From Pimelobacter simplex (GTDB taxonomy: Bacteria > Actinomycetota > Actinomycetes > Propionibacteriales > Nocardioidaceae), in assembly GCF_024662235.1 (NCBI RefSeq), contig NZ_CP096276.1:62001-126000 (forward strand): a DNA stretch of 64,000 bases, given 5' to 3'. Under the pieces are notes generated by a model, which had not been told where the DNA came from, searched no databases, and was given only the letters and a program-made list of their open reading frames with translations. The position numbers were made by a program, and so were the translations under genes. Numbering within the stretch: the stretch's first letter is position 1; the number at the start of each line of letters is the position of its first letter. Shown here piece after piece: positions 1 to 64,000 of this stretch.

Positions 1-1320
1 GTAGGACAGGATCACGCCGAGGAAGCCGCCGATCACCCACGCCAGCTGGAGCGTGGTGTCGCCCTTGGCGAACGCGCTGGCGTGGGCGCGCACCGGTACG
101 CCGGACTGGATGGTGGAGTCGAGGGAGACCTTGGCGAGGTACTGCATGAGGCCCACGGTCAGGCCGAGCACGAGCAGCGGCAGCAGGCTGTAGAGCACCG
201 TCGCGAACACCAGGGCCGCGATGTCGGCGATCAGCGCGACGACCACCATCACGGCGGGGTTGATCTTGCGGGCGAGCGAGGCGACGACGATCCCGAGGGT
301 GTTGCCGAGACCGGCGGCACCGATCACCAGGCCGACCAGGATGGTCGACTTGGTCTTGGTCTCCCAGCCGTCGAGCGGCTCGGTGGCCAGCACGAAGGTC
401 ATGAACATGGTCAGGAAGCCGGACAGCAGCCGAGGTCCGCAGTTGGCGCGCAGCGCGAAGGCGACCTTCGGGGGGAGTCCGCTGCTGCGGCGCTTGCCGT
501 CGGCCCGCGGGGCGTCGACGGACTCCTCGCCCTGGGTCGCGTCGATCCGGGTGGGCAGCAGGATCGCGGCGACCGTACCGAGGGTGAAGACGACGAACGC
601 GTAGCGGCAGGCCCACTCCGGGCCGATCCAGAACGCCAGGCCCGCGAGCGGTCCGGACACGCAGGCGCCGACCACGCCGGCGAGCGCCACCCGGCCGTTG
701 GCCTTGACCAGGGTGATCTCGGGCGGCACGAGACGGGGCACGGCGGCGGCCTTGGCCACGCCGTAGGCCTTGGAGGAGACGAGGACGCCGAGCGCGGCGA
801 CGTAGAACCAGGGCGAGCCGCTGGCGAGGGTCCCGGCCAGCACCCAGCACAGGAACGCGCGCAGCGCGAAGGTCGCGCCGATCGCCCAGCGGCGACCGTG
901 GCTGAACCGATCGAGGAAGGGGCCGATCAGGGGCGCGACGACCGCGAACGGGACCATCGTGAGGCCGAGGAACAGCAGCACCGGGCCGCGCTCGCCGCTC
1001 GTCGCGCCCGCGAAGAAGACGGTGCCGGCCAGCGCGATCGCGAAGGCCGAGTCGCCCGCGGCGTTGGCGGCGTGCAGCTCGATCAGCCGGTTGAGGCCCG
1101 ACCGGTCGGCTCCCTGGGCGCCGGCGGCCTTGCGCGCCGTACGGACGGTCGCCTTGCTCGCGCGCCCGGTCACCCGGGCCACGCCCTTGACCCCGCGCGC
1201 GGTCGCCTTGGCGGCGCGGACCGATCCGGTCTCGGACGTCGGCTCGGTGGTCGGATCGGCGCCCGGCAGTGGACCGGATGGCGCCCCCGGACGGCGCGGG
1301 TCGGGTCCGTTGCTGCTCAC
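1..1320 (-). CDS. MFS transporter, C-terminus cut by window edge
   Basis: Integral membrane transporter of the major facilitator superfamily; substrate unknown. The frame is open for 440 codons from a GTG at 1320 to the window edge, so the last helices are missing. After a basic, Lys/Arg/Ala-rich cytoplasmic N-terminus of about 80 residues come alternating hydrophobic helices with an RFSHGRR loop after TM2, the usual MFS loop 2-3 signature. Divergent from the DUF3027 gene. The start is the first GTG near the end of the open frame; no good ribosome binding site is visible, so the long N-terminal extension could be shorter. Family call is firm, function is not. Confidence 0.8.
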   Translation of the reverse strand, partial: MSSNGPDPRRPGAPSGPLPGADPTTEPTSETGSVRAAKATARGVKGVARVTGRASKATVRTARKAAGAQGADRSGLNRLIELHAANAAGDSAFAIALAGTVFFAGATSGERGPVLLFLGLTMVPFAVVAPLIGPFLDRFSHGRRWAIGATFALRAFLCWVLAGTLASGSPWFYVAALGVLVSSKAYGVAKAAAVPRLVPPEITLVKANGRVALAGVVGACVSGPLAGLAFWIGPEWACRYAFVVFTLGTVAAILLPTRIDATQGEESVDAPRADGKRRSSGLPPKVAFALRANCGPRLLSGFLTMFMTFVLATEPLDGWETKTKSTILVGLVIGAAGLGNTLGIVVASLARKINPAVMVVVALIADIAALVFATVLYSLLPLLVLGLTVGLMQYLAKVSLDSTIQSGVPVRAHASAFAKGDTTLQLAWVIGGFLGVILSY

Positions 1321-1406
1321 CCGTCCTATCTTGCCTGGTGGCCCCGACAGGTGCCGCGCGCCGCCCCGACGTGACGATCGTCGCCCCGATGGGGGATGCT
1401 GTGCCC

Positions 1407-2183
1407 GTGTCCACCCTCGAGCGCAAGCTGACCGACGCCGTCATCGCCGACGCCATCGACACGGCGCGCACGGCGCTGCTCGACGAGGTCGACGCCTCCG
1501 ACGTGGGCGAGCACCTCGGTCACCAGACCGACGGCCTGCGCGTGGTCACCCACCTGTTCGACTGCAGCCGCAAGGGCTACCTCGGCTGGCAGTGGGCGGT
1601 CACGCTGACCCGCGCCTCGCGCCAGAAGAAGGTCACCGTCGTCGAGGTCGTGCTGCTGCCCGGCCCGGAGGCGATCGTGGCCCCCGCGTGGGTGCCCTAC
1701 CGCGACCGGCTCCAGCCCGGCGACATGTCGCCCGGCGACCTGCTGCCCGTCGCCGACGACGACCCGCGGCTCGTGCCGACGTACTCCTTCGGGGACGACC
1801 CGCTCGACACCGACGACAAGGCCCAGATCCGCACGGTCGCCAAGGACCTCGGCCTGGGCCGGGTCCGGGTGCTCTCGCCCGAGGGCCGCGACGCCGCCGC
1901 CGAGCGCTGGTACGACGGCGAGCCGGGCCCCGACGCGCCCATCGCCAAGGCCGCGCCGCACCACTGCCACTCCTGCGGCTTCCTGGTCCGCCTGTCCGGA
2001 CCGCTCTCCGAGCTCTTCGGCGTGTGCGCCAACGGCGACGCCAACGACGACGGCCGGGTCGTCGCCCACCAGCACGGGTGCGGCGGCCACTCCGAGGTCC
2101 GGCTGACCAAGCGCCAGCAGCCGCAGCCGCCGGCCCCGCCGGTCATCGACACCGTGTCCCTGGACGACCTCGAGACCTTCTGA
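1407..2183 (+). CDS. DUF3027 family protein
   Basis: Actinobacterial protein of unknown function; about 258 residues. It is soluble and acidic, with no signal peptide or membrane segment. Near the C-terminus it has a Cys/His cluster (CHSCGF, then GVCAN, then HGCGGHSE), which looks like a metal-binding knuckle. GTG codons at 1401 and 1407 compete for the start; I chose 1407 because a -10-like GATGCT lies exactly 6 nt upstream, the leaderless spacing seen elsewhere in this window. A GGGGGA at 1391-1396 would instead serve as a ribosome binding site for 1401. Divergent from an MFS gene, an arrangement I recall from other actinobacteria. Confidence 0.8.
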   Translation: MSTLERKLTDAVIADAIDTARTALLDEVDASDVGEHLGHQTDGLRVVTHLFDCSRKGYLGWQWAVTLTRASRQKKVTVVEVVLLPGPEAIVAPAWVPYRDRLQPGDMSPGDLLPVADDDPRLVPTYSFGDDPLDTDDKAQIRTVAKDLGLGRVRVLSPEGRDAAAERWYDGEPGPDAPIAKAAPHHCHSCGFLVRLSGPLSELFGVCANGDANDDGRVVAHQHGCGGHSEVRLTKRQQPQPPAPPVIDTVSLDDLETF

Positions 2184-2187
2184 GCGC

Positions 2188-2811
2188 TCAGCCCCGCGCG
2201 AGCACCCAGACGGCGTACTGGTCGTCGACCGGGCGCAGGTCGTACCCGCCGAACCGGTGGTCGACCCGCAGTCCCGCCGCGGTGACGTCCGCGGCGAACT
2301 CGTCGGGCGGGTAGGAGCGGGCCGTCGCCGGGCCGCCCCGGAGGTGGAAGCCGGCGAGGATCCGGCCGCCGGGGGCGAGCAGTGAGCCGAGGCGCTCGAG
2401 CACGGCCACCTCGGTGCCCTCGGCGAGGAAGGCCAGGACGTTGCCGACGCAGACGACGAGGTCGTACTCGGTCGGGACGCCCGCGCCGGTGAGCGCCTCG
2501 GGGGTGAGCGCGAGGATCTCGAGGGGGACCACCGTCAGCCCCGGATAGGTACGCCGCGACTGCGCCACGAGCGTGGGGTCGGGCTCGGCCGCGGTGACCC
2601 GGTGACCGCAGGCGTGGAGGTAGCCGCCGATGCGGCCCATGCCGGAGCCGGCGTCGAGGATCCGGGCGCCCCGGCCGACGAGCGCGTCCGCGAGCCGGCC
2701 CTCGCCGACGACGTCCTCGCCCTGGGCGATGAGGTCGGCGAAGCGCTCGCCGTAGCCGGTGTTCCGCGCTCCGCCGAGGGCCCAGCGGGTCGGGGGGAGC
2801 GGGTCAGGCAT
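2188..2811 (-). CDS. class I SAM-dependent methyltransferase
   Basis: Predicted cytosolic methyltransferase of 207 residues with a Rossmann fold. Motif I is ILDAGSGMGRIGG near residue 50, the acidic end of strand 2 is the AAEPD segment, and VVCVGNVLAFL matches motif IV. The substrate cannot be told from sequence. It overlaps the upstream DUF2530 gene by 8 bp, so the two are probably translationally coupled, and ends 4 bp from the convergent DUF3027 gene. Small free-standing methyltransferases of this kind act on metabolites, tRNA or natural products; nothing nearby selects among these. Confidence 0.85.
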   Translation of the reverse strand: MPDPLPPTRWALGGARNTGYGERFADLIAQGEDVVGEGRLADALVGRGARILDAGSGMGRIGGYLHACGHRVTAAEPDPTLVAQSRRTYPGLTVVPLEILALTPEALTGAGVPTEYDLVVCVGNVLAFLAEGTEVAVLERLGSLLAPGGRILAGFHLRGGPATARSYPPDEFAADVTAAGLRVDHRFGGYDLRPVDDQYAVWVLARG

Positions 2812-3094
2812 CGTCGGTGGCGCGCTCGGCGCGGACCTGGCGGCGGCGCTTGCAGTACTCGATGCCGAGGACGCCGAGGCCGACGCCGGTCAGGCACATC
2901 CACAGCAGCCAGGTGTGGCCGTCGTCCTGGAGCCGGCCGTAGAACGGAAGCAGGCCGACGAAGGCGAGGAGGAACAGCGCGGTCCCGACCTGGACCGTCC
3001 GCACACCGTCGACGTCGAGGGGCTCGACGGGCGCGATCAGGTAGGTGCGCTTGCCGAACTCGTGCTGGGTCGGCTGGTCGTCGCGGAGCTCCAC
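2804..3094 (-). CDS. DUF2530 small membrane protein
   Basis: A 96-residue protein with two predicted membrane helices (about residues 37-52 and 64-80) and a basic CKRRRQ tail, matching the actinobacterial DUF2530 family. Function unknown. It starts at a GTG placed 6 nt after a TACGAT -10 box, so the transcript is probably leaderless. Next to it, divergently, lies a MarR gene and its MFS pump; DUF2530 next to MarR is a recurring actinobacterial neighbourhood, which hints at a link but not a role. The methyltransferase gene overlaps its 3' end. Confidence 0.8.
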   Translation of the reverse strand: MELRDDQPTQHEFGKRTYLIAPVEPLDVDGVRTVQVGTALFLLAFVGLLPFYGRLQDDGHTWLLWMCLTGVGLGVLGIEYCKRRRQVRAERATDDA

Positions 3095-3100
3095 ACCGCG

Positions 3101-3106
3101 ATCGTA
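3101..3106 (-). promoter_or_regulatory. -10 box, leaderless promoter of the DUF2530 gene
   Basis: TACGAT on the minus strand, 6 nt before the GTG at 3094. No clear -35 hexamer. Confidence 0.5.
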
Positions 3107-3145
3107 CGACGGCCGGCCGGGCCCGGCGAGGTCTGCCGGGAATAG

Positions 3146-3158
3146 TTACCTCAGGTAA
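3146..3158. promoter_or_regulatory. 13-bp palindrome, candidate MarR operator
   Basis: TTACCT-C-AGGTAA is a perfect 6-1-6 inverted repeat. It lies directly upstream of the MarR -10 box (3164-3169) and about 40 bp from the divergent DUF2530 -10 box. A MarR dimer bound here would block polymerase at its own promoter. The site, the position and the autoregulatory habit of the family fit; binding is inferred. Confidence 0.6.
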
Positions 3159-3163
3159 TGACT

Positions 3164-3169
3164 TATGCT
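3164..3169 (+). promoter_or_regulatory. -10 box, leaderless promoter of the MarR gene
   Basis: TATGCT with 6 nt to the ATG at 3176. This places the transcription start on the start codon and argues against the in-frame ATG at 3158, which lies inside the palindrome. Confidence 0.55.
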
Positions 3170-3175
3170 AACGAT

Positions 3176-3625
3176 ATGCCGACCCTCGAGAAGCACGTGC
3201 GCAGCAATGCGGGGCTCGCCACCGAGCTCCGCTTCGCGGTGATGCGCCTGCGCCGCCGGCTGTTCCGCGAGCGGCACCCCGACAACGACCTCAGCGTCTC
3301 GTCGATGGCGGTGCTCTACGCGCTCAACCGGCACGGCGACCTCACGGTCGGTGCGCTCGCGGGCCGCGAGCAGGTGCAGCCGCCGAGCATGACCCGGACG
3401 GTCACCACGCTGGCCGACGCCGAGCTGGTCGAGCGGCACGCGCACCCGAGCGACGGCCGCCAGGTCGTCGTACGGATCACCGACGAGGGACGCGCGGTCG
3501 TCGCGGCCGACGTCACCCGCCGCGACCGCTGGCTCTCCAAGCGCCTGGCCGACCTGACCCCCGAGGAGCGCGACGTCCTGCGCCGCGCGGCCCCGATCCT
3601 GCAACGGCTCGCCGAAGCCGACTAG
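3176..3625 (+). CDS. MarR family transcriptional regulator
   Basis: A 149-residue winged helix-turn-helix repressor, about the usual MarR length. The recognition region reads SSMAVLYALNRHG through PPSMTRTVTTLADAELV, and the wing is PSDGRQVVVRIT. N- and C-terminal helices would form the dimer interface. It most likely controls itself and the MFS pump that follows 24 bp downstream, with release by a small-molecule ligand, as is usual for MarR/MFS pairs. I start it at the ATG at 3176 because of the -10 spacing; the ATG at 3158 would add six residues and would lie inside the operator. Confidence 0.88.
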   Translation: MPTLEKHVRSNAGLATELRFAVMRLRRRLFRERHPDNDLSVSSMAVLYALNRHGDLTVGALAGREQVQPPSMTRTVTTLADAELVERHAHPSDGRQVVVRITDEGRAVVAADVTRRDRWLSKRLADLTPEERDVLRRAAPILQRLAEAD

Positions 3626-3649
3626 CCGACCGACCCCGAAGGAGTCCCC

Positions 3650-4909
3650 ACGAGCCCCCGATTCCGCTCCCTGGCCCACCCGAACTACCGCCTCTACTTC
3701 GCCGGCAGCCTGATCTCCAACGTCGGCACCTGGATGCAGCGCGTCGCCCAGGACTGGCTGGTCCTCACCATCCCCGGCAACGGCGGTGCCGCGCTCGGCA
3801 TCACCACCGGCCTGCAGTTCCTCCCGGTCCTCCTCCTCTCGCCGTACGCCGGCGTGGTCGCGGACCGCTTCTCCAAGCGCCGCCTGCTCCAGGTCACCCA
3901 GGCCGTGATGGCGCTCTCCGCGCTCCTGCTCGGCGTGATCGCCGCGACCGGCTCGGCCCAGACCTGGCACGTCTACGTGATCGCGTTCGTCTTCGGCATC
4001 GGCGCCGCCTTCGACGCCCCCGCCCGGCAGGCGTTCGTGTCCGAGATGGTCGGCACCGACGACGTCGCCAACGCGGTCAGCCTCAACTCCGCGGCGTTCA
4101 ACTCCGCCCGGCTGATCGGCCCCGGCCTGGCCGGCCTGCTCATCGGCGTCGGGGGCGGCGGGATGCGGGCCACCGGCTGGGTGATCCTGGCCAACGCCGT
4201 GTCCTACCTGGCCGTGATCTACCAGCTGCGCCGGATGGACCCGGCCGAGCTGCACTCCCCGAAGGCCGCCGCGCGCACCCCGGGGATGCTGCGCGAGGGT
4301 GTCGCCTACCTGCGCGGCCAGCCCAAGATGCTGATGATCCTGGTGCTCGTCTTCTTCGTCGGCACGTTCGGCATGAACTTCCAGATCACCTCCGCGCTGA
4401 TGGCGACCGAGGAGTTCGGCAAGGGCGCCGAGGAGTACGGCATCCTCGGCTCGTTCCTCGCGATCGGCTCGCTGACCGGTGCGTTGGTCGCCGCCGGGCG
4501 CTCCCAGGTCCGGCTGCGGCTCCTGGTGGGGGCGGCGGTCGTCTTCGGCGTGCTGGAGGTCGTGGCGGGGCTCGTGCCGTCGTACCTGACCTTCGTGCTG
4601 GTGTGCCCGCTGCTCGGCTTCTCGGTGATCACCGTGCTCAACTCGTGCAACGCGCTGCTCCAGATCGAGTCGGCGCCCGCGCTGCGCGGCCGGGTGATGG
4701 CGATCTACATGACCATCGTCATGGGCGGCACGCCGCTGGGCGCCCCGTTCATCGGCTGGGTCGGCGAGCAGTACGGCGCCCGCTGGACCCTCATCCTCGG
4801 CGGACTGCTCGTCCTGGTCGGCGTCGGGCTCGCGGTGCTGGTGCTCCGGTCCCGCAGCGCGACCACCCTGCGGACCACGGAGCCGCGTGCTGCCATGCTT
4901 CCGTCGTGA
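3650..4909 (+). CDS. MFS efflux transporter with apparent ACG start
   Basis: A 12-helix MFS transporter of about 419 residues, resembling the EntS/MFS_3 group of drug and siderophore exporters. The loop 2-3 signature is VADRFSKRR, and the TM4-5 region has the FDAPARQAF motif of that group. It is transcribed with the MarR gene, its likely repressor. The oddity is the start: between the MarR stop (same frame) and an ATG at 3734 there is no ATG, GTG or TTG. A strong GAAGGAG ribosome binding site at 3638-3644 sits 5 nt before an ACG codon at 3650, which opens exactly the N-terminus expected of the family (SPRFRSLAHPNYRLYF). Starting at 3734 would remove most of TM1. Confidence 0.82.
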   Translation, partial: TSPRFRSLAHPNYRLYFAGSLISNVGTWMQRVAQDWLVLTIPGNGGAALGITTGLQFLPVLLLSPYAGVVADRFSKRRLLQVTQAVMALSALLLGVIAATGSAQTWHVYVIAFVFGIGAAFDAPARQAFVSEMVGTDDVANAVSLNSAAFNSARLIGPGLAGLLIGVGGGGMRATGWVILANAVSYLAVIYQLRRMDPAELHSPKAAARTPGMLREGVAYLRGQPKMLMILVLVFFVGTFGMNFQITSALMATEEFGKGAEEYGILGSFLAIGSLTGALVAAGRSQVRLRLLVGAAVVFGVLEVVAGLVPSYLTFVLVCPLLGFSVITVLNSCNALLQIESAPALRGRVMAIYMTIVMGGTPLGAPFIGWVGEQYGARWTLILGGLLVLVGVGLAVLVLRSRSATTLRTTEPRAAMLPS

Positions 4910-6369
4910 GCTCGGCCGAATTCAACAGCGTCAGCACCCACCCGATCAGTCGCTACTTCAAGATCAACGAGCGCGGCTCGACGATCGGGCGCGAGGTCCG
5001 TGGCGGTGTCGTCACGTTCTTCACGATGGCCTACATCGTGGTGCTCAACCCGCTGATCCTCGGCTACGCGACCGACATCGACGGCAAGTACCTCGGTGGC
5101 GGCAGCGCCCCGAACCTCCCCGCGATCGCCGCCGGCACCGCGCTGGTCGCGGGCGTGGTCACGATCTTGATGGGCGTCGTCGCCAACTACCCGCTGGCGC
5201 TGGCCACGGGGCTCGGGCTCAACGCCTTCCTCGCCCTCGCGGTGGCCGGGCAGATGACCTGGTCCGACGCGATGGGCCTGGTGGTGATCGAGGGTGTGCT
5301 CATCCTCGTGCTCGTCCTCACCGGCTTCCGTACGGCGGTCTTCCGCGCCGTCCCCGCCCAGCTCAAGGTCGCGATCTCGGTCGGCATCGGCCTCTTCATC
5401 GCGCTCATCGGCTTCGTCGACGCAGGTGTCGTGGGCCGGATGCCCGACGCCGCCAAGACGACCGTCCCGGTCCAGCTCGGCGCTGACGGCCACCTCGACG
5501 GCTGGCCCGTGCTCGTGTTCATCGTCGGCCTACTGCTCATGCTCGCGCTGTGGGTGCGCCAGGTGCGCGGCGCCATCCTGATCTCGATCATCGTGATGAC
5601 CGTCGGCTCGGTGATCCTCGAGTCGTTCGCCGACCTCGGCAGCCGTGCCGAGCAGGCCGGCGGCTGGTCGCTGACCGTCCCGGCCTGGCCCGACGACCTG
5701 TTCCAGGCACCCGACTTCGGCACGCTGGGTCAGTTCAACCTGCTCGGCTCGTGGGACAAGGTCGGCGTCGTCACCGTCCTGCTCCTGGTCTTCTCGCTGA
5801 TGCTCGCCGACTTCTTCGACACCATGGGCACGATGACCGCCATCGGCTCCGAGGCCGGCCTGCTCCAGGAGGACGGCACCCCGCCGCACACCGAGCGGAT
5901 CCTCGTCATCGACTCCGTCGCCGCGATCGCGGGCGGTGCGGGCGGTGTCTCGTCCAACACCTCCTACATCGAGTCGGCCTCGGGTGTGGGGGAGGGGGCC
6001 CGGACCGGCCTCGCCTCGGTGGTCACCGGCCTGCTGTTCCTGGTGACGATCTTCCTCTCGCCGTTCGTGGCGATGATCCCGTCGGAGGCCGCCGTCCCGG
6101 CGCTGGTGCTGGTCGGCTTCCTGATGATGCAGCAGATCACCGGCATCGCCTGGAATGACGTCGAGATCGCGATCCCGGCGTTCCTGACCATCGTGCTGAT
6201 GCCCTACACGTACTCGATCTCGGTGGGCATCGGCGCCGGCTTCGTGGCCTACGTCTTCCTCAAGATCGTGCGCGGCAAGGCCCGCGAGCTGCACCCGCTG
6301 CTGTGGGTCGTGGCGGGGCTGTTCGTCGTCTACTTCGCGATCGAGCCGATCACCCGGCTGCTGACCTGA
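4906..6369 (+). CDS. NCS2 family purine permease
   Basis: Membrane permease of 487 residues from the NCS2 (AzgA-like) group, which import adenine, guanine, hypoxanthine or xanthine by proton symport. Recognisable parts are the N-terminal STIGREVRGGVVTFFTMAYI segment, ATGLGLNAFLA in TM3, the DFFDTMGT motif in TM8 and SSNTSYIESASGVGEGARTG in the re-entrant TM10 region, all typical of the AzgA branch. The GTG start overlaps the preceding MFS stop (GTGA), which suggests translational coupling to the MarR-MFS unit. Exact purine is not decided by sequence alone. Confidence 0.88.
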   Translation: MSSAEFNSVSTHPISRYFKINERGSTIGREVRGGVVTFFTMAYIVVLNPLILGYATDIDGKYLGGGSAPNLPAIAAGTALVAGVVTILMGVVANYPLALATGLGLNAFLALAVAGQMTWSDAMGLVVIEGVLILVLVLTGFRTAVFRAVPAQLKVAISVGIGLFIALIGFVDAGVVGRMPDAAKTTVPVQLGADGHLDGWPVLVFIVGLLLMLALWVRQVRGAILISIIVMTVGSVILESFADLGSRAEQAGGWSLTVPAWPDDLFQAPDFGTLGQFNLLGSWDKVGVVTVLLLVFSLMLADFFDTMGTMTAIGSEAGLLQEDGTPPHTERILVIDSVAAIAGGAGGVSSNTSYIESASGVGEGARTGLASVVTGLLFLVTIFLSPFVAMIPSEAAVPALVLVGFLMMQQITGIAWNDVEIAIPAFLTIVLMPYTYSISVGIGAGFVAYVFLKIVRGKARELHPLLWVVAGLFVVYFAIEPITRLLT

Positions 6370-6402
6370 GCACCCGGCGGCCAGGAGCGTGCCGTCGGCA
6401 TT

Positions 6403-6431
6403 TTGACCCGCCTTTGACCGGCCGGTAATCT
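6403..6431 (+). promoter_or_regulatory. promoter of the str operon
   Basis: TTGACC (6403-6408), 17 nt, TAATCT (6426-6431): a near-consensus housekeeping promoter. A second TTGACC at 6414-6419 is too close to pair with this -10 box. The leader to rpsL is about 155 nt and carries no gene. Confidence 0.75.
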
Positions 6432-6594
6432 CGAATCCCGTGTCTGGGGTGACCCGGCACGTCGAGCATGCCCTGCGAGGCGCACCGGTTCCCGGCCGCC
6501 CCTCCAGGGATCGCACCGGCACTATCGCAGCAAGCAGGATCCCGAGCCCGGCAAGTCGCCGAGCCGTGAGAAAAAACCGAAAGGGAACCACCAG

Positions 6595-6969
6595 GTGCCC
6601 ACCATCAATCAGTTGGTCCGCAAGGGCCGCCAGGACAAGGTGTCGAAGACCAAGACGCCTGCCCTGAAGGGTTCGCCCCAGCGTCGCGGTGTGTGCACCC
6701 GCGTCTACACCACCACCCCGAAGAAGCCGAACTCCGCCCTGCGCAAGGTCGCCCGTGTGCGCCTGTCCAGCGGCGTCGAGGTCACCGCCTACATCCCGGG
6801 TGAGGGTCACAACCTCCAGGAGCACTCGATCGTGCTCGTCCGCGGCGGTCGTGTGAAGGACCTCCCCGGTGTTCGCTACAAGGTCATCCGCGGCGCTCTG
6901 GACACCCAGGCCGTGAAGAACCGTAAGCAGGCTCGCAGCCGCTACGGCGCCAAGAAGGAGAAGAGCTGA
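6595..6969 (+). CDS. rpsL: 30S ribosomal protein S12
   Basis: Component of the ribosomal decoding centre, 124 residues, full length. The conserved [19 protein letters not shown] and [10 protein letters not shown] segments are intact. Lys43 and Lys88, the positions where streptomycin-resistance changes arise, are both lysine, so the sequence is of the sensitive type. Starts at GTG behind AAAGGGA (6580-6586). First gene of the str operon; rpsG follows after 1 nt. Confidence 0.98.
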
Positions 6970-6970
6970 C

Positions 6971-7441
6971 ATGCCGCGCAAGGGCCCCGCGCCGAAGCGG
7001 CCGATCGACGTCGACCCGGTCTACGGGTCGCAGCTGGTGAGCCAGCTCGTGTCGAAGGTGCTGCAGGACGGCAAGAAGCAGGTCGCGCAGCGCATCGTCT
7101 ACGGCGCGCTCGAAGGCACCCGCGAGAAGACCGGCACCGACCCGGTCATCACCCTCAAGCGCGCGCTGGACAACGTCCGTCCCGCGATCGAGGTCAAGTC
7201 CCGCCGCGTCGGTGGCGCGACCTACCAGGTCCCGATCGAGGTCAAGGGCACGCGTGGCACCACGCTCGCGCTGCGCTGGCTCGTGGGCTACGCCTCCGAC
7301 CGTCGTGAGAAGACGATGGCCGAGCGCCTGCAGAACGAGATCCTCGACGCCGCCAACGGCCTTGGTGCCGCGGTGAAGAAGCGCGAGGACACGCACAAGA
7401 TGGCCGAGTCCAACAAGGCCTTCGCTCACTACCGCTGGTGA
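6971..7441 (+). CDS. rpsG: 30S ribosomal protein S7
   Basis: Binds the 3' major domain of 16S rRNA and nucleates head assembly of the small subunit. 156 residues, the standard length, beginning [20 protein letters not shown] and ending in the conserved AFAHYRW. It follows rpsL by one nucleotide and is 80 bp before fusA in the same operon. In other bacteria S7 represses str operon translation by binding the intergenic mRNA; whether that applies here is not visible. Confidence 0.98.
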
Positions 7442-7521
7442 CTTCGTCGGAGCGGGCCCGCACACGCGGCGCTCGCTCCGGCACACCGGTTCCAACCCGA
7501 ACCTAAGGAACGCTGACTCAC

Positions 7522-9636
<2,115 letters not shown>

Positions 9637-9705
9637 TCGTCGCAGACCCTCGGCGCACCACCCCTTTGTACGAGTCAAGTAACAACACATCCAGGAGGAG
9701 CCCCA

Positions 9706-10899
<1,194 letters not shown>

Positions 10900-10914
10900 T
10901 CTGACCTGCTTCAG

Positions 10915-10957
10915 GGAAGCCCCGCTGCCTTCGGGCGGCGGGGCTTCCTGCTTTTTC
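10915..10957 (+). terminator. intrinsic terminator of the str operon
   Basis: A 15-bp stem (10915-10929 with 10934-10948, one G-U pair), a UUCG tetraloop, then a run of five T at 10952-10956. Textbook intrinsic terminator, 15 nt after the tuf stop. Confidence 0.93.
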
Positions 10958-10988
10958 TGGGCGGTCGGAGCCGTGGGAGAATCCGCCG

Positions 10989-11336
10989 GTGAGCCAGCCG
11001 CCCGGACCGAACCCCTACGACCCCCGGCCGTACCCGCCGTACGGCGGCTACGGGCTGCCGCCGGCGCCGCCGCCGGACCACCCGCAGGCGACGACGGTGC
11101 TGATCCTGGGCATCCTCGGCATCGTGCTGTGCCAGGTGCTGGCGCCGTTCGCGTGGGTGATGGGCGGGCGGGTCCGCAAGGAGATCGCGGCGTCCCCGGG
11201 AACCGTCGGCGGCTCCCAGATGGTCACCATCGGCTGGGTGCTCGGCATCGTCGGCAGCTGCCTGCTGCTGCTCGGGCTGGCGTTCGCGGTGGTCTACGTG
11301 ATCTTCATCGTGATCCTGATCGGGAGCTCGGCATGA
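10989..11336 (+). CDS. DUF4190 domain membrane protein
   Basis: 115 residues: a Pro/Tyr/Gly-rich cytoplasmic N-terminus (residues 1-32) followed by two hydrophobic helices (about 35-58 and 80-110), the DUF4190 pattern common in actinobacteria. Role unknown. The GTG start has a -10-like GAGAAT 6 nt upstream, so it may be leaderless. Its stop overlaps the trmB start (ATGA), indicating coupled translation. Confidence 0.8.
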   Translation: MSQPPGPNPYDPRPYPPYGGYGLPPAPPPDHPQATTVLILGILGIVLCQVLAPFAWVMGGRVRKEIAASPGTVGGSQMVTIGWVLGIVGSCLLLLGLAFAVVYVIFIVILIGSSA

Positions 11337-12058
11337 GTGGTGGCGTGACGCCCGCGCGACCGCACCACAAGCTCACCGAGGACGGCCGGCGGCTGCGCGA
11401 GGTGCTGACGTACTCGCGGCGCGGCAGCCGGTTCTCGCCCAAGCAGCAGGCCGCCTGGGACACGTACGCCGAGCGGTGGGTCATCCCCGACGAGGCCGTC
11501 GACCGCCCCGGCTTCACCTTCGCCTCCTGCTTCGAGCGCGAGGCGCCGCTGGTCGTCGAGATCGGCGGCGGCGTCGGCGAGGCCACCGCGGCCCTGGCCG
11601 CGGCCCGTCCCGAGGTCAACGTGCTGGCCCTGGAGGTCTGGCAGCCGGGCGTGGCCGAGAGCCTGGGCCGGGTGGGCGAGGCGGGTGCGACCAACGTCCG
11701 CTTCTGCGGCGTCGACGCGGTCTGGACCCTGGAGCACCTGCTCGGGCCGGGCGCGATCAGCGAGCTGTGGACGTTCTTCCCCGATCCCTGGCACAAGACC
11801 CGCCACCACAAGCGCCGGCTGGTCAACGCCGAGAACGCGGCGCTGGTCGCGTCCCGGCTCGCTCCGGGCGCGCTCTGGCGCCTGGCCACCGACTGGGCCG
11901 ACTACGCCGAGCAGATGGTCGAGGTGCTCGACGCGGAGCCGCTGCTCGAGGGCGGTGTGGTCGAGCGCTGGGCGGACCGGCCGGTCACCAAGTTCGAGCG
12001 CAAGGGGCTCGCGAAGGACCGCGTCATCACCGACCTGACCTACCGACGCGTCACCTGA
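11333..12058 (+). CDS. trmB: tRNA (guanine-N7)-methyltransferase
   Basis: Makes m7G46 in the variable loop of tRNA using S-adenosylmethionine. 241 residues. The SAM site is VEIGGGVGEATAALA, and the TrmB hallmark FFPDPWHKTRHHKRR is followed by the C-terminal TKFERKGLAKDRVITDL segment. ATG start overlapping the upstream DUF4190 stop by four bases. Confidence 0.95.
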   Translation: MSGGVTPARPHHKLTEDGRRLREVLTYSRRGSRFSPKQQAAWDTYAERWVIPDEAVDRPGFTFASCFEREAPLVVEIGGGVGEATAALAAARPEVNVLALEVWQPGVAESLGRVGEAGATNVRFCGVDAVWTLEHLLGPGAISELWTFFPDPWHKTRHHKRRLVNAENAALVASRLAPGALWRLATDWADYAEQMVEVLDAEPLLEGGVVERWADRPVTKFERKGLAKDRVITDLTYRRVT

Positions 12059-12254
12059 CATTAACTTCCGTGGACCGGCGTGGCGCCCGGTTTGGTCGGG
12101 AGCCGGGCGTACCTTCCGAAGCAGTGGCAGGTGGGGAAGCCGGCCACATCGGGAGGCCCGACGTGAACCATCACGCAAGCGCAGCCCGGTCCGTCCACAA
12201 GGAATAGGGCCGGGGCGGCCCTACGGGGGCGCGTGCGGTCCGGTGAGGTGAGTC
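12059..12254 (+). other. untranslated leader region upstream of the PhoH gene
   Basis: 196 nt without a recognised gene. It contains a small hairpin (GCCCGG at 12085-12090 with CCGGGC at 12103-12108), a GGGAGG ribosome binding site at 12151-12156 and the 14-codon frame listed separately. I recognise no known riboswitch class. Confidence 0.35.
12163..12207 (+). CDS. possible 14-residue leader peptide
   Basis: GTG at 12163 follows GGGAGG by 6 nt and the frame closes at TAG 12205-12207, giving a His/Ala/Ser/Arg-rich peptide (NHHASAARSVHKE after the initiator). The ribosome binding site is better than that of many real genes here, but the frame is too short for coding statistics to help. Confidence 0.3.
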   Translation: MNHHASAARSVHKE

Positions 12255-13586
12255 GTGGGAACCAATCACGATGGGGCACAGACCAGCACGCAGCGCCGTA
12301 CCTACGTCCTCGACACCAGCGTCCTGCTGGCCGACCCGGCCGCCCTGCGCCGGTTCGCCGAGCACGAGGTCGTCCTGCCGGTGGTCGTGATCACCGAGCT
12401 CGAGGCCAAGCGCCACCACCCCGAGCTCGGGTACTTCGCACGCAGCGCGCTGCGCTCGCTCGACGAGATGCGGGTGAGCCACGGCCGGCTCGACACCCCC
12501 GTCCCGATGGGGGACGAGGGCGGCAGCGTGCGGGTCGAGCTCAACCACACCGACGCCACGTCGCTGCCCTCGGGCTTCCGGCTCGGTGACAACGACACCC
12601 GCATCCTCGCCGTCGCCCGCAACCTGGCCGACGAGGGCCACGACGTCACGCTGGTCTCCAAGGACCTGCCGATGCGGATCAAGGCCTCGGCGGTCGGCCT
12701 GGCCGCGGAGGAGTACCGCGGCGAGACCATCAGCGACTCCGACACCGGCTACTCCGGCATGGCCGAGCTCGAGGTCAGCGGCACCGAGCTCGACGAGCTC
12801 TACGACGACGGCACCCTCGACCACGCCGAGGCGCGCGAGATGCCCTGCCACACCGGCCTGGTGCTGCTCTCCGAGCGCGGGACGGCGCTCGGCCGGGTCG
12901 GCCCCGACAAGCAGGTGCACCTGGTGCGCGGCGACCGCGAGGCGTTCGGCATCCACGGCCGCAGCGCCGAGCAGCGGGTGGCCCTGGACCTGCTCCTGGA
13001 CCCCGAGGTGGGCATCGTCTCGCTCGGCGGCCGGGCCGGCACCGGCAAGTCCGCCCTGGCCCTCTGTGCGGGCCTGGAGGCGGTCATGGAGCGCCAGCAG
13101 CACAAGAAGGTCGTCGTGTTCCGCCCGCTCTTCGCGGTGGGCGGCCAGGAGCTCGGCTACCTGCCCGGCTCGGAGTCGGAGAAGATGTCGCCCTGGGCCC
13201 AGGCCGTCTTCGACACCCTCGGCGCGCTCACCTCGCGCGACGTGGTCGACGAGATCCTCGACCGCGGCATGCTCGAGGTGCTCCCGCTGACCCACATCCG
13301 CGGCCGCTCGCTGCACGACTCGTTCGTCATCGTCGACGAGGCGCAGTCGCTGGAGCGCAACGTGCTGCTGACCGTGCTGTCCCGGATCGGCGCGAACTCC
13401 AAGGTCGTGCTCACCCACGACGTCGCCCAGCGCGACAACCTGCGCGTGGGCCGCCACGACGGCGTGGTCGCGGTCGTGGAGAAGCTCAAGGGTCACCCGC
13501 TCTTCGCCCACGTCACGCTGACCCGCTCCGAGCGCTCGCCGATCGCCGCGCTGGTGACCGAGATGCTGGAGAACGTGGTCCTCTGA
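12255..13586 (+). CDS. PhoH family ATPase with N-terminal PIN domain
   Basis: 443-residue PhoH2-type protein: an N-terminal PIN-like ribonuclease domain (VLDTSVLL, later [11 protein letters not shown] and [10 protein letters not shown]) joined to a PhoH P-loop ATPase domain (Walker [13 protein letters not shown] near residue 260, Walker [12 protein letters not shown]). In mycobacteria such fusions unwind and cut RNA; that activity is family knowledge, not shown here. GTG start behind a GAGGTGA at 12243-12249. It precedes the transglycosylase-like gene in the same direction. Confidence 0.9.
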
Positions 13587-13799
13587 CGCCACCCGCCGAG
13601 GAGGCGGGTGGGACGCCTGTGACTGGTGTGCCCCAGGGGGCGGACGGGTTCACGCGAACCGGGGGAAGTTCCGCGGTTCGGTTTGCGTCCCCTCGCCTCC
13701 TCAGGCAGGGTGGGCGCTTGGCCACCGGCGGTGATGACATCGAGTCGGGCCCGATCGGGCGGTGGCTGCGCCCCTGACGTCGAGCCCGGATACGAGCAC
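13587..13799. other. intergenic region upstream of the transglycosylase-like gene
   Basis: 213 nt. It holds several GC-rich inverted repeats, for example CCCGCC/GGCGGG just after the PhoH stop and GGTTC-ACGC-GAACC near 13650. Actinobacterial genes for cell-wall lytic enzymes are often preceded by a c-di-AMP riboswitch, but the conserved 3' core of that element is not found, so I leave this as unassigned leader. Confidence 0.3.
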
Positions 13800-14489
13800 T
13801 TGTCGAATCACGCCAAGCCCGCACCGAAGCATCGCGGAGCGCCGAAGCACGCCCACCTGGCCCGTGCGCCGCGCAAGGCCGCGCGCAATGCCGTCGTCTT
13901 CTCCTCCGTCGCGGTCGCCGTGACCGGGGTCTCGATCGCGGCCGGCCTCGCCGGCCAGCACGTCGCCCCGCCGGCCGCCGCCAGCGCCGACCTCGACCCG
14001 CTCGCCCGGACCTCGTCCGACGGCGCCGCGGCCGAGGGCACCACGGCCTCCGCCACCGACCAGGCCGCCCCGCGCCGCGAGGCCGTCCTGTCGCGCAGCG
14101 ACCGTCGTCCCGAGTCGGTCCCGGCCAAGGCCCTCGACCTCAGCGAGGCCCGCACCGCCGCGATGACCGACGAGCGCAAGCTCTCCGACTCCGACCCGCG
14201 CGACATCGCCCGCGCGCTCCTGGGGGAGTTCGGCTTCTCCTCCGACCAGTTCGGCTGCCTCGACTCGCTGTGGACCCGCGAGTCCAACTGGCGCGTCAAC
14301 GCCGACAACCCGACGTCCAGCGCCTACGGCATCCCGCAGGCACTGCCCGGCTCCAAGATGTCGACCGAGGGCGCGGACTGGGCGACCAACCCGGCCACCC
14401 AGATCCGCTGGGGCCTGGGCTACATCAAGAACCGCTACGGCAGCCCCTGCAGCGCCTGGGGGCACAGCGAGTCCGTCGGCTGGTACTGA
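13800..14489 (+). CDS. secreted transglycosylase-like (SLT-fold) protein
   Basis: Predicted exported cell-wall enzyme of about 229 residues. A basic N-terminus is followed by one hydrophobic segment (about residues 30-50) that serves as signal peptide or anchor, an Ala/Ser/Thr-rich spacer, then a C-terminal lysozyme-like domain: CLDSLWTRESNWRVNADNP carries the catalytic Glu, followed by SSAYGIPQA and a WGLGYIKNRYG segment. Such domains cleave peptidoglycan and occur in resuscitation-factor-like proteins. Start is uncertain: I take the TTG at 13800, giving a short charged N-terminus; an ATG at 13734 in frame is the alternative. Confidence 0.8.
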   Translation: MSNHAKPAPKHRGAPKHAHLARAPRKAARNAVVFSSVAVAVTGVSIAAGLAGQHVAPPAAASADLDPLARTSSDGAAAEGTTASATDQAAPRREAVLSRSDRRPESVPAKALDLSEARTAAMTDERKLSDSDPRDIARALLGEFGFSSDQFGCLDSLWTRESNWRVNADNPTSSAYGIPQALPGSKMSTEGADWATNPATQIRWGLGYIKNRYGSPCSAWGHSESVGWY

Positions 14490-14859
14490 GCTGGATGGCG
14501 CGAGCGCGTCGCTCCTTCGTCGCGCCGCGCTGCCGCGCTCGCGGTCGAGGTTCTGCCCGGTCATTCGGACTTGGCGGCCAGACGTCGGCGTCGGCGGTAA
14601 CGCCGACGTCGTCGCCTCCGGTCGCTCGTGCCTCGCTCGCTTCGGCTCCTCGTCGGCGTTGCCGCCGATCGGCCTTGCTGGGGGACCCGGCTGGTCGGTG
14701 GGGGTGGTCGGGGCGGGGTGGTCGGTCGGTCGGGCCGGGCGGTCCGGCGGGCTGTGGGGGCGGCGACACGCCGCTTGGGCGCGTTCGGAGGGGCTGAGGG
14801 TGCATGATGACGCCTAGCCGGGGCTTCCGGGTGCCCCGTACGACAGAAGGGGCCCGCAC
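14490..14859. other. 370-bp noncoding region with inverted repeat and G-rich tract
   Basis: No credible gene. It has an exact 10-10-10 inverted repeat at 14581-14610 and, from about 14680 to 14760, a strand-biased G-rich tract with runs of 3-5 G (14680-14684, 14700-14704, 14710-14713, 14715-14718, 14732-14734, 14737-14739). AGAAGGGG near 14850 is the ribosome binding site of the next gene. Confidence 0.5.
14581..14610. repeat. 10-bp inverted repeat with 10-bp loop
   Basis: GACGTCGGCG and CGCCGACGTC flank a 10-nt centre. It could form a hairpin 90 nt after the transglycosylase-like gene. No T-run follows. Confidence 0.6.
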
Positions 14860-15171
14860 ATGCTCTGGACCATCATCGTCACCCTGGTCGGCGGCACCGT
14901 CATCGGACTCATCGGCAAGGCCGTGGCGCCCGGCGACCGCACGAAGTTCCCGCTCTGGCTCACCGTCGCGTGCGGTGTGGTCGGCATGCTCGTCGGCAGC
15001 CTGCTCTACTGGGTGCTGTTCGGGCACAACAACAAGCCGTTCGACGGGCACGAGGCCACCTGGGACAACGCCACCAACGGCATCGACTGGCTGCGTCACC
15101 TGTGGCAGATCGCGGTGGCCGCGATCGCGGTGATCGTCGCGGCGACGCTGACCGGGCGCAAGCGGGCCTGA
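14860..15171 (+). CDS. GlsB/YeaQ/YmgE family membrane protein
   Basis: 103 residues with three hydrophobic segments (about 1-20, 32-52, 80-97). The GGTVIGLIGKAVAPGD start and the VACGVVGMLVGSLL second helix are those of the transglycosylase-associated / stress-response membrane protein family. Function in actinobacteria is unknown; homologues are induced by stress. It has an unusual hydrophilic insert (HNNKPFDGHEATWDNATNG) between TM2 and TM3. Convergent with fumC. Confidence 0.82.
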   Translation: MLWTIIVTLVGGTVIGLIGKAVAPGDRTKFPLWLTVACGVVGMLVGSLLYWVLFGHNNKPFDGHEATWDNATNGIDWLRHLWQIAVAAIAVIVAATLTGRKRA

Positions 15172-15180
15172 GGCGCGCTC

Positions 15181-15202
15181 CCCGGGGCCGGGTGGCCCCG
15201 GG
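15181..15202. terminator. hairpin between convergent GlsB gene and fumC
   Basis: A perfect 9-bp GC stem (15181-15189 with 15194-15202) with a GGGT loop sits in the 37-bp gap between two converging genes. No T-run, but it could act as a bidirectional terminator. Confidence 0.5.
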
Positions 15203-15208
15203 CCGGGC

Positions 15209-16609
15209 TCAGGGGTGCGTCATCGAGGCGAGGTCGAGGGCGGCGTCGAGCTGCTCGAGGGTGAGCTCGCCGCGCTCGACGTACCCGAGGGCCAGCACGG
15301 TCTCGCGGATGGTGCTGCCGGTGGCGAGCGCCTGCTTGGCGATCTTGGCGGCCGCCTCGTAGCCGATGTGCTGGTTGAGCGGCGTGACCACCGAGGGTGA
15401 CGAGGCGGCGTAGCGCAGCATCCGGTCGGCGTCGGCGGTGATGCCGTCGATGCAGCGCTCGGCGAGGGTGCGGGAGGCGGCGGCGAGGAGCCGGACGGAC
15501 TCGAGCACGTTGCGGGCCAGGACCGGCATGGCGACGTTGAGCTCGAAGCTGCCGCTCGCGCCGGCGACGGTGACGGCGGCGTCGTTGCCGATGACCTGCA
15601 TGCAGACCATGAGGGTGGCCTCGGGCAGCACCGGGTTGACCTTGCCGGGCATGATCGAGGAGCCCGGCTGGAGGTCGGGCAGGTGGATCTCGGCGAGGCC
15701 GGTGGTGGGGCCCGAGCCCATCCAGCGCAGGTCGTTGCAGATCTTGGTCAGGCCGACCGCGATCGTGCGCAGGACGCCGCTGAGCTCGACCAGCGAGTCG
15801 CGGGTGCCCTGGGCCTCGAAGTGGTTGCGGGCCTCGGTGAACTCCTGGCCGGTCGCCGCGCTGAGCGCCTCGATCGCGGCGGCGGCGAAGCCCGGCGGGG
15901 TGTTGATGCCGGTGCCGACGGCGGTGCCGCCCAGGGGGAGCTCCCGCACCCGAGGCAGGACGGCGGCGAGCCGCTCCGCGCCGTAGCGGATCGTCGCGGC
16001 GTAGCCGCCGAGCTCCTGGCCCAGCGTCACCGGCGTGGCGTCCATCAGGTGGGTGCGCCCGGACTTCACCAGGCCGGCGAACTCGTCGGCCTTGGCCTCG
16101 AGGGAGGTGGCGAGCTGGTCGAGCCCGGGGACCAGGTCGTCGGTGACGGCCAGCGTCGCGGCGACGTGGATCGCGGTCGGGAAGGTGTCATTGCTCGACT
16201 GGCTGGCGTTGACGTGGTCGTTGGGGTGCGCGGTGACGCCCTCGCGAGCGCACAGCGAGGCGATGACCTCGTTGGCGTTCATGTTGGAGCTGGTGCCCGA
16301 GCCGGTCTGGAAGACGTCGATCGGGAACTGGTCGTCGTACCGGCCGTCGGCGACGGCGCGGGCCGCGGTCGTGATCGCGGTGGCGAGCTCGGGGTCGAGG
16401 ACGCCGAGCGCCACGTTGGCGCTCGCCGCGGCGCCCTTGACGTGACCGAGGGCGTGGATCAGGGCGGGCTCGATCGGGGTGCCGCTGATCGGGAAGTTCT
16501 CAACCGCGCGCTGGGTCTGGGCGCGCCACAGGGCGGCGGCCGGGACGAGGACCTCGCCCATGGAGTCGTGCTCGGTGCGGAAGGCGGTGTGCTCGTGCGG
16601 GGTGCTCAC
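15209..16609 (-). CDS. fumC: class II fumarate hydratase
   Basis: Converts fumarate to malate in the TCA cycle without an iron-sulfur cluster. 466 residues, the normal class II length. Superfamily landmarks are [14 protein letters not shown], the [11 protein letters not shown] segment and the signature loop [16 protein letters not shown] start at 16609, preceded by a TAGCGT -10 box with 7 nt between, so probably leaderless. An unrelated class I fumarase lies 1.7 kb further on. Divergent from the GntR gene. Confidence 0.95.
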
Positions 16610-16616
16610 GACACCG

Positions 16617-16622
16617 ACGCTA
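16617..16622 (-). promoter_or_regulatory. -10 box of fumC
   Basis: TAGCGT on the minus strand, 7 nt before the GTG start. Confidence 0.45.
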
Positions 16623-16665
16623 CTCGGCCGCGCCACCTCGGCGGAGGGGGAGGAGCGTTGATTGA

Positions 16666-16681
16666 GTTGTTCTAGTACGAT
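16666..16681. promoter_or_regulatory. candidate GntR operator overlapping the gntR -10 box
   Basis: A 16-bp imperfect palindrome centred on CTAG (GTTGTTCT-AGTACGAT). Its right half contains the -10 box TACGAT (16676-16681), which lies 6 nt before the ATG at 16688. YtrA-type GntR repressors commonly bind TTGTACTAGNACAA-like sites at their own promoters, so autoregulation is likely. Confidence 0.6.
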
Positions 16682-16687
16682 GCAAAC

Positions 16688-17050
16688 ATGTTGCTGCGGG
16701 TCGACCCCACCAGCCCGCTCGGGCTCGCCGAGCAGATCGCCGCCCAGGTGCGCGCGGCGATCATCGACGGCAGCCTGCGCGGCGGCGACAAGCTGCCGCC
16801 GGCCCGCGAGCTGGCCGCCGGGCTCGACGTCAACATGCACACCGTGCTGCGCGCCTACGCCGCGCTGCGCGACGAGGGGGTCGTCGACCTGCGCCGCGGT
16901 CGGGGTGCGCACGTGCGCAGCGACCTCGCCGAGCCCGACCGCGAGCGGGTCGCGCTGCGCCGCGAGGTGCGGGCGCTGCTCGACCGGGCCGCGCGCATCG
17001 GCCTGACCCCCGACCAGCTCGTCGACGAGATCCGAAAGGCCACCCCATGA
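16688..17050 (+). CDS. GntR family (YtrA-type) transcriptional regulator
   Basis: 120-residue regulator made of a GntR winged helix ([25 protein letters not shown], then [10 protein letters not shown]) and only a short C-terminal dimerisation helix, the layout of the YtrA subfamily. Such regulators control adjacent membrane transport genes. Leaderless start: TACGAT then 6 nt then ATG. The stop overlaps the DUF1648 gene (ATGA), so this two-gene operon is probably self-repressed. Confidence 0.9.
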
Positions 17051-17997
17051 CCCTCCGCCTCCGGCAGCTCCTCGCCGCCCTCGTCGTGCTCCAGGCGCCC
17101 CTGTGGGCGATCGGGACGGCCCTGCTCCTGCGCGGTGACGTGCCCGACCCGCTGCCGACCCACTGGGACCTGGGCGGGGACGTCGACGGCACCTCCGGGC
17201 TCGCCGCGTTCACCACGATCGTCCTGGGCGTGGTGGTCCTCGCCGCGGCGGTGGCGCTCGTGCTCGTCGCCCGTGCCGGCCACCGTACGGCGCTCGGCGG
17301 GCTGGGCGCCGCGGCCGCCACCTGGGTCGCGGGCCTGCCTGCCGCGCTCTTCGTGGCGACGCTGGTGGCCTCCGCGGACGCCGTCCGGGCCGCGGACGTC
17401 CGGCTGCCGGTCCTGAGCATCGTCGTGGCCACGCTGGTGCCGTTCGTGGCCGCGTTCGCGGTGCACCGGCTGCTGCCCGCGCCGCTCCCGGACGCCGAGG
17501 CACCGCCGGCGCCCCCGTCCAGCCTGGTGCTGGCCGACGGCGAGCGGGTCGCCTGGGTCGGCCAGGCCTCATCCGGCCGCATGCTCGTGGCGGGTGTCGT
17601 GCTCGGGCTGGGCACGGTCCCGCTGTGGTTCGCGGTGTGGCCGGCGGCGCTCGCGGCCGGACTCGCCGCCGTGGCGCTCGCCTGGACCCACGTCGTCACG
17701 GTGCGCGTCGACGACGCCGGCGTCGCGGTGTCGTGGGGCCCCGCGCAGTGGCCGCGGGTCCGGGTGCCCGTCGACCGGATCGCGAGCGCGCAGGCCGAGC
17801 ACGTCGAGCCGCTGCGCTGGGGCGGCTGGGGCTACCGCCGTACGACGCGCGGGCGGGCGGCCGTCGCGCGTCGCGGACCGGGCCTGGTGCTCACACTGCG
17901 CGACGGTCAGCGGTTCGCGGCGACCGTCGACCGGCCCGAACCGGCCGCCGAGCTGGTGAACGCCCTGGTCGGGCGGTTCAGTCGAACAGCTCGCTGA
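17047..17997 (+). CDS. DUF1648 domain membrane protein
   Basis: 316-residue membrane protein. An N-terminal helix followed by [15 protein letters not shown] is the DUF1648 signature, then further helices near residues 55-75, 88-110, 120-138 and 178-215, and a soluble C-terminal part that looks like a bacterial PH-type domain ([20 protein letters not shown]). GntR-DUF1648 pairs are frequent in Gram-positive bacteria; related SdpI proteins give immunity to a secreted toxin, but no toxin gene is present here, so that role is not claimed. Its 3' end overlaps the convergent zinc-ribbon gene by 20 bp. Confidence 0.82.
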
Positions 17998-18259
17998 GCC
18001 AGGACTCGCGCTTGCGCTTCTTGTAGTAGCCCTGCTGCTGCGGCGGGTACTGCTGCTGGCGCGGCTCGCGGTAGTTGTCGTACTGCTTCTGCGGCGGCGC
18101 CTGCGGGGCGGCCGGCGCCGGAGCGTCGACGGAGCGGTCGATGATCTTGTCGAGCTCGCCGCGGTCGAGCCACACGCCCCGGCACTGGGGGCAGTAGTCG
18201 ATCTCGATCCCGCTCCGCTCGCTCATCACCAGCGTCGTCTCATCCACAGGGCAGCGCAT
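17978..18259 (-). CDS. TFIIB-type zinc ribbon protein
   Basis: 93 residues. The N-terminal zinc ribbon reads MRCPVDETTLVMSERSG, then DYCPQCRGVWLDRGELDKII; one usual cysteine is replaced (CPVD rather than CPVC), as in many actinobacterial members. A Pro/Gln/Tyr-rich low-complexity stretch follows and ends in a basic [15 protein letters not shown] tail. Function unknown; probably nucleic-acid or protein binding. The ATG at 18259 begins exactly at the conserved motif. Confidence 0.8.
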   Translation of the reverse strand: MRCPVDETTLVMSERSGIEIDYCPQCRGVWLDRGELDKIIDRSVDAPAPAAPQAPPQKQYDNYREPRQQQYPPQQQGYYKKRKRESWLSELFD

Positions 18260-18311
18260 GCCTCGTGAACGGTTCGGGGGCGCCGGTGGTTCCCGGCGCC
18301 CCGCGGCGCGA

Positions 18312-20000
<1,689 letters not shown>

Positions 20001-20064
20001 GAGCACACAGGATATCCCGCCCCGAGCCCGGGTCACCCATCGGTGGACCCGGCCCCGGGAACGG

Positions 20065-20104
20065 CCGAGGGGCCGGACCGCCTTGCGGCGACCCGGCCCC
20101 TCGG
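20065..20104 (-). terminator. hairpin after the choice-of-anchor P gene
   Basis: A perfect 12-bp stem (20065-20076 with 20093-20104) encloses a smaller CCGC/GCGG hairpin, 20 bp after the stop of the minus-strand gene at 20125. No T-run; terminator by position. Confidence 0.55.
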
Positions 20105-20124
20105 AGGGTGATCCGTGCGAACCG

Positions 20125-21435
20125 TCAGCCGGCGGACGGGGCGATGGCGGTGTAGGCCACACCCAGCTCGACGGTGGCGCCGACCGGCAGACCCGCCTGA
20201 GCGGTGTCGAGCGTGATCTTGACGGCCGTGATGGCGTTCTGGAAAGCACCACCGTTGGTGCTGGTCTGCTGGAGGTTCAGCGCGACCTTGCCGAGCCCGG
20301 CGATGTCGAGGATCGTGTTGGGCGAGACGTTGATCGGGATCTTCTGGCCCGCGATCACCAGGTTGACCAGCTGCATGTCCATCGTGGACGTCCACTTGCC
20401 GTCCTGCAGCTTGCCGGCCGCGCTCACCTTGATGGCGTTGGCCTTGACCAGGCCGCCGAGCAGGTTGATGCCCGCGGTCTGGTTGGTGTTGGTGACCTCG
20501 GCGTTGCCGTAGGCGTCCTTCTTGGACGTCGTGGTCGAGCTGATCACGCCGGTGGTGAGGATGCCGGGCACCCGGACACCGAGCGTGGAGTTGGTCAGCG
20601 TGCGGCCGTTGCTGGAGCCGACGGGCGTGCCGACGCGGGCGGTCGGGTCGCTGACGACCTGGATGTCGTCGCCGACGTGCGCCTGGATGCGGGTGCCGTA
20701 GGCGGTGCCGCCGAGCGAGGCGCCGGAGGCCGGAGCGACCTCGGAGAGGTACTGGTTGACCGGGTTGACCAGCAGCGTGACACCGGCCGAGTAGCCGCCG
20801 AGCGGCTTGAGCAGCGTGACGCCGACGGCCCACGCCATGGTGCCGGCCAGGTCACCCTCGGGCTGGTCGTACTTGCCGTGCAGCGCGTAGTTGAGCGTGA
20901 CGCTCGCGACGCCCGGGATGGTGACCGCGTAGTTCTTGGGGATGTTCAGCGGCAGCTTGATGCCGGCGATCTTGATGTTCGCCAGGCGGCTGTTGGCGGT
21001 GTACGACGCCGAACCGTCCGCGCGACCGGTGGTGGTCACGTTGGTCTCGAGCGCGTCGGCCGAGATCAGGCCGCCGAGGAGGCTGACGTGCGCCGTCCGG
21101 GCGAAGGACTTGAGGGTCGTGGTCTGACCGACCAGCGCCTTCTGCACCACCGCGTCGGTCTTGGTCTCGACCGCGCCGACCTCGGCGAGGTTGAGCACCT
21201 TGACGGCCGCGGTGCTGTTCTTGGAGCTGCTGGACTTCGCCCCGCCGGTGACGCCCGACTGGGCGGTCAGGTCGGACTGGACGACGCCGTCGAGCACCTT
21301 GATGTAGGTCGCGCCGGTGCTGGCCGAGTACGACCAGTAGACCGGGTCGGCGGCGTGAGCCGGCGCCGGTACGGCGACCAGACCTGCACCCCCGAGAGCA
21401 AAGGCGACAAGAGTGACGAGCTTCCGCACGTTCAC
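20125..21435 (-). CDS. secreted choice-of-anchor P family protein
   Basis: 436-residue exported protein with a clean signal peptide (basic VNVRK, hydrophobic core, AHA cleavage near residue 28). The rest is Thr/Ser/Ala/Gly-rich beta structure. There is an internal duplication: residues 118-184 ([13 protein letters not shown] ... [12 protein letters not shown]) align with 324-390 ([13 protein letters not shown] ... [12 protein letters not shown]), so the protein is built of two like domains. No sortase motif or membrane anchor is seen at the C-terminus. Role unknown, possibly surface or biofilm matrix. GTG start at 21435 fits the signal peptide. Confidence 0.82.
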
Positions 21436-21502
21436 GGGACCCCATTCCCATTCGTGTTGTGACTTTTTTGAAGTTTGTCCCCCCAGGAAACCACCGCGCA
21501 CC

Positions 21503-21517
21503 CGCTCGTGACGAGCG
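21503..21517. repeat. 15-bp palindrome in divergent intergenic region
   Basis: CGCTCGT-G-ACGAGCG, a perfect 7-1-7 inverted repeat between the divergent choice-of-anchor P and flavoprotein genes. Possible operator. Confidence 0.5.
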
Positions 21518-21634
21518 CGCGAGGGCATTCCGGACAGCAATTTAACGAAGGTTCTGCCGGCAAGTCACGCCTGATCTGCCCGCGAGACGGATCCGGTGCG
21601 GGCATAGCCGGGCCGGCGCCGCCGTTGTACCGGC

Positions 21635-22729
21635 GTGCACGTGTACGACGCGGTGGTCATCGGAGCCGGTCAGGCGGGGCTCTCCGCCTCCTTCCACCTG
21701 ACCCGGTTGGGCCTCGACCACGTCGTCCTCGACGCCAACCCGCAGCCCGGCGGCGCCTGGCAGCACCGGTGGGACTCGCTGTCGATGCACGACGTGCACG
21801 GCGTCGCGGACCTGCCCGACGCGCCCGCGCCGGGGGACTCCGGGGCCCGGGCCAACGTGGTCGTGCCGGACTGGTTCGGCCGCTACGAGAGCGAGCACGG
21901 GCTGCCCGTCGTCCGGCCGGTGCGGGTCGAGCGGGTGACCGAGGACGCCGACGGGCTGCTCGTCGTCCACGCGGGGGAGCGCGCGTGGACCGCACGCACG
22001 CTGGTCAACGCGACCGGCACCTGGACCCGGCCGTTCGTGCCGCACTACCCGGGCGCCGAGACGTTCGCGGGGGAGCAGCTGCACACCGCCGACTACCCGG
22101 GCCCCGAGCACTTCGACGGCAAGCGCGTCGTCGTGGTCGGCGGCGGGGCCTCCGCGGTGCAGTTCCTCGGCGAGCTGGGGCCGCGGACCGACGTGGTCTG
22201 GGTGACCCGCCGGCCGCCGGTGTGGCGCGACCGCTTCGACGAGAACGCCGGGCGCCACGCGATCGAGCTCGTCCAGGAACGGGTCCGTGCGGGCCTGCCC
22301 CCGGCGAGCGTGGTGAGCGTGACCGGGCTGGCGCTGCGCCCGCAGGAGCAGGAGGCCGCCCGGCTGGGCGTGTACGAGCGCCGGCGCCCGATGTTCGCGC
22401 GGATCGAGCCCGACGGCGTGCGCTGGGCCGACGGCTCGTTCGAGCGGGCCGACGTCATCCTCTGGGCGACCGGGTTCCGGCCGGCCGTGGGCCACCTCGC
22501 GCCGCTGCACCTGCGCAGCGAGCACGGCGGGATCGCCCTGCTGCAGAGCGGGACCGACGTGCAGACCGCGACCACCACGCTGCGCGACCCGCGGGTCCAG
22601 CTCGTGGGCTACGGACCCTCGGCCAGCACCATCGGCGGCAACCGCGCCGGCCGGGCCGCGGCGCTCGCCGTCCGGCGCTACCTCGCCGAGCACCCTCTGG
22701 AGCTCGCCGAGGATCGTGCGCTAGCGTGA
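21635..22729 (+). CDS. flavin-dependent monooxygenase-like oxidoreductase
   Basis: 364 residues. An N-terminal FAD site (VVIGAGQAGLSASFHL) and a second dinucleotide site for NAD(P)H (VVVVGGGASAVQFL, near residue 170) plus LWATGFRP near the C-terminus place it in the FMO / thioredoxin-reductase-like group. Short compared with true Baeyer-Villiger enzymes. Substrate unknown. It lies just upstream of the TPP riboswitch but in front of it, so it is not under riboswitch control. Confidence 0.85.
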   Translation: MHVYDAVVIGAGQAGLSASFHLTRLGLDHVVLDANPQPGGAWQHRWDSLSMHDVHGVADLPDAPAPGDSGARANVVVPDWFGRYESEHGLPVVRPVRVERVTEDADGLLVVHAGERAWTARTLVNATGTWTRPFVPHYPGAETFAGEQLHTADYPGPEHFDGKRVVVVGGGASAVQFLGELGPRTDVVWVTRRPPVWRDRFDENAGRHAIELVQERVRAGLPPASVVSVTGLALRPQEQEAARLGVYERRRPMFARIEPDGVRWADGSFERADVILWATGFRPAVGHLAPLHLRSEHGGIALLQSGTDVQTATTTLRDPRVQLVGYGPSASTIGGNRAGRAAALAVRRYLAEHPLELAEDRALA

Positions 22730-22740
22730 GTCACGACCAC

Positions 22741-22826
22741 CCACGGGAGTCCGCGGCAGCGGGCTGAGAGGGAGCTGGAGCCGCTCCGACCGTCACACCT
22801 GATCCGGATCATGCCGGCGAAGGAAC
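22741..22826 (+). ncRNA. TPP riboswitch (THI element)
   Basis: The two TPP-binding cores are plain: GGGCTGAGAGGG (22761-22772, pyrimidine sensor) and ACCTGATCCGGATCATGCCGGCGAAGGAA in positions 22797-22825 (pyrophosphate sensor). The closing stem lies next to AGGAA at 22821-22825, the ribosome binding site of thiE 8 nt before its ATG, so TPP binding should block translation of the thi operon. No terminator is visible, consistent with translational control. Confidence 0.95.
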
Positions 22827-22833
22827 GGACCTG

Positions 22834-23423
22834 ATGAGCGCACGTCTTTTCTGCCTGACCTCCTCCGCGGAGGACCTCACCCTGCTGCCCGCGCTGGCCG
22901 AGGCCGGCGTCGACGGCTTCCAGGTGCGGGACAAGTCCCTGCCCACCGGCGCGCTGGTCGCGCTGACCCGGTCGGTGCTGGCCGCCGTCCGGCCGTACGG
23001 CGCCACGGTCGTCGTCAACGACCGGTTGGACGTCGCCCTCGCGGCGGGCGCGGACGGCGTCCACCTCGGCACGAGCGACCTCGCCGTCGCCGACGCCCGC
23101 CGGCTCGCGCCCGGGCTGCTCGTCGGGGCGACCTGCCGCTCGCGCGCCGAGGTCGTCGCCGCCGCGGAGGCCGGGGCCGACTACGCCGGCTTCGGCCCGG
23201 TGCTCGCGACCTCGTCCAAGGCCGGCTTGCCCATGCCGCTGGGGTTCGCGGCCGTGACCGCGGCCGCCGGCGTGCTGCCGCTGGTGGCGATCGGCGGGCT
23301 CGGCACGGACTCCGCCGCGCATGCGCGCGCCGCCGGTGCGTACGGCGTGGCGGTGATCGGCGCGATCTGGCGACAACCCGACCCGGTGGGGTCAGCGAAG
23401 GAGCTCGTCGCGGCGGTCGGCTG

Positions 23424-23424
<1 letters not shown>
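22834..23424 (+). CDS. thiE: thiamine-phosphate synthase
   Basis: Joins HMP pyrophosphate and thiazole phosphate to give thiamine phosphate. 196 residues, a TIM barrel with FQVRDKSL, VVNDRLDVALAAGADGVHLG and GADYAGFGPVLATSSK, and the phosphate-binding VAIGGLG and GVAVIGAI loops. The usual GxSxH segment is ATCRS here. First gene of the riboswitch-controlled thi operon; its stop overlaps the thiO start (TGATG). Confidence 0.92.
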
Positions 23425-25381
<1,957 letters not shown>

Positions 25382-25385
25382 ACCA

Positions 25386-25436
25386 CCCCACGGACTTCTT
25401 CTCCTCCGCTGCGCTCCCCCGAACAAGTCCGCGGGG
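25386..25436 (+). repeat. inverted repeat overlapping the second thiE ribosome binding region
   Basis: Arms 25386-25397 and 25425-25436 match at 11 of 12 positions around a pyrimidine-rich 27-nt loop. The 3' arm ends in GGGG six nt before the GTG at 25443, so the hairpin would sequester the only purine-rich stretch before that start. Confidence 0.6.
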
Positions 25437-25442
25437 ACCCCG

Positions 25443-29021
<3,579 letters not shown>

Positions 29022-29078
29022 GGGCGCCAGCCTGCCACCCGCCGCCGACAGGACGGGCGCATCCGCGAAGATGGCGCC

Positions 29079-30083
29079 ATGACCAGACCCACCGTGGCGA
29101 TCGGCGCCCTTGGCGGCACGATCGCCTCCACGTCGAGTGCCGACGACGGCAGCGAGGTCGTCCCGACCCTGACCGCGGAGCGGCTCGCCGCCGCAGTGCC
29201 GGGGCTCGGCGACCTCGCGACGGTCCGCGCCGAGACCCTCGCCCAGCTGCCGAGCCCGTCGCTGGACGAGCCGACCGTGCTGCGGACCCTGCGCTGGGCG
29301 CACGACGCCGTGGATGCCGGAGCGACCGGCGTGGTGATCACCCAGGGCACGGACACGCTGGAGGAGTCGGCGTACCTGCTCGACCTGTTCTGGGACCGCC
29401 CCGAGCCGCTGGTGGTCACCGGCGCGATGCGCGCGCCCCAAGCCGCGGGTGCCGACGGTCCGGCCAACCTGCTCACCGCGGTCCGCTGCGCGCTCGCCAC
29501 GTCCTCGCACGAGCGGGGTGTGCTCGTGGCGTTCGACGACGAGATCCACCAGGCGCGGTGGGTGGCCAAGACCGACTCGATGTCGACGAGCGCCTTCCGG
29601 TCCGCCGGCTTCGGCCCGATCGGCCGCTGCGTCGAGGCCGAGGTCGTCTACGGCGTACCGGCGAGCCGCGCGCCCGCCCTGGCCCTGCCCGCCGCCGACA
29701 CCCCCGACCCGCGCGTCCCGCTGCTCGCGACCTACCTCGGCGACGACGGGCACGTCCTCGACGCGGTCCGCGACAGCGGTGTCGACGGCGTCGTGATCGC
29801 CGGCTTCGGCGCCGGTCACGTGTCGGCCGCGATGGCCGCCGCGGTCGGCCGCGCCGCCGAGCGGATGCCGGTCGTCTTCGCCTCGCGCACGGGCTCCGGC
29901 CCCACCGGTCGGGCGATGTACGGCTACCCGGGCTCCGAGATCGACCTGCTCGCCCGCGGTGCCATCGGCGCCGGCTGGCTGCCGCCGGTCAAGGCCCGGC
30001 TGCTGCTGTGGGCGCTGCTGGCGACGGGCTCCGCCGACCCGGCCCGGCTGCACGCCGAGCTCGCCGCGCGCGGCACTCCTTAG
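29079..30083 (+). CDS. L-asparaginase
   Basis: Hydrolyses asparagine to aspartate and ammonia. 334 residues. The first catalytic threonine is in LGGTIAST and the second in ITQGTDTLEESAYLL (many homologues have HGTDT), followed by TGAMR and a FDDEIHQAR segment. No signal peptide, so cytosolic. ATG at 29079; a -10-like GAAGAT lies 6 nt upstream. Stop codon overlaps the stop of the convergent DUF4032 gene in a 4-bp TTAG. Confidence 0.9.
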   Translation: MTRPTVAIGALGGTIASTSSADDGSEVVPTLTAERLAAAVPGLGDLATVRAETLAQLPSPSLDEPTVLRTLRWAHDAVDAGATGVVITQGTDTLEESAYLLDLFWDRPEPLVVTGAMRAPQAAGADGPANLLTAVRCALATSSHERGVLVAFDDEIHQARWVAKTDSMSTSAFRSAGFGPIGRCVEAEVVYGVPASRAPALALPAADTPDPRVPLLATYLGDDGHVLDAVRDSGVDGVVIAGFGAGHVSAAMAAAVGRAAERMPVVFASRTGSGPTGRAMYGYPGSEIDLLARGAIGAGWLPPVKARLLLWALLATGSADPARLHAELAARGTP

Positions 30084-31282
30084 GGCGCCGCTCCCGGCAG
30101 GTCGGGCGGCCGGTGCGGGAGCACGTTCTCGACGTAGTCGCGCGCCGACTCGATGATGTCGACCTCGTGCCCGGCCTCGTCCGAGAGCGCCCAGCGGTGC
30201 TCCATCACCTCGTGGAAGTACTCCGCGGGCGAGATCGTCGTGCGCATGCCGGGCGGCAGCAGGTCGACGATGGGGGTGTAGATCGTGGTGAGCCAACGGC
30301 GGGCGACGGTCTCGCGGTCCTCGTCGTCGTACCCGAAGTGGGCGGTGTAGGCAGCGAGGTCGTTGAGCAGCTTGCGCGCCTGGCTGTCCTCGGCGACGAG
30401 CCCGGTGAGCTCGCGCAGCTCGCGCCGGTGGTGTCCGGCCTCGACCACCTTGGGCTGGATGCGCACCCGGTCGGAGTCGGTCTGCACGTCGAGCTCGTCG
30501 ACGTCGAAGCCGAGGTCGTTGAGGCGCGCGATCCGCTGCTCGACGCGGTACCACTCGTCGGCGCCGAACTCCTCGGCGGCGGTGAGCTCGTCCCACAGCG
30601 CGTGGTAGCGGTCGGCGAGCTGGGCGACGACCTCCTGGCCGTCGACCTCGACGTCCGTGTCGCCGCTGGCCTGGAGGTCGAGCAGCTCGGCGAAGATGTT
30701 CTCGACGCCGACCGTGACGTCGTGCTCGCGCATCGCGTCGGACAGGTGCGAGCGCAGCTCGCCGGTCTCGGCATCGACGAGGAAAGCGGCGAAACCCCCG
30801 GCGCTACGGCGGAAAAGCGCGTTGGAGAGCGAGACGTCGCCCCAGAAGAAGCCGGCCAGGTGCAGGCGCACCAGCAGCACGACGAGGGCGTCGACGAGGG
30901 CCGGGACCTGGTGCGCGGGAAGCCCGCGCTGGAAGATCGTGCGATAGGGCAGCGAGTAGTGCAGGTGCTCGGTGAGGAGTGCGGCGGGCAGCGGTTCGCC
31001 GGCGTCGGAGCGGCGTCCCGTCACCACCCCCCGTGGGACGACGGCCGGCTGGTCGAGCCGCTGCAGGTCGCGCAGCAGGTGGTACTCCCGCAGTGCGATG
31101 GCCTCCTGGGTCTCCTTGACCGCGACGAACTGCCGGTTCACCTGGACCACCCGGACCACGTGGCGCGACAGCCCGAGGGGGAGCGGGACGACGTACCAGT
31201 CCTCCCACTCGGCGAGCGGGCGCGACCACGGCAGCCGGAAGAGCGCCGGATCGGTGCGTGCCGCGACGACGTGGAGCGCCAT
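30080..31282 (-). CDS. DUF4032 family protein with kinase-like fold
   Basis: 400 residues, actinobacterial DUF4032. The central part looks like a protein-kinase/LPS-kinase fold: VHLAGFFWGD-type catalytic loop (LHLAGFFWGDVSLSNALF) followed by FLVDAETGEL in the place of the metal-binding strand, and an N-terminal VAVKETQEAIALREYHLL that may hold the ATP lysine and glutamate. The C-terminal half is helical. Target unknown. ATG start 7 nt after TAACTT, so leaderless. Confidence 0.82.
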   Translation of the reverse strand: MALHVVAARTDPALFRLPWSRPLAEWEDWYVVPLPLGLSRHVVRVVQVNRQFVAVKETQEAIALREYHLLRDLQRLDQPAVVPRGVVTGRRSDAGEPLPAALLTEHLHYSLPYRTIFQRGLPAHQVPALVDALVVLLVRLHLAGFFWGDVSLSNALFRRSAGGFAAFLVDAETGELRSHLSDAMREHDVTVGVENIFAELLDLQASGDTDVEVDGQEVVAQLADRYHALWDELTAAEEFGADEWYRVEQRIARLNDLGFDVDELDVQTDSDRVRIQPKVVEAGHHRRELRELTGLVAEDSQARKLLNDLAAYTAHFGYDDEDRETVARRWLTTIYTPIVDLLPPGMRTTISPAEYFHEVMEHRWALSDEAGHEVDIIESARDYVENVLPHRPPDLPGAAP

Positions 31283-31289
31283 GACAGCA

Positions 31290-31318
31290 AAGTTACGACG
31301 TCTGGAATCGCACGTCAC
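31290..31318 (-). promoter_or_regulatory. promoter of the DUF4032 gene
   Basis: On the minus strand: GTGACG (31313-31318), 17 nt, TAACTT (31290-31295), then 7 nt to the ATG. One of the few leaderless promoters here with a fair -35 box. Confidence 0.6.
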
Positions 31319-31346
31319 GGGCACTGATCCCTCACGGGGGCGTGGA

Positions 31347-31396
31347 CAAGAGTGCCTCCGCTGGGCTAGGACTGAGTGACGCACGCCACACTCTTG
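31347..31396. promoter_or_regulatory. spaced 8-bp inverted repeat in the sugar operon leader
   Basis: CAAGAGTG (31347-31354) and CACTCTTG (31389-31396) are perfect inverted copies 34 bp apart, ending at the GGGAGGGG ribosome binding site of the LpqY-like gene. It may be a split operator or an mRNA hairpin. Confidence 0.5.
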
Positions 31397-31413
31397 GGAG
31401 GGGTGATCGGGCG

Positions 31414-32760
31414 ATGAGGTCGACAAGTGAGGTGCTGAGGCGAAGGTCTCGACGAAGGCGACGCGCTGTCGCCGGAGCCGCCGTGGCGGTGCTCGCCACC
31501 ACCACGCTGAGCGCGTGCGGCGACTCGGGCAAGCCGGTCCTCAACTGGTACGTGAACCCCGACGGGGTGGCCACGTTCGAGAAGTACGCCAAGTCGTGCA
31601 GCACCGGTGACTACGACATCGCGGTCCAGCAGCTGCCGAACTCGGCGACCGACCAGCGCACCCAGCTGGCGCGCCGGCTCGCGGCCAAGGACTCCTCGAC
31701 GGACCTGATGAACCTCGACCCCGTCTTCGTGGCCGAGTTCGCCAACGCCGGATGGCTCGAGCCCGTCGAGGGTGAGCTCGCCGACGCGATCAACGGCAGC
31801 CTCGAGGGCGGCGGTGACTACCTGGCCGGCGCGGCCAACACGGTGACCTGGAACGACAAGGTCTACGCGATCCCGCTCTGGGCCAACACCCAGGTGCTCT
31901 GGTACCGCAAGTCGCTCGCCGAGGCCGCGGGACTCGACATGACCAAGCCGGTCACCTGGAAGCAGGTCATCGACGCGGCCTCCGACAACGGGGGCACGGT
32001 CGGCGTCCAGGCCAACAAGTACGAGGCCTACGTCGTGTGGATCAACGCCCTCATCCAGGGCGCCGGCGGCGACATCGTCTCCGACACCGAGGCCGGGCGC
32101 GACGCCAAGGTCGACGTCGACTCCGCCGCCGGCCGAGACGCGGCCACGGTCATCCAGGAGCTCGCCGACTCCAAGGCGGCCCAGCCCGACCTGTCGGTGT
32201 CGAACGAGGGCACCAGCCTGGGGCAGATGTTCCCGGCCGAGGGCCCTGGCGAGTTCATGGTCAATTGGACGTTCGTCTACAAGAACTACGAAGGCCTGAT
32301 CGGCCAGGCCGGCGGCCCCACCAAGGAGCAGTTCGCCGACCTCGGCTGGGTGCGCTACCCGGCCACGGTCGAGGGCGAGACCTCCAAGCCGCCGGTGGGC
32401 GGCATCGACATCGGCGTCGGTGCCTACACCAAGCACGCCGACTGGGCGACCGAGGCGGCCCGCTGCATCACGTCCGAGAAGGCGCAGGTCGACCTGGCCC
32501 TCAACGACGGCCTGATGCCGTCGACCAACGCGGCGTACGACCAGGTGGCGGCCAGCGGCAAGTACCCCAAGGACCTGATCGAGCTCTTCCGCACGAGCGT
32601 GGACGAGGGCGGGCCGCGACCCAAGAGCGCCTTCTACGCGATGATCTCGGGCGCCATCCAGGCCAAGTGGCACTCGCCGACCTCGGTCGACCCGGGCAGC
32701 ACGCCCGAGGAGTCCGCGACCTACCTGAAGGACGTGCTGGAAGGGAAGTCGCTGCTATGA
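31414..32760 (+). CDS. lpqY: LpqY-like sugar-binding lipoprotein
   Basis: Substrate-binding lipoprotein of a carbohydrate ABC importer, 448 residues. Basic N-terminus, then lipobox LSAC (Cys near residue 35). The body aligns by eye with mycobacterial LpqY (trehalose binding): VQQLPNSATDQRTQLARRLAAKDSSTDLMNLDPVFVAEFANAGW. ATG behind GGGAGGGG. Stop overlaps the first permease. Trehalose is the favoured substrate by homology, but maltose or related glycosides cannot be excluded. Confidence 0.85.
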   Translation: MRSTSEVLRRRSRRRRRAVAGAAVAVLATTTLSACGDSGKPVLNWYVNPDGVATFEKYAKSCSTGDYDIAVQQLPNSATDQRTQLARRLAAKDSSTDLMNLDPVFVAEFANAGWLEPVEGELADAINGSLEGGGDYLAGAANTVTWNDKVYAIPLWANTQVLWYRKSLAEAAGLDMTKPVTWKQVIDAASDNGGTVGVQANKYEAYVVWINALIQGAGGDIVSDTEAGRDAKVDVDSAAGRDAATVIQELADSKAAQPDLSVSNEGTSLGQMFPAEGPGEFMVNWTFVYKNYEGLIGQAGGPTKEQFADLGWVRYPATVEGETSKPPVGGIDIGVGAYTKHADWATEAARCITSEKAQVDLALNDGLMPSTNAAYDQVAASGKYPKDLIELFRTSVDEGGPRPKSAFYAMISGAIQAKWHSPTSVDPGSTPEESATYLKDVLEGKSLL

Positions 32761-33704
32761 GCACCGTCACCGCCCCCACCACCACCGGCGGTCACCGCCG
32801 GACCGGAAAGCCGGAGGTCAGCGACCGGGCCCGGGCCGAGACCCGCCTCGGGCAGCGGCTCGTGGCTCCGGCCGTCGTCCTGATGCTGATCGTGACGGCG
32901 TTCCCGATGCTGCGGGCGATCTACCTGTCGACCTTCGACTACGCGCTGACCGCGCCGGACGACCGCAACTTCATCGGAGTGCGCAACTACGTCACGGCGC
33001 TGACCGATCCGCTGTTCTGGCAGACGACCGGGGTGACCGTGCTCTACATGGTCGTCACCGTCGCGATCGAGCTGGTGATCGGCTTCATCTTCGCGATGGT
33101 GATGCACCGGGTGATCTTCGCCCGCGGCATCATCCGGACGTCGATCCTCGTGCCCTACGGCATCATCACCGTGGTCTCGGGCTTCGCCTGGCAGTTCGCC
33201 TTCTCCTACCAGAACGGCTTCATCAACGGCTGGCTGCCGTTCGTGGGCGACGACTTCAACTGGTTCGGCCAGACCGGGTCGGCGGTGGTCTCGATCATGG
33301 TCTCGGAGATCTGGAAGACCACGCCGTTCATGTCGCTGCTCCTGCTGGCCGGGCTGGCCCAGGTCAGCGAGGACATGATCGAGGCGGCCAAGGTCGACGG
33401 CGCCACGTGGATGCAGCGGCTGACCAAGGTGATCCTGCCGAACATGCGGGCCGCCATCATGGTCGCCGTCCTGTTCCGGGCGCTCGACGCCTACCGGATC
33501 TTCGACAACATCTTCGTGATGACCGCCGGTGCGGTGAAGACGGAGTCGATCAGCTTCCTGACCTACCGCCAGACCATCGAGCAGTTCCAGCTGGGCATGG
33601 GCTCCGCACTGTCGGTGCTGCTGTTCCTCTCGGTCCTGCTGGTGGCCTTCCTGATCGTCAAGCTGTTCCGCGTCGACCTGGCGCAGGCCCGGCAGGAGTC
33701 CTGA
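32757..33704 (+). CDS. sugA: sugar ABC transporter permease (SugA-like)
   Basis: 315-residue inner-membrane permease, MalF/SugA type, with six predicted helices after a Thr-rich cytoplasmic N-terminus. The EAA loop that docks to the ATPase reads EAAKVDGATWMQRLTKVILP. ATG start overlaps the binding-protein stop (ATGA). Second gene of the four-gene importer operon. Confidence 0.88.
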   Translation: MSTVTAPTTTGGHRRTGKPEVSDRARAETRLGQRLVAPAVVLMLIVTAFPMLRAIYLSTFDYALTAPDDRNFIGVRNYVTALTDPLFWQTTGVTVLYMVVTVAIELVIGFIFAMVMHRVIFARGIIRTSILVPYGIITVVSGFAWQFAFSYQNGFINGWLPFVGDDFNWFGQTGSAVVSIMVSEIWKTTPFMSLLLLAGLAQVSEDMIEAAKVDGATWMQRLTKVILPNMRAAIMVAVLFRALDAYRIFDNIFVMTAGAVKTESISFLTYRQTIEQFQLGMGSALSVLLFLSVLLVAFLIVKLFRVDLAQARQES

Positions 33705-33705
33705 G

Positions 33706-34548
33706 ATGAACCGCACCCGCAATCGCGTCGGCCTCGTCGTCGGCTGTGCCCTCATCCTGATCTGGTGCCTGCTGCCGGTGGCCTGGATCATCTCGCTGTC
33801 CTTCAAGTCCGAGGCCTCGATCACCAACGGCAACCCCGGCTTCTTCCCCGGCGACGGGACCGGCGCCGGCTGGGACAACTACCGGGCGGTCTGGGACAAC
33901 GAGCAGTTCCGGCGCGCGATCTTCAACTCGATCGGCATCAGCCTGATCGCGACCCTGCTCTCGGTCATCGTGGCCACGCTGGCGGCGTACGCCATCGCGC
34001 GGCTGGAGTTCCGTGGCAAGAAGCTCGTGCTCACCATCGCCCTCGTGATCGCGATGTTCCCGGTGGTCTCGCTGATCGGTCCGCTGTTCGACATGTGGCG
34101 CGCGACGGGGCTCTACGACACGTGGCCGGGGCTGATCATCCCCTACATGTCGTTCACGCTGCCGCTGGCGATCTGGACGCTGTCGGCGTTCTTCCGCGAG
34201 ATCCCGTGGGAGATGGAGCAGGCCGCCCAGGTCGACGGCGCGACGTCGTGGCAGGCGTTCCGCAAGGTGATCGTGCCGCTGGCCGCGCCCGGTGTGTTCA
34301 CCGCGGCGATCCTGACGTTCTTCTTCGCCTGGAACGACTTCGTCTTCGGCATCTCGCTGACCTCGACCGAGACCGCACGGCCCATCCCAGCGTCGTTGTC
34401 GTTCTTCGTCGGCGCCGATCCGTTCAACCGGCCGGCCTCGCTGCTGGCCGCGGGAGCGGTCATCGCGACCATCCCGATCATCGTCATCGTCCTGATTTTC
34501 CAACGCAAGATCGTGGCCGGGCTGACGTCCGGCGCGGTGAAGGGGTGA
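33706..34548 (+). CDS. sugB: sugar ABC transporter permease (SugB-like)
   Basis: 280-residue MalG/SugB-type permease with six helices and EAA loop EQAAQVDGATSWQAFRKVIVPLAAPG. It follows the first permease by one nucleotide. Together the two permeases form the translocation pore. Confidence 0.88.
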   Translation: MNRTRNRVGLVVGCALILIWCLLPVAWIISLSFKSEASITNGNPGFFPGDGTGAGWDNYRAVWDNEQFRRAIFNSIGISLIATLLSVIVATLAAYAIARLEFRGKKLVLTIALVIAMFPVVSLIGPLFDMWRATGLYDTWPGLIIPYMSFTLPLAIWTLSAFFREIPWEMEQAAQVDGATSWQAFRKVIVPLAAPGVFTAAILTFFFAWNDFVFGISLTSTETARPIPASLSFFVGADPFNRPASLLAAGAVIATIPIIVIVLIFQRKIVAGLTSGAVKG

Positions 34549-34555
34549 GGTTCCC

Positions 34556-35776
34556 ATGGCCGGCATCACGATGGACCACATCGTCAAGAAGTACGGCGAC
34601 GGCTTTCCCGCCGTGAACGACGTCTCGATCGACGTCGCCGACGGCGAGTTCATGATCCTCGTCGGGCCCTCGGGCTGCGGGAAGTCCACGCTGCTGCGGA
34701 TGATCGTCGGGCTGGAGGACATCACCTCCGGCGACATGATCATCGGGGAGCGCCGGGTCAACGACCTGGCGCCGCGCGAGCGCAACCTCGCGATGGTCTT
34801 CCAGAACTACGCGCTCTACCCGCACCTGACGGTCTACGAGAACATCGCCTTCCCGCTGCGCCTGGCCAAGATGCCCGACAGCGAGGTCGACCGGCTGGTG
34901 CGCGACGCGGCCGACACTCTCGAGCTCAACGAGCACCTGGAGCGCAAGCCCGGCAACCTGTCCGGTGGCCAGCGTCAGCGCGTCGCGATGGGACGGGCGA
35001 TCGTCCGCCAGGCCGACGCCTTCCTCTTCGACGAGCCGCTGTCGAACCTCGATGCCAAGCTGCGCGGCCAGATGCGCACCGAGATCGCCCGGCTCCAGAA
35101 GCGGCTCGGCATCACGACCGTCTACGTCACCCACGACCAGACCGAGGCGATGACGCTCGGCGACCGGGTCGCCGTCCTCAAGCGGGGACTGCTGCAGCAG
35201 CTCGCGACCCCGCGCGAGCTCTACGAGAACCCGGGCAACCTGTTCGTGGCCGGCTTCATCGGCTCGCCGCCGATGAACTTCATGCCCGCCACCGTCGAGG
35301 GGACGCGGGTGCAGCTGCCGTTCGGCACCGTCGAGATCCCCGCCGACCGGGCCGAGCGGGCCGCCGGGCGCGGCCTGCTCATCGCGGGCATCCGGCCCGA
35401 GCACTTCGAGGACGCCTCGCTCGCCGACGCCGAGGGGCGGACCGGCTCGACGTTCCGGGCCACCGTCGACGTCGTGGAGTGGCTGGGCAACGAGACCTAC
35501 GCCTACATCCCGTTCGAGTCGCCCGACGAGGTCAAGCAGCAGCTGCTCCAGCTCGAGAAGGACCTCGACGGCGAGGCCCTGCGCACCCAGCTTGTGGTCT
35601 CGCTCGACGGCGCGAGCCGGATCGCCGAGGGCCAGGAGGCCGAGATCTGGGTCGACGGACGCCGGATGCACCTCTTCGACCCGGCCACCGGCGAGAACCT
35701 CACCGTCGACCACGAGCGGGCCGGGCGGATCCCGGGCGCCGAGGTGGCGGCGGCGGATCCCGCGGCGGCGTCCTAG
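34556..35776 (+). CDS. sugC: sugar ABC transporter ATP-binding protein (SugC/MsmK-like)
   Basis: 406-residue ATPase: Walker A GPSGCGKST, signature LSGGQRQRVAMGRA, Walker B AFLFDEPLSNLD, switch His in VYVTHDQTEA, then a MalK-type regulatory OB domain (IAGIRPEHFEDA) with an insert. It drives uptake through the preceding permeases. Its stop codon shares a palindromic CTAG with the convergent hydrolase stop. Confidence 0.9.
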   Translation: MAGITMDHIVKKYGDGFPAVNDVSIDVADGEFMILVGPSGCGKSTLLRMIVGLEDITSGDMIIGERRVNDLAPRERNLAMVFQNYALYPHLTVYENIAFPLRLAKMPDSEVDRLVRDAADTLELNEHLERKPGNLSGGQRQRVAMGRAIVRQADAFLFDEPLSNLDAKLRGQMRTEIARLQKRLGITTVYVTHDQTEAMTLGDRVAVLKRGLLQQLATPRELYENPGNLFVAGFIGSPPMNFMPATVEGTRVQLPFGTVEIPADRAERAAGRGLLIAGIRPEHFEDASLADAEGRTGSTFRATVDVVEWLGNETYAYIPFESPDEVKQQLLQLEKDLDGEALRTQLVVSLDGASRIAEGQEAEIWVDGRRMHLFDPATGENLTVDHERAGRIPGAEVAAADPAAAS

Positions 35777-36687
35777 GGCCGGCGGCCGGCGCGGTCCGCC
35801 GTACGACGGATCGCGCGGACGAACGTCGGGAACAGCGGCGCCGGCAGGTCGTGCCCCCAACCGGGCACCAGCACGACCTCCGCGCCGCGGATCGCGGCCG
35901 CGGTCGCGCGCCCGCCGGACACGTGCACCATCTTGTCGGCCAGGCCGTGCAGCACCGTCGTCGGCGCAGTGATCTCGCCCAGACGGCGGGTGCGGTCGGG
36001 CTGGGTGAGGACGGCGAGCATCTGGCGCACCACACCGGCCTCGTCGACCCCGCGGTCCCAGGTCTCGCCCGCGCGTGCGCGCAGGTCCGCCTCGTCGACC
36101 GGGAAGCCGGGGGAGCCGATGATGGCCCAGACGAGCAGCGCTCGTCGTACGTAGGCCTCCTTGCCGGGCCCCCGCCGCGCCGCCAGCGTCGGCAGCAGCG
36201 CCGGGCTCTGCCACCCGACCCCACGCCGCCCGGTCGTCGACATGATGCTCACCAGGCTGAGCACCCGCTCGGGCGCGTCGAGCGCCATCGTCTGGGCGAT
36301 CATGCCGCCCATCGAGACCCCCGCGACGTGCGCCGCGGGCAGCCCGAGGTGGTCGAGCAGCCCGAGGGCGTCGCCGGCCAGGTCCCCGATCGAGTACGGC
36401 GCCGGCGCCGGCGCCCCGACGAAGGCCCGCGCCAGGCGTCCGGTGGTCACCCGTCCGGTCATCCGGGTCGAGCGCCCGGTGTCGCGGTTGTCGTAGCGGA
36501 TCACGTAGAACCCCGCCTCGGCGAGCCGCACGCACAGCTCCCGCGGCCACCACGTCATCGGACCGCCCAGCCCCATGACGAGCAGCAGCGGCTCGGCGTC
36601 GGGATCGCCGAACGTCTGGTAGCAGAGCTCGATGCCGTTGCTCAGCGGGGCCAGCAGCTCGTCCGAGACCGTGGTTGCGGGAGACAT
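35773..36687 (-). CDS. alpha/beta hydrolase
   Basis: 304-residue hydrolase. Oxyanion segment LLLVMGLGGPMTWW, nucleophile elbow GVSMGGMIAQTMAL (Ser near 125), acidic residue in TTVLHGLADKMV, and catalytic His in VLVPGWGHDLP. No signal peptide. Substrate unknown. Divergent from a second hydrolase gene; 3' end overlaps sugC by four bases. Confidence 0.88.
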   Translation of the reverse strand: MSPATTVSDELLAPLSNGIELCYQTFGDPDAEPLLLVMGLGGPMTWWPRELCVRLAEAGFYVIRYDNRDTGRSTRMTGRVTTGRLARAFVGAPAPAPYSIGDLAGDALGLLDHLGLPAAHVAGVSMGGMIAQTMALDAPERVLSLVSIMSTTGRRGVGWQSPALLPTLAARRGPGKEAYVRRALLVWAIIGSPGFPVDEADLRARAGETWDRGVDEAGVVRQMLAVLTQPDRTRRLGEITAPTTVLHGLADKMVHVSGGRATAAAIRGAEVVLVPGWGHDLPAPLFPTFVRAIRRTADRAGRRP

Positions 36688-36712
36688 GCTCCCAGTGTGC
36701 CCAATTGCGAGT

Positions 36713-36737
36713 AGTTGCCCTTTCAACTGGGTAACGT
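36713..36737 (+). promoter_or_regulatory. -10 box and inverted repeat before the lipase-like gene
   Basis: TAACGT (36732-36737) ends 7 nt before the GTG at 36745. Just upstream AGTTG (36713-36717) and CAACT (36724-36728) form an inverted repeat over the -35 area, a possible operator. Confidence 0.45.
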
Positions 36738-36744
36738 CTGTGAC

Positions 36745-37575
36745 GTGAGCAACACGTTGGCGCCCTGGCTGCTGCCCGACGGCTACGGCCGTCCGGCGCT
36801 GGCCGCGCTGCTGCGCGAGGGCAGTCTGGTGACCGAGGCGGGGCGCTACGCCGCCCGCCGGACCGTGACCCACCACGCGCGTCGTCGTACTCCCTATGCG
36901 GAGCGGGCGGCGGCGCGGGCGGCCGAGCCGGTGCTGCTGGTGCCGGGCTTCCTGGCCGGCGACTGGACGCTCACGGCGATGGCCGCCGAGCTGCGGGCGC
37001 GGGGGTTCCGGACCTACCGGTCCCAGATCCACGCCAACATCGGCTGCACGCTCAGCTCGGCGCTGCTGCTGGAGGCGCGCATCGAGCAGATCGCCGAGCG
37101 CCGCGACGCCCGGGTCCGGATCGTCGGGCACAGCCTCGGCGGGATGATCGCCCGCGGTCTCGCCGCGCGCCGCCCGGACCTGGTCTCGGGCATCGTCACG
37201 ATGGGCAGCCCGATGCGGGCGCCGGCCGCGCACCACGCGGTGCTGACCCGGGGGGTCCGGGTCCTCAACCGGCTCTCGGATGCCGGGGTGCCCGGCCTGA
37301 TGTCGGCCGACTGCGTCGCGGGGGAGTGCGCCCACCTGAGCTTCACCGAGTCGCAGGAGCCGCTGCGGGCCGACGTGGCGATGACCAACATCTACTCGCG
37401 CCGCGACGGGATCGTCGACTGGAAGGCCTGCCGCGACCCGCAGGGCGAGGCGGTCGAGGTCCGGGCCTCGCACATCGGCATGGCCGTCGACCCGCGGGTC
37501 ATCGACGCCGTCGCCACAGCGCTGAGCGCCCCACCCGCCGGGGTCTCCGTGCGGATGGGGCGCGACTCGGCCTGA
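36745..37575 (+). CDS. alpha/beta hydrolase, lipase-like
   Basis: 276 residues. PVLLVPGFLAGDWTL resembles the HG motif of bacterial lipases, the nucleophile elbow is VGHSLGGMIARGLA, and the C-terminal SHIGMAVDPRVID carries the probable catalytic His. A Cys pair (SADCVAGECAHL) may form a disulfide. No signal peptide. Leaderless GTG start. Possibly an esterase acting on membrane-derived or stored lipids; substrate unknown. Confidence 0.82.
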   Translation: MSNTLAPWLLPDGYGRPALAALLREGSLVTEAGRYAARRTVTHHARRRTPYAERAAARAAEPVLLVPGFLAGDWTLTAMAAELRARGFRTYRSQIHANIGCTLSSALLLEARIEQIAERRDARVRIVGHSLGGMIARGLAARRPDLVSGIVTMGSPMRAPAAHHAVLTRGVRVLNRLSDAGVPGLMSADCVAGECAHLSFTESQEPLRADVAMTNIYSRRDGIVDWKACRDPQGEAVEVRASHIGMAVDPRVIDAVATALSAPPAGVSVRMGRDSA

Positions 37576-37599
37576 GCCCGGGGCTCGAGCCGGGGGCTC
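37574..37599. terminator. hairpin between convergent lipase-like and DUF981 genes
   Basis: GAGCCC at 37574-37579 pairs with GGGCTC at 37594-37599 across a GC-rich loop in the 27-bp convergent gap. No T-run. Confidence 0.35.
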
Positions 37600-37602
37600 G
37601 GG

Positions 37603-38334
37603 TCACATCGTGTTGACGATGAGCCCGATGTGGGTGAAGAAGTTCATCGCGCCGAACAGCAGGAACAGCACGCCCGAGACGGTCCACAGCCAGCCGGTGA
37701 TCCGGGCCCAGACGCCCGCCGTACCGGTGCTGCGCAGGCGGTTGACCAGAAAGGCGAAGGCGAGGGCGCCGAGGCCGACGATGCCGATCAGGCCCGACAT
37801 GAAGATCGCCTCGACCAGCGGGTAGTCCGCGAACTCGCCCGAGATGGGCTCCTGCGGGGGAGCGGCGAACAGCTGGTACTTGATGCCGGCCACCGCGATG
37901 GCGAGCAGGCTGAGGCCCAGGCCGCCGACGAAGACGGTGATCGGCTGGGCGACGCGCGCCAGCTTCTCGACCGGCTTGCTGGCCGCCAGCGCGGTCGCGC
38001 CGCGCTTCCACAGGTAGAGCGCCGCGCCGAGCAGCAGGACGCCGAACCCGAGGCTCGTCTCGCCGAAGATGATGTTGTCGAACGGGAATCCGCCGGCGGC
38101 GAGCGGCCAGGTCAGCGTCATGTGCAGACCGGTCGCGGTCAGGATGCCGCCGAGGATGCCGAAGGTGAGTGCCCAGCCGTCGGTCTCGACCTCCTGGGGG
38201 GAGGTGAGGAGCTGGCGGCCCAGCATCACCAGTCCGACCAGGGCGGCGCCGACGGCGACGGCCATGATCGTGTTGTAGGTGGGCATGTTCGCCCAGTCGA
38301 TCTTCAGGCCCTCCTGGGCCACCAGGGTGTTCAT
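37603..38334 (-). CDS. DUF981 family membrane protein
   Basis: 243-residue polytopic protein with about seven hydrophobic helices, DUF981. The LTFGILGGILTATGLHMTLTWPL and LTVSG-type repeats with GAMNFFTHIGLI at the end are typical. Function unknown. ATG behind GAGGTG. Divergent from a TetR gene with a palindrome between them, so TetR probably controls it. Confidence 0.83.
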   Translation of the reverse strand: MNTLVAQEGLKIDWANMPTYNTIMAVAVGAALVGLVMLGRQLLTSPQEVETDGWALTFGILGGILTATGLHMTLTWPLAAGGFPFDNIIFGETSLGFGVLLLGAALYLWKRGATALAASKPVEKLARVAQPITVFVGGLGLSLLAIAVAGIKYQLFAAPPQEPISGEFADYPLVEAIFMSGLIGIVGLGALAFAFLVNRLRSTGTAGVWARITGWLWTVSGVLFLLFGAMNFFTHIGLIVNTM

Positions 38335-38388
38335 CGTGCTGCACCTCGAGTCCAACCGTGGGGCCGGATCTCGGCCCTCGGTAGCCAG

Positions 38389-38410
38389 AACCTATACGCG
38401 CGTTTAGTTA
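38389..38410. promoter_or_regulatory. candidate TetR operator
   Basis: 22-bp imperfect palindrome centred on ACGC-GCGT (AACCTATACGC and GCGTTTAGTTA, 8 of 11 matching) between the divergent DUF981 and tetR genes, just upstream of the tetR promoter. Confidence 0.6.
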
Positions 38411-38431
38411 TTCCGGCTGTGGGGTCGCCCG

Positions 38432-38437
38432 TAGGGT
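38432..38437 (+). promoter_or_regulatory. -10 box of the tetR gene
   Basis: TAGGGT with exactly 6 nt to the GTG start at 38444. Confidence 0.5.
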
Positions 38438-38443
38438 GGCGCC

Positions 38444-39052
38444 GTGGCCACCGCACCCCGTCCCACGGCCCGCGCGCGCAGCGCGCAGCGCCAGCAGGCG
38501 ATGGTCGACGCCGCCGCCCGCCTCTTGATCGAGGAGGGACCGGACGCGGTCACCCACCGCAAGGTCGCCGCCGCCGCGGGGGTGCCCGCCGGCTCGGCGG
38601 GCTACTACTTCCCGACCCGCCAGGAGCTCTACGCCGCCGCGGTCGCCGCGGCCGAGCAGGTCCGCTCGGCGGGCGCTGCCGAGCGGGCGGCCGCGCTGCC
38701 CCGGCGCCGCCGGTCGGCGACCGCGACCGCCGCCCTGCTGCTGGAGGTGCTCTACGCGCCCGCGCTCGACCGCGCGGTCGTCACCCGTCGCCTCCAGCCC
38801 ATGCTGGAGGCGACGTCGGACCCCGAGCTGCGCCCGATCATGGCCGCCTCGCGGCCCGCCCTCCTGGACGCGCTGCGCGAGACGCTCGACCGGTGCGGCT
38901 GGGGAGCCGTCGGGGCGAGCGCGGACTTCGACCTCGTCGTACGGATGCTCGACGCGGCGCTGCTGTACGGCGCCGCCGCCGGCGACGAGGATCCCGTCGC
39001 CGACGCGGTGGCCGACGTCGCGCGCCTGCTGGAGCTGGTCAGTCGAAGTTGA
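38444..39052 (+). CDS. TetR family transcriptional regulator
   Basis: 202 residues. N-terminal TetR helix-turn-helix: [43 protein letters not shown], where the GSAGYYF variant of the usual YYHF motif is seen. The ligand domain is Ala-rich and unassigned. Leaderless GTG. It likely represses itself and the divergent DUF981 gene. 3' end overlaps glpX by 14 bp on the other strand. Confidence 0.9.
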
Positions 39053-40052
39053 TCGCGCTGAAGCCGCGCAGCTTGGAGAGCTGGTGCTCGGACGTGATGG
39101 TCCGGATCGTGCCGCTGCGCGAGCGCATGACCAGCGACTGGGTCACGGCGCCGCCGCCGCGGTAGCGGACGCCGCGGACGAGCTCGCCGTCGGTGATGCC
39201 CGTGGCGACGAAGAAGCAGTCGTCACCGGTCACCAGGGTGTCGGTGGTGAGGATGTGGTCGGGGTCGAGGTTGTGGCCGGCGTCGATGGCGCGCTGGCGC
39301 TCCTCGTCGTCGGTGGGCCACAGCCGGCCCTGGATCGTGCCGCCCATGGCCTTCATGGCGCACGCGGCGATGATGCCCTCGGGCGTGCCGCCGATGCCGA
39401 GGAGCAGGTCGATGCCGGTGTCGGCGCGGGCGGCCATGATCGCGCCCGCGACGTCGCCGTCGGTGATGAACTTGATCCGGGCGCCGGTCGCGCGGATCTC
39501 CTCGACCAGCTTGTCGTGGCGCGGACGGTCGAGCAGGACGACGGTCACATCGGACGGGTTGGAGCCCTTGGCCTTGGCGACCTGGTGGATGTTCTCGGCG
39601 ACGGGGTAGCGGATGTCGACCAGGTCGGCGGCCTCGGGGCCGGTGACGAGCTTCTCCATGTAGAAGACGGCGGAGGGGTCGTACATCGTGCCGCGCGGGG
39701 CGACGGCCAGGACGGCGACCGCGTTGGCCATGCCCTTGGCGGTCAGCGTGGTCCCGTCGATCGGGTCGACGGCGACGTCGCACTCGGGGCCGGTGCCGTC
39801 GCCGACGGTCTCACCGTTGTAGAGCATGGGGGCGTTGTCCTTCTCGCCCTCGCCGATCACGACGGTGCCGTTCATGCTGACGGTCGAGATCATCACGCGC
39901 ATCGCCTGGACGGCGACGCCGTCGGCGCCGTTCTTGTCACCACGGCCGACCCACCGCCCGGCTGCCATGGCGGCCGCCTCGGTGACCCTCACCAGCTCGA
40001 GAGCGAGGTTGCGGTCGGGGGCGGGCGGCTCCACGGCGAGGGCGTCGTTCAT
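39039..40052 (-). CDS. glpX: class II fructose-1,6-bisphosphatase
   Basis: Gluconeogenic phosphatase, 337 residues. The metal and substrate sites appear as [42 protein letters not shown] and [19 protein letters not shown]. GlpX is the only FBPase class in most actinobacteria. ATG start 7 nt after a TAGGGT -10 box (40060-40065). Lies downstream of modC in the same direction but has its own promoter. Confidence 0.95.
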
Positions 40053-40059
40053 AGGGCGA

Positions 40060-40065
40060 ACCCTA
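40060..40065 (-). promoter_or_regulatory. -10 box of glpX
   Basis: TAGGGT on the minus strand, 7 nt before the ATG, inside the 25-bp gap after modC. Confidence 0.5.
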
Positions 40066-40077
40066 TCGGTCGCTTTC

Positions 40078-41121
40078 TCACTGGGCGTACACGTCGACTT
40101 CGGTCGCCTTGACGACGAACGTCGCGCCGGTGCCCGGTGCGAGTCCCAGCTCGGCGACCGAGGCCACCGTGACGTCCGCCGCGAGCTCGCCCGCGCGCAC
40201 CCGGACGACATCCCCCAGCGGCTCGAGCTCGGTCACCACGACGGCCAGGGCGTTGCGCGGGCTGCCGCCGGGCGGCTCCCGGTGCACGGCGACCGCGGAG
40301 GGGCGGAAGACCGCCACCGCGGGGGCGCCGGGGGCGGGATGGTCGCCGGTCGCGGCGGTGCCGTGCAGGAGCAGGCCGTCCGGACGTCGTACGCCGTCGG
40401 GGGTGGCGACGCCGGAGACCAGGTTGAGCCCCGCGAACCGTGCCGCGAAGGCGCTGCGCGGCCGGGAGAGCACCTCGCTGGTCGGTCCCTGCTCGGCCAC
40501 CCGCCCGTCCTCGACCACGACCACCCGGTCGGCGAGCAGCAGCGCGTCGAGCACGTGGTGGGTGACGATGACGGCCGTGCGGTCGGCGAGGACACGGCGC
40601 AGGAGCGTCCGCAGCGCCGGGGCGACCGCCACGTCGAGCGCCGCCATCGGCTCGTCGAGCAGCAGCAGGCGGGGGTCCGCGGCGAGCGCCCGGGCGACCG
40701 CGACGCGCTGCGCCTGGCCGCCGGAGAGCTGGGCCGGCTTGCGGCCGGCGAGGTCGGCGGCGTCGACCTCGGCGAGCCAGTGCTCGGCGGCGGCGCGGGC
40801 CGCGCGGCGTCCGGTCCCGGTGCTGCGCGGGCCGAAGGCGACGTTCTCCAGCACCGTCAGGTGGGGGAACAGCAGCGGGTCCTGCGCCAGCAGCGCCGTA
40901 CGACGCGCGTGCGGCGCGACCCAGCGCCCGGGGCCGGTGAGCTCCTCGCTGTCGAGCACGATCCGCCCGGCGTCGGGGCGCAGCAGGCCGCCGAGGACCG
41001 AGAGCGTCGTGGACTTGCCGGCGCCGTTGGGGCCCAGCAGCGCGACGGTCTCGCCGTCCGCGATCTCGAAGCTGACGTTGACGTCACGTTCAGCGACGGT
41101 CACGTCCACCAGCGCGCTCAC
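40078..41121 (-). CDS. modC: molybdate ABC transporter ATP-binding protein
   Basis: 347 residues. Walker [10 protein letters not shown] (30-38), signature QLSGGQAQR (131-139), Walker [15 protein letters not shown]-loop [10 protein letters not shown], and a C-terminal Mop/TOBE oxyanion-binding domain (about 285-347). Powers molybdate import through ModB. Start overlaps the modB stop (ATGA). Confidence 0.92.
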
Positions 41122-41912
41122 AACGCACCCCGCGGCCGGACCAGGCCGATCACCAGCACGGCGACGGCGACCAGGACCAGCGACATCGCCACGGCGGCGT
41201 CGGCATCGGTGACCCGGAGGTTGTAGATGAGCAGCGGCAGCGTGCGGGTGGTGCCCTCCAGGCTGCCGGCGAAGGTGATGGTGGCGCCGAATTCACCCAG
41301 GGAGCGGGCGAACGCGAGCACGGCGCCCGAGGCCAGGCCCGGGAGCACGAGCGGCAGCGTGACCCGGCGCAGCACCGTCGTGGGGCGGGCGCCGAGCGAG
41401 GCCGCCACGACGTCGTACCGCTCGCCGGCGGTGCGCAGGGCGCCTTCCAGGCTGACCACGAGGAAGGGAAGCGACACGAACGTCTGGGCGAGGACGACGG
41501 CGACGGTGCTGAACGCGATCTTGATCCCGAGCGCCTCGAGCTCGGAGCCGAGCAGGCCCTGGCGGCCGAACGCGGACAGCAGGGCGATGCCGCCGACGAC
41601 GGGCGGCAGCACGAGCGGGAGCAGCACGAGCGAGCGCAGCACCCCCAGCCAGCGGGCCTCGCTCCGGGCGAGGACCGTGGCCAGGGGGATGCCGAGCACC
41701 AGGCAGAGCAGGGTGCTGGCGGTCGACGTACGGATGCTGAGCCAGAGGGCCGAGCGGGCCCCCTCGGACGTGATCAGCGAGAGGAAGTCGCCCCACGCGA
41801 TCCGCGTCGTCATCGAGGCGACCGGCAGCACCACGAACACGGCGGCCAGCAGCGCCGGCCCGAAGAGCCAGCGCGGCAGGCCGACGTGCCGGGTGCGCCC
41901 GCCGCGACTCAC
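41118..41912 (-). CDS. modB: molybdate ABC transporter permease
   Basis: 264 residues, six helices. [22 protein letters not shown] is the ModB signature region, and the ATPase-docking loop is [20 protein letters not shown], followed by [17 protein letters not shown]. Middle gene of modABC, overlapping both neighbours by four bases. Confidence 0.92.
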
Positions 41913-42700
41913 GGGGTGGGCGCGCCGAAGCCGGCCTGCTCGAAGACCTTCTGACCCTCACCGAGGACGAGCTCGATCCACTGCTGCGCGAGGTCGGCGT
42001 GCTGGGCGTCCTTGACCACGACGATCGGGTAGTGGTTGACGATGTCGGCCGCCTCGGGGAACTCGATGCCCTGGACCTTGTCGCCGGCCGCGGTCACGTC
42101 GGTGACGTAGACCAGGCCGGCGTCGGCCTCGCCGGACTCGACCTTGGCGAGGACGTCGGTCACCGACTGCTCCTCGCTGACCGGCTTGAAGTCCAGCCCG
42201 GCCGCCTCGGCGACCTTGGCCGACGCGCTGCCGCACGGGACCTCGGGCTGGCACAGCACCAGGTTGACGTCCTTCTTGGTCAGGTCGGCGAGACCCTTGA
42301 TGCCGGCAGGGTTGCCCGGCGGGACCGCGATCATGAGCGTGTTGGTCGCGAACTCCTGGGGCTCGCCCGCGGTGAGACCGGCGGCGACGAGCTTGTCCAT
42401 GTTGGCGGTGTCGGCCGAGGCGAACACGTCGGCCGAGGCGCCCTCGGTGATCTGCGCGACCAGGTCGGAGGAGCCGCCGAACGACAGCTTGACGTCGACG
42501 TCGGAGTGCGCGGCCTCGTAGGTCTTCTCCAGCTCCTCGAACGTCTTGGTCAGCGACGCGGCGGCGAACACGGTGAGCTCGGTCTTGCCGCCGCTCTTGG
42601 TGTCGCCCCCCTTGTCGCCGTCGTCACCGCAGGCGGCGAGGGGGAGGGCGAGCAGGACGGCGGCGCTCGCGGCGCCGAGCCGGAGCCAGGTGGTCTTCAT
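41909..42700 (-). CDS. modA: molybdate-binding lipoprotein
   Basis: 263-residue periplasmic-type binding protein tethered by lipobox LAAC (Cys near 24). Ligand-binding segments are [39 protein letters not shown] and GLVYVTDV. Binds molybdate and probably tungstate outside the membrane. Start codon shares one base with the stop of the HTH-TOBE gene upstream (TGATG). Confidence 0.93.
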
Positions 42701-43116
42701 CAGGACTGCTTCCTCGGGGAGACGGGTCGTTCGACGACGACGGTGGTGGACTTGACCGACGCGATCGCCCGGACGCCGGGCTCGAGGCCCAGCTCGGCCG
42801 CGGCCTCCGCGCTCATCAGCGACACGACCCGGTAGGGACCGCAGACCATCTCGACCTGGGCCATCACCGTGTCGGCGACGACCCGGGTGACGATCCCGGT
42901 CATCCGGTTGCGCGCGCTGACCTCACCCGAACGGGTGCGCGTGCGGTCGGCCTCGTCGACCAGCGACGCGGCCAGCACGGCGAGGTCCGGGCCGGGGATG
43001 ACGGTGCGTCCGTCGACGGTCGCACTCGCGACCCGGCCGGCGTCGATCCAGCGGCGCACGGTGTCGGTGCTGACGCCGAGGAGGTCAGCCGCCTCGGAGA
43101 CGCGATAGTCGGCCAT
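42700..43116 (-). CDS. HTH-TOBE (Mop) molybdate-responsive regulator, mod operon
   Basis: 138 residues. A MerR/excisionase-like helix-turn-helix (YRVSEAADLLGVSTDTVRRW) joined to one TOBE/Mop domain (SARNRMTGIVTRVVADTVMAQVEMVCG, then SLMSAEAAAELGLEPG), which binds molybdate or tungstate. It is the first gene of the modABC operon and so a likely autoregulator. A paralogue lies 460 bp upstream. ATG at 43116 has GGGTGG in front; an in-frame ATG at 43134 lies inside the palindrome and is less likely. Confidence 0.9.
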   Translation of the reverse strand: MADYRVSEAADLLGVSTDTVRRWIDAGRVASATVDGRTVIPGPDLAVLAASLVDEADRTRTRSGEVSARNRMTGIVTRVVADTVMAQVEMVCGPYRVVSLMSAEAAAELGLEPGVRAIASVKSTTVVVERPVSPRKQS

Positions 43117-43125
43117 GACACCACC

Positions 43126-43143
43126 CTGCCGCATCTGCGGCAG
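43126..43143. promoter_or_regulatory. 18-bp perfect palindrome before the mod operon
   Basis: CTGCCGCA-TC-TGCGGCAG, an 8-2-8 perfect inverted repeat, 9 bp upstream of the HTH-TOBE ATG. Strong candidate operator for one or both HTH-TOBE proteins; as RNA it would form a hairpin next to the ribosome binding site. Confidence 0.65.
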
Positions 43144-43173
43144 AAAAGCGCCACCGGGTGTTGCATCCGCTGC

Positions 43174-43578
43174 TCAGCAGTCGGCGCGGACTCCCTTGAC
43201 GGCGGCCAGCAGTCCCTCGCGCGCCTCGGTCACCACGGCACCGTCGACCGGCCGGCCCTTGGTGCTGCGGCGGGCCTGGGCGAGCAGGTCGGCGACGGCC
43301 TGCTCGGCGTTCTCGAGCTGGGCCCGCTCGTCGCCGGACACGGTGGCCTTGGCCGCGCTCAGCGCGGTCTTGACCGCGGTGAGGGTACGCCGGGCGGTCG
43401 CCGGGTCCTCGCTGATCGTGGCGATGGCGTTCTCCGCCTGGCGCTGGGCGTCGTCGACCGCGGTCTGGGCGATCGCGCAGGTCGGGCTGAGCTGCTTGCG
43501 CTGCTCGTCGGTGCAGCCCGCGGCGAGGACGCCGAGGACCAGCGTGGCCGCCGCGAGGCGCGCCGTGCGTCGTCCCAT
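43174..43578 (-). CDS. small lipoprotein, unknown function
   Basis: 134 residues. Signal peptide with lipobox LAAGC (Cys 22), then an Ala/Glu/Arg-rich helical body with a Cys at 34 and a C-terminal Cys. I do not recognise a family. It is the last gene of the tungstate-type operon, its ATG overlapping the upstream HTH-TOBE stop. It faces the outside of the membrane, where the TupA-like protein works. Confidence 0.7.
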   Translation of the reverse strand: MGRRTARLAAATLVLGVLAAGCTDEQRKQLSPTCAIAQTAVDDAQRQAENAIATISEDPATARRTLTAVKTALSAAKATVSGDERAQLENAEQAVADLLAQARRSTKGRPVDGAVVTEAREGLLAAVKGVRADC

Positions 43579-43961
43579 CAGGCCTCGACGATCACGGTCG
43601 TCGACTTCACCACGGCGGTCGCCGGCTTGCCGGGCTCCAGGCCCAGGTCGTCGGCGGCCTCGCGGCTCATCAGCGAGACGATCCGGTAGTCACCGCACGC
43701 CAGCTCGACCTTGGCCATCACGCCGTCTCGCTCGACCGAGACGACGACGCCGGCGAGCCGGTTGCGGGCGCTGGAGGTGGCGGTGCGCCCGGTCAGCTTG
43801 GCGGTCAGCGCCGGCAGCTGGTCCGAGCGCAGCACGCGCTGGTTGTTCTGGCGCTCGAACACGACGCGGCCCTCGGACTCCCAACGGCGCAGCGTGTCGA
43901 CGCTCACGCCCACTGCCTGGGCGACCTCACCGATGCGCAAGTACTCCGACACGTCGCTCAT
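43578..43961 (-). CDS. HTH-TOBE (Mop) regulator, tup-type operon
   Basis: 127 residues, paralogous to the regulator of the mod operon: YLRIGEVAQAVGVSVDTLRRWESEGRV helix-turn-helix, then a TOBE domain (SARNRLAGVVVSVERDGVMAKVELACG, SLMSREAADDLGLEPG). Likely senses tungstate or molybdate and controls one or both oxyanion operons. One base separates it from the ATPase stop. Confidence 0.88.
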   Translation of the reverse strand: MSDVSEYLRIGEVAQAVGVSVDTLRRWESEGRVVFERQNNQRVLRSDQLPALTAKLTGRTATSSARNRLAGVVVSVERDGVMAKVELACGDYRIVSLMSREAADDLGLEPGKPATAVVKSTTVIVEA

Positions 43962-43962
43962 C

Positions 43963-44919
43963 CTAGGGCGCTCCCGTCGCCGCCGGGGCGGGGAACCGGA
44001 CCGCGCCGTCGAGCCGGAACCGGACGGGGTCGCCGAGACCGACGCTCCCGGTCGGCCGGACGGTCCGCACGGCGCCGTGCGCTCCGGTGACCTCGATCCG
44101 GACGCCGTCCTGCTGGGGGACCAGCCGGGTGACGGTGCCGGTGAGCTCGCCGGCGGCGTCGAGGACGACGTGCGGGGGACGGGTCAGGACCAGCTCGTCG
44201 CCGAGGACCAGCTCGCCGTCGTACCCGAGGAAGCGGGCGACCTCGGCGCTCGGCGGGGCGGCGAGGAGCGCGTCCGGACCGCCCGCGGCGACGATCCGGC
44301 CCTCGATCATGACGACCAGCCGGGTCGCCAGCGCCCAGGCCTCCGCGCGGTCGTGGACGACGACGAGGACGCCGCCCGCCGCGGTGCGCAGCGCCGACCC
44401 CGTGTCCTCGCACAGCGCGGCGCGGGTCTCGGCGTCGAGGCCGGCGAACGGCTCGTCGAGGAGCAGCAGGTCGGGCCGGAGCGCGATCCCACGGGCGACG
44501 TGGACCCGGCGCCGCTCCCCGCCCGACAGGGTCGTCGCGTGGCGCCGGGCGAGGTGCGCGGCGCGCATCTGCTCCAGCGCCTCCATCGCCCGCGCCCGCC
44601 GCTGCGACCGCGGGACGCCCCACCAGGCGAGCGCGAGCTCGACGTTCGCGCGCACCGACCGGCTCGCCAGACCCGGGGCCTGCAACACGGAGGCGACGCG
44701 TCCGGTCCGCTCGACCCGGCCGCCGTGGGCGCGGACCACGCCGCCGACCGCTTCGAGCAGGCTGCTCTTGCCCGCGCCGTTCGGGCCGAGCACCGCCACG
44801 ACCTCGCCGCGGTCCAGGGTCAGGTCGACGCCGTGGACGACGCTCGCCCGGCCGCGGCGTACCTGCAGGGCGTCGAGGGTGAGGAGCCGCTCGCCGCTCA
44901 CGTCGACCATGTCGTTCAT
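43963..44919 (-). CDS. tupC: tungstate-type ABC transporter ATP-binding protein
   Basis: 318 residues. Walker [10 protein letters not shown] (45-53), signature TLSGGERRR, Walker B LLLLDEPFAGLD, H-loop VVVHDRAEA, and a C-terminal TOBE-like domain (about 245-310). Companion of the TupB-like permease, whose stop overlaps its start. Calling it tungstate rather than molybdate rests on the TupA and TupB partners. Confidence 0.82.
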   Translation of the reverse strand: MNDMVDVSGERLLTLDALQVRRGRASVVHGVDLTLDRGEVVAVLGPNGAGKSSLLEAVGGVVRAHGGRVERTGRVASVLQAPGLASRSVRANVELALAWWGVPRSQRRARAMEALEQMRAAHLARRHATTLSGGERRRVHVARGIALRPDLLLLDEPFAGLDAETRAALCEDTGSALRTAAGGVLVVVHDRAEAWALATRLVVMIEGRIVAAGGPDALLAAPPSAEVARFLGYDGELVLGDELVLTRPPHVVLDAAGELTGTVTRLVPQQDGVRIEVTGAHGAVRTVRPTGSVGLGDPVRFRLDGAVRFPAPAATGAP

Positions 44920-45635
44920 GTCGCCCGCCTCGGCGGTCCGGGCCGCCGCCGGCCGTACTGGAGCATGGTGAGCAGCGCGACCACGACGAGGATCAGGCCG
45001 AGCAGCACGATGCCGATCGCGATCGCCTCGGCCCAGTGCGCGGCGTTGACCCGCGCCAGCGTCGCGCTGGCCAGCGTCTGGGTCAGGCCGTCGATATTGC
45101 CGCCGACCAGGACGACGGCGCCGACCTCCGAGAGCCCCGAGCCGATGGCGGCGATGACCGCGGCGAGGATCCCGGTCCGCGCCTCGCGGGCCGCGAGCGC
45201 GCCGACCCGCAGCCGGCCCGCGCCGAACGCGCGGGCCTGGTCGAGCAGGCCGGGGGAGACGTCGCGCACCGCGGAGGCGCTGAGGGCCACGATGATCGGC
45301 AGTGCGAGAACCGTCTGGGCGACGTAGACGCCGTTGAGCGTGAACAGCAGGTGCAGGCGGCCCAGCGGCCCGACCGGGAACATGAGCAGGACCAGGAACA
45401 GCCCCACGATCACCGGCGGCAGGCCCAGCCCGGCGTTCGCGAGCACCAGCCCGACGCCGCGTCCGCGGAACCGGCCCAGCCCGAGCGCCAGCCCGATCGG
45501 CAGCCCGATCACGAAGGCGACGAGCGTCGGCAGCAGCGCCACCTTGAGCGTGGTCAGCGTCAGGTCGAGCAGCCACGGCTCGCGGCCGAGCACCAGGTCC
45601 CAGGCCTGGCCGAAGCCGTCGGTCCAGAAGTTCAC
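44916..45635 (-). CDS. tupB: tungstate-type ABC transporter permease
   Basis: 239 residues with about five helices. GLGLPPVIVGLFLVLLMFPVGP is the TupB/WtpB-like signature, and the docking loop reads ARAFGAGRLRVGALAAREARTG, followed by AIGSGLSEVGAVVLVGGNI. GTG start overlaps the DUF2149 stop. Forms the membrane channel used by the TupA-like binding protein at the operon head. Confidence 0.85.
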   Translation of the reverse strand: MNFWTDGFGQAWDLVLGREPWLLDLTLTTLKVALLPTLVAFVIGLPIGLALGLGRFRGRGVGLVLANAGLGLPPVIVGLFLVLLMFPVGPLGRLHLLFTLNGVYVAQTVLALPIIVALSASAVRDVSPGLLDQARAFGAGRLRVGALAAREARTGILAAVIAAIGSGLSEVGAVVLVGGNIDGLTQTLASATLARVNAAHWAEAIAIGIVLLGLILVVVALLTMLQYGRRRPGPPRRAT

Positions 45636-45976
45636 GGAGTCGGTCCGGCGGAGGGCTTCGGGACGACGTAGACGAGGCGGCCGTCGTTGAGCCGGTAGAC
45701 CTGGCCCACCTGCTCGCCCTGGCCGACCACCGACGGCGCATCGGTCGGTACGTCGGACACCTCCGCGTCCGGCGGCACCGTGATCGAGCCCGGGGGCGGC
45801 TGCTGGGCCGGTGCGCCGTCCTTGGTGAGGGTGTCGGCCAGGTTGAGCGAGGACAGCGCGGCGAGCAGGAAGCCGACCGACAGCACGATCCCGAGGTCGA
45901 ACAGGTTGACCAGGCCGTCGAGCGGGTCGCCGGCCCGGTCCTCGTGGCGCCGGGCGCGCGGGTTGACCCGGATCAC
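45632..45976 (-). CDS. DUF2149 protein, candidate ExbD/TolR-like stator partner
   Basis: 114 residues with one helix (about 26-45) after a basic cytoplasmic N-terminus. The helix begins VNLFDLGIVLSVGF, with Asp27 where ExbD/TolR proteins carry their essential proton-binding Asp. A Pro-rich linker leads to a small outside domain (VYRLNDGRLVYVVPKP). GTG start overlaps the stop of the ExbB-like gene (GTGA). Function is officially unknown; the ExbD-like role is inferred from topology, the Asp and the neighbour. Confidence 0.75.
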   Translation of the reverse strand: MIRVNPRARRHEDRAGDPLDGLVNLFDLGIVLSVGFLLAALSSLNLADTLTKDGAPAQQPPPGSITVPPDAEVSDVPTDAPSVVGQGEQVGQVYRLNDGRLVYVVPKPSAGPTP

Positions 45977-46629
45977 CGGACGGGCTCCTCGGCCGGGGCG
46001 GTCTGGTCCGCCGGGGCGGTGAGGATCGCGGCGACGTACTCGAGGTCGGAGAAGTCCTGGCCGTAGATCCGGTCCCGGGCCAGCGAGATCGCGAAGGCCC
46101 CCGCGCCGACCAGCAGGCCGAGCACGGTGATGCTGAACGCGAGGCGCAGGTTGTCCGAGAGCGCGGCGATGTCGCCGGCGGCCAGCCCTTCGAGTGCCGG
46201 CGAGAGGGGGATCAGCGTGCCCATCAGCCCGAGCGCCGGGCCGGTCCGCACCAGCAGCCGGGTCCGCCCGAGCCGGCGCTGCCGGCCGAAGTCGAAGTCG
46301 GCGAGCTGCTTGGCCATCCGTGCCTCGGCCCCCGGGGTCCCGGCGTCCCGCGCGAACGAGGCGAGCACCGCCCCCATCGCCGGGCTCCACGCGACGGCGC
46401 GCAGCGCCTGCGCCATCGCGTCCCGGTCGCCCGCGTCGAGCGCCCCGCGCGCCCGGTCCGCCGCCTGCACCAGCGCCGGCAGCCGGCGCTGCAGCCGCCG
46501 CGCCGTCTCGGCGGCGAACGAGCCCAGCTCGACCACCACCCACGCGAGCGAGGCGAGCGCGAGCACCACGACGGGGATCTCGAGCGCCTCCGAGGCCCGG
46601 AAGATCGTCTCGTAGAGCTGGTCCTTCAT
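45973..46629 (-). CDS. MotA/TolQ/ExbB family proton channel protein
   Basis: 218 residues, three helices (about 18-40, 127-147, 162-184). The family core is TGPALGLMGTLIPL (129-142) and LRLAFSITVLGLLVGAGAF (161-179) with the conserved Thr168. The cytoplasmic loop of about 85 residues is typical. Such proteins form pentamers that use proton flow to move a partner in the cell envelope. Overlaps both neighbours by four bases. The presence of an ExbB in a monoderm oxyanion-transport operon is unusual. Confidence 0.85.
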   Translation of the reverse strand: MKDQLYETIFRASEALEIPVVVLALASLAWVVVELGSFAAETARRLQRRLPALVQAADRARGALDAGDRDAMAQALRAVAWSPAMGAVLASFARDAGTPGAEARMAKQLADFDFGRQRRLGRTRLLVRTGPALGLMGTLIPLSPALEGLAAGDIAALSDNLRLAFSITVLGLLVGAGAFAISLARDRIYGQDFSDLEYVAAILTAPADQTAPAEEPVR

Positions 46630-47942
46630 GAGGTGGCCTTCCTGGTGCGGAGTACGTCGCGCAGCTCTCCGGCCGCGCCGACGAGGACGAGGAGCCCCGC
46701 CAGCAGCGCGAACCACACGCCCGTGGCGATCCGGAACGGGTGCTTGGGCGGCACGACGGTCGAGCTGGTCGCCGGGCCCTCGGTGGGTGCGGGGGCGTCC
46801 GCGCCGCCGGTCGTCGTACCGGAGCTGAGGAGGAGGCCGCGGACGGTGCCGTCGTCGGGGTCGGGGTCAGGTGCGGGGGGCGGTGAGGTCGTCGCCGTGC
46901 CGGCGGGTTCGGTCGGTCCGGTCGGGCCCGGTGCGCCGTCGGTCCCGGTGCCTCCGGGGGTCGCGTGCCGGCCGCCCGGGGGGCCCTTGGACTCGCCGTT
47001 GCCGTCGCCCTTGCCGCCACCTCCGCCGGGTTGGACCGGGACGGTGGGGGTCTCGGTCGGGGGTGGTGCGTCCCCGACCGTGAAGGTCGCGAGGGCGCGG
47101 CCGTAGGAGTCGCGGTCGTCGGTGACGACCAGGCCGATCGTCCGGCCGCCCTTGGTCGTCCAGGTCGCCGATGCCGTCGCCGGGTTCTGCGGGTCGGCCG
47201 CGCCGGCGCTCCCGAGCTGCCAGCGGTAGGTGAGCCGCGACGGGTACGGCGCGCCCGGCACGTCGGCGCGGAACCGGACCTTCTGGCCGACGGCCGGGTG
47301 GGCCGGGGTCACCGTGATCTCCGGGGTGAGGACGCGGCCGGTGGTGCTGAGGGTCAGCTCGAGGGCGATCCGTCCTCCCGGCCGCAGGTCGTCGTCGCCG
47401 TTGACGTCGTCGGTGCCGGGGCGCAGGGGACGGATGTAGGAGACGGCGTCGGAGTCGGCGAGGTACACGACCGGTTCGAGGCCGTCGGCGAAGCCGCCGC
47501 TGCCTGCGGGGCCGAGGTCGGCCTTGCCGAGCGTGGAGATGTAGTCGTTCTGGGGGTGGGGGAGCTTCACGATCGTCACGTCCGACGGCTGCAGTCCGTC
47601 GAGTGCGGCGCCGGGCCGGGTCAGGTGCTCGATCAGGTCGCGGACCGGCAGCGCACTCGTGGCGGTCACCCGGTCCTCGACCGGGCCCCCGGGGACGCGA
47701 CGGATGTCGTAGTCGGGGTTGTGCTCACCCGCCTCGGCCGCCCAGGCCCTGATGTCGCTGCCCGGCACCAGCACGGTCCGGCCCTCGGGCCCGGTCAGCG
47801 TGACGATCACGCACCCGTCGACGGCGCTGCCCGGGCAGGGCCCGGCGGCCGCCGGGTCCGCCGTCATGCCGACGAGCGACGCGGTCGCCCCCAGCCCGAG
47901 GGCCAGGAGCGACCACGTCAGCCGTCGCGTGCGCTTGCTCAG
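46626..47942 (-). CDS. PKD-type membrane-anchored surface protein, apparent CTG start
   Basis: 438 residues: signal peptide (SKRTRRLTWSLLALGLG, cleavage after AAA near 33), an N-terminal domain of about 165 residues that I do not recognise (CPGSAVDGCVIVTLTG opening), a PKD-like beta domain (about 208-290; VRFRADVPG, LTYRWQLG, LVVTDDRDSYG), a Pro/Gly/Thr-rich linker (291-400), one helix (404-424) and a short basic tail. So the protein spans from cell surface to membrane. No ATG, GTG or TTG opens the signal peptide; a CTG at 47942 overlaps the TupA stop as CTGA, exactly like the NTGA overlaps of the other operon genes. Confidence 0.78.
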   Translation of the reverse strand: MSKRTRRLTWSLLALGLGATASLVGMTADPAAAGPCPGSAVDGCVIVTLTGPEGRTVLVPGSDIRAWAAEAGEHNPDYDIRRVPGGPVEDRVTATSALPVRDLIEHLTRPGAALDGLQPSDVTIVKLPHPQNDYISTLGKADLGPAGSGGFADGLEPVVYLADSDAVSYIRPLRPGTDDVNGDDDLRPGGRIALELTLSTTGRVLTPEITVTPAHPAVGQKVRFRADVPGAPYPSRLTYRWQLGSAGAADPQNPATASATWTTKGGRTIGLVVTDDRDSYGRALATFTVGDAPPPTETPTVPVQPGGGGGKGDGNGESKGPPGGRHATPGGTGTDGAPGPTGPTEPAGTATTSPPPAPDPDPDDGTVRGLLLSSGTTTGGADAPAPTEGPATSSTVVPPKHPFRIATGVWFALLAGLLVLVGAAGELRDVLRTRKATS

Positions 47943-49618
47943 CGGGCCGTCCGCTTCTTGGGCGAGGTGGCGGGGGTGCTGGTGCCGGGGTTGGTGTACT
48001 TCACGTAGTAGGTGAAGCGCTTGCCCTTGACCCGGACCTTCGTGCTCCAGGTCTTCGCGCCCTTGCGGAGCGCGACGGTGGTCAGGGCGCGGAACTTCTT
48101 CGCGCCGGCCACCTTCACGTAGACGACGACCTTGGCCTTCGCGCTGCCGGCGGCGGGCGTGAGCTTGCCGTGGAAGCGGGTCTTGGCGCCGGCCTTGGCC
48201 GCCTTCGCGGTGACCGTGCCCTTGGCGAGCGGGGCAGCCGTGACGTTGACCGTGCCGAGGGAGGTCTCGGTCGGGGCGAGCAGGTCGCCGAAGATCGGGT
48301 CGAGGGTGGTGTTCTCGATCTTGGTGATCTGGTCGGTGACGACGGCGTATCTCATCGACGCGGTCGGCTTGTAGGTCAGGGTGAAGGCGCCGGTGGCATC
48401 GGTGGTCGCGGTGGCGACGGTCGTGGCGGCGCTGCCGCCGGTCGGCGTACCGACGAGCTTGACGGGGACGAAGTCCAGCTTCGGCGTGCCCGGTACGACA
48501 TTGCGCAGGGTGCCGGTCACCTTGAGCGTCTGGCCGGAGACGAGCGAGGCCGGGACGGTCGAGGTGGTGACGGCCGGGGCCGCGGAGGGCAGGAAGGGCG
48601 CGTCGCCGGTGTCGTTCAGGTAGCCGCCGACGGCGGTCTGGCCGGCCGGGGACGTCACCCAGTTGAGGAAGGCCGTGGCCGCCGCGGTGTTGATGGAGAC
48701 GCCGGGGTTGGCGGTGAACTTCGCCGGGTTGATGGCGTAGGCGTGGAACGAGTTGACCAGGAGGTCGGGGCCGCCGATCGCGTTGGGGGCGTTGTCCCGG
48801 GTCAGGATCGTCAGGTTCGTGGCCTGCGCGGTCGACTGGAGGTAGTTGAACGTGCCGCGGTCGGTGAAGACGTAGCAGCTGTTCGCCGGGCGCGGCGAGA
48901 AGTTGCAGGTGCTCGCCGCGAGGATGTTCGGGGCCTGGGTCAGGTCCGTGCGCTTGTACCAAGCGGGCAGGTCGGCGACCGTGCCGCACGCGCCGTTGCC
49001 GGTGGTGGGCGCCATGCCGCCGCCGTCGGAGGCGCTGATCGTGCAGAGCGGTACGCCGGTCGTCTCGGCCCAGATCGCGTGCTCCTGCACGGTGGTGCCG
49101 GGGGTGCCACCGCGCGAGACGAAGGTCGCCGTACCGGCGGCTCCGGCGGTGGCGATGTCCTGGAAGGTGCGGACGATGTCGTTGCCGTGGCCCGCGCTCG
49201 AGATGCCGGCGGGGTCGGCGGCCGGGCCGCCGAGGATGTAGTCGCCCCAGAAGATCGCGCGACCGTACGACTCGAGCGAGTAGCCCTCGTCGACGAACTG
49301 GTTCTCCAGCGCCGCCGCGTGGACGATCATCGCGCTCGCCGCGCCGGACTTGGCGTAGGCGATCGCGGCGCCCGTGCCGCGGCTGACGTAGTTGAGCGTG
49401 TACTGCGGGTACGCCGCCTCGAACTGCGGCTTGAGGATCGTCTGGACCAGGAACGAGTCGTAGACGTCGCTCGTCCCGACGACCGTCAGGGTCGCGTTGT
49501 CGTCGGCGTGGGCCGCCGGGGCGATGGCGGTCGCGGTCAGGGGGAGGGCCAGCACGGCGCTCGCCGCGGCCAGCCGGCGCAGCAGGGTGGTGCGCTTCTT
49601 CGTTGGTGTGGACACCAT
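47939..49618 (-). CDS. TupA-like oxyanion-binding protein with C-terminal Ig-like domains
   Basis: 559 residues from ATG 49618 (GTG 49615 also possible). Signal peptide with cleavage after AHA (37), then a TupA-type binding domain (42-345): VVGTSDVYDSFLVQTILKP, VSRGTGAAIAYAKSGAASAMIVHA, FVSRGGTPGTTVQEHAIW, CYVFTDRGTFNYL and FLNWVTSPAGQTAVGGY match the family order. Two extra beta domains follow (about 350-460 and 462-545), ending in a very basic PKKRTAR tail. Ordinary TupA proteins stop at about 280 residues, so the extension is notable. No lipobox; four extra Cys (192, 211, 238, 248) may form disulfides. Confidence 0.83.
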   Translation of the reverse strand: MVSTPTKKRTTLLRRLAAASAVLALPLTATAIAPAAHADDNATLTVVGTSDVYDSFLVQTILKPQFEAAYPQYTLNYVSRGTGAAIAYAKSGAASAMIVHAAALENQFVDEGYSLESYGRAIFWGDYILGGPAADPAGISSAGHGNDIVRTFQDIATAGAAGTATFVSRGGTPGTTVQEHAIWAETTGVPLCTISASDGGGMAPTTGNGACGTVADLPAWYKRTDLTQAPNILAASTCNFSPRPANSCYVFTDRGTFNYLQSTAQATNLTILTRDNAPNAIGGPDLLVNSFHAYAINPAKFTANPGVSINTAAATAFLNWVTSPAGQTAVGGYLNDTGDAPFLPSAAPAVTTSTVPASLVSGQTLKVTGTLRNVVPGTPKLDFVPVKLVGTPTGGSAATTVATATTDATGAFTLTYKPTASMRYAVVTDQITKIENTTLDPIFGDLLAPTETSLGTVNVTAAPLAKGTVTAKAAKAGAKTRFHGKLTPAAGSAKAKVVVYVKVAGAKKFRALTTVALRKGAKTWSTKVRVKGKRFTYYVKYTNPGTSTPATSPKKRTAR

Positions 49619-49622
49619 CCGG

Positions 49623-49676
49623 ACCCTAGGGCATTTACCTAGGAAGTACGTAGCAAATGTTGCCAAGAGTGCAACA
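49623..49676. promoter_or_regulatory. promoter and candidate operators of the tup-type operon
   Basis: On the minus strand TAGGGT (49623-49628) ends 7 nt before GTG 49615 and 4 nt before ATG 49618. CCTAGG occurs twice (49625-49630 and 49638-49643), 7 bp apart and overlapping this -10 box. Upstream, TGTTGC (49658-49663) and GCAACA (49671-49676) form a perfect 6-7-6 inverted repeat, with another GCAA at 49653-49656. These are plausible binding sites for the HTH-TOBE proteins. Confidence 0.5.
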
Positions 49677-49752
49677 ACCGTTGGGTAGGTTCGTCGTCGT
49701 GCGCCCTCCCGGGTGTGTGCTTCGTGGGGCCGGCTGGGACACTGGGGGCGAG

Positions 49753-50337
49753 ATGAGCACGCAGCAGACCGAGTCCACCGGCCGTCCGGGCCGCTACCAG
49801 CGCTCCTTCAGCGGTCTCATCTCCTCGCTGCTGGTGACGGTCCTGGTCATCGGCGGCCTCCTCTACTTCATGGGCGCCTTCCGCAGCTCCACGGAGATCA
49901 AGCCGGAGGCGGTCGACTACCTCGAGACCGTGCAGTCGGCCCAGCAGGCCGGGCTGACGCCGGTCTACCCGAGCGCACTGCCCGCGGGCTGGATCTCGAC
50001 CGGCGTCGACGTGACGCCGTCCGAGGAGGACCCGGTCTTCATGGTCCGGATGCTCACTGACAAGGAGCGCTTCGTCGCCGTCCGGCAGGAGCGTGCGACG
50101 TCGTCGGCGCTGCTGACCAAGTGGGTCGACGAGGAGACCCAGGCGGGTGCGGGCTACACCGTCCCCGCGTCGGTCGCGGCGCCGGTCGCGCGGGAGTGGA
50201 AGGGCTACACCGACAAGGGCGGTGACGCGGCGTACGTCGCGAAGGTCGGCGAGAACACCGTGCTGGTGTTCGGCTCGGCGTCGAAGCAGGAGCTGCAGTC
50301 GATCGTCGACGCGCTCGTGACGACGAAGATCCGCTAG
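49753..50337 (+). CDS. DUF4245 family membrane protein
   Basis: 194 residues: short cytoplasmic N-terminus, one helix (about 22-42, ISSLLVTVLVIGGLLYFMGAF), then an extracytoplasmic domain with YPSALPAGWISTGVDVTP. This is the actinobacterial DUF4245 family, commonly found next to xseA/xseB and glpX in related genomes. Function unknown. ATG preceded by GGGGGCGAG. Divergent from the tup-type operon; its stop shares CTAG with the convergent xseB stop. Confidence 0.83.
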   Translation: MSTQQTESTGRPGRYQRSFSGLISSLLVTVLVIGGLLYFMGAFRSSTEIKPEAVDYLETVQSAQQAGLTPVYPSALPAGWISTGVDVTPSEEDPVFMVRMLTDKERFVAVRQERATSSALLTKWVDEETQAGAGYTVPASVAAPVAREWKGYTDKGGDAAYVAKVGENTVLVFGSASKQELQSIVDALVTTKIR

Positions 50338-50579
50338 TCCTCGTCGTCGTCGTCCGCCTCCGCGGACTCGTCGTCGAGCACCGCGTCGAGCCGTGCCCGG
50401 ACCCCGTCGATCCAGCCCTGGCAGACGGTGGCCAGCGCCTCGCCGCGCTCCCACAGGGCCAGTGACTCCTCGAGCGTCGTACCGCCGGCCTCGAGCTGCC
50501 GCACGACCTCGACCAGCTCGGCGCGGGCGTCCTCGTAGGACAGCTCCTCGGTGGTCGCGGTCCCGGGCTCGTCAGTCAT
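50334..50579 (-). CDS. xseB: exodeoxyribonuclease VII small subunit
   Basis: 81 residues, helical. [36 protein letters not shown] is the XseB core, followed by a very acidic tail (EADDDDED). Binds the XseA large subunit to form the single-strand DNA nuclease. ATG overlaps the xseA stop by 8 bp. Confidence 0.93.
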
Positions 50580-51807
50580 GGTTCTCCTCGATCGACTCGG
50601 TCGTGGTGGCGGTGACGTGGATGCGGCCGTCGGCGACGCGCACCGAGAGCGGGGCGTCGGCGGCGACGTCATGGACAGAGGTGACGACGCGGCCGGCGTC
50701 GTCCTGGAGGACGGCGTACCCGCGGCGCAGGGTGGCCAGCGGGGACAGCGCGCGGACCCGGGCACGGCGGTGGTCGAGGTCGTCGGCGGCGCGGTCGAGC
50801 TGCCACTCGAGCTGGCGGCGGATCCGGGTGCGCCAGTCGTCGAGCTCGTCGAGGCGGGCGTCGAGGAGGGTGCCGGGGTGGGCGAGTGCGGGGCGGGAGC
50901 GGATCGCGTCGAGCTGGGCCTGCTCGCGGTCGACGCGGGTGCGTGCGGCGCGGCGCAGGGCCTCGCGGGCGCGGTCGAGCATCGCGCGCTCCTGGGCGAT
51001 GTCGGGGACGATCAGCTTGGCCGCGTCGGTCGGGGTCGAGGCGCGGACGTCGGCGACGAGGTCGAGCAGCGGGCTGTCGGGCTCGTGGCCGATCGCGGAG
51101 ACGACGGGGGTGCGGGCGGCGGACACGACCCGGATCAGGCCCTCGTCGGAGAAGGGCAGCAGGTCCTCGACCGAACCGCCGCCGCGGGACACGACGATCA
51201 CGTCGACGGCGGGGTCGGCGTCGAGGCGTCGTACCGCCTCGATGACCTCGGCGGCCGAGCGCGCGCCCTGCATCGAGGCGTAGGCGGTGGTGAAGGCGAC
51301 GGCGGGCCAGCGGCGGGTGGCGTTCTCGACGACATCGCGCTCGGCGGCCGAGCCGGGCGCGGTGACCAGGCCGACCCGGGTCGGCACGGTCGGCAGCCGG
51401 CGCTTGCGCTCGGGCGCGAAGAGTCCCTCGGCAGCGAGGAGCTGACGGCGGCGCTCGAGGCGGGCGAGCAGCTCGCCGAGGCCGACCATCCGGATCTCGC
51501 GGGCCTGGAGCGAGAGCGTCCCCCGGTTGGCGTAGTACGACGGCCGCGCGTGGATGACGACGCTCGCCCCCTCGGTCACCGGGGTCGGCAGGCTGTCGAA
51601 CATCACCCGCGAGCAGGTGACCGGCACCGAGATGTCCGCGACCGAGTCGCGCAGCGTCAGGAACACCGTGGCCAGGCCGGGACGCCGGCTCACCTGGGTC
51701 ACCTGGCCCTCGACCCACACCGCCCCGAGCCGGTCGACCCACCCGGAGATCGCGTTCGCGATCGCCCGGACCGGCGCCGGCTTCTCGAGGGACGTCTCCA
51801 GGGCCAC
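50572..51807 (-). CDS. xseA: exodeoxyribonuclease VII large subunit
   Basis: 411 residues. N-terminal OB-fold ([25 protein letters not shown]), then the catalytic domain with [39 protein letters not shown] and [28 protein letters not shown], and a long helical C-terminal region. Degrades single-stranded DNA in repair. Leaderless GTG start: TAGTGT then 6 nt. Divergent from the PfkB kinase gene. Confidence 0.95.
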
Positions 51808-51813
51808 GTCGCG

Positions 51814-51823
51814 ACACTAGTGT
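51814..51823. promoter_or_regulatory. palindromic double -10 box shared by xseA and the PfkB gene
   Basis: ACACTAGTGT reads as TAGTGT on both strands. The plus-strand copy (51818-51823) is 6 nt before the PfkB ATG at 51830; the minus-strand copy (51814-51819) is 6 nt before the xseA GTG at 51807. The whole intergenic gap is 22 bp. Confidence 0.65.
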
Positions 51824-51829
51824 GTCGGG

Positions 51830-52786
51830 ATGACAGCGCTGGTGATCGGGGAGTCCGTGCTGGACGTCGTCCACGCGCCGGGCCTGGCCCCCGTCGAACG
51901 CCCGGGCGGCTCGGCCGTCAACGTCGCCGTCGCGCTCGCCCGGCTGGGGCGCGCGGTCCGGCTCGCGACGTCGTACGGCGACGATGCGGCGGGTCGTCTC
52001 GTCGCCGAGCACCTGCGGGCGGCGGGGGTCGGCCTGGCGGGGACGCCGACCGTGCTGGGGGCGACCTCGCGCGCGGAGGCGGTGATCGGTGGGGACGGCG
52101 CGGCGACGTACACCTTCGCGATGGGGTGGGAGCTGCCGGCGGACGTCGAGGAGCCTGCGGAGGCGGCCCGCGTCGTCCACGTGACCTCCCAGGCGCCGCT
52201 GCTCGCGCCGGGCTCAGCGGACACGCTCGCCCTGGTCGAGCGGCTGCGCGCGGCCGGTGCGACCGTCTCGTACGACATCAACCTGCGCCCCGCGGTCACC
52301 GGCACCGGACCGGACGTCGCCGCCGGGGTGCTCCGGATGGCCGCGCTCGCCGACATCGTCAAGGCCTCGGACGAGGACCTGCTCGCGCTGTGGCCCGAGC
52401 GGTTCGTGGGGGAGAGCGCCACCGCGCTGCTCGCGATCGCCGGCGGCCCGGTCGCCGTGGTCGTCACCCACGGCGGGGACGGCGCGTCGTGGCACGCCTG
52501 CTCCGGTACGGACTGGTCGACCGGCGGGGTGCACGCGCCGCCGGTCGAGGTCGTCGACACCATCGGCGCGGGGGACACCTTCGCGGCCGGGCTGCTCGAC
52601 CACCTGTGGCCGGTGCTCGGACCGGGCGGCCGGGAGCGGATCTGCGGCCTGGGGCCCGAGGCGTGGACCGCGGCGCTGGCGTACGCCGCCCGGGCGGCCG
52701 CGGTGACGGTCGGGCGGGTGGGGGCGGATCCGCCGACGCGGGACGAATTGTCTGAAACTGCCCCGGCCGAGGGAGAAGCGGTCTAG
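51830..52786 (+). CDS. PfkB family carbohydrate kinase
   Basis: 318-residue ribokinase-like sugar kinase. N-terminal PGGSAVNVAVALARLGR substrate motif and C-terminal VDTIGAGDTFAAGLLDHL with the catalytic Asp. DINLRP at the middle and VVVTHGGDGA are typical. Fructokinase or similar activity is likely, but the sugar cannot be fixed from sequence. Leaderless ATG. Confidence 0.88.
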   Translation: MTALVIGESVLDVVHAPGLAPVERPGGSAVNVAVALARLGRAVRLATSYGDDAAGRLVAEHLRAAGVGLAGTPTVLGATSRAEAVIGGDGAATYTFAMGWELPADVEEPAEAARVVHVTSQAPLLAPGSADTLALVERLRAAGATVSYDINLRPAVTGTGPDVAAGVLRMAALADIVKASDEDLLALWPERFVGESATALLAIAGGPVAVVVTHGGDGASWHACSGTDWSTGGVHAPPVEVVDTIGAGDTFAAGLLDHLWPVLGPGGRERICGLGPEAWTAALAYAARAAAVTVGRVGADPPTRDELSETAPAEGEAV

Positions 52787-52797
52787 CGTCAGCCCGC

Positions 52798-53220
52798 ATG
52801 AGGACGAGGGTGCGTACGTGGCGGGTGGCCGGGCTGCTGCCGGTCCTGGCGGTGACGATGGCGCTCGGCGCGTGCGGCGGCCAGGAGTCCGCCGATCCGG
52901 CGGCGCGGGCGACGGCGACGGTCACCACGACCGCGACGGCGACGGTGACCGCCACGGTCACGGCCACGCCCACGCCCTCGGTGCGCGGGTTCGCCGACAC
53001 CGGCGCGACCGCGACACCCCAGCCGAAGCCGGCCCCGAAGCCCAAGCCCGCGCCCAAGCCGAAGCCCAAGCCCAAGCCGAAGCCGAAGCCGGCCCCCGTC
53101 ACCGTCTCCTACGAGAACTGCGACGACGTCCGCGCCCACGGCGCGGCCCCGATCCGCATCGGCGACCCCGGCTACGGCTCCCACCTCGACCGTGACGGAG
53201 ACGGCGTCGGCTGCGAGTGA
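52798..53220 (+). CDS. excalibur calcium-binding lipoprotein
   Basis: 140 residues. Lipobox LGAC (Cys 25), a Thr/Ala/Val-rich spacer, a Lys-Pro dipeptide-rich wall-spanning segment (about 78-100), then a C-terminal excalibur domain (YENCDDVRAHG ... DRDGDGVGCE) with a DxDxDG calcium loop and paired Cys. Surface-exposed; role unknown. A TAGCGT 8 nt before the ATG may be its -10 box. Confidence 0.87.
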   Translation: MRTRVRTWRVAGLLPVLAVTMALGACGGQESADPAARATATVTTTATATVTATVTATPTPSVRGFADTGATATPQPKPAPKPKPAPKPKPKPKPKPKPAPVTVSYENCDDVRAHGAAPIRIGDPGYGSHLDRDGDGVGCE

Positions 53221-53241
53221 GGCCCGGGCGCCCAGACCCCC

Positions 53242-53247
53242 TAGGCT
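53242..53247 (+). promoter_or_regulatory. -10 box of truA
   Basis: TAGGCT with exactly 6 nt to the GTG at 53254. Confidence 0.5.
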
Positions 53248-53253
53248 TCTCGG

Positions 53254-54108
53254 GTGCGCCTGCGGATCGATCTCGCCTACGACGGCGCCGACTTCCGGGG
53301 CTGGGCGGCGCAGCCGGGTCTGCGGACCGTCCAGGCCGAGCTGACCAGTGCGCTGACCACGGTGCTGCGGCTGCCGGAGGGGTCGCTGCGGGTCACCTGT
53401 GCCGGCCGGACCGACTCCGGGGTGCACGCGCGCGGCCAGGTCGCGCACGTCGACGTACCGGAGGACGCCGAGCAGGGCTCGGAGACGGCGGCGCGCCAGC
53501 TCGGGCAGCTCGACGTGCTGGCCCGGCGGGTCAACGGGGTGCTGGCGAAGGACGCGCGGGTGCGGCGGATCAGCGTGGCGCCGGAGGCGTTCGACGCGCG
53601 GTTCGCGGCGCTGTGGCGGCGCTATGCCTACCGGATCGTGGACGACCCGGCCCGGGTGGACCCGCTCGTGCGCAACCACGTGCTCTTCTGGCCGCGGGCG
53701 CTCGACGTCGCGGCGATGGACGAGGCGGCGCGGTCGCTGGTCGGGCTGCACGACTTCGCGGCGTTCTGCAAGCACCGGGAGGGTGCGACGACGATCCGGA
53801 CGCTCCTGGAGTTCGGCTGGACCCGGACGCCCGAGGGGATGCTGCTCGGGCACGTGCAGGCCGATGCGTTCTGCCACTCGATGGTGCGGGCGCTGGTCGG
53901 CTGCATGATCGCGGTGGGCGAGGGGCGCAAGGATCCCGCCTGGGCGGCGGAGATCCTGACCGGGCGGCGGCGCGACCAGAACGTCGTCGTCGTCCCGGCG
54001 CACGGGCTGACGCTCGAGGAGGTCGCCTACCCGGACGACGCCGAGCTGGCCGAGCGGGTCGCGCAGGCGTCGGCACGACGTACGTTGGCGGAAGGGGCCG
54101 AGGGATGA
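53254..54108 (+). CDS. truA: tRNA pseudouridine(38-40) synthase
   Basis: Isomerises uridines in the anticodon stem-loop. 284 residues. The catalytic Asp lies in AGRTDSGVHARGQVAH; YDGADFRGWAAQPGLRTVQ and FCKHREGATTIRTL are also typical. It has an actinobacterial insert after DVPEDAEQ. Leaderless GTG. Its stop overlaps the downstream methyltransferase (ATGA). Confidence 0.95.
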   Translation: MRLRIDLAYDGADFRGWAAQPGLRTVQAELTSALTTVLRLPEGSLRVTCAGRTDSGVHARGQVAHVDVPEDAEQGSETAARQLGQLDVLARRVNGVLAKDARVRRISVAPEAFDARFAALWRRYAYRIVDDPARVDPLVRNHVLFWPRALDVAAMDEAARSLVGLHDFAAFCKHREGATTIRTLLEFGWTRTPEGMLLGHVQADAFCHSMVRALVGCMIAVGEGRKDPAWAAEILTGRRRDQNVVVVPAHGLTLEEVAYPDDAELAERVAQASARRTLAEGAEG

Positions 54109-54704
54109 GCGACGAGCACTACTTCTCCGCCGACCCGTCGGTGGCCTTCCAGCGCGCGCCGGTCCACGCCGAGGTGTGGGGCGTCGAGCTCGACCTGGTC
54201 AGCGGCTCCGGGGTGTTCGCGCAGGGCCGCCTCGACATCGGTACGTCGATCCTGTTCCGCGAGACCGAGCCGCCCGCCGGCGGGCGGATCCTCGACCTCG
54301 GCTGCGGGTACGGCGTGATCGGGCTCGCCTGCGCCGTCGCGGCCCCCGAGGCCGTGGTCACCGCGGTCGACGTCAACCAGCGCGCCGTGCTCCTCGCCAA
54401 CGAGAACGCCGCCACGCTCGGCGTCACCGACCGGTTCACCGCGGCCACGCCCGAGGGGATCGACCCCGCGGCGACGTACGACGAGATCTGGTCGAACCCG
54501 CCCATCCGGATCGGCAAGGCGGCGCTCCACGAGCTGCTGCTGACCTGGCTGCCGCGGCTCGCCCCGGGCGGCCGCGCGGTGATGGTGGTCGGCAAGAACC
54601 TCGGTGCGGACTCGCTGCAGCGCTGGCTGGGCGAGCAGGGCTTCCCGACCGAGCGGCTGGCGAGCGCCAAGGGGTTCCGGGTCCTCGAGTCCCGCCGCGG
54701 CTGA
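54105..54704 (+). CDS. class I methyltransferase, RsmC/RlmG-like
   Basis: 199 residues. SAM motif ILDLGCGYGVIGLACA and the NPPIR catalytic motif of N6/N2 nucleic-acid methyltransferases (EIWSNPPIRIGK). It corresponds to the C-terminal half of RsmC-type 16S rRNA guanine-N2 methyltransferases. Coupled to truA by a 4-bp overlap, which fits an RNA-modification role. Confidence 0.87.
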   Translation: MSDEHYFSADPSVAFQRAPVHAEVWGVELDLVSGSGVFAQGRLDIGTSILFRETEPPAGGRILDLGCGYGVIGLACAVAAPEAVVTAVDVNQRAVLLANENAATLGVTDRFTAATPEGIDPAATYDEIWSNPPIRIGKAALHELLLTWLPRLAPGGRAVMVVGKNLGADSLQRWLGEQGFPTERLASAKGFRVLESRRG

Positions 54705-54716
54705 GGGAGGCGCCCC

Positions 54717-54722
54717 TACAGT
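54717..54722 (+). promoter_or_regulatory. -10 box of the SIMPL gene
   Basis: TACAGT with exactly 6 nt to the ATG at 54729. Confidence 0.5.
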
Positions 54723-54728
54723 GGGCGC

Positions 54729-55403
54729 ATGCCGACCGAGTTCACCGTGCGCGGGGCGCACACCGCGTTCCAGCGCCCCGAGCGGGGCACCGTCCAGGTC
54801 ACCCTCGGGTTCGAGGGGCCGAAGATGCAGCCCGTCTACGACCGCGTGCTGCGCGACCTCGACAGCGTGAAGAAGTCGATCCAGCCGATGCACGACCCCG
54901 ACCAGGGGCCGGTCACCTGGTGGTCGACCAAGCACGTGCGCACCTGGGCCAACCGCCCGTGGAACCAGGACGGCAAGCAGCTCCCGCTCGTCCACCACGC
55001 CAGCGTCGGCGTCGAGGTGAAGTTCCGCGACTTCGGCGCGCTCAGCGCCTGGGTGAGCGGTCACGTCGCCGGCACCGAGGGCTTCAGCCTCGACGGGGTG
55101 GTCTGGGCGCTGACCGAGAGCAACCGTCACGACCTGGAGCGCGCGGTCCGCACCCGTGCGGTGCAGGAGGCCGTCCGCCGCGCCCAGGAGTACGCCGACG
55201 CGCTCGGCCTCGGCGCCGTCACCCCGGTCGCGGTGGCCGACGCGGGGATGCTGGGCGAGGGGATCACGCCGATCGGCGGGGGCGGCGGCGCGCCGTACAT
55301 GCGGATGGCGGCGAAGGACAGCGCCGGTGGCGCCGAGCTCAACCTGTCGCCCGAGGACATCGAGGTCACCGCCGAGATCGACGCGCGCTTCGTCGCCGAG
55401 TGA
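54729..55403 (+). CDS. SIMPL domain protein
   Basis: 224 residues, DUF541/SIMPL family. FTVRGAHTAFQRPERGTVQVTLGFEG begins the domain and AQEYADALGLGAVTPVAVADAG is its conserved helix. Unlike most members it has no signal peptide. Function unknown. Leaderless ATG; stop overlaps the next gene (GTGA). Confidence 0.83.
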   Translation: MPTEFTVRGAHTAFQRPERGTVQVTLGFEGPKMQPVYDRVLRDLDSVKKSIQPMHDPDQGPVTWWSTKHVRTWANRPWNQDGKQLPLVHHASVGVEVKFRDFGALSAWVSGHVAGTEGFSLDGVVWALTESNRHDLERAVRTRAVQEAVRRAQEYADALGLGAVTPVAVADAGMLGEGITPIGGGGGAPYMRMAAKDSAGGAELNLSPEDIEVTAEIDARFVAE

Positions 55404-55630
55404 GCCGGCTCTCCGAGGTCGCCCGGCTGCTCGACCGCAGCGGCGAGCTCACGCACGCGCGGGCCGCCGTCCTGCAGCAGGCGGCGGCGCCGGACCGGCC
55501 GGAGCGCTACAAGTGCACCCATCCCGAGCTGTCGGGCGCCGGCTGGTCGCACCCGTGGCCGGACGAGGAGATGTATCCGCACGCCTGCTGCCGCGAGCAC
55601 GAGCACTGTCCGGCCGAGTGGGCGCGCTGA
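55400..55630 (+). CDS. small Cys/His-rich hypothetical protein
   Basis: 76 residues, no family recognised. An N-terminal helix (SEVARLLDRSGELTHARAAVLQQ) is followed by a Cys/His cluster (YKCTHPEL, YPHACCREHEHCPAEW) that could bind a metal. GTG start overlapping the SIMPL stop suggests co-translation and argues that it is real. Confidence 0.65.
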   Translation: MSRLSEVARLLDRSGELTHARAAVLQQAAAPDRPERYKCTHPELSGAGWSHPWPDEEMYPHACCREHEHCPAEWAR

Positions 55631-55682
55631 GCTCGCGAAACCCGGTCGCTTTCCGCCCGCCGACCCCGGACAATCGACCCTC

Positions 55683-57383
55683 GTGGGACATGTAGAGGTC
55701 GCCGGCGTCCGGTACGAGCTGCCCGACGGGCGGGTGCTCCTGGACGAGGTGTCGTTCCGGGTCGGCGAGGGAGCCAAGGTGGCGCTCGTCGGCGCCAACG
55801 GTGCGGGCAAGACGACGCTGTTCCGGATCATCACCGGTGACCTCCAGCCCCATGCGGGCGCGGTGACGCGCTCGGGTGGGCTGGGCGTGATGCGGCAGAT
55901 GGTCGACCGGGGGCTCGGTGAGGAGCCGACCGTGGCGGACCTGCTGCTGGGGCTGGCGCCCGAGCGGGTGCAGCAGGCGGCGGCCGAGGTGGAGCGCTAC
56001 GAGCTGGCGTTGATGGACACCGACGACGAGGCGACCCAGCTGGCCTATGCCCACGCGCTCGCCGAGTACGCCGACGCCGGTGGGTACGACGTCGAGGTGG
56101 TCTGGGACGTGTGCACGGTCAAGGCGCTCGCGGTGCCCTACGACCGGGCCAAGTACCGCGAGCTGCGCACGCTGAGCGGCGGTGAGCAGAAGCGGCTGGT
56201 GCTGGAGTACCTGCTGGCCGGGCCCGAGGAGGTGCTGCTGCTCGACGAGCCGGACAACTTCCTCGACGTGCCCGGCAAGATCTGGCTGGAGCAGCGGATC
56301 GCGGCCTCGGACAAGACGATCCTCTTCATCAGCCACGACCGTGAGCTGCTCGCCAACGCCGCGACACACGTGGTCACGGTCGAGCTCGGGGCGGGTGGCA
56401 CGGGCAACAGCGCGTGGACGCACCCGGGCGGGTTCGCGTCGTACCACGAGGCGCGCAAGGACCGGTTCGCGCGCTTCGCCGAGCTGCGCCGGCGCTGGGA
56501 CGAGGAGCACGCCAAGATCAAGGCGCTCGTGCTGCGGCTCAAGATCAAGGCGGAGTACAACGACGGCATGTCGTCGCAGTACCGCGCGGCGCAGACCCGG
56601 CTGCGCAAGTTCGAGGACGCCGGCCCGCCGACCGAGCAGCCGCGCGAGCAGCAGGTCACGATGCGGCTGTCCGGCGCGCGGACGGGCAAGCGGGCGGTGG
56701 TCTGCGAGGACCTCGAGCTGACCGGGCTGATGAAGGCCTTCGACATCGAGGTCTGGTACGGCGACCGGCTGGCCGTGCTGGGCTCCAACGGCTCCGGCAA
56801 GTCCCACTTCCTGCGCCTGCTCGCCGCGGGCGGCTCCGACCCGGACGTCGAGCACCGCCCGGTCGGCGACGTGCCGATCGCGCCGGTCGCCCACGCGGGC
56901 CGGGCCCGGCTGGGCGCGCGGGTGCGGCCGGGGTGGTTCGTGCAGACCCACGAGCACCCCGAGCTGGTCGGGCGGACGCTGCTGGAGATCCTGCACCGCG
57001 GCGACGGCACACCCCAGGGGCGCCAGGGGATGGGCAGGGAGCAGGCGAGCCGGGTGCTCGACCGCTACGAGCTGGCCGACAGCGCCGAGCAGCCGTTCGA
57101 GTCGCTCTCGGGCGGCCAGCAGGCGCGCTTCCAGATCCTGCTGCTCGAGCTCTCCGGCGCCACGCTGCTGCTGCTCGACGAGCCGACCGACAACCTCGAC
57201 GTGCAGTCCGCCGAGGCGCTGGAGGAGGGCCTGGAGGCCTTCGACGGCACGGTCGTCGCGGTGACCCACGACCGGTGGTTCGCGCGCGGGTTCGACCGGT
57301 TCTGCGTGTTCGGCTCCGACGGCACCGTCTACGAGTCCGACGGCCCGGTCTGGGACGAGGGACGCGTGGAGCGCACCCGGTGA
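55683..57383 (+). CDS. ABC-F family ATPase
   Basis: 566 residues with two ABC domains and no membrane part. Domain 1: Walker A GANGAGKTT, signature LSGGEQKR, Walker B LLLDEPDNFLD. Domain 2: GSNGSGKSH, LSGGQQAR, LLLDEPTDNLD. ABC-F proteins act on ribosomes as translation factors or resistance proteins. The charged inter-domain linker (KIKALVLRLKIKAEYNDG) is present. Whether it gives drug resistance cannot be told. Its stop overlaps the GNAT gene. Confidence 0.88.
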   Translation: MGHVEVAGVRYELPDGRVLLDEVSFRVGEGAKVALVGANGAGKTTLFRIITGDLQPHAGAVTRSGGLGVMRQMVDRGLGEEPTVADLLLGLAPERVQQAAAEVERYELALMDTDDEATQLAYAHALAEYADAGGYDVEVVWDVCTVKALAVPYDRAKYRELRTLSGGEQKRLVLEYLLAGPEEVLLLDEPDNFLDVPGKIWLEQRIAASDKTILFISHDRELLANAATHVVTVELGAGGTGNSAWTHPGGFASYHEARKDRFARFAELRRRWDEEHAKIKALVLRLKIKAEYNDGMSSQYRAAQTRLRKFEDAGPPTEQPREQQVTMRLSGARTGKRAVVCEDLELTGLMKAFDIEVWYGDRLAVLGSNGSGKSHFLRLLAAGGSDPDVEHRPVGDVPIAPVAHAGRARLGARVRPGWFVQTHEHPELVGRTLLEILHRGDGTPQGRQGMGREQASRVLDRYELADSAEQPFESLSGGQQARFQILLLELSGATLLLLDEPTDNLDVQSAEALEEGLEAFDGTVVAVTHDRWFARGFDRFCVFGSDGTVYESDGPVWDEGRVERTR

Positions 57384-58414
57384 GCGGCTTCGAGGTCGTC
57401 GAGGTCGCCCACGGCGACGACGCGGGGATCCGGGCCTGGGCCGCGGTGACCGCCGCCTCGCTGCGCCACGACGTGGGCCCGCCCGCGACCCCGTGGACCG
57501 CCGAGGAGCTCGCGGTCGTGGTGGGCACCAGCGACGGGATGCGGCGCGACACCTTCCACCTCGGCCTCCTCGACGGCGAGCCGGTCGCGGCGGGCTGGCT
57601 GGCGATGCGCCTGCTCGACAACCTGGACGCCGCCGAGCTCGACGTCCACGTGCTGCCCGCCCACCGCCGCCACGGGTACGGCGGCCGGGTGCTCGACCGG
57701 CTCCACGAGCGCGCCGCGGAGGCCTGCCGGAGCCGCCTCGATGCGCGCTCCCAGTGGCCCTACGACGGGCCGGCCGACGGTGCCGGCACCCCGGGCATGG
57801 CGTTCGCGCTGGCGCGCGGCTACCACTTCGGCATCGGCGAGGTGCAGCGCGAGCTGGTGCTCCCGGTGAGCGAGGAGCGGCTCGTGGCGCTGGCGGAGGC
57901 CGCGGCGCCGCACCACGCGGCGTACCGGATCGAGGCGTGGCAGGGCCCCGTCCCCGACGAGCTGGTGGAGAGCTGGCTCGCGGTGTGGAGCACGCTGCCG
58001 ACCGAGGCGCCGACGGGGGAGTCCGAGCGCGAGGACGACTCGGCCGATGTCGCGGCCTTCCGGGCGATGGAGGCGACCCAGGCCCGGCAGGGCCGCCGTT
58101 CGTGGCACGCGGTGGCGCTCGACGCCGCCGGCGAGGTCGTGGCCTACACCGAGGTCGTGGTCCCGGCGCACGATCCCGGGGTCGCCTTCCAGTGGGGCAC
58201 GCTCGTGGCCCGCGGGCACCGCGGTCATCGCCTGGGCGTGGCGCTCAAGGTGGCCAACCTGCAGGCCCTCCAGCGCGACCTCGGCCCGGCTGTGTCCGGA
58301 CGCCGCCTGGTGACCTGGAACGCCGAGGTCAACGGGCCGATGATCGACATCAACGAGGAGCTCGGCTTCGTCCCGTCGGCGCGTTCGGCAGAGCTCCAAC
58401 GCCGCGCCGGTTAA
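57380..58414 (+). CDS. tandem GNAT acetyltransferase
   Basis: 344 residues with two GNAT-like halves. The first has HVLPAHRRHGYGGRVLDRL, the acetyl-CoA pyrophosphate-binding loop; the second has GTLVARGHRGHRLGVALKVANL and WNAEVNGPMIDINEELGF. Double GNAT proteins include mycothiol synthase and Eis, but neither is matched clearly. GTG start coupled to the ABC-F gene. Confidence 0.83.
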   Translation: MSGFEVVEVAHGDDAGIRAWAAVTAASLRHDVGPPATPWTAEELAVVVGTSDGMRRDTFHLGLLDGEPVAAGWLAMRLLDNLDAAELDVHVLPAHRRHGYGGRVLDRLHERAAEACRSRLDARSQWPYDGPADGAGTPGMAFALARGYHFGIGEVQRELVLPVSEERLVALAEAAAPHHAAYRIEAWQGPVPDELVESWLAVWSTLPTEAPTGESEREDDSADVAAFRAMEATQARQGRRSWHAVALDAAGEVVAYTEVVVPAHDPGVAFQWGTLVARGHRGHRLGVALKVANLQALQRDLGPAVSGRRLVTWNAEVNGPMIDINEELGFVPSARSAELQRRAG

Positions 58415-58454
58415 TCCCTTGGCCTGGGTGGGTCCTGGATGCGACGGTGGACCC

Positions 58455-58637
58455 ATGGCTGCCAACAACGCGAACGATGACCTGAAGGCCAAGATGCGCG
58501 AGGCCCTGGACCGCAAGAACCGCAAGGAGAAGGGCGTCCACGAGGACAGCCCGACCAAGGAGAAGGCGCACGGGTCCGAGGTCGCCGGCGGCGGTCCGCG
58601 GATGCACCGCCGGAAGGCCGGCGGAGGCGGCTCCTAG
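58455..58637 (+). CDS. DUF5302 small protein
   Basis: 60 residues, very polar and basic: NDDLKAKMREALDRKNRKEK, then a Gly-rich, RRK-containing C-terminus. It matches the small actinobacterial DUF5302 family of unknown function. ATG 58455 preceded by GGTGG. Convergent with the protease gene after an 83-bp gap in which I see nothing clear. Confidence 0.75.
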   Translation: MAANNANDDLKAKMREALDRKNRKEKGVHEDSPTKEKAHGSEVAGGGPRMHRRKAGGGGS

Positions 58638-58720
58638 GAGAGTCCCGCGAGCATGCCCCCCGACACGCCCTGCAGGTCAGCCGCGCTCCGCCGGCCCGTC
58701 TGTGGGGCGTGGCGGCTTCT

Positions 58721-59926
58721 CTAGCCGTCCGAGCCGAGCGCGAGGTCGGTGGTGGCTTCCTTGCCGTTGCGCTGGTAGGTGACCTTGACCGTGTCGCCGG
58801 GGCGGTAGGAGCGCACGGTCGCGATCAGGCCCTCGGTCGTGTCGATCTGGTGGTCGTCGATGGCGGTGATGATGTCGCCGTCCTTCAGCCCGGCCTTGCC
58901 GGCCGCGGAGCCGTTCTCGATGCTCTGGATCCGGGCGCCGGTGATCGTGCTGTCGCTCGACCCGGCGGTGCCGGCGGCGTCGCGGACCTGGATGCCGAGG
59001 CGGGCGTGGGTGGGCGTCTCGCCCGCCCGGAGCTGGTCGATGATCGGCAGCACCTCGTCGATCGGGATCGCGAAGCCGAGCCCGATCGAGCCGGACTCCG
59101 CGCCGCCCTGGGCCGAGCCGGTGGAGCGGATCGAGGCGTTGATGCCGACCAGCTGACCGTCCATGTTGACCAGCGGCCCGCCGCTGTTGCCGGGGTTGAT
59201 CGCGGCGTCGGTCTGGATGGCCGGGTACGCCGTCGCGTTGCCGTTGGCGTCCCGGGCGACCTCGACCGGGCGGTCGAGCGCGCTCACGATGCCGCTGGTG
59301 ACGGTCGCGGCGAGGCCGAACGGCGACCCGACGGCGACCACCTGCTCGCCCACGTCGAGGTTGCTCGACTTGCCGATGGTGATCGGCTTGAGCCCGTCGA
59401 CGCCCTCGACCTTGACCAGCGCGGTGTCGGTGAGCGGGTCGGTACCGACCACGGTGGCGCGGGCCTTCTTGCCGTTGTTGAAGGACACGGTGACCTCGGC
59501 CTGGTCGGCCTGGATCTGGCCGCCCAGCGTGACCACGTGGTCGTTGGTGAGGATCAGGCCGTCGGCGTCGAGGATGACGCCCGAGCCGCTGCCGCCCGAG
59601 CCGCCGCCGCTCACGTTGAGCTCGACGACCGAGGGCAGCACCGCCGAGGCGACGGACTCGACGCTGCCGGACGCGGCCGGCTTGTTGCCGCTGTCGACGA
59701 CCGGGAGCGGGGCAGTCGTGCTCGACGGGCTCCCACCACCGTTGGCGTTGTCGTAGAGCGCGGCGCCGGCGACCCCGGCCCCGCCTCCCACCAGCAGTGC
59801 GCCGCTCAGCACGGCGACCGCGAAGCCGGCCCGTCGTGGACGTCGGCCCGGGGAAGCCGGCGCTCCTTCGAAGGGGGAGGGCGGCGGGAACGGCGGGGGA
59901 GGCGGGACCTGGGTCATGTCATCCAT
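58721..59926 (-). CDS. HtrA-like membrane-anchored serine protease with PDZ domain
   Basis: 401 residues. Pro-rich cytoplasmic N-terminus, one helix (about 34-56), then a trypsin-like domain with His in LTNDHVV, Asp in DPLTDTALVKV and Ser in NPGNSGGPL, and a C-terminal PDZ domain (AAGKAGLKDGDIITAIDD). Degrades misfolded envelope proteins or sheds signals. ATG at 59926; ATG at 59917 is an alternative. Confidence 0.92.
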   Translation of the reverse strand: MDDMTQVPPPPPFPPPSPFEGAPASPGRRPRRAGFAVAVLSGALLVGGGAGVAGAALYDNANGGGSPSSTTAPLPVVDSGNKPAASGSVESVASAVLPSVVELNVSGGGSGGSGSGVILDADGLILTNDHVVTLGGQIQADQAEVTVSFNNGKKARATVVGTDPLTDTALVKVEGVDGLKPITIGKSSNLDVGEQVVAVGSPFGLAATVTSGIVSALDRPVEVARDANGNATAYPAIQTDAAINPGNSGGPLVNMDGQLVGINASIRSTGSAQGGAESGSIGLGFAIPIDEVLPIIDQLRAGETPTHARLGIQVRDAAGTAGSSDSTITGARIQSIENGSAAGKAGLKDGDIITAIDDHQIDTTEGLIATVRSYRPGDTVKVTYQRNGKEATTDLALGSDG

Positions 59927-60031
59927 CGTGCGCAGCCTCCCTGTGATCCCGCTGAGACCGAGGTGAGGACTTCCTCTGAGCCTGCGGTGACGGGCTGCGT
60001 CTCGTAGACCAACCCCAAAACCATAAAGTTG

Positions 60032-60049
60032 AGCGACTCGCTATAGATT
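60032..60049 (+). promoter_or_regulatory. promoter/operator region of the TauC-like operon
   Basis: AGCGA-C-TCGCT (60032-60042) is a perfect 5-1-5 palindrome. It abuts TAGATT (60044-60049), a -10 box 7 nt before the GTG at 60057. Confidence 0.45.
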
Positions 60050-60056
60050 ACGTCGG

Positions 60057-60884
60057 GTGTCCACCCGCTCCTCCGCCTCCGCGCCGCGCCGCTGGGCCGG
60101 CCTCGCCGTCAGCCTGGTCGTGCTGCTGGTCGTCTGGTCGGTCGTCGCCGCGGCGGACCTGGTCCAGCCGCACTACCTGACCCCGAGCCCGCTGGAGGTG
60201 TGGGACGCGTTCGTGCGCGCCAACTCCCACCACCCCGTCGGGGGCGGGATCGAGCGCGTGGTGCGCGGCGAGGAGAACTACTTCCTCTGGGAGCACCTGC
60301 TCGTCAGCCTGCGCCGGATCGGTCTGGGCCTCGCGCTGGGCGTCCTGGTCGGCGTACCGCTGGGGCTGCTCATGGGCAGCGTGCGGTGGGTCGGTGACCT
60401 CGTCGGCCCGTACGTCGACTTCCTGCGCTCGCTGCCGCCGCTGGCCTACATCGGCTTCCTGGTGGCGTGGTTCGGCATCTACGACACCTCGAAGGTGTGG
60501 CTGCTCTTCCTCGCCGCCTTCCCGCCGATCACGCTCGCCACGGTCAACGGCGTGCGGGGCGTGCGCCTGGACCAGGTCAACGCCGTACGGAGCCTGGGTG
60601 CCTCGCGCCTGCAGGTGACCCGGCACGTGATCCTCCCGGCGACCCTGCCCGACATCCTGTCGGGCCTGCGGGTCGCCGTCGGCTTCGCCTGGACGACGGT
60701 CGTCGCGGCGGAGCTCGTCAACGGACTGCCGGGCATCGGAGGCCTGGCCTATCTCTCGGGAACGCAGAACAAGATCGCGCTGTCGGTCGCCTGCATCCTC
60801 GTCATCGGCCTCACCGCGATCGCCCTTGACGCCGTCATCCGCACCATCGAGAAGCTCGTCGTCCCGTGGCGAGGAAAGGCCTGA
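60057..60884 (+). CDS. ABC transporter permease, TauC/SsuC type
   Basis: 275 residues, six helices. PYVDFLRSLPPLAYIGFLVAWFG and the docking loop AVRSLGASRLQVTRHVILPATLPDILSGLRVAVG are signatures of the nitrate/sulfonate/taurine permease family. Leaderless GTG start. First gene of a three-gene importer. Confidence 0.88.
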   Translation: MSTRSSASAPRRWAGLAVSLVVLLVVWSVVAAADLVQPHYLTPSPLEVWDAFVRANSHHPVGGGIERVVRGEENYFLWEHLLVSLRRIGLGLALGVLVGVPLGLLMGSVRWVGDLVGPYVDFLRSLPPLAYIGFLVAWFGIYDTSKVWLLFLAAFPPITLATVNGVRGVRLDQVNAVRSLGASRLQVTRHVILPATLPDILSGLRVAVGFAWTTVVAAELVNGLPGIGGLAYLSGTQNKIALSVACILVIGLTAIALDAVIRTIEKLVVPWRGKA

Positions 60885-60885
60885 A

Positions 60886-61938
60886 ATGAACCGCACCCGT
60901 TGGACCGCCGCTGCCGGTCTGGTCGCCGCCCTCGTGCTCCCGCTGTCGGCGTGCAGCCTGGGCGAGGACAAGGAGGCGTCGGCGAGCGACTGCCCCTGGA
61001 AGGCCGACACCTCGGTGACCGGCAAGATCCGGATCGGCTACCAGAAGATCCCCAACGGCGATGTCGTGGTCAAGGACCAGCGGATCCTCGAGTCCTGCCT
61101 GCCCAACGCCACCGTCGAGTGGAGCAACTTCGCCTCCGGCGGCGACGTGATCCAGGCGTTCGGCGGCGGCAGCCTCGACCTCGGCCTGGCCGGCTCCTCG
61201 CCCTCGACCAAGGCCCTCTCCGCGCCGCTGGACCTGCCGGTCAAGGTGGTCTGGATCCACGACGTCATCGGCGAGGCCGAGTCGCTGGTGGTCCGCGACC
61301 CCGCGATCACCGACATCAAGGGGCTGAAGGGCAAGACGATCGCGACGCCGTTCGGCTCGACCGCGCACTACTCGCTGCTCCAGGCGATCACGGACGCCGG
61401 CGAGGACCCGGCCGACTACAAGCTCGTCAACAGCGAGCCCGAGCAGGTCGCGCCGGCCTGGACCAAGGGCGACATCGACGCCGCCTGGATCTGGGACCCG
61501 ACCCTGTCGGAGCTGAAGAAGGAGGGCGGCACGGTCATCCTGTCGAGCGCGGACACCGCGGCGGCCGGCAAGCCGACGTACGACCTGGGGCTGGCGAGCA
61601 CGTCGTTCATCGAGGCCAACCCGAAGGTGCTGGAGGTCTGGGCCAAGGCCCAGGACTACGCCGTCGAGCAGATCCTCACCGACCCCGACAAGGCCGCCGA
61701 GAGCGTGGCGATCGAGGTCGGCGTGACGCCGGAGGAGGCCAAGGCGCAGTTCGCCGGGCTGACCTACCTGCGTGCCGCGGACCAGGCCGAGGCGGAGTGG
61801 CTGGGCAAGAAGCTCGGCGAGGACCTCCACGCCACCGCGGAGTTCCTGCTCACCCAGGACGGCATCGACGCCGTCGCCGGACCCGACGTGTACGCCGCCG
61901 GGGTCGACCCGTCCGGTGCGGCGGCCGCAGGCAAGTGA
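60886..61938 (+). CDS. TauA/SsuA-type substrate-binding lipoprotein
   Basis: 350 residues, lipobox LSAC (Cys 23). IRIGYQKIPNGDVVVKDQ, GSLDLGLAGSSPSTKAL, LKGKTIATPFGSTAHYSLL and WTKGDIDAAWIWDP are family segments. Related proteins bind taurine, alkanesulfonates, or glycine-betaine-like solutes. One nucleotide follows the permease stop. Taurine is favoured by resemblance but not proven. Confidence 0.86.
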   Translation: MNRTRWTAAAGLVAALVLPLSACSLGEDKEASASDCPWKADTSVTGKIRIGYQKIPNGDVVVKDQRILESCLPNATVEWSNFASGGDVIQAFGGGSLDLGLAGSSPSTKALSAPLDLPVKVVWIHDVIGEAESLVVRDPAITDIKGLKGKTIATPFGSTAHYSLLQAITDAGEDPADYKLVNSEPEQVAPAWTKGDIDAAWIWDPTLSELKKEGGTVILSSADTAAAGKPTYDLGLASTSFIEANPKVLEVWAKAQDYAVEQILTDPDKAAESVAIEVGVTPEEAKAQFAGLTYLRAADQAEAEWLGKKLGEDLHATAEFLLTQDGIDAVAGPDVYAAGVDPSGAAAAGK

Positions 61939-61948
61939 GCGGGCACCG

Positions 61949-62713
61949 ATGAGCAAGGGCATCGCCGTCGCCGGCCTGGAGCACGCGTTCCCGGCCCGCG
62001 GCGGCGCCGTCGCGGCGCTCGGCCGGATCGACCTCGACATCGCGCCCGGTGAGCTCGTCACGCTCGCCGGGCCGTCGGGGTGCGGCAAGACCACGCTGCT
62101 GCGGATGATCGCCGGCTTCGCGTCGCCGTCGGCGGGGTCGATCGCGGTGGGCGGCGTGCCGGTGACGGGGCCGGGGGTCGAGCGCGGGGTGGTCTTCCAG
62201 CAGCCGAACCTCTACCCCTGGCTCGACGTACGGCGCAACGTGGCGCTCGGCCCCCGCCTGCGCGGCGTACGGCGGGCCGAGCGGCTGGCGATCGCCGACC
62301 GCTACCTCGACCTGGTCGGGCTGAGCGACGCCGCCGACCGGCGTCCGTACGAGCTCTCCGGCGGCATGCAGCAGCGCGCCCAGATCGCACGGGTGCTCGC
62401 CGGCGACCCGGAGGTGATCCTCATGGACGAGCCCTACGGCGCGCTCGACGCCCTCACCCGCGAGCGCCTGCAGGGCGAGCTGCTCGCGCTGTGGCGGGCC
62501 ACCGGCAAGACCATCCTCTTCATCACCCACAGCGTCGACGAGGCGGTCTTCCTCGGCTCGCGGGTGCTCGTGATGAGCCCGCGCCCGGGGCGGATCGTCC
62601 TCGACGAGCTGGTCCCGTTCTCCGCCGACGCCGACCTCGCGCCGGACGAGATCCGCGGGCTGGCGAAGTTCGGCGAGACGGCCGCCCGGGTCCGGGCGGC
62701 CATCGCGCACTGA
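61949..62713 (+). CDS. ABC transporter ATP-binding protein, TauB/SsuB type
   Basis: 254 residues. Walker A GPSGCGKTT, Q-loop VVFQQPNLYPWLDVRRNVALG (the PWL variant of nitrate/taurine ATPases), signature ELSGGMQQRAQIAR, Walker B VILMDEPYGALD, H-loop FITHSVDEA. Third gene of the importer operon, followed directly by the long inverted repeat. Confidence 0.9.
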   Translation: MSKGIAVAGLEHAFPARGGAVAALGRIDLDIAPGELVTLAGPSGCGKTTLLRMIAGFASPSAGSIAVGGVPVTGPGVERGVVFQQPNLYPWLDVRRNVALGPRLRGVRRAERLAIADRYLDLVGLSDAADRRPYELSGGMQQRAQIARVLAGDPEVILMDEPYGALDALTRERLQGELLALWRATGKTILFITHSVDEAVFLGSRVLVMSPRPGRIVLDELVPFSADADLAPDEIRGLAKFGETAARVRAAIAH

Positions 62714-62715
62714 CG

Positions 62716-62810
62716 CATGTAACTACGTGTTACGTCGCAAAAAGCGGCGCAACAACGCCCGGGAAGCAGCAACAGCACCCAGGTAGAGCGACGTAACACG
62801 TAGTTACATG
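62716..62810. repeat. perfect 23-bp inverted repeat between convergent genes
   Basis: Arms 62716-62738 and 62788-62810 are exact reverse complements around a 49-bp centre. Each arm contains GTAACTACGTGTTAC, itself a GTAAC/GTTAC palindrome. The element starts 2 bp after the ATPase stop and ends 11 bp before the stop of the convergent acyl-CoA synthetase. Confidence 0.9.
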
Positions 62811-62821
62811 GGGCTCGTCAG

Positions 62822-64000
<1,179 letters not shown>

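Follow-up and report, generated by a model that had tools for sequence, protein, structure and literature searches.

Motors of the ExbB type that are coupled to nutrient import have, to our knowledge, been described only together with an outer membrane. In the TonB-ExbB-ExbD and TolA-TolQ-TolR systems the motor belongs to the PF01618 family and is involved in the import of scarce nutrients. The TonB-type transducer is described as composed of a helix, a motor box, a proline-rich linker and a globular domain (PMC12204202, PMC10907165), with the helix carrying the SHLS motif (PMC12204202). An ExbB-like protein beside DUF2149 has been annotated in Hmu operons (PMC10434189), and COG4744 has been linked to TolQ in methanogens (PMC9425974); the pair itself is therefore already known. 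In the Hmu system of Bacteroidota (hmuYRSTUV), a signal peptide and a membrane helix at the C-terminus are described for HmuS (PMC13227078, PMC12583661), and HmuV and HmuU are described as helping to power an outer membrane receptor (PMC12583661). The same pair is found in the CobN-DUF2162-ExbB-DUF2149 loci of anaerobes. The TupABC tungstate importer consists of a binding protein, a permease and an ATPase, and its oxyanion site is formed by a TTTS motif, His59, Arg118, Thr124 and Asp170 (PMC5517513). Among the open-licence PMC papers listed for tungstate with ExbB, for TolQ with a PKD domain and Nocardioides, and for DUF4430 with ExbB, none describes a system of the kind reported below, as judged by title and abstract.

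We analyzed a window of 64,000 nucleotides of Pimelobacter simplex (NZ_CP096276.1, GCF_024662235.1, positions 62,001 to 126,000 of the forward strand), and all coordinates below are positions in this window. Eight genes run on the minus strand from 49618 to 43174, in the order given by the initial annotation and with nearly all neighbors overlapping by 1-4 bases (Table 1). The ExbB, DUF2149, TupB and TupC genes each overlap the preceding gene by 4 bases, the HTH-TOBE gene (43961-43578) starts after a 1-base gap behind TupC, and the lipoprotein gene overlaps it by 1 base. The end of the TupA gene had been placed at 49676, where there is no in-frame start; the furthest in-frame start is a TTG at 49666. 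We took CTG as the start of the PKD gene, overlapping the TupA stop by 4 bases, because it keeps the signal peptide that the first ATG (47867) would remove. Hereafter, we refer to the PKD protein, ExbB and DUF2149 as the trio, which is the conserved unit. Profile searches returned no family above cut-off for the small lipoprotein, and an Rfam search of 39000-51000 gave no match. The sequence GCCCTAGG was discarded as a candidate operator, since its 3 matches compare with 1.19 expected and 12 of 100 shuffles contained at least 3. At 39 bases downstream on the same strand lie a second HTH-TOBE gene and a canonical modABC (43134-40078), which are outside the trio system and were absent from the initial annotation.

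Table 1 Genes of the trio-containing operon and of the adjoining mod operon (positions in the window)
Feature	Position	Strand	Evidence
TupA-like tungstate/molybdate-binding protein (putative), 559 aa	47939..49618	-	ATG start; PF12849 (PBP_like_2) 63 bits; NCBIfam TupA 65 bits (equivalog cut-off 400)
PKD surface protein, proposed force transducer	46626..47942	-	CTG start inferred; PKD_4 18.7 bits (cut-off 27)
ExbB/TolQ/MotA-family protein, 218 aa	45973..46629	-	PF01618 27.2 bits (curated cut-off 22.9)
DUF2149 protein, proposed ExbD-like motor subunit	45632..45976	-	PF09919 52.7 bits (cut-off 27.1)
TupB-like ABC permease	44916..45635	-	NF038017 (ABC_perm1) 169 bits; NF041773 TupB 117 bits (equivalog cut-off 320)
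TupC-like ABC ATPase	43963..44919	-	PF00005 (ABC_tran) 89.7 bits
MerR-type HTH + TOBE/Mop regulator (molybdate/tungstate-binding type)	43578..43961	-	PF03459 61.1 bits; PF00376 38.1 bits; TIGR00638 59 bits
Small lipoprotein	43174..43578	-	LAAGC lipobox read in sequence
Second HTH-TOBE, of the mod operon	43134-42700	-	Adjoining canonical mod operon 40078..43134
ModA	42700-41909	-	Lipobox LAAC; TIGR01256 modA 120.8 bits, above cut-off
ModB	41912-41118	-	TIGR02141 modB 220.5 bits, above cut-off
ModC	41121-40078	-	Position and ABC sequence

The operon shares with TupABC the three importer components and the oxyanion residues. It differs in its long TupA without a lipobox, in the extra beta domains, in the three inserted genes and in scores that lie far under the NCBIfam equivalog cut-offs, neither of which is reached. 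The TupA-like protein is composed of a Sec signal, a PBP domain and a C-terminal extension, which by eye holds two beta (Ig-like) domains and has no family match; the PDB chains 3muq, 3lr1 and 5my5 support the assignment. The site residues T49, H100, R169, T175 and D253 are the same in all 19 aligned rows that have letters there. The TTTS motif reads VGTS in the window, and position 50 is Ser in 12 and Thr in 7 of the 19 rows. By their scores, TupA and TupB are homologous to their TupABC counterparts, with equivalence unproven, and the importer is putatively of the tungstate/molybdate type.

The missing lipobox is a property of trio-linked TupA in general (0/22, versus 21 of the 29 canonical TupA fetched). 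A strict expression and a counting rule each recognized 21 of these 29, but a different 21, and inspection by eye shows a Cys at the end of the signal in all 29. By the same rule, all ten PF01497 proteins of the same genome scored positive. The FecB-type proteins that adjoin the module have a lipobox in one of eight cases, and in a genome with tup genes and no trio (G576) TupA has one by the counting rule and not by the stricter expression. This scoring covered neither the two loci without TupA (L096, L122), nor a truncated one (L101), nor two where the binding protein lies behind a HugZ-like domain (L145, L149).

ExbB and DUF2149 both exceed their family cut-offs. T138 and T168 of ExbB, in helices 2 and 3 and of the pore-lining class, are invariant in 21 aligned sequences and align with T148 and T181 of Escherichia coli ExbB (hhalign, weak profile score). 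DUF2149 has a single transmembrane helix with D27 invariant in 16 sequences, aligned with D25 of ExbD at a probability of only 5%; profile comparison was weak for both subunits, DUF2149 against ExbD/TolR and ExbB against ExbB/TolQ (probability 5%, E about 0.007). The genome has no PF02472 (ExbD) match at E up to 0.001, DUF2149 included, and no match to PF00593, the TonB-dependent outer membrane receptor. Its only other PF01618 match is MotA, recognized by eye beside MotB and a flagellar hook gene. ExbB and DUF2149 are a predicted proton-conducting motor, whose motor residues rest on family membership.

The protein encoded before ExbB consists of a signal peptide, an N-terminal domain, a PKD domain, a Pro/Gly-rich linker, a VRGLLL strand and a C-terminal transmembrane helix that ends in GAAGE. 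PKD_4, under cut-off in the window, matches 40 of the 41 aligned members at E up to 0.01 (window included). A C-terminal helix ending in GxxxE is found in 44 of 48 PKD proteins, in six of seven unrelated toroid proteins (the miss is not beside ExbB) and in the one fragment, as compared to 36 of 1228 hydrophobic segments of other proteins. The strand [VI]xGx[LVI] occurs in 46/48 PKD and 6/6 toroid proteins, versus 199/829 random windows. The Glu of GxxxE is absent in two Tup loci of one clade (L089 and L153). With its ectodomain, Pro/Gly linker, VxGxLL strand and C-terminal GxxxE helix, the predicted protein resembles a mirror image of TonB, and this layout is common to the PKD proteins and the unrelated toroid family. 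The trio differs from TonB in that the partner is anchored by its C-terminus rather than its N-terminus and has GxxxE instead of SHLS; as compared to both TonB and Tol, no outer membrane receptor is matched and the B subunit is DUF2149, not PF02472. Neither the lipobox-free TupA beside the trio nor this TonB-like layout of the partner is described in the open-licence PMC papers that were listed.

Hmu and CobN-type systems have a different partner, a CobN-type dechelatase, and profile searches detected no such family among the eight window genes. Among the 120 HmuS/CobN-like homologs listed of 774, 116 have a C-terminal helix, which mostly ends in GYF or similar. GxxxE was rejected as a universal docking motif: it is present in all three HmuS-like proteins of our loci, but in only seven of these 116 homologs, so that we apply it to partners of the PKD and toroid type alone. 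VxGx was matched in the three HmuS-like proteins as well, but these matches seem to fall in or at the helix and were not counted. In the CobN-type loci (L055-L057) no ABC importer is seen beside the pair.

We collected 76 related loci in the actinobacterial set. Tup genes accompany the motor in 21 of them, FecCD-type (heme-like) importers in nine and ECF importers in three (family labels checked in representative loci), while 22 hold the trio with no recognized importer next to it and 17 only ExbB and DUF2149. Because of these other partners, the motor is not specific to tungstate. The tie to tungstate made by the initial annotation is not supported in the form given there, since ExbB/DUF2149 lie mostly away from tup genes, the distribution that it had itself named as contrary: in 13 of 21 loci of the family and in 55 of the 76 actinobacterial loci (two of the 55 without a called ExbB). 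The FecCD loci resemble the HtaA-HmuTUV heme uptake of Gram-positive Actinobacteria in containing HtaA (as tested in L133) and HugZ-like proteins (as tested in L104 and L145); the Corynebacterium system is not known to include ExbB or DUF2149. Among the 17 pair-only loci, 15 show no GxxxE partner nearby, although in one of them (L113) the contig ends within a PKD gene that lies behind DUF2149; the other two (L092, L123) have one doubtful segment each. Three further candidates (L065-L067) were false positives, with DUF2149 matches below cut-off beside unrelated genes.

The claim that the TupABC-like operon includes the stator genes as a conserved component was borne out: gene calling gave TupA-PKD-ExbB-DUF2149-TupB in 18 of the 21 Tup loci. 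For one more, L089, the caller overlooked TupB, which was detected in the contig stretch that this locus shares with L054, and the sequences of the remaining two (L096, L122) end within the PKD gene. This order recurs in Nocardioidaceae and Solirubrobacterales, which belong to two classes, and so is not due to chance. A search of 146 genomes of another family with PF09919 returned 40 stretches, many on contigs also in the 76-locus set; 13 were assigned to Tup by script and 12 by reading, the difference being L230, where TupB lies several genes away. Of the 341 genomes of the family, 10 have the long TupA subfamily (at most four candidates scored per genome), and nine of these 10 have the trio, one of them with a contig that ends inside ExbB (G729). 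TupA-like proteins are present in 92 of 396 genomes of the phylum, window included; among the other 91, only five have a DUF2149 match, in each case on another contig than the TupA-like gene and in one below cut-off. The link is therefore one-way: the long TupA nearly always comes with the trio, which has other partners. Tup loci lie in several parts of the ExbB+DUF2149 tree, whose well-supported branches force at least three changes (quick tree search). ExbB distances correlate with those of TupB (Mantel r 0.86, n = 21) and of DUF2149 (0.88, n = 22), shared species history not being removed.

These data may be read in several ways. The trio could work on its own at the cell surface, for instance on the wall or on surface proteins, with co-transcription as its only connection to the tup genes and with an importer that does not need it. 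The loci with the trio or the pair alone fit this reading, as do eight Aeromicrobium loci that all consist of the three-gene run without an importer. We nevertheless regard it as unlikely, given the same slot between TupA and TupB in both Nocardioidaceae and Solirubrobacterales, the near absence of DUF2149 from other TupA-like genomes, the correlated TupB and ExbB distances, the lipobox-free TupA and the separate linkage to FecCD and ECF importers. Alternatively, ExbB-DUF2149 could be a gating or sensing proton channel that makes importer activity follow the proton motive force and exerts no force on the PKD protein. The DUF2149 gene directly overlaps that of TupB, and the data agree with gating as well as with force. 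We consider gating improbable, because partners with two unrelated kinds of ectodomain, encoded next to ExbB, share a C-terminal anchor with conserved helix and strand motifs, which is what a transducer would be expected to have, and because the trio also occurs without any importer.

Least probable is the reading of ExbB-DUF2149 as what is left of a degenerate Ton system and without function, even though incomplete Ton systems of monoderm Actinobacteria have been called likely non-functional (PMC12204202). That survey, as described, took PF02472 for the B subunit and would therefore miss DUF2149 systems. None of the aligned sequences departs from the motor threonines of ExbB or from the Asp of DUF2149, although identity between the ExbB of the window and the 15 aligned relatives that have a PKD partner is only 50-74%. 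The gene order is kept, and in one family two genomes carry four DUF2149 matches apiece.

We favor, with a probability of roughly 55%, a model in which the trio acts as a proton-driven transducer for ABC importers of scarce metal cofactors in bacteria that lack an outer membrane; in this operon, the importer served would be that for tungstate/molybdate. Judging from family and conserved residues, ExbB and DUF2149 would assemble into a MotA/ExbB-type motor in the cytoplasmic membrane. The PKD protein, given its motifs, may dock on it through the C-terminal GxxxE helix and the juxtamembrane VxGxLL strand, analogous to TonB docking by the SHLS helix and motor box with the topology reversed, and its ectodomain on the long Pro/Gly linker could reach into the wall. 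Since TupA is secreted without a lipobox, its recruitment would be necessary. Driven by protons, the PKD protein may then move and so bring loaded TupA to TupBC, or aid the release of a very tightly held oxyanion, and TupBC, as is known of its family, would import it with ATP. The initial annotation had similarly proposed that the PKD protein is set in motion by proton flow and so presents loaded TupA or releases it. The lipobox-free TupA and the conserved C-terminal helix motif fit this proposal, while the motion, the contact and the transmission of force by the trio are what we infer.

In a broader and more tentative reading, to which we give somewhat less than even odds, ExbB-DUF2149 would be a general proton-powered transducer of organisms that lack an outer membrane. 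Its ectodomains, anchored at the C-terminus, would be interchangeable (PKD, toroid and HmuS-type dechelatases), and it would put proton-motive energy into steps of import or of metal release, with tungstate, heme and possibly corrinoids as the substrates. TonB-like energization would then not be tied to outer membranes. The presence, in a fixed order inside an uptake operon, of genes for a predicted motor and a membrane-anchored surface protein suggests a TonB-like energy step where none is expected: a conserved motor with another B subunit and a transducer of reverse topology lies beside three kinds of ABC importers, in bacteria thought to have no outer membrane. If true, this would give DUF2149 a function, suggest a testable role for the ExbB+DUF2149 pair of hmu operons and of methanogens, and explain the lack of a lipid anchor in some binding proteins of Gram-positive bacteria.

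The initial annotation had described a TupABC-like operon with an ExbB-type channel built into it, and both the content and the order of its eight genes were borne out: a TupA-like binding protein, a PKD protein, ExbB, DUF2149, TupB, TupC, an HTH-TOBE regulator and a lipoprotein. The junctions in this run are overlaps of 4 or 1 bases, apart from one 1-base gap. A CTG codon is the most likely start of the PKD gene, since it retains the signal peptide. The adjoining mod operon encodes a ModA with the lipobox LAAC. The HTH-TOBE regulators of the two operons have identical domains, and the tup-type and mod operons may therefore be jointly regulated as one 12-gene oxyanion cluster. The motif GCCCTAGG occurs ahead of two genes of the run, and its copy number is not significant (at least three copies in 12 of 100 shuffles).

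Features of the tungstate/molybdate region, in window coordinates
Feature	Position	Strand	Remark
Tup-type eight-gene run	49618-43174	minus	
PKD gene start (most likely)	47942		CTG
mod operon, canonical and complete	40078-43134	minus	HTH-TOBE, ModA lipoprotein, ModB, ModC; 39 bases downstream of the eight-gene run
GCCCTAGG	43962-43969		ahead of the HTH-TOBE gene
GCCCTAGG	49625-49632		ahead of tupA
GCCCTAGG, third copy	35772		

The homology of the window TupA to tungstate-binding proteins of known structure spans both lobes and is weak in the second. We aligned 20 proteins of the long TupA subfamily to which it belongs, one of them cut short. The Desulfovibrio-type ligand residues, as named in PMC5517513, are kept: Thr49, His100, Arg169, Thr175 and Asp253 are identical in 19 of 19 proteins, and position 50 is occupied by Ser (12 proteins) or Thr (7 proteins). 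The substrate is likely tungstate or molybdate; it is likely rather than proven because TupA and TupB of the window score below the NCBIfam equivalog cut-offs.

The window ExbB scores above the PF01618 cut-off, and its Thr138 and Thr168, which align with Thr148 and Thr181 of Escherichia coli ExbB, are invariant among 21 sequences. DUF2149 has a single helix with an invariant Asp27, aligned with ExbD Asp25. Because the profile comparisons of DUF2149 and ExbB with references were both weak (probability 5%, E ~0.007, two reference rows only), we infer the ExbD-like role of DUF2149 from its position and pairing. Neither PF02472 nor PF00593 had a match in a profile search of the genome, whose only other PF01618 match is a MotA, identified by eye, that adjoins MotB and a flagellar hook gene. 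ExbB and DUF2149 are already known to pair: for methanogens, an association of COG4744 with TolQ has been noted (PMC9425974), and the Bacteroidota hmu operon carries both genes by annotation (PMC10434189). There, HmuU is described as ExbB-like and HmuV as belonging to no known family (PMC13227078), and together they are said to help power an outer membrane receptor (PMC12583661).

The PKD and toroid partners of ExbB-DUF2149 have a reverse topology. At loci encoding a PKD protein or a toroid protein, an ectodomain family unrelated to PKD, the gene before ExbB codes for an ectodomain, a Pro/Gly-rich linker and, by hydropathy, a single helix at the C-terminus; in most cases a signal peptide can also be seen. 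In L140 and L146 it is instead the first gene of the ECF importer operon that encodes such a protein. Of the 48 PKD proteins, window included, 44 have a helix ending in GxxxE, as do 6 of 7 toroid proteins and the one toroid fragment. The corresponding figure for hydrophobic segments of other proteins is 36 of 1228; this control takes in all hydrophobic segments rather than single-pass proteins, and its rate is a guide only. The single toroid miss is a gene not adjoining ExbB; among the PKD misses, L083 has one extra residue between Gly and Glu, L128 ends early, and L089 and L153 have no Glu. A strand of the form [VI]xGx[LVI] precedes the helix in 46 of 48 PKD and 6 of 6 toroid proteins, compared with 199 of 829 random windows. 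In TonB and TolA, attachment to the motor is through an SHLS helix motif, and a motor box or D-box is also present (PMC12204202, PMC10907165); relative to them, the order of parts in the PKD and toroid partners is a mirror image. Searching the PKD ectodomain of 41 members against Pfam returned only PKD and three single stray matches, and PDB sequence matches of the PKD protein centre on the PKD region.

Binding proteins adjoining the module mostly have no lipobox. By one rule, it was found in 0 of 22 TupA proteins linked to the trio (PKD protein, ExbB and DUF2149) versus 21 of 29 canonical TupA, taken as the best matches among TupA-like proteins of the phylum; in the other 8, visual inspection shows a Cys where the signal ends. 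The same rule detected a lipobox in 10 of 10 PF01497 proteins of the window's genome, and in 1 of 8 FecB-type proteins adjoining the module, the exception (L114) having an unusual box.

We also examined the converse association, from the long TupA subfamily to the trio. The subfamily is present in 10 of 341 genomes of the window's own (first) family, with at most four candidates scored per genome, and the complete gene set occurs in 8 of these 10 (the window and seven others). In genome G729, TupA and PKD are followed by only the first part of ExbB, where the contig breaks off, and the other contig end holds no continuation. Genome G576 (L079) carries a tup operon of the long-TupA type (TupA, TupB, TupC and regulator) with no trio match, a natural control for the trio. 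Its TupA has a shorter C-terminus and a lipobox-like signal, recognized by the common rule and not by a stricter expression. TupA-like proteins occur in 92 of 396 genomes of the phylum, window included; five of the other 91 also have a DUF2149 match (one below cut-off), always on separate contigs. Among Tup loci, those with TupABC-like genes beside the module, pairwise distances of six proteins correlate (Mantel r 0.55 to 0.91, P = 0.001 each; 0.86 for ExbB-TupB and 0.88 for ExbB-DUF2149), with shared species history retained in these values. Five Tup loci (L086, L119, L120, L122, L135) have a second TupB and a terminal protein of one cluster, which in L119 is a lipoprotein-like Peripla_BP_4.

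DUF2149 is rare, being found in 13 of 396 phylum genomes (10 above cut-off), 20 of 341 genomes of the first family and 34 of 146 of a second (33 above cut-off). Tup genes lie at 8 of 21 first-family DUF2149 loci, window included, and at none of the other 13. A pattern scan yielded 76 actinobacterial loci and was blind to TupA, since it was built from a DUF2149 alignment. By script, 21 were Tup, 22 trio alone, 17 ExbB-DUF2149 pair alone, 9 FecCD, 3 ECF and 2 toroid without ECF genes, with no ExbB called in 2. The identical Tup order recurs in Nocardioides, Marmoricola, Galbitalea, Solirubrobacterales, Solirubrobacter, Conexibacter and a Frankiaceae assembly. On a quick-search tree of ExbB and DUF2149 (75 rows), the Tup label requires 6 changes, at least 3 of them forced by well-supported branches. 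In the second family, 40 stretches covering 41 of the 46 DUF2149 matches listed, many of them on contigs equal in length to contigs of the 76 loci and so not an independent sample, were scored as 13 Tup (12 without the doubtful L230), 10 trio alone, 7 toroid, 4 ECF, 4 pair and 2 FecCD; in L216, scored toroid, a PKD gene precedes ExbB.

Genomes G759 and G760 have four DUF2149 matches each, in differing contexts (Tup, trio alone, toroid) among the stretches examined, which suggests parallel motors, each with its own partner. In Patulibacter (L142 and L231, on contigs of equal length), genes for a toroid protein and for an importer of the ECF type are followed by two tandem ExbB-DUF2149 pairs. 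A clade of 14 loci (L092, L099, L100, L103, L110, L112, L115-L117, L123, L129, L132, L134, L144) has no convincing partner near ExbB-DUF2149 and conserved surroundings on the opposite strand; its partner may be encoded elsewhere in the genome. In genome G364 (L063, L064), ExbB and DUF2149 matches adjoin very long open frames of 2576 and 1458 amino acids, possibly another type of partner.

Other importers adjoin the module as well. FecCD loci were family-checked in representatives, with the remainder assigned through sequence clustering: L104 has PF01497, FecCD and ATPase proteins, and L133, L139 and L145 have PF01497. HtaA in L133 and HugZ-like proteins in L104 and L145 accompany them, and these loci likely serve heme uptake. 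The ECF locus checked (L140) encodes a squalene-cyclase-like toroid, a DUF4430 lipoprotein, a CbiQ-like protein, an ATPase and an S component. L138, scored trio alone, is directly preceded by an SBP_bac_11 binding protein and a long gene resembling a permease-ATPase fusion, which may represent yet another kind of importer. In L055-L057, CobN-like proteins accompany ExbB and DUF2149, a small membrane protein lying in between; L056 also has DUF2162, and its CobN-like protein matches HmuS (9d26) with 438 bits. Among the 120 matches listed of 774 HmuS/CobN-like homologues, 116 have a C-terminal helix, only 7 of these with GxxxE, and some are named as methanogens. Methanogens are not known to have an outer membrane.

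The observations comprise gene content and order, linkage, the absent lipobox, the hydropathy-derived topology and the motifs. In the proposed mechanism, protons would pass through ExbB-DUF2149, onto which the PKD helix would dock, and the PKD ectodomain would move and act on TupA. Given that Desulfovibrio TupA binds tungstate with picomolar strength (PMC5517513), the proton-powered step could be either delivery across a thick wall or ligand release. Among the open-licence PMC papers listed we found no description of a link between ExbB-DUF2149 and ABC importers in bacteria without an outer membrane, nor of the reverse-topology partner or the absent lipid anchors.
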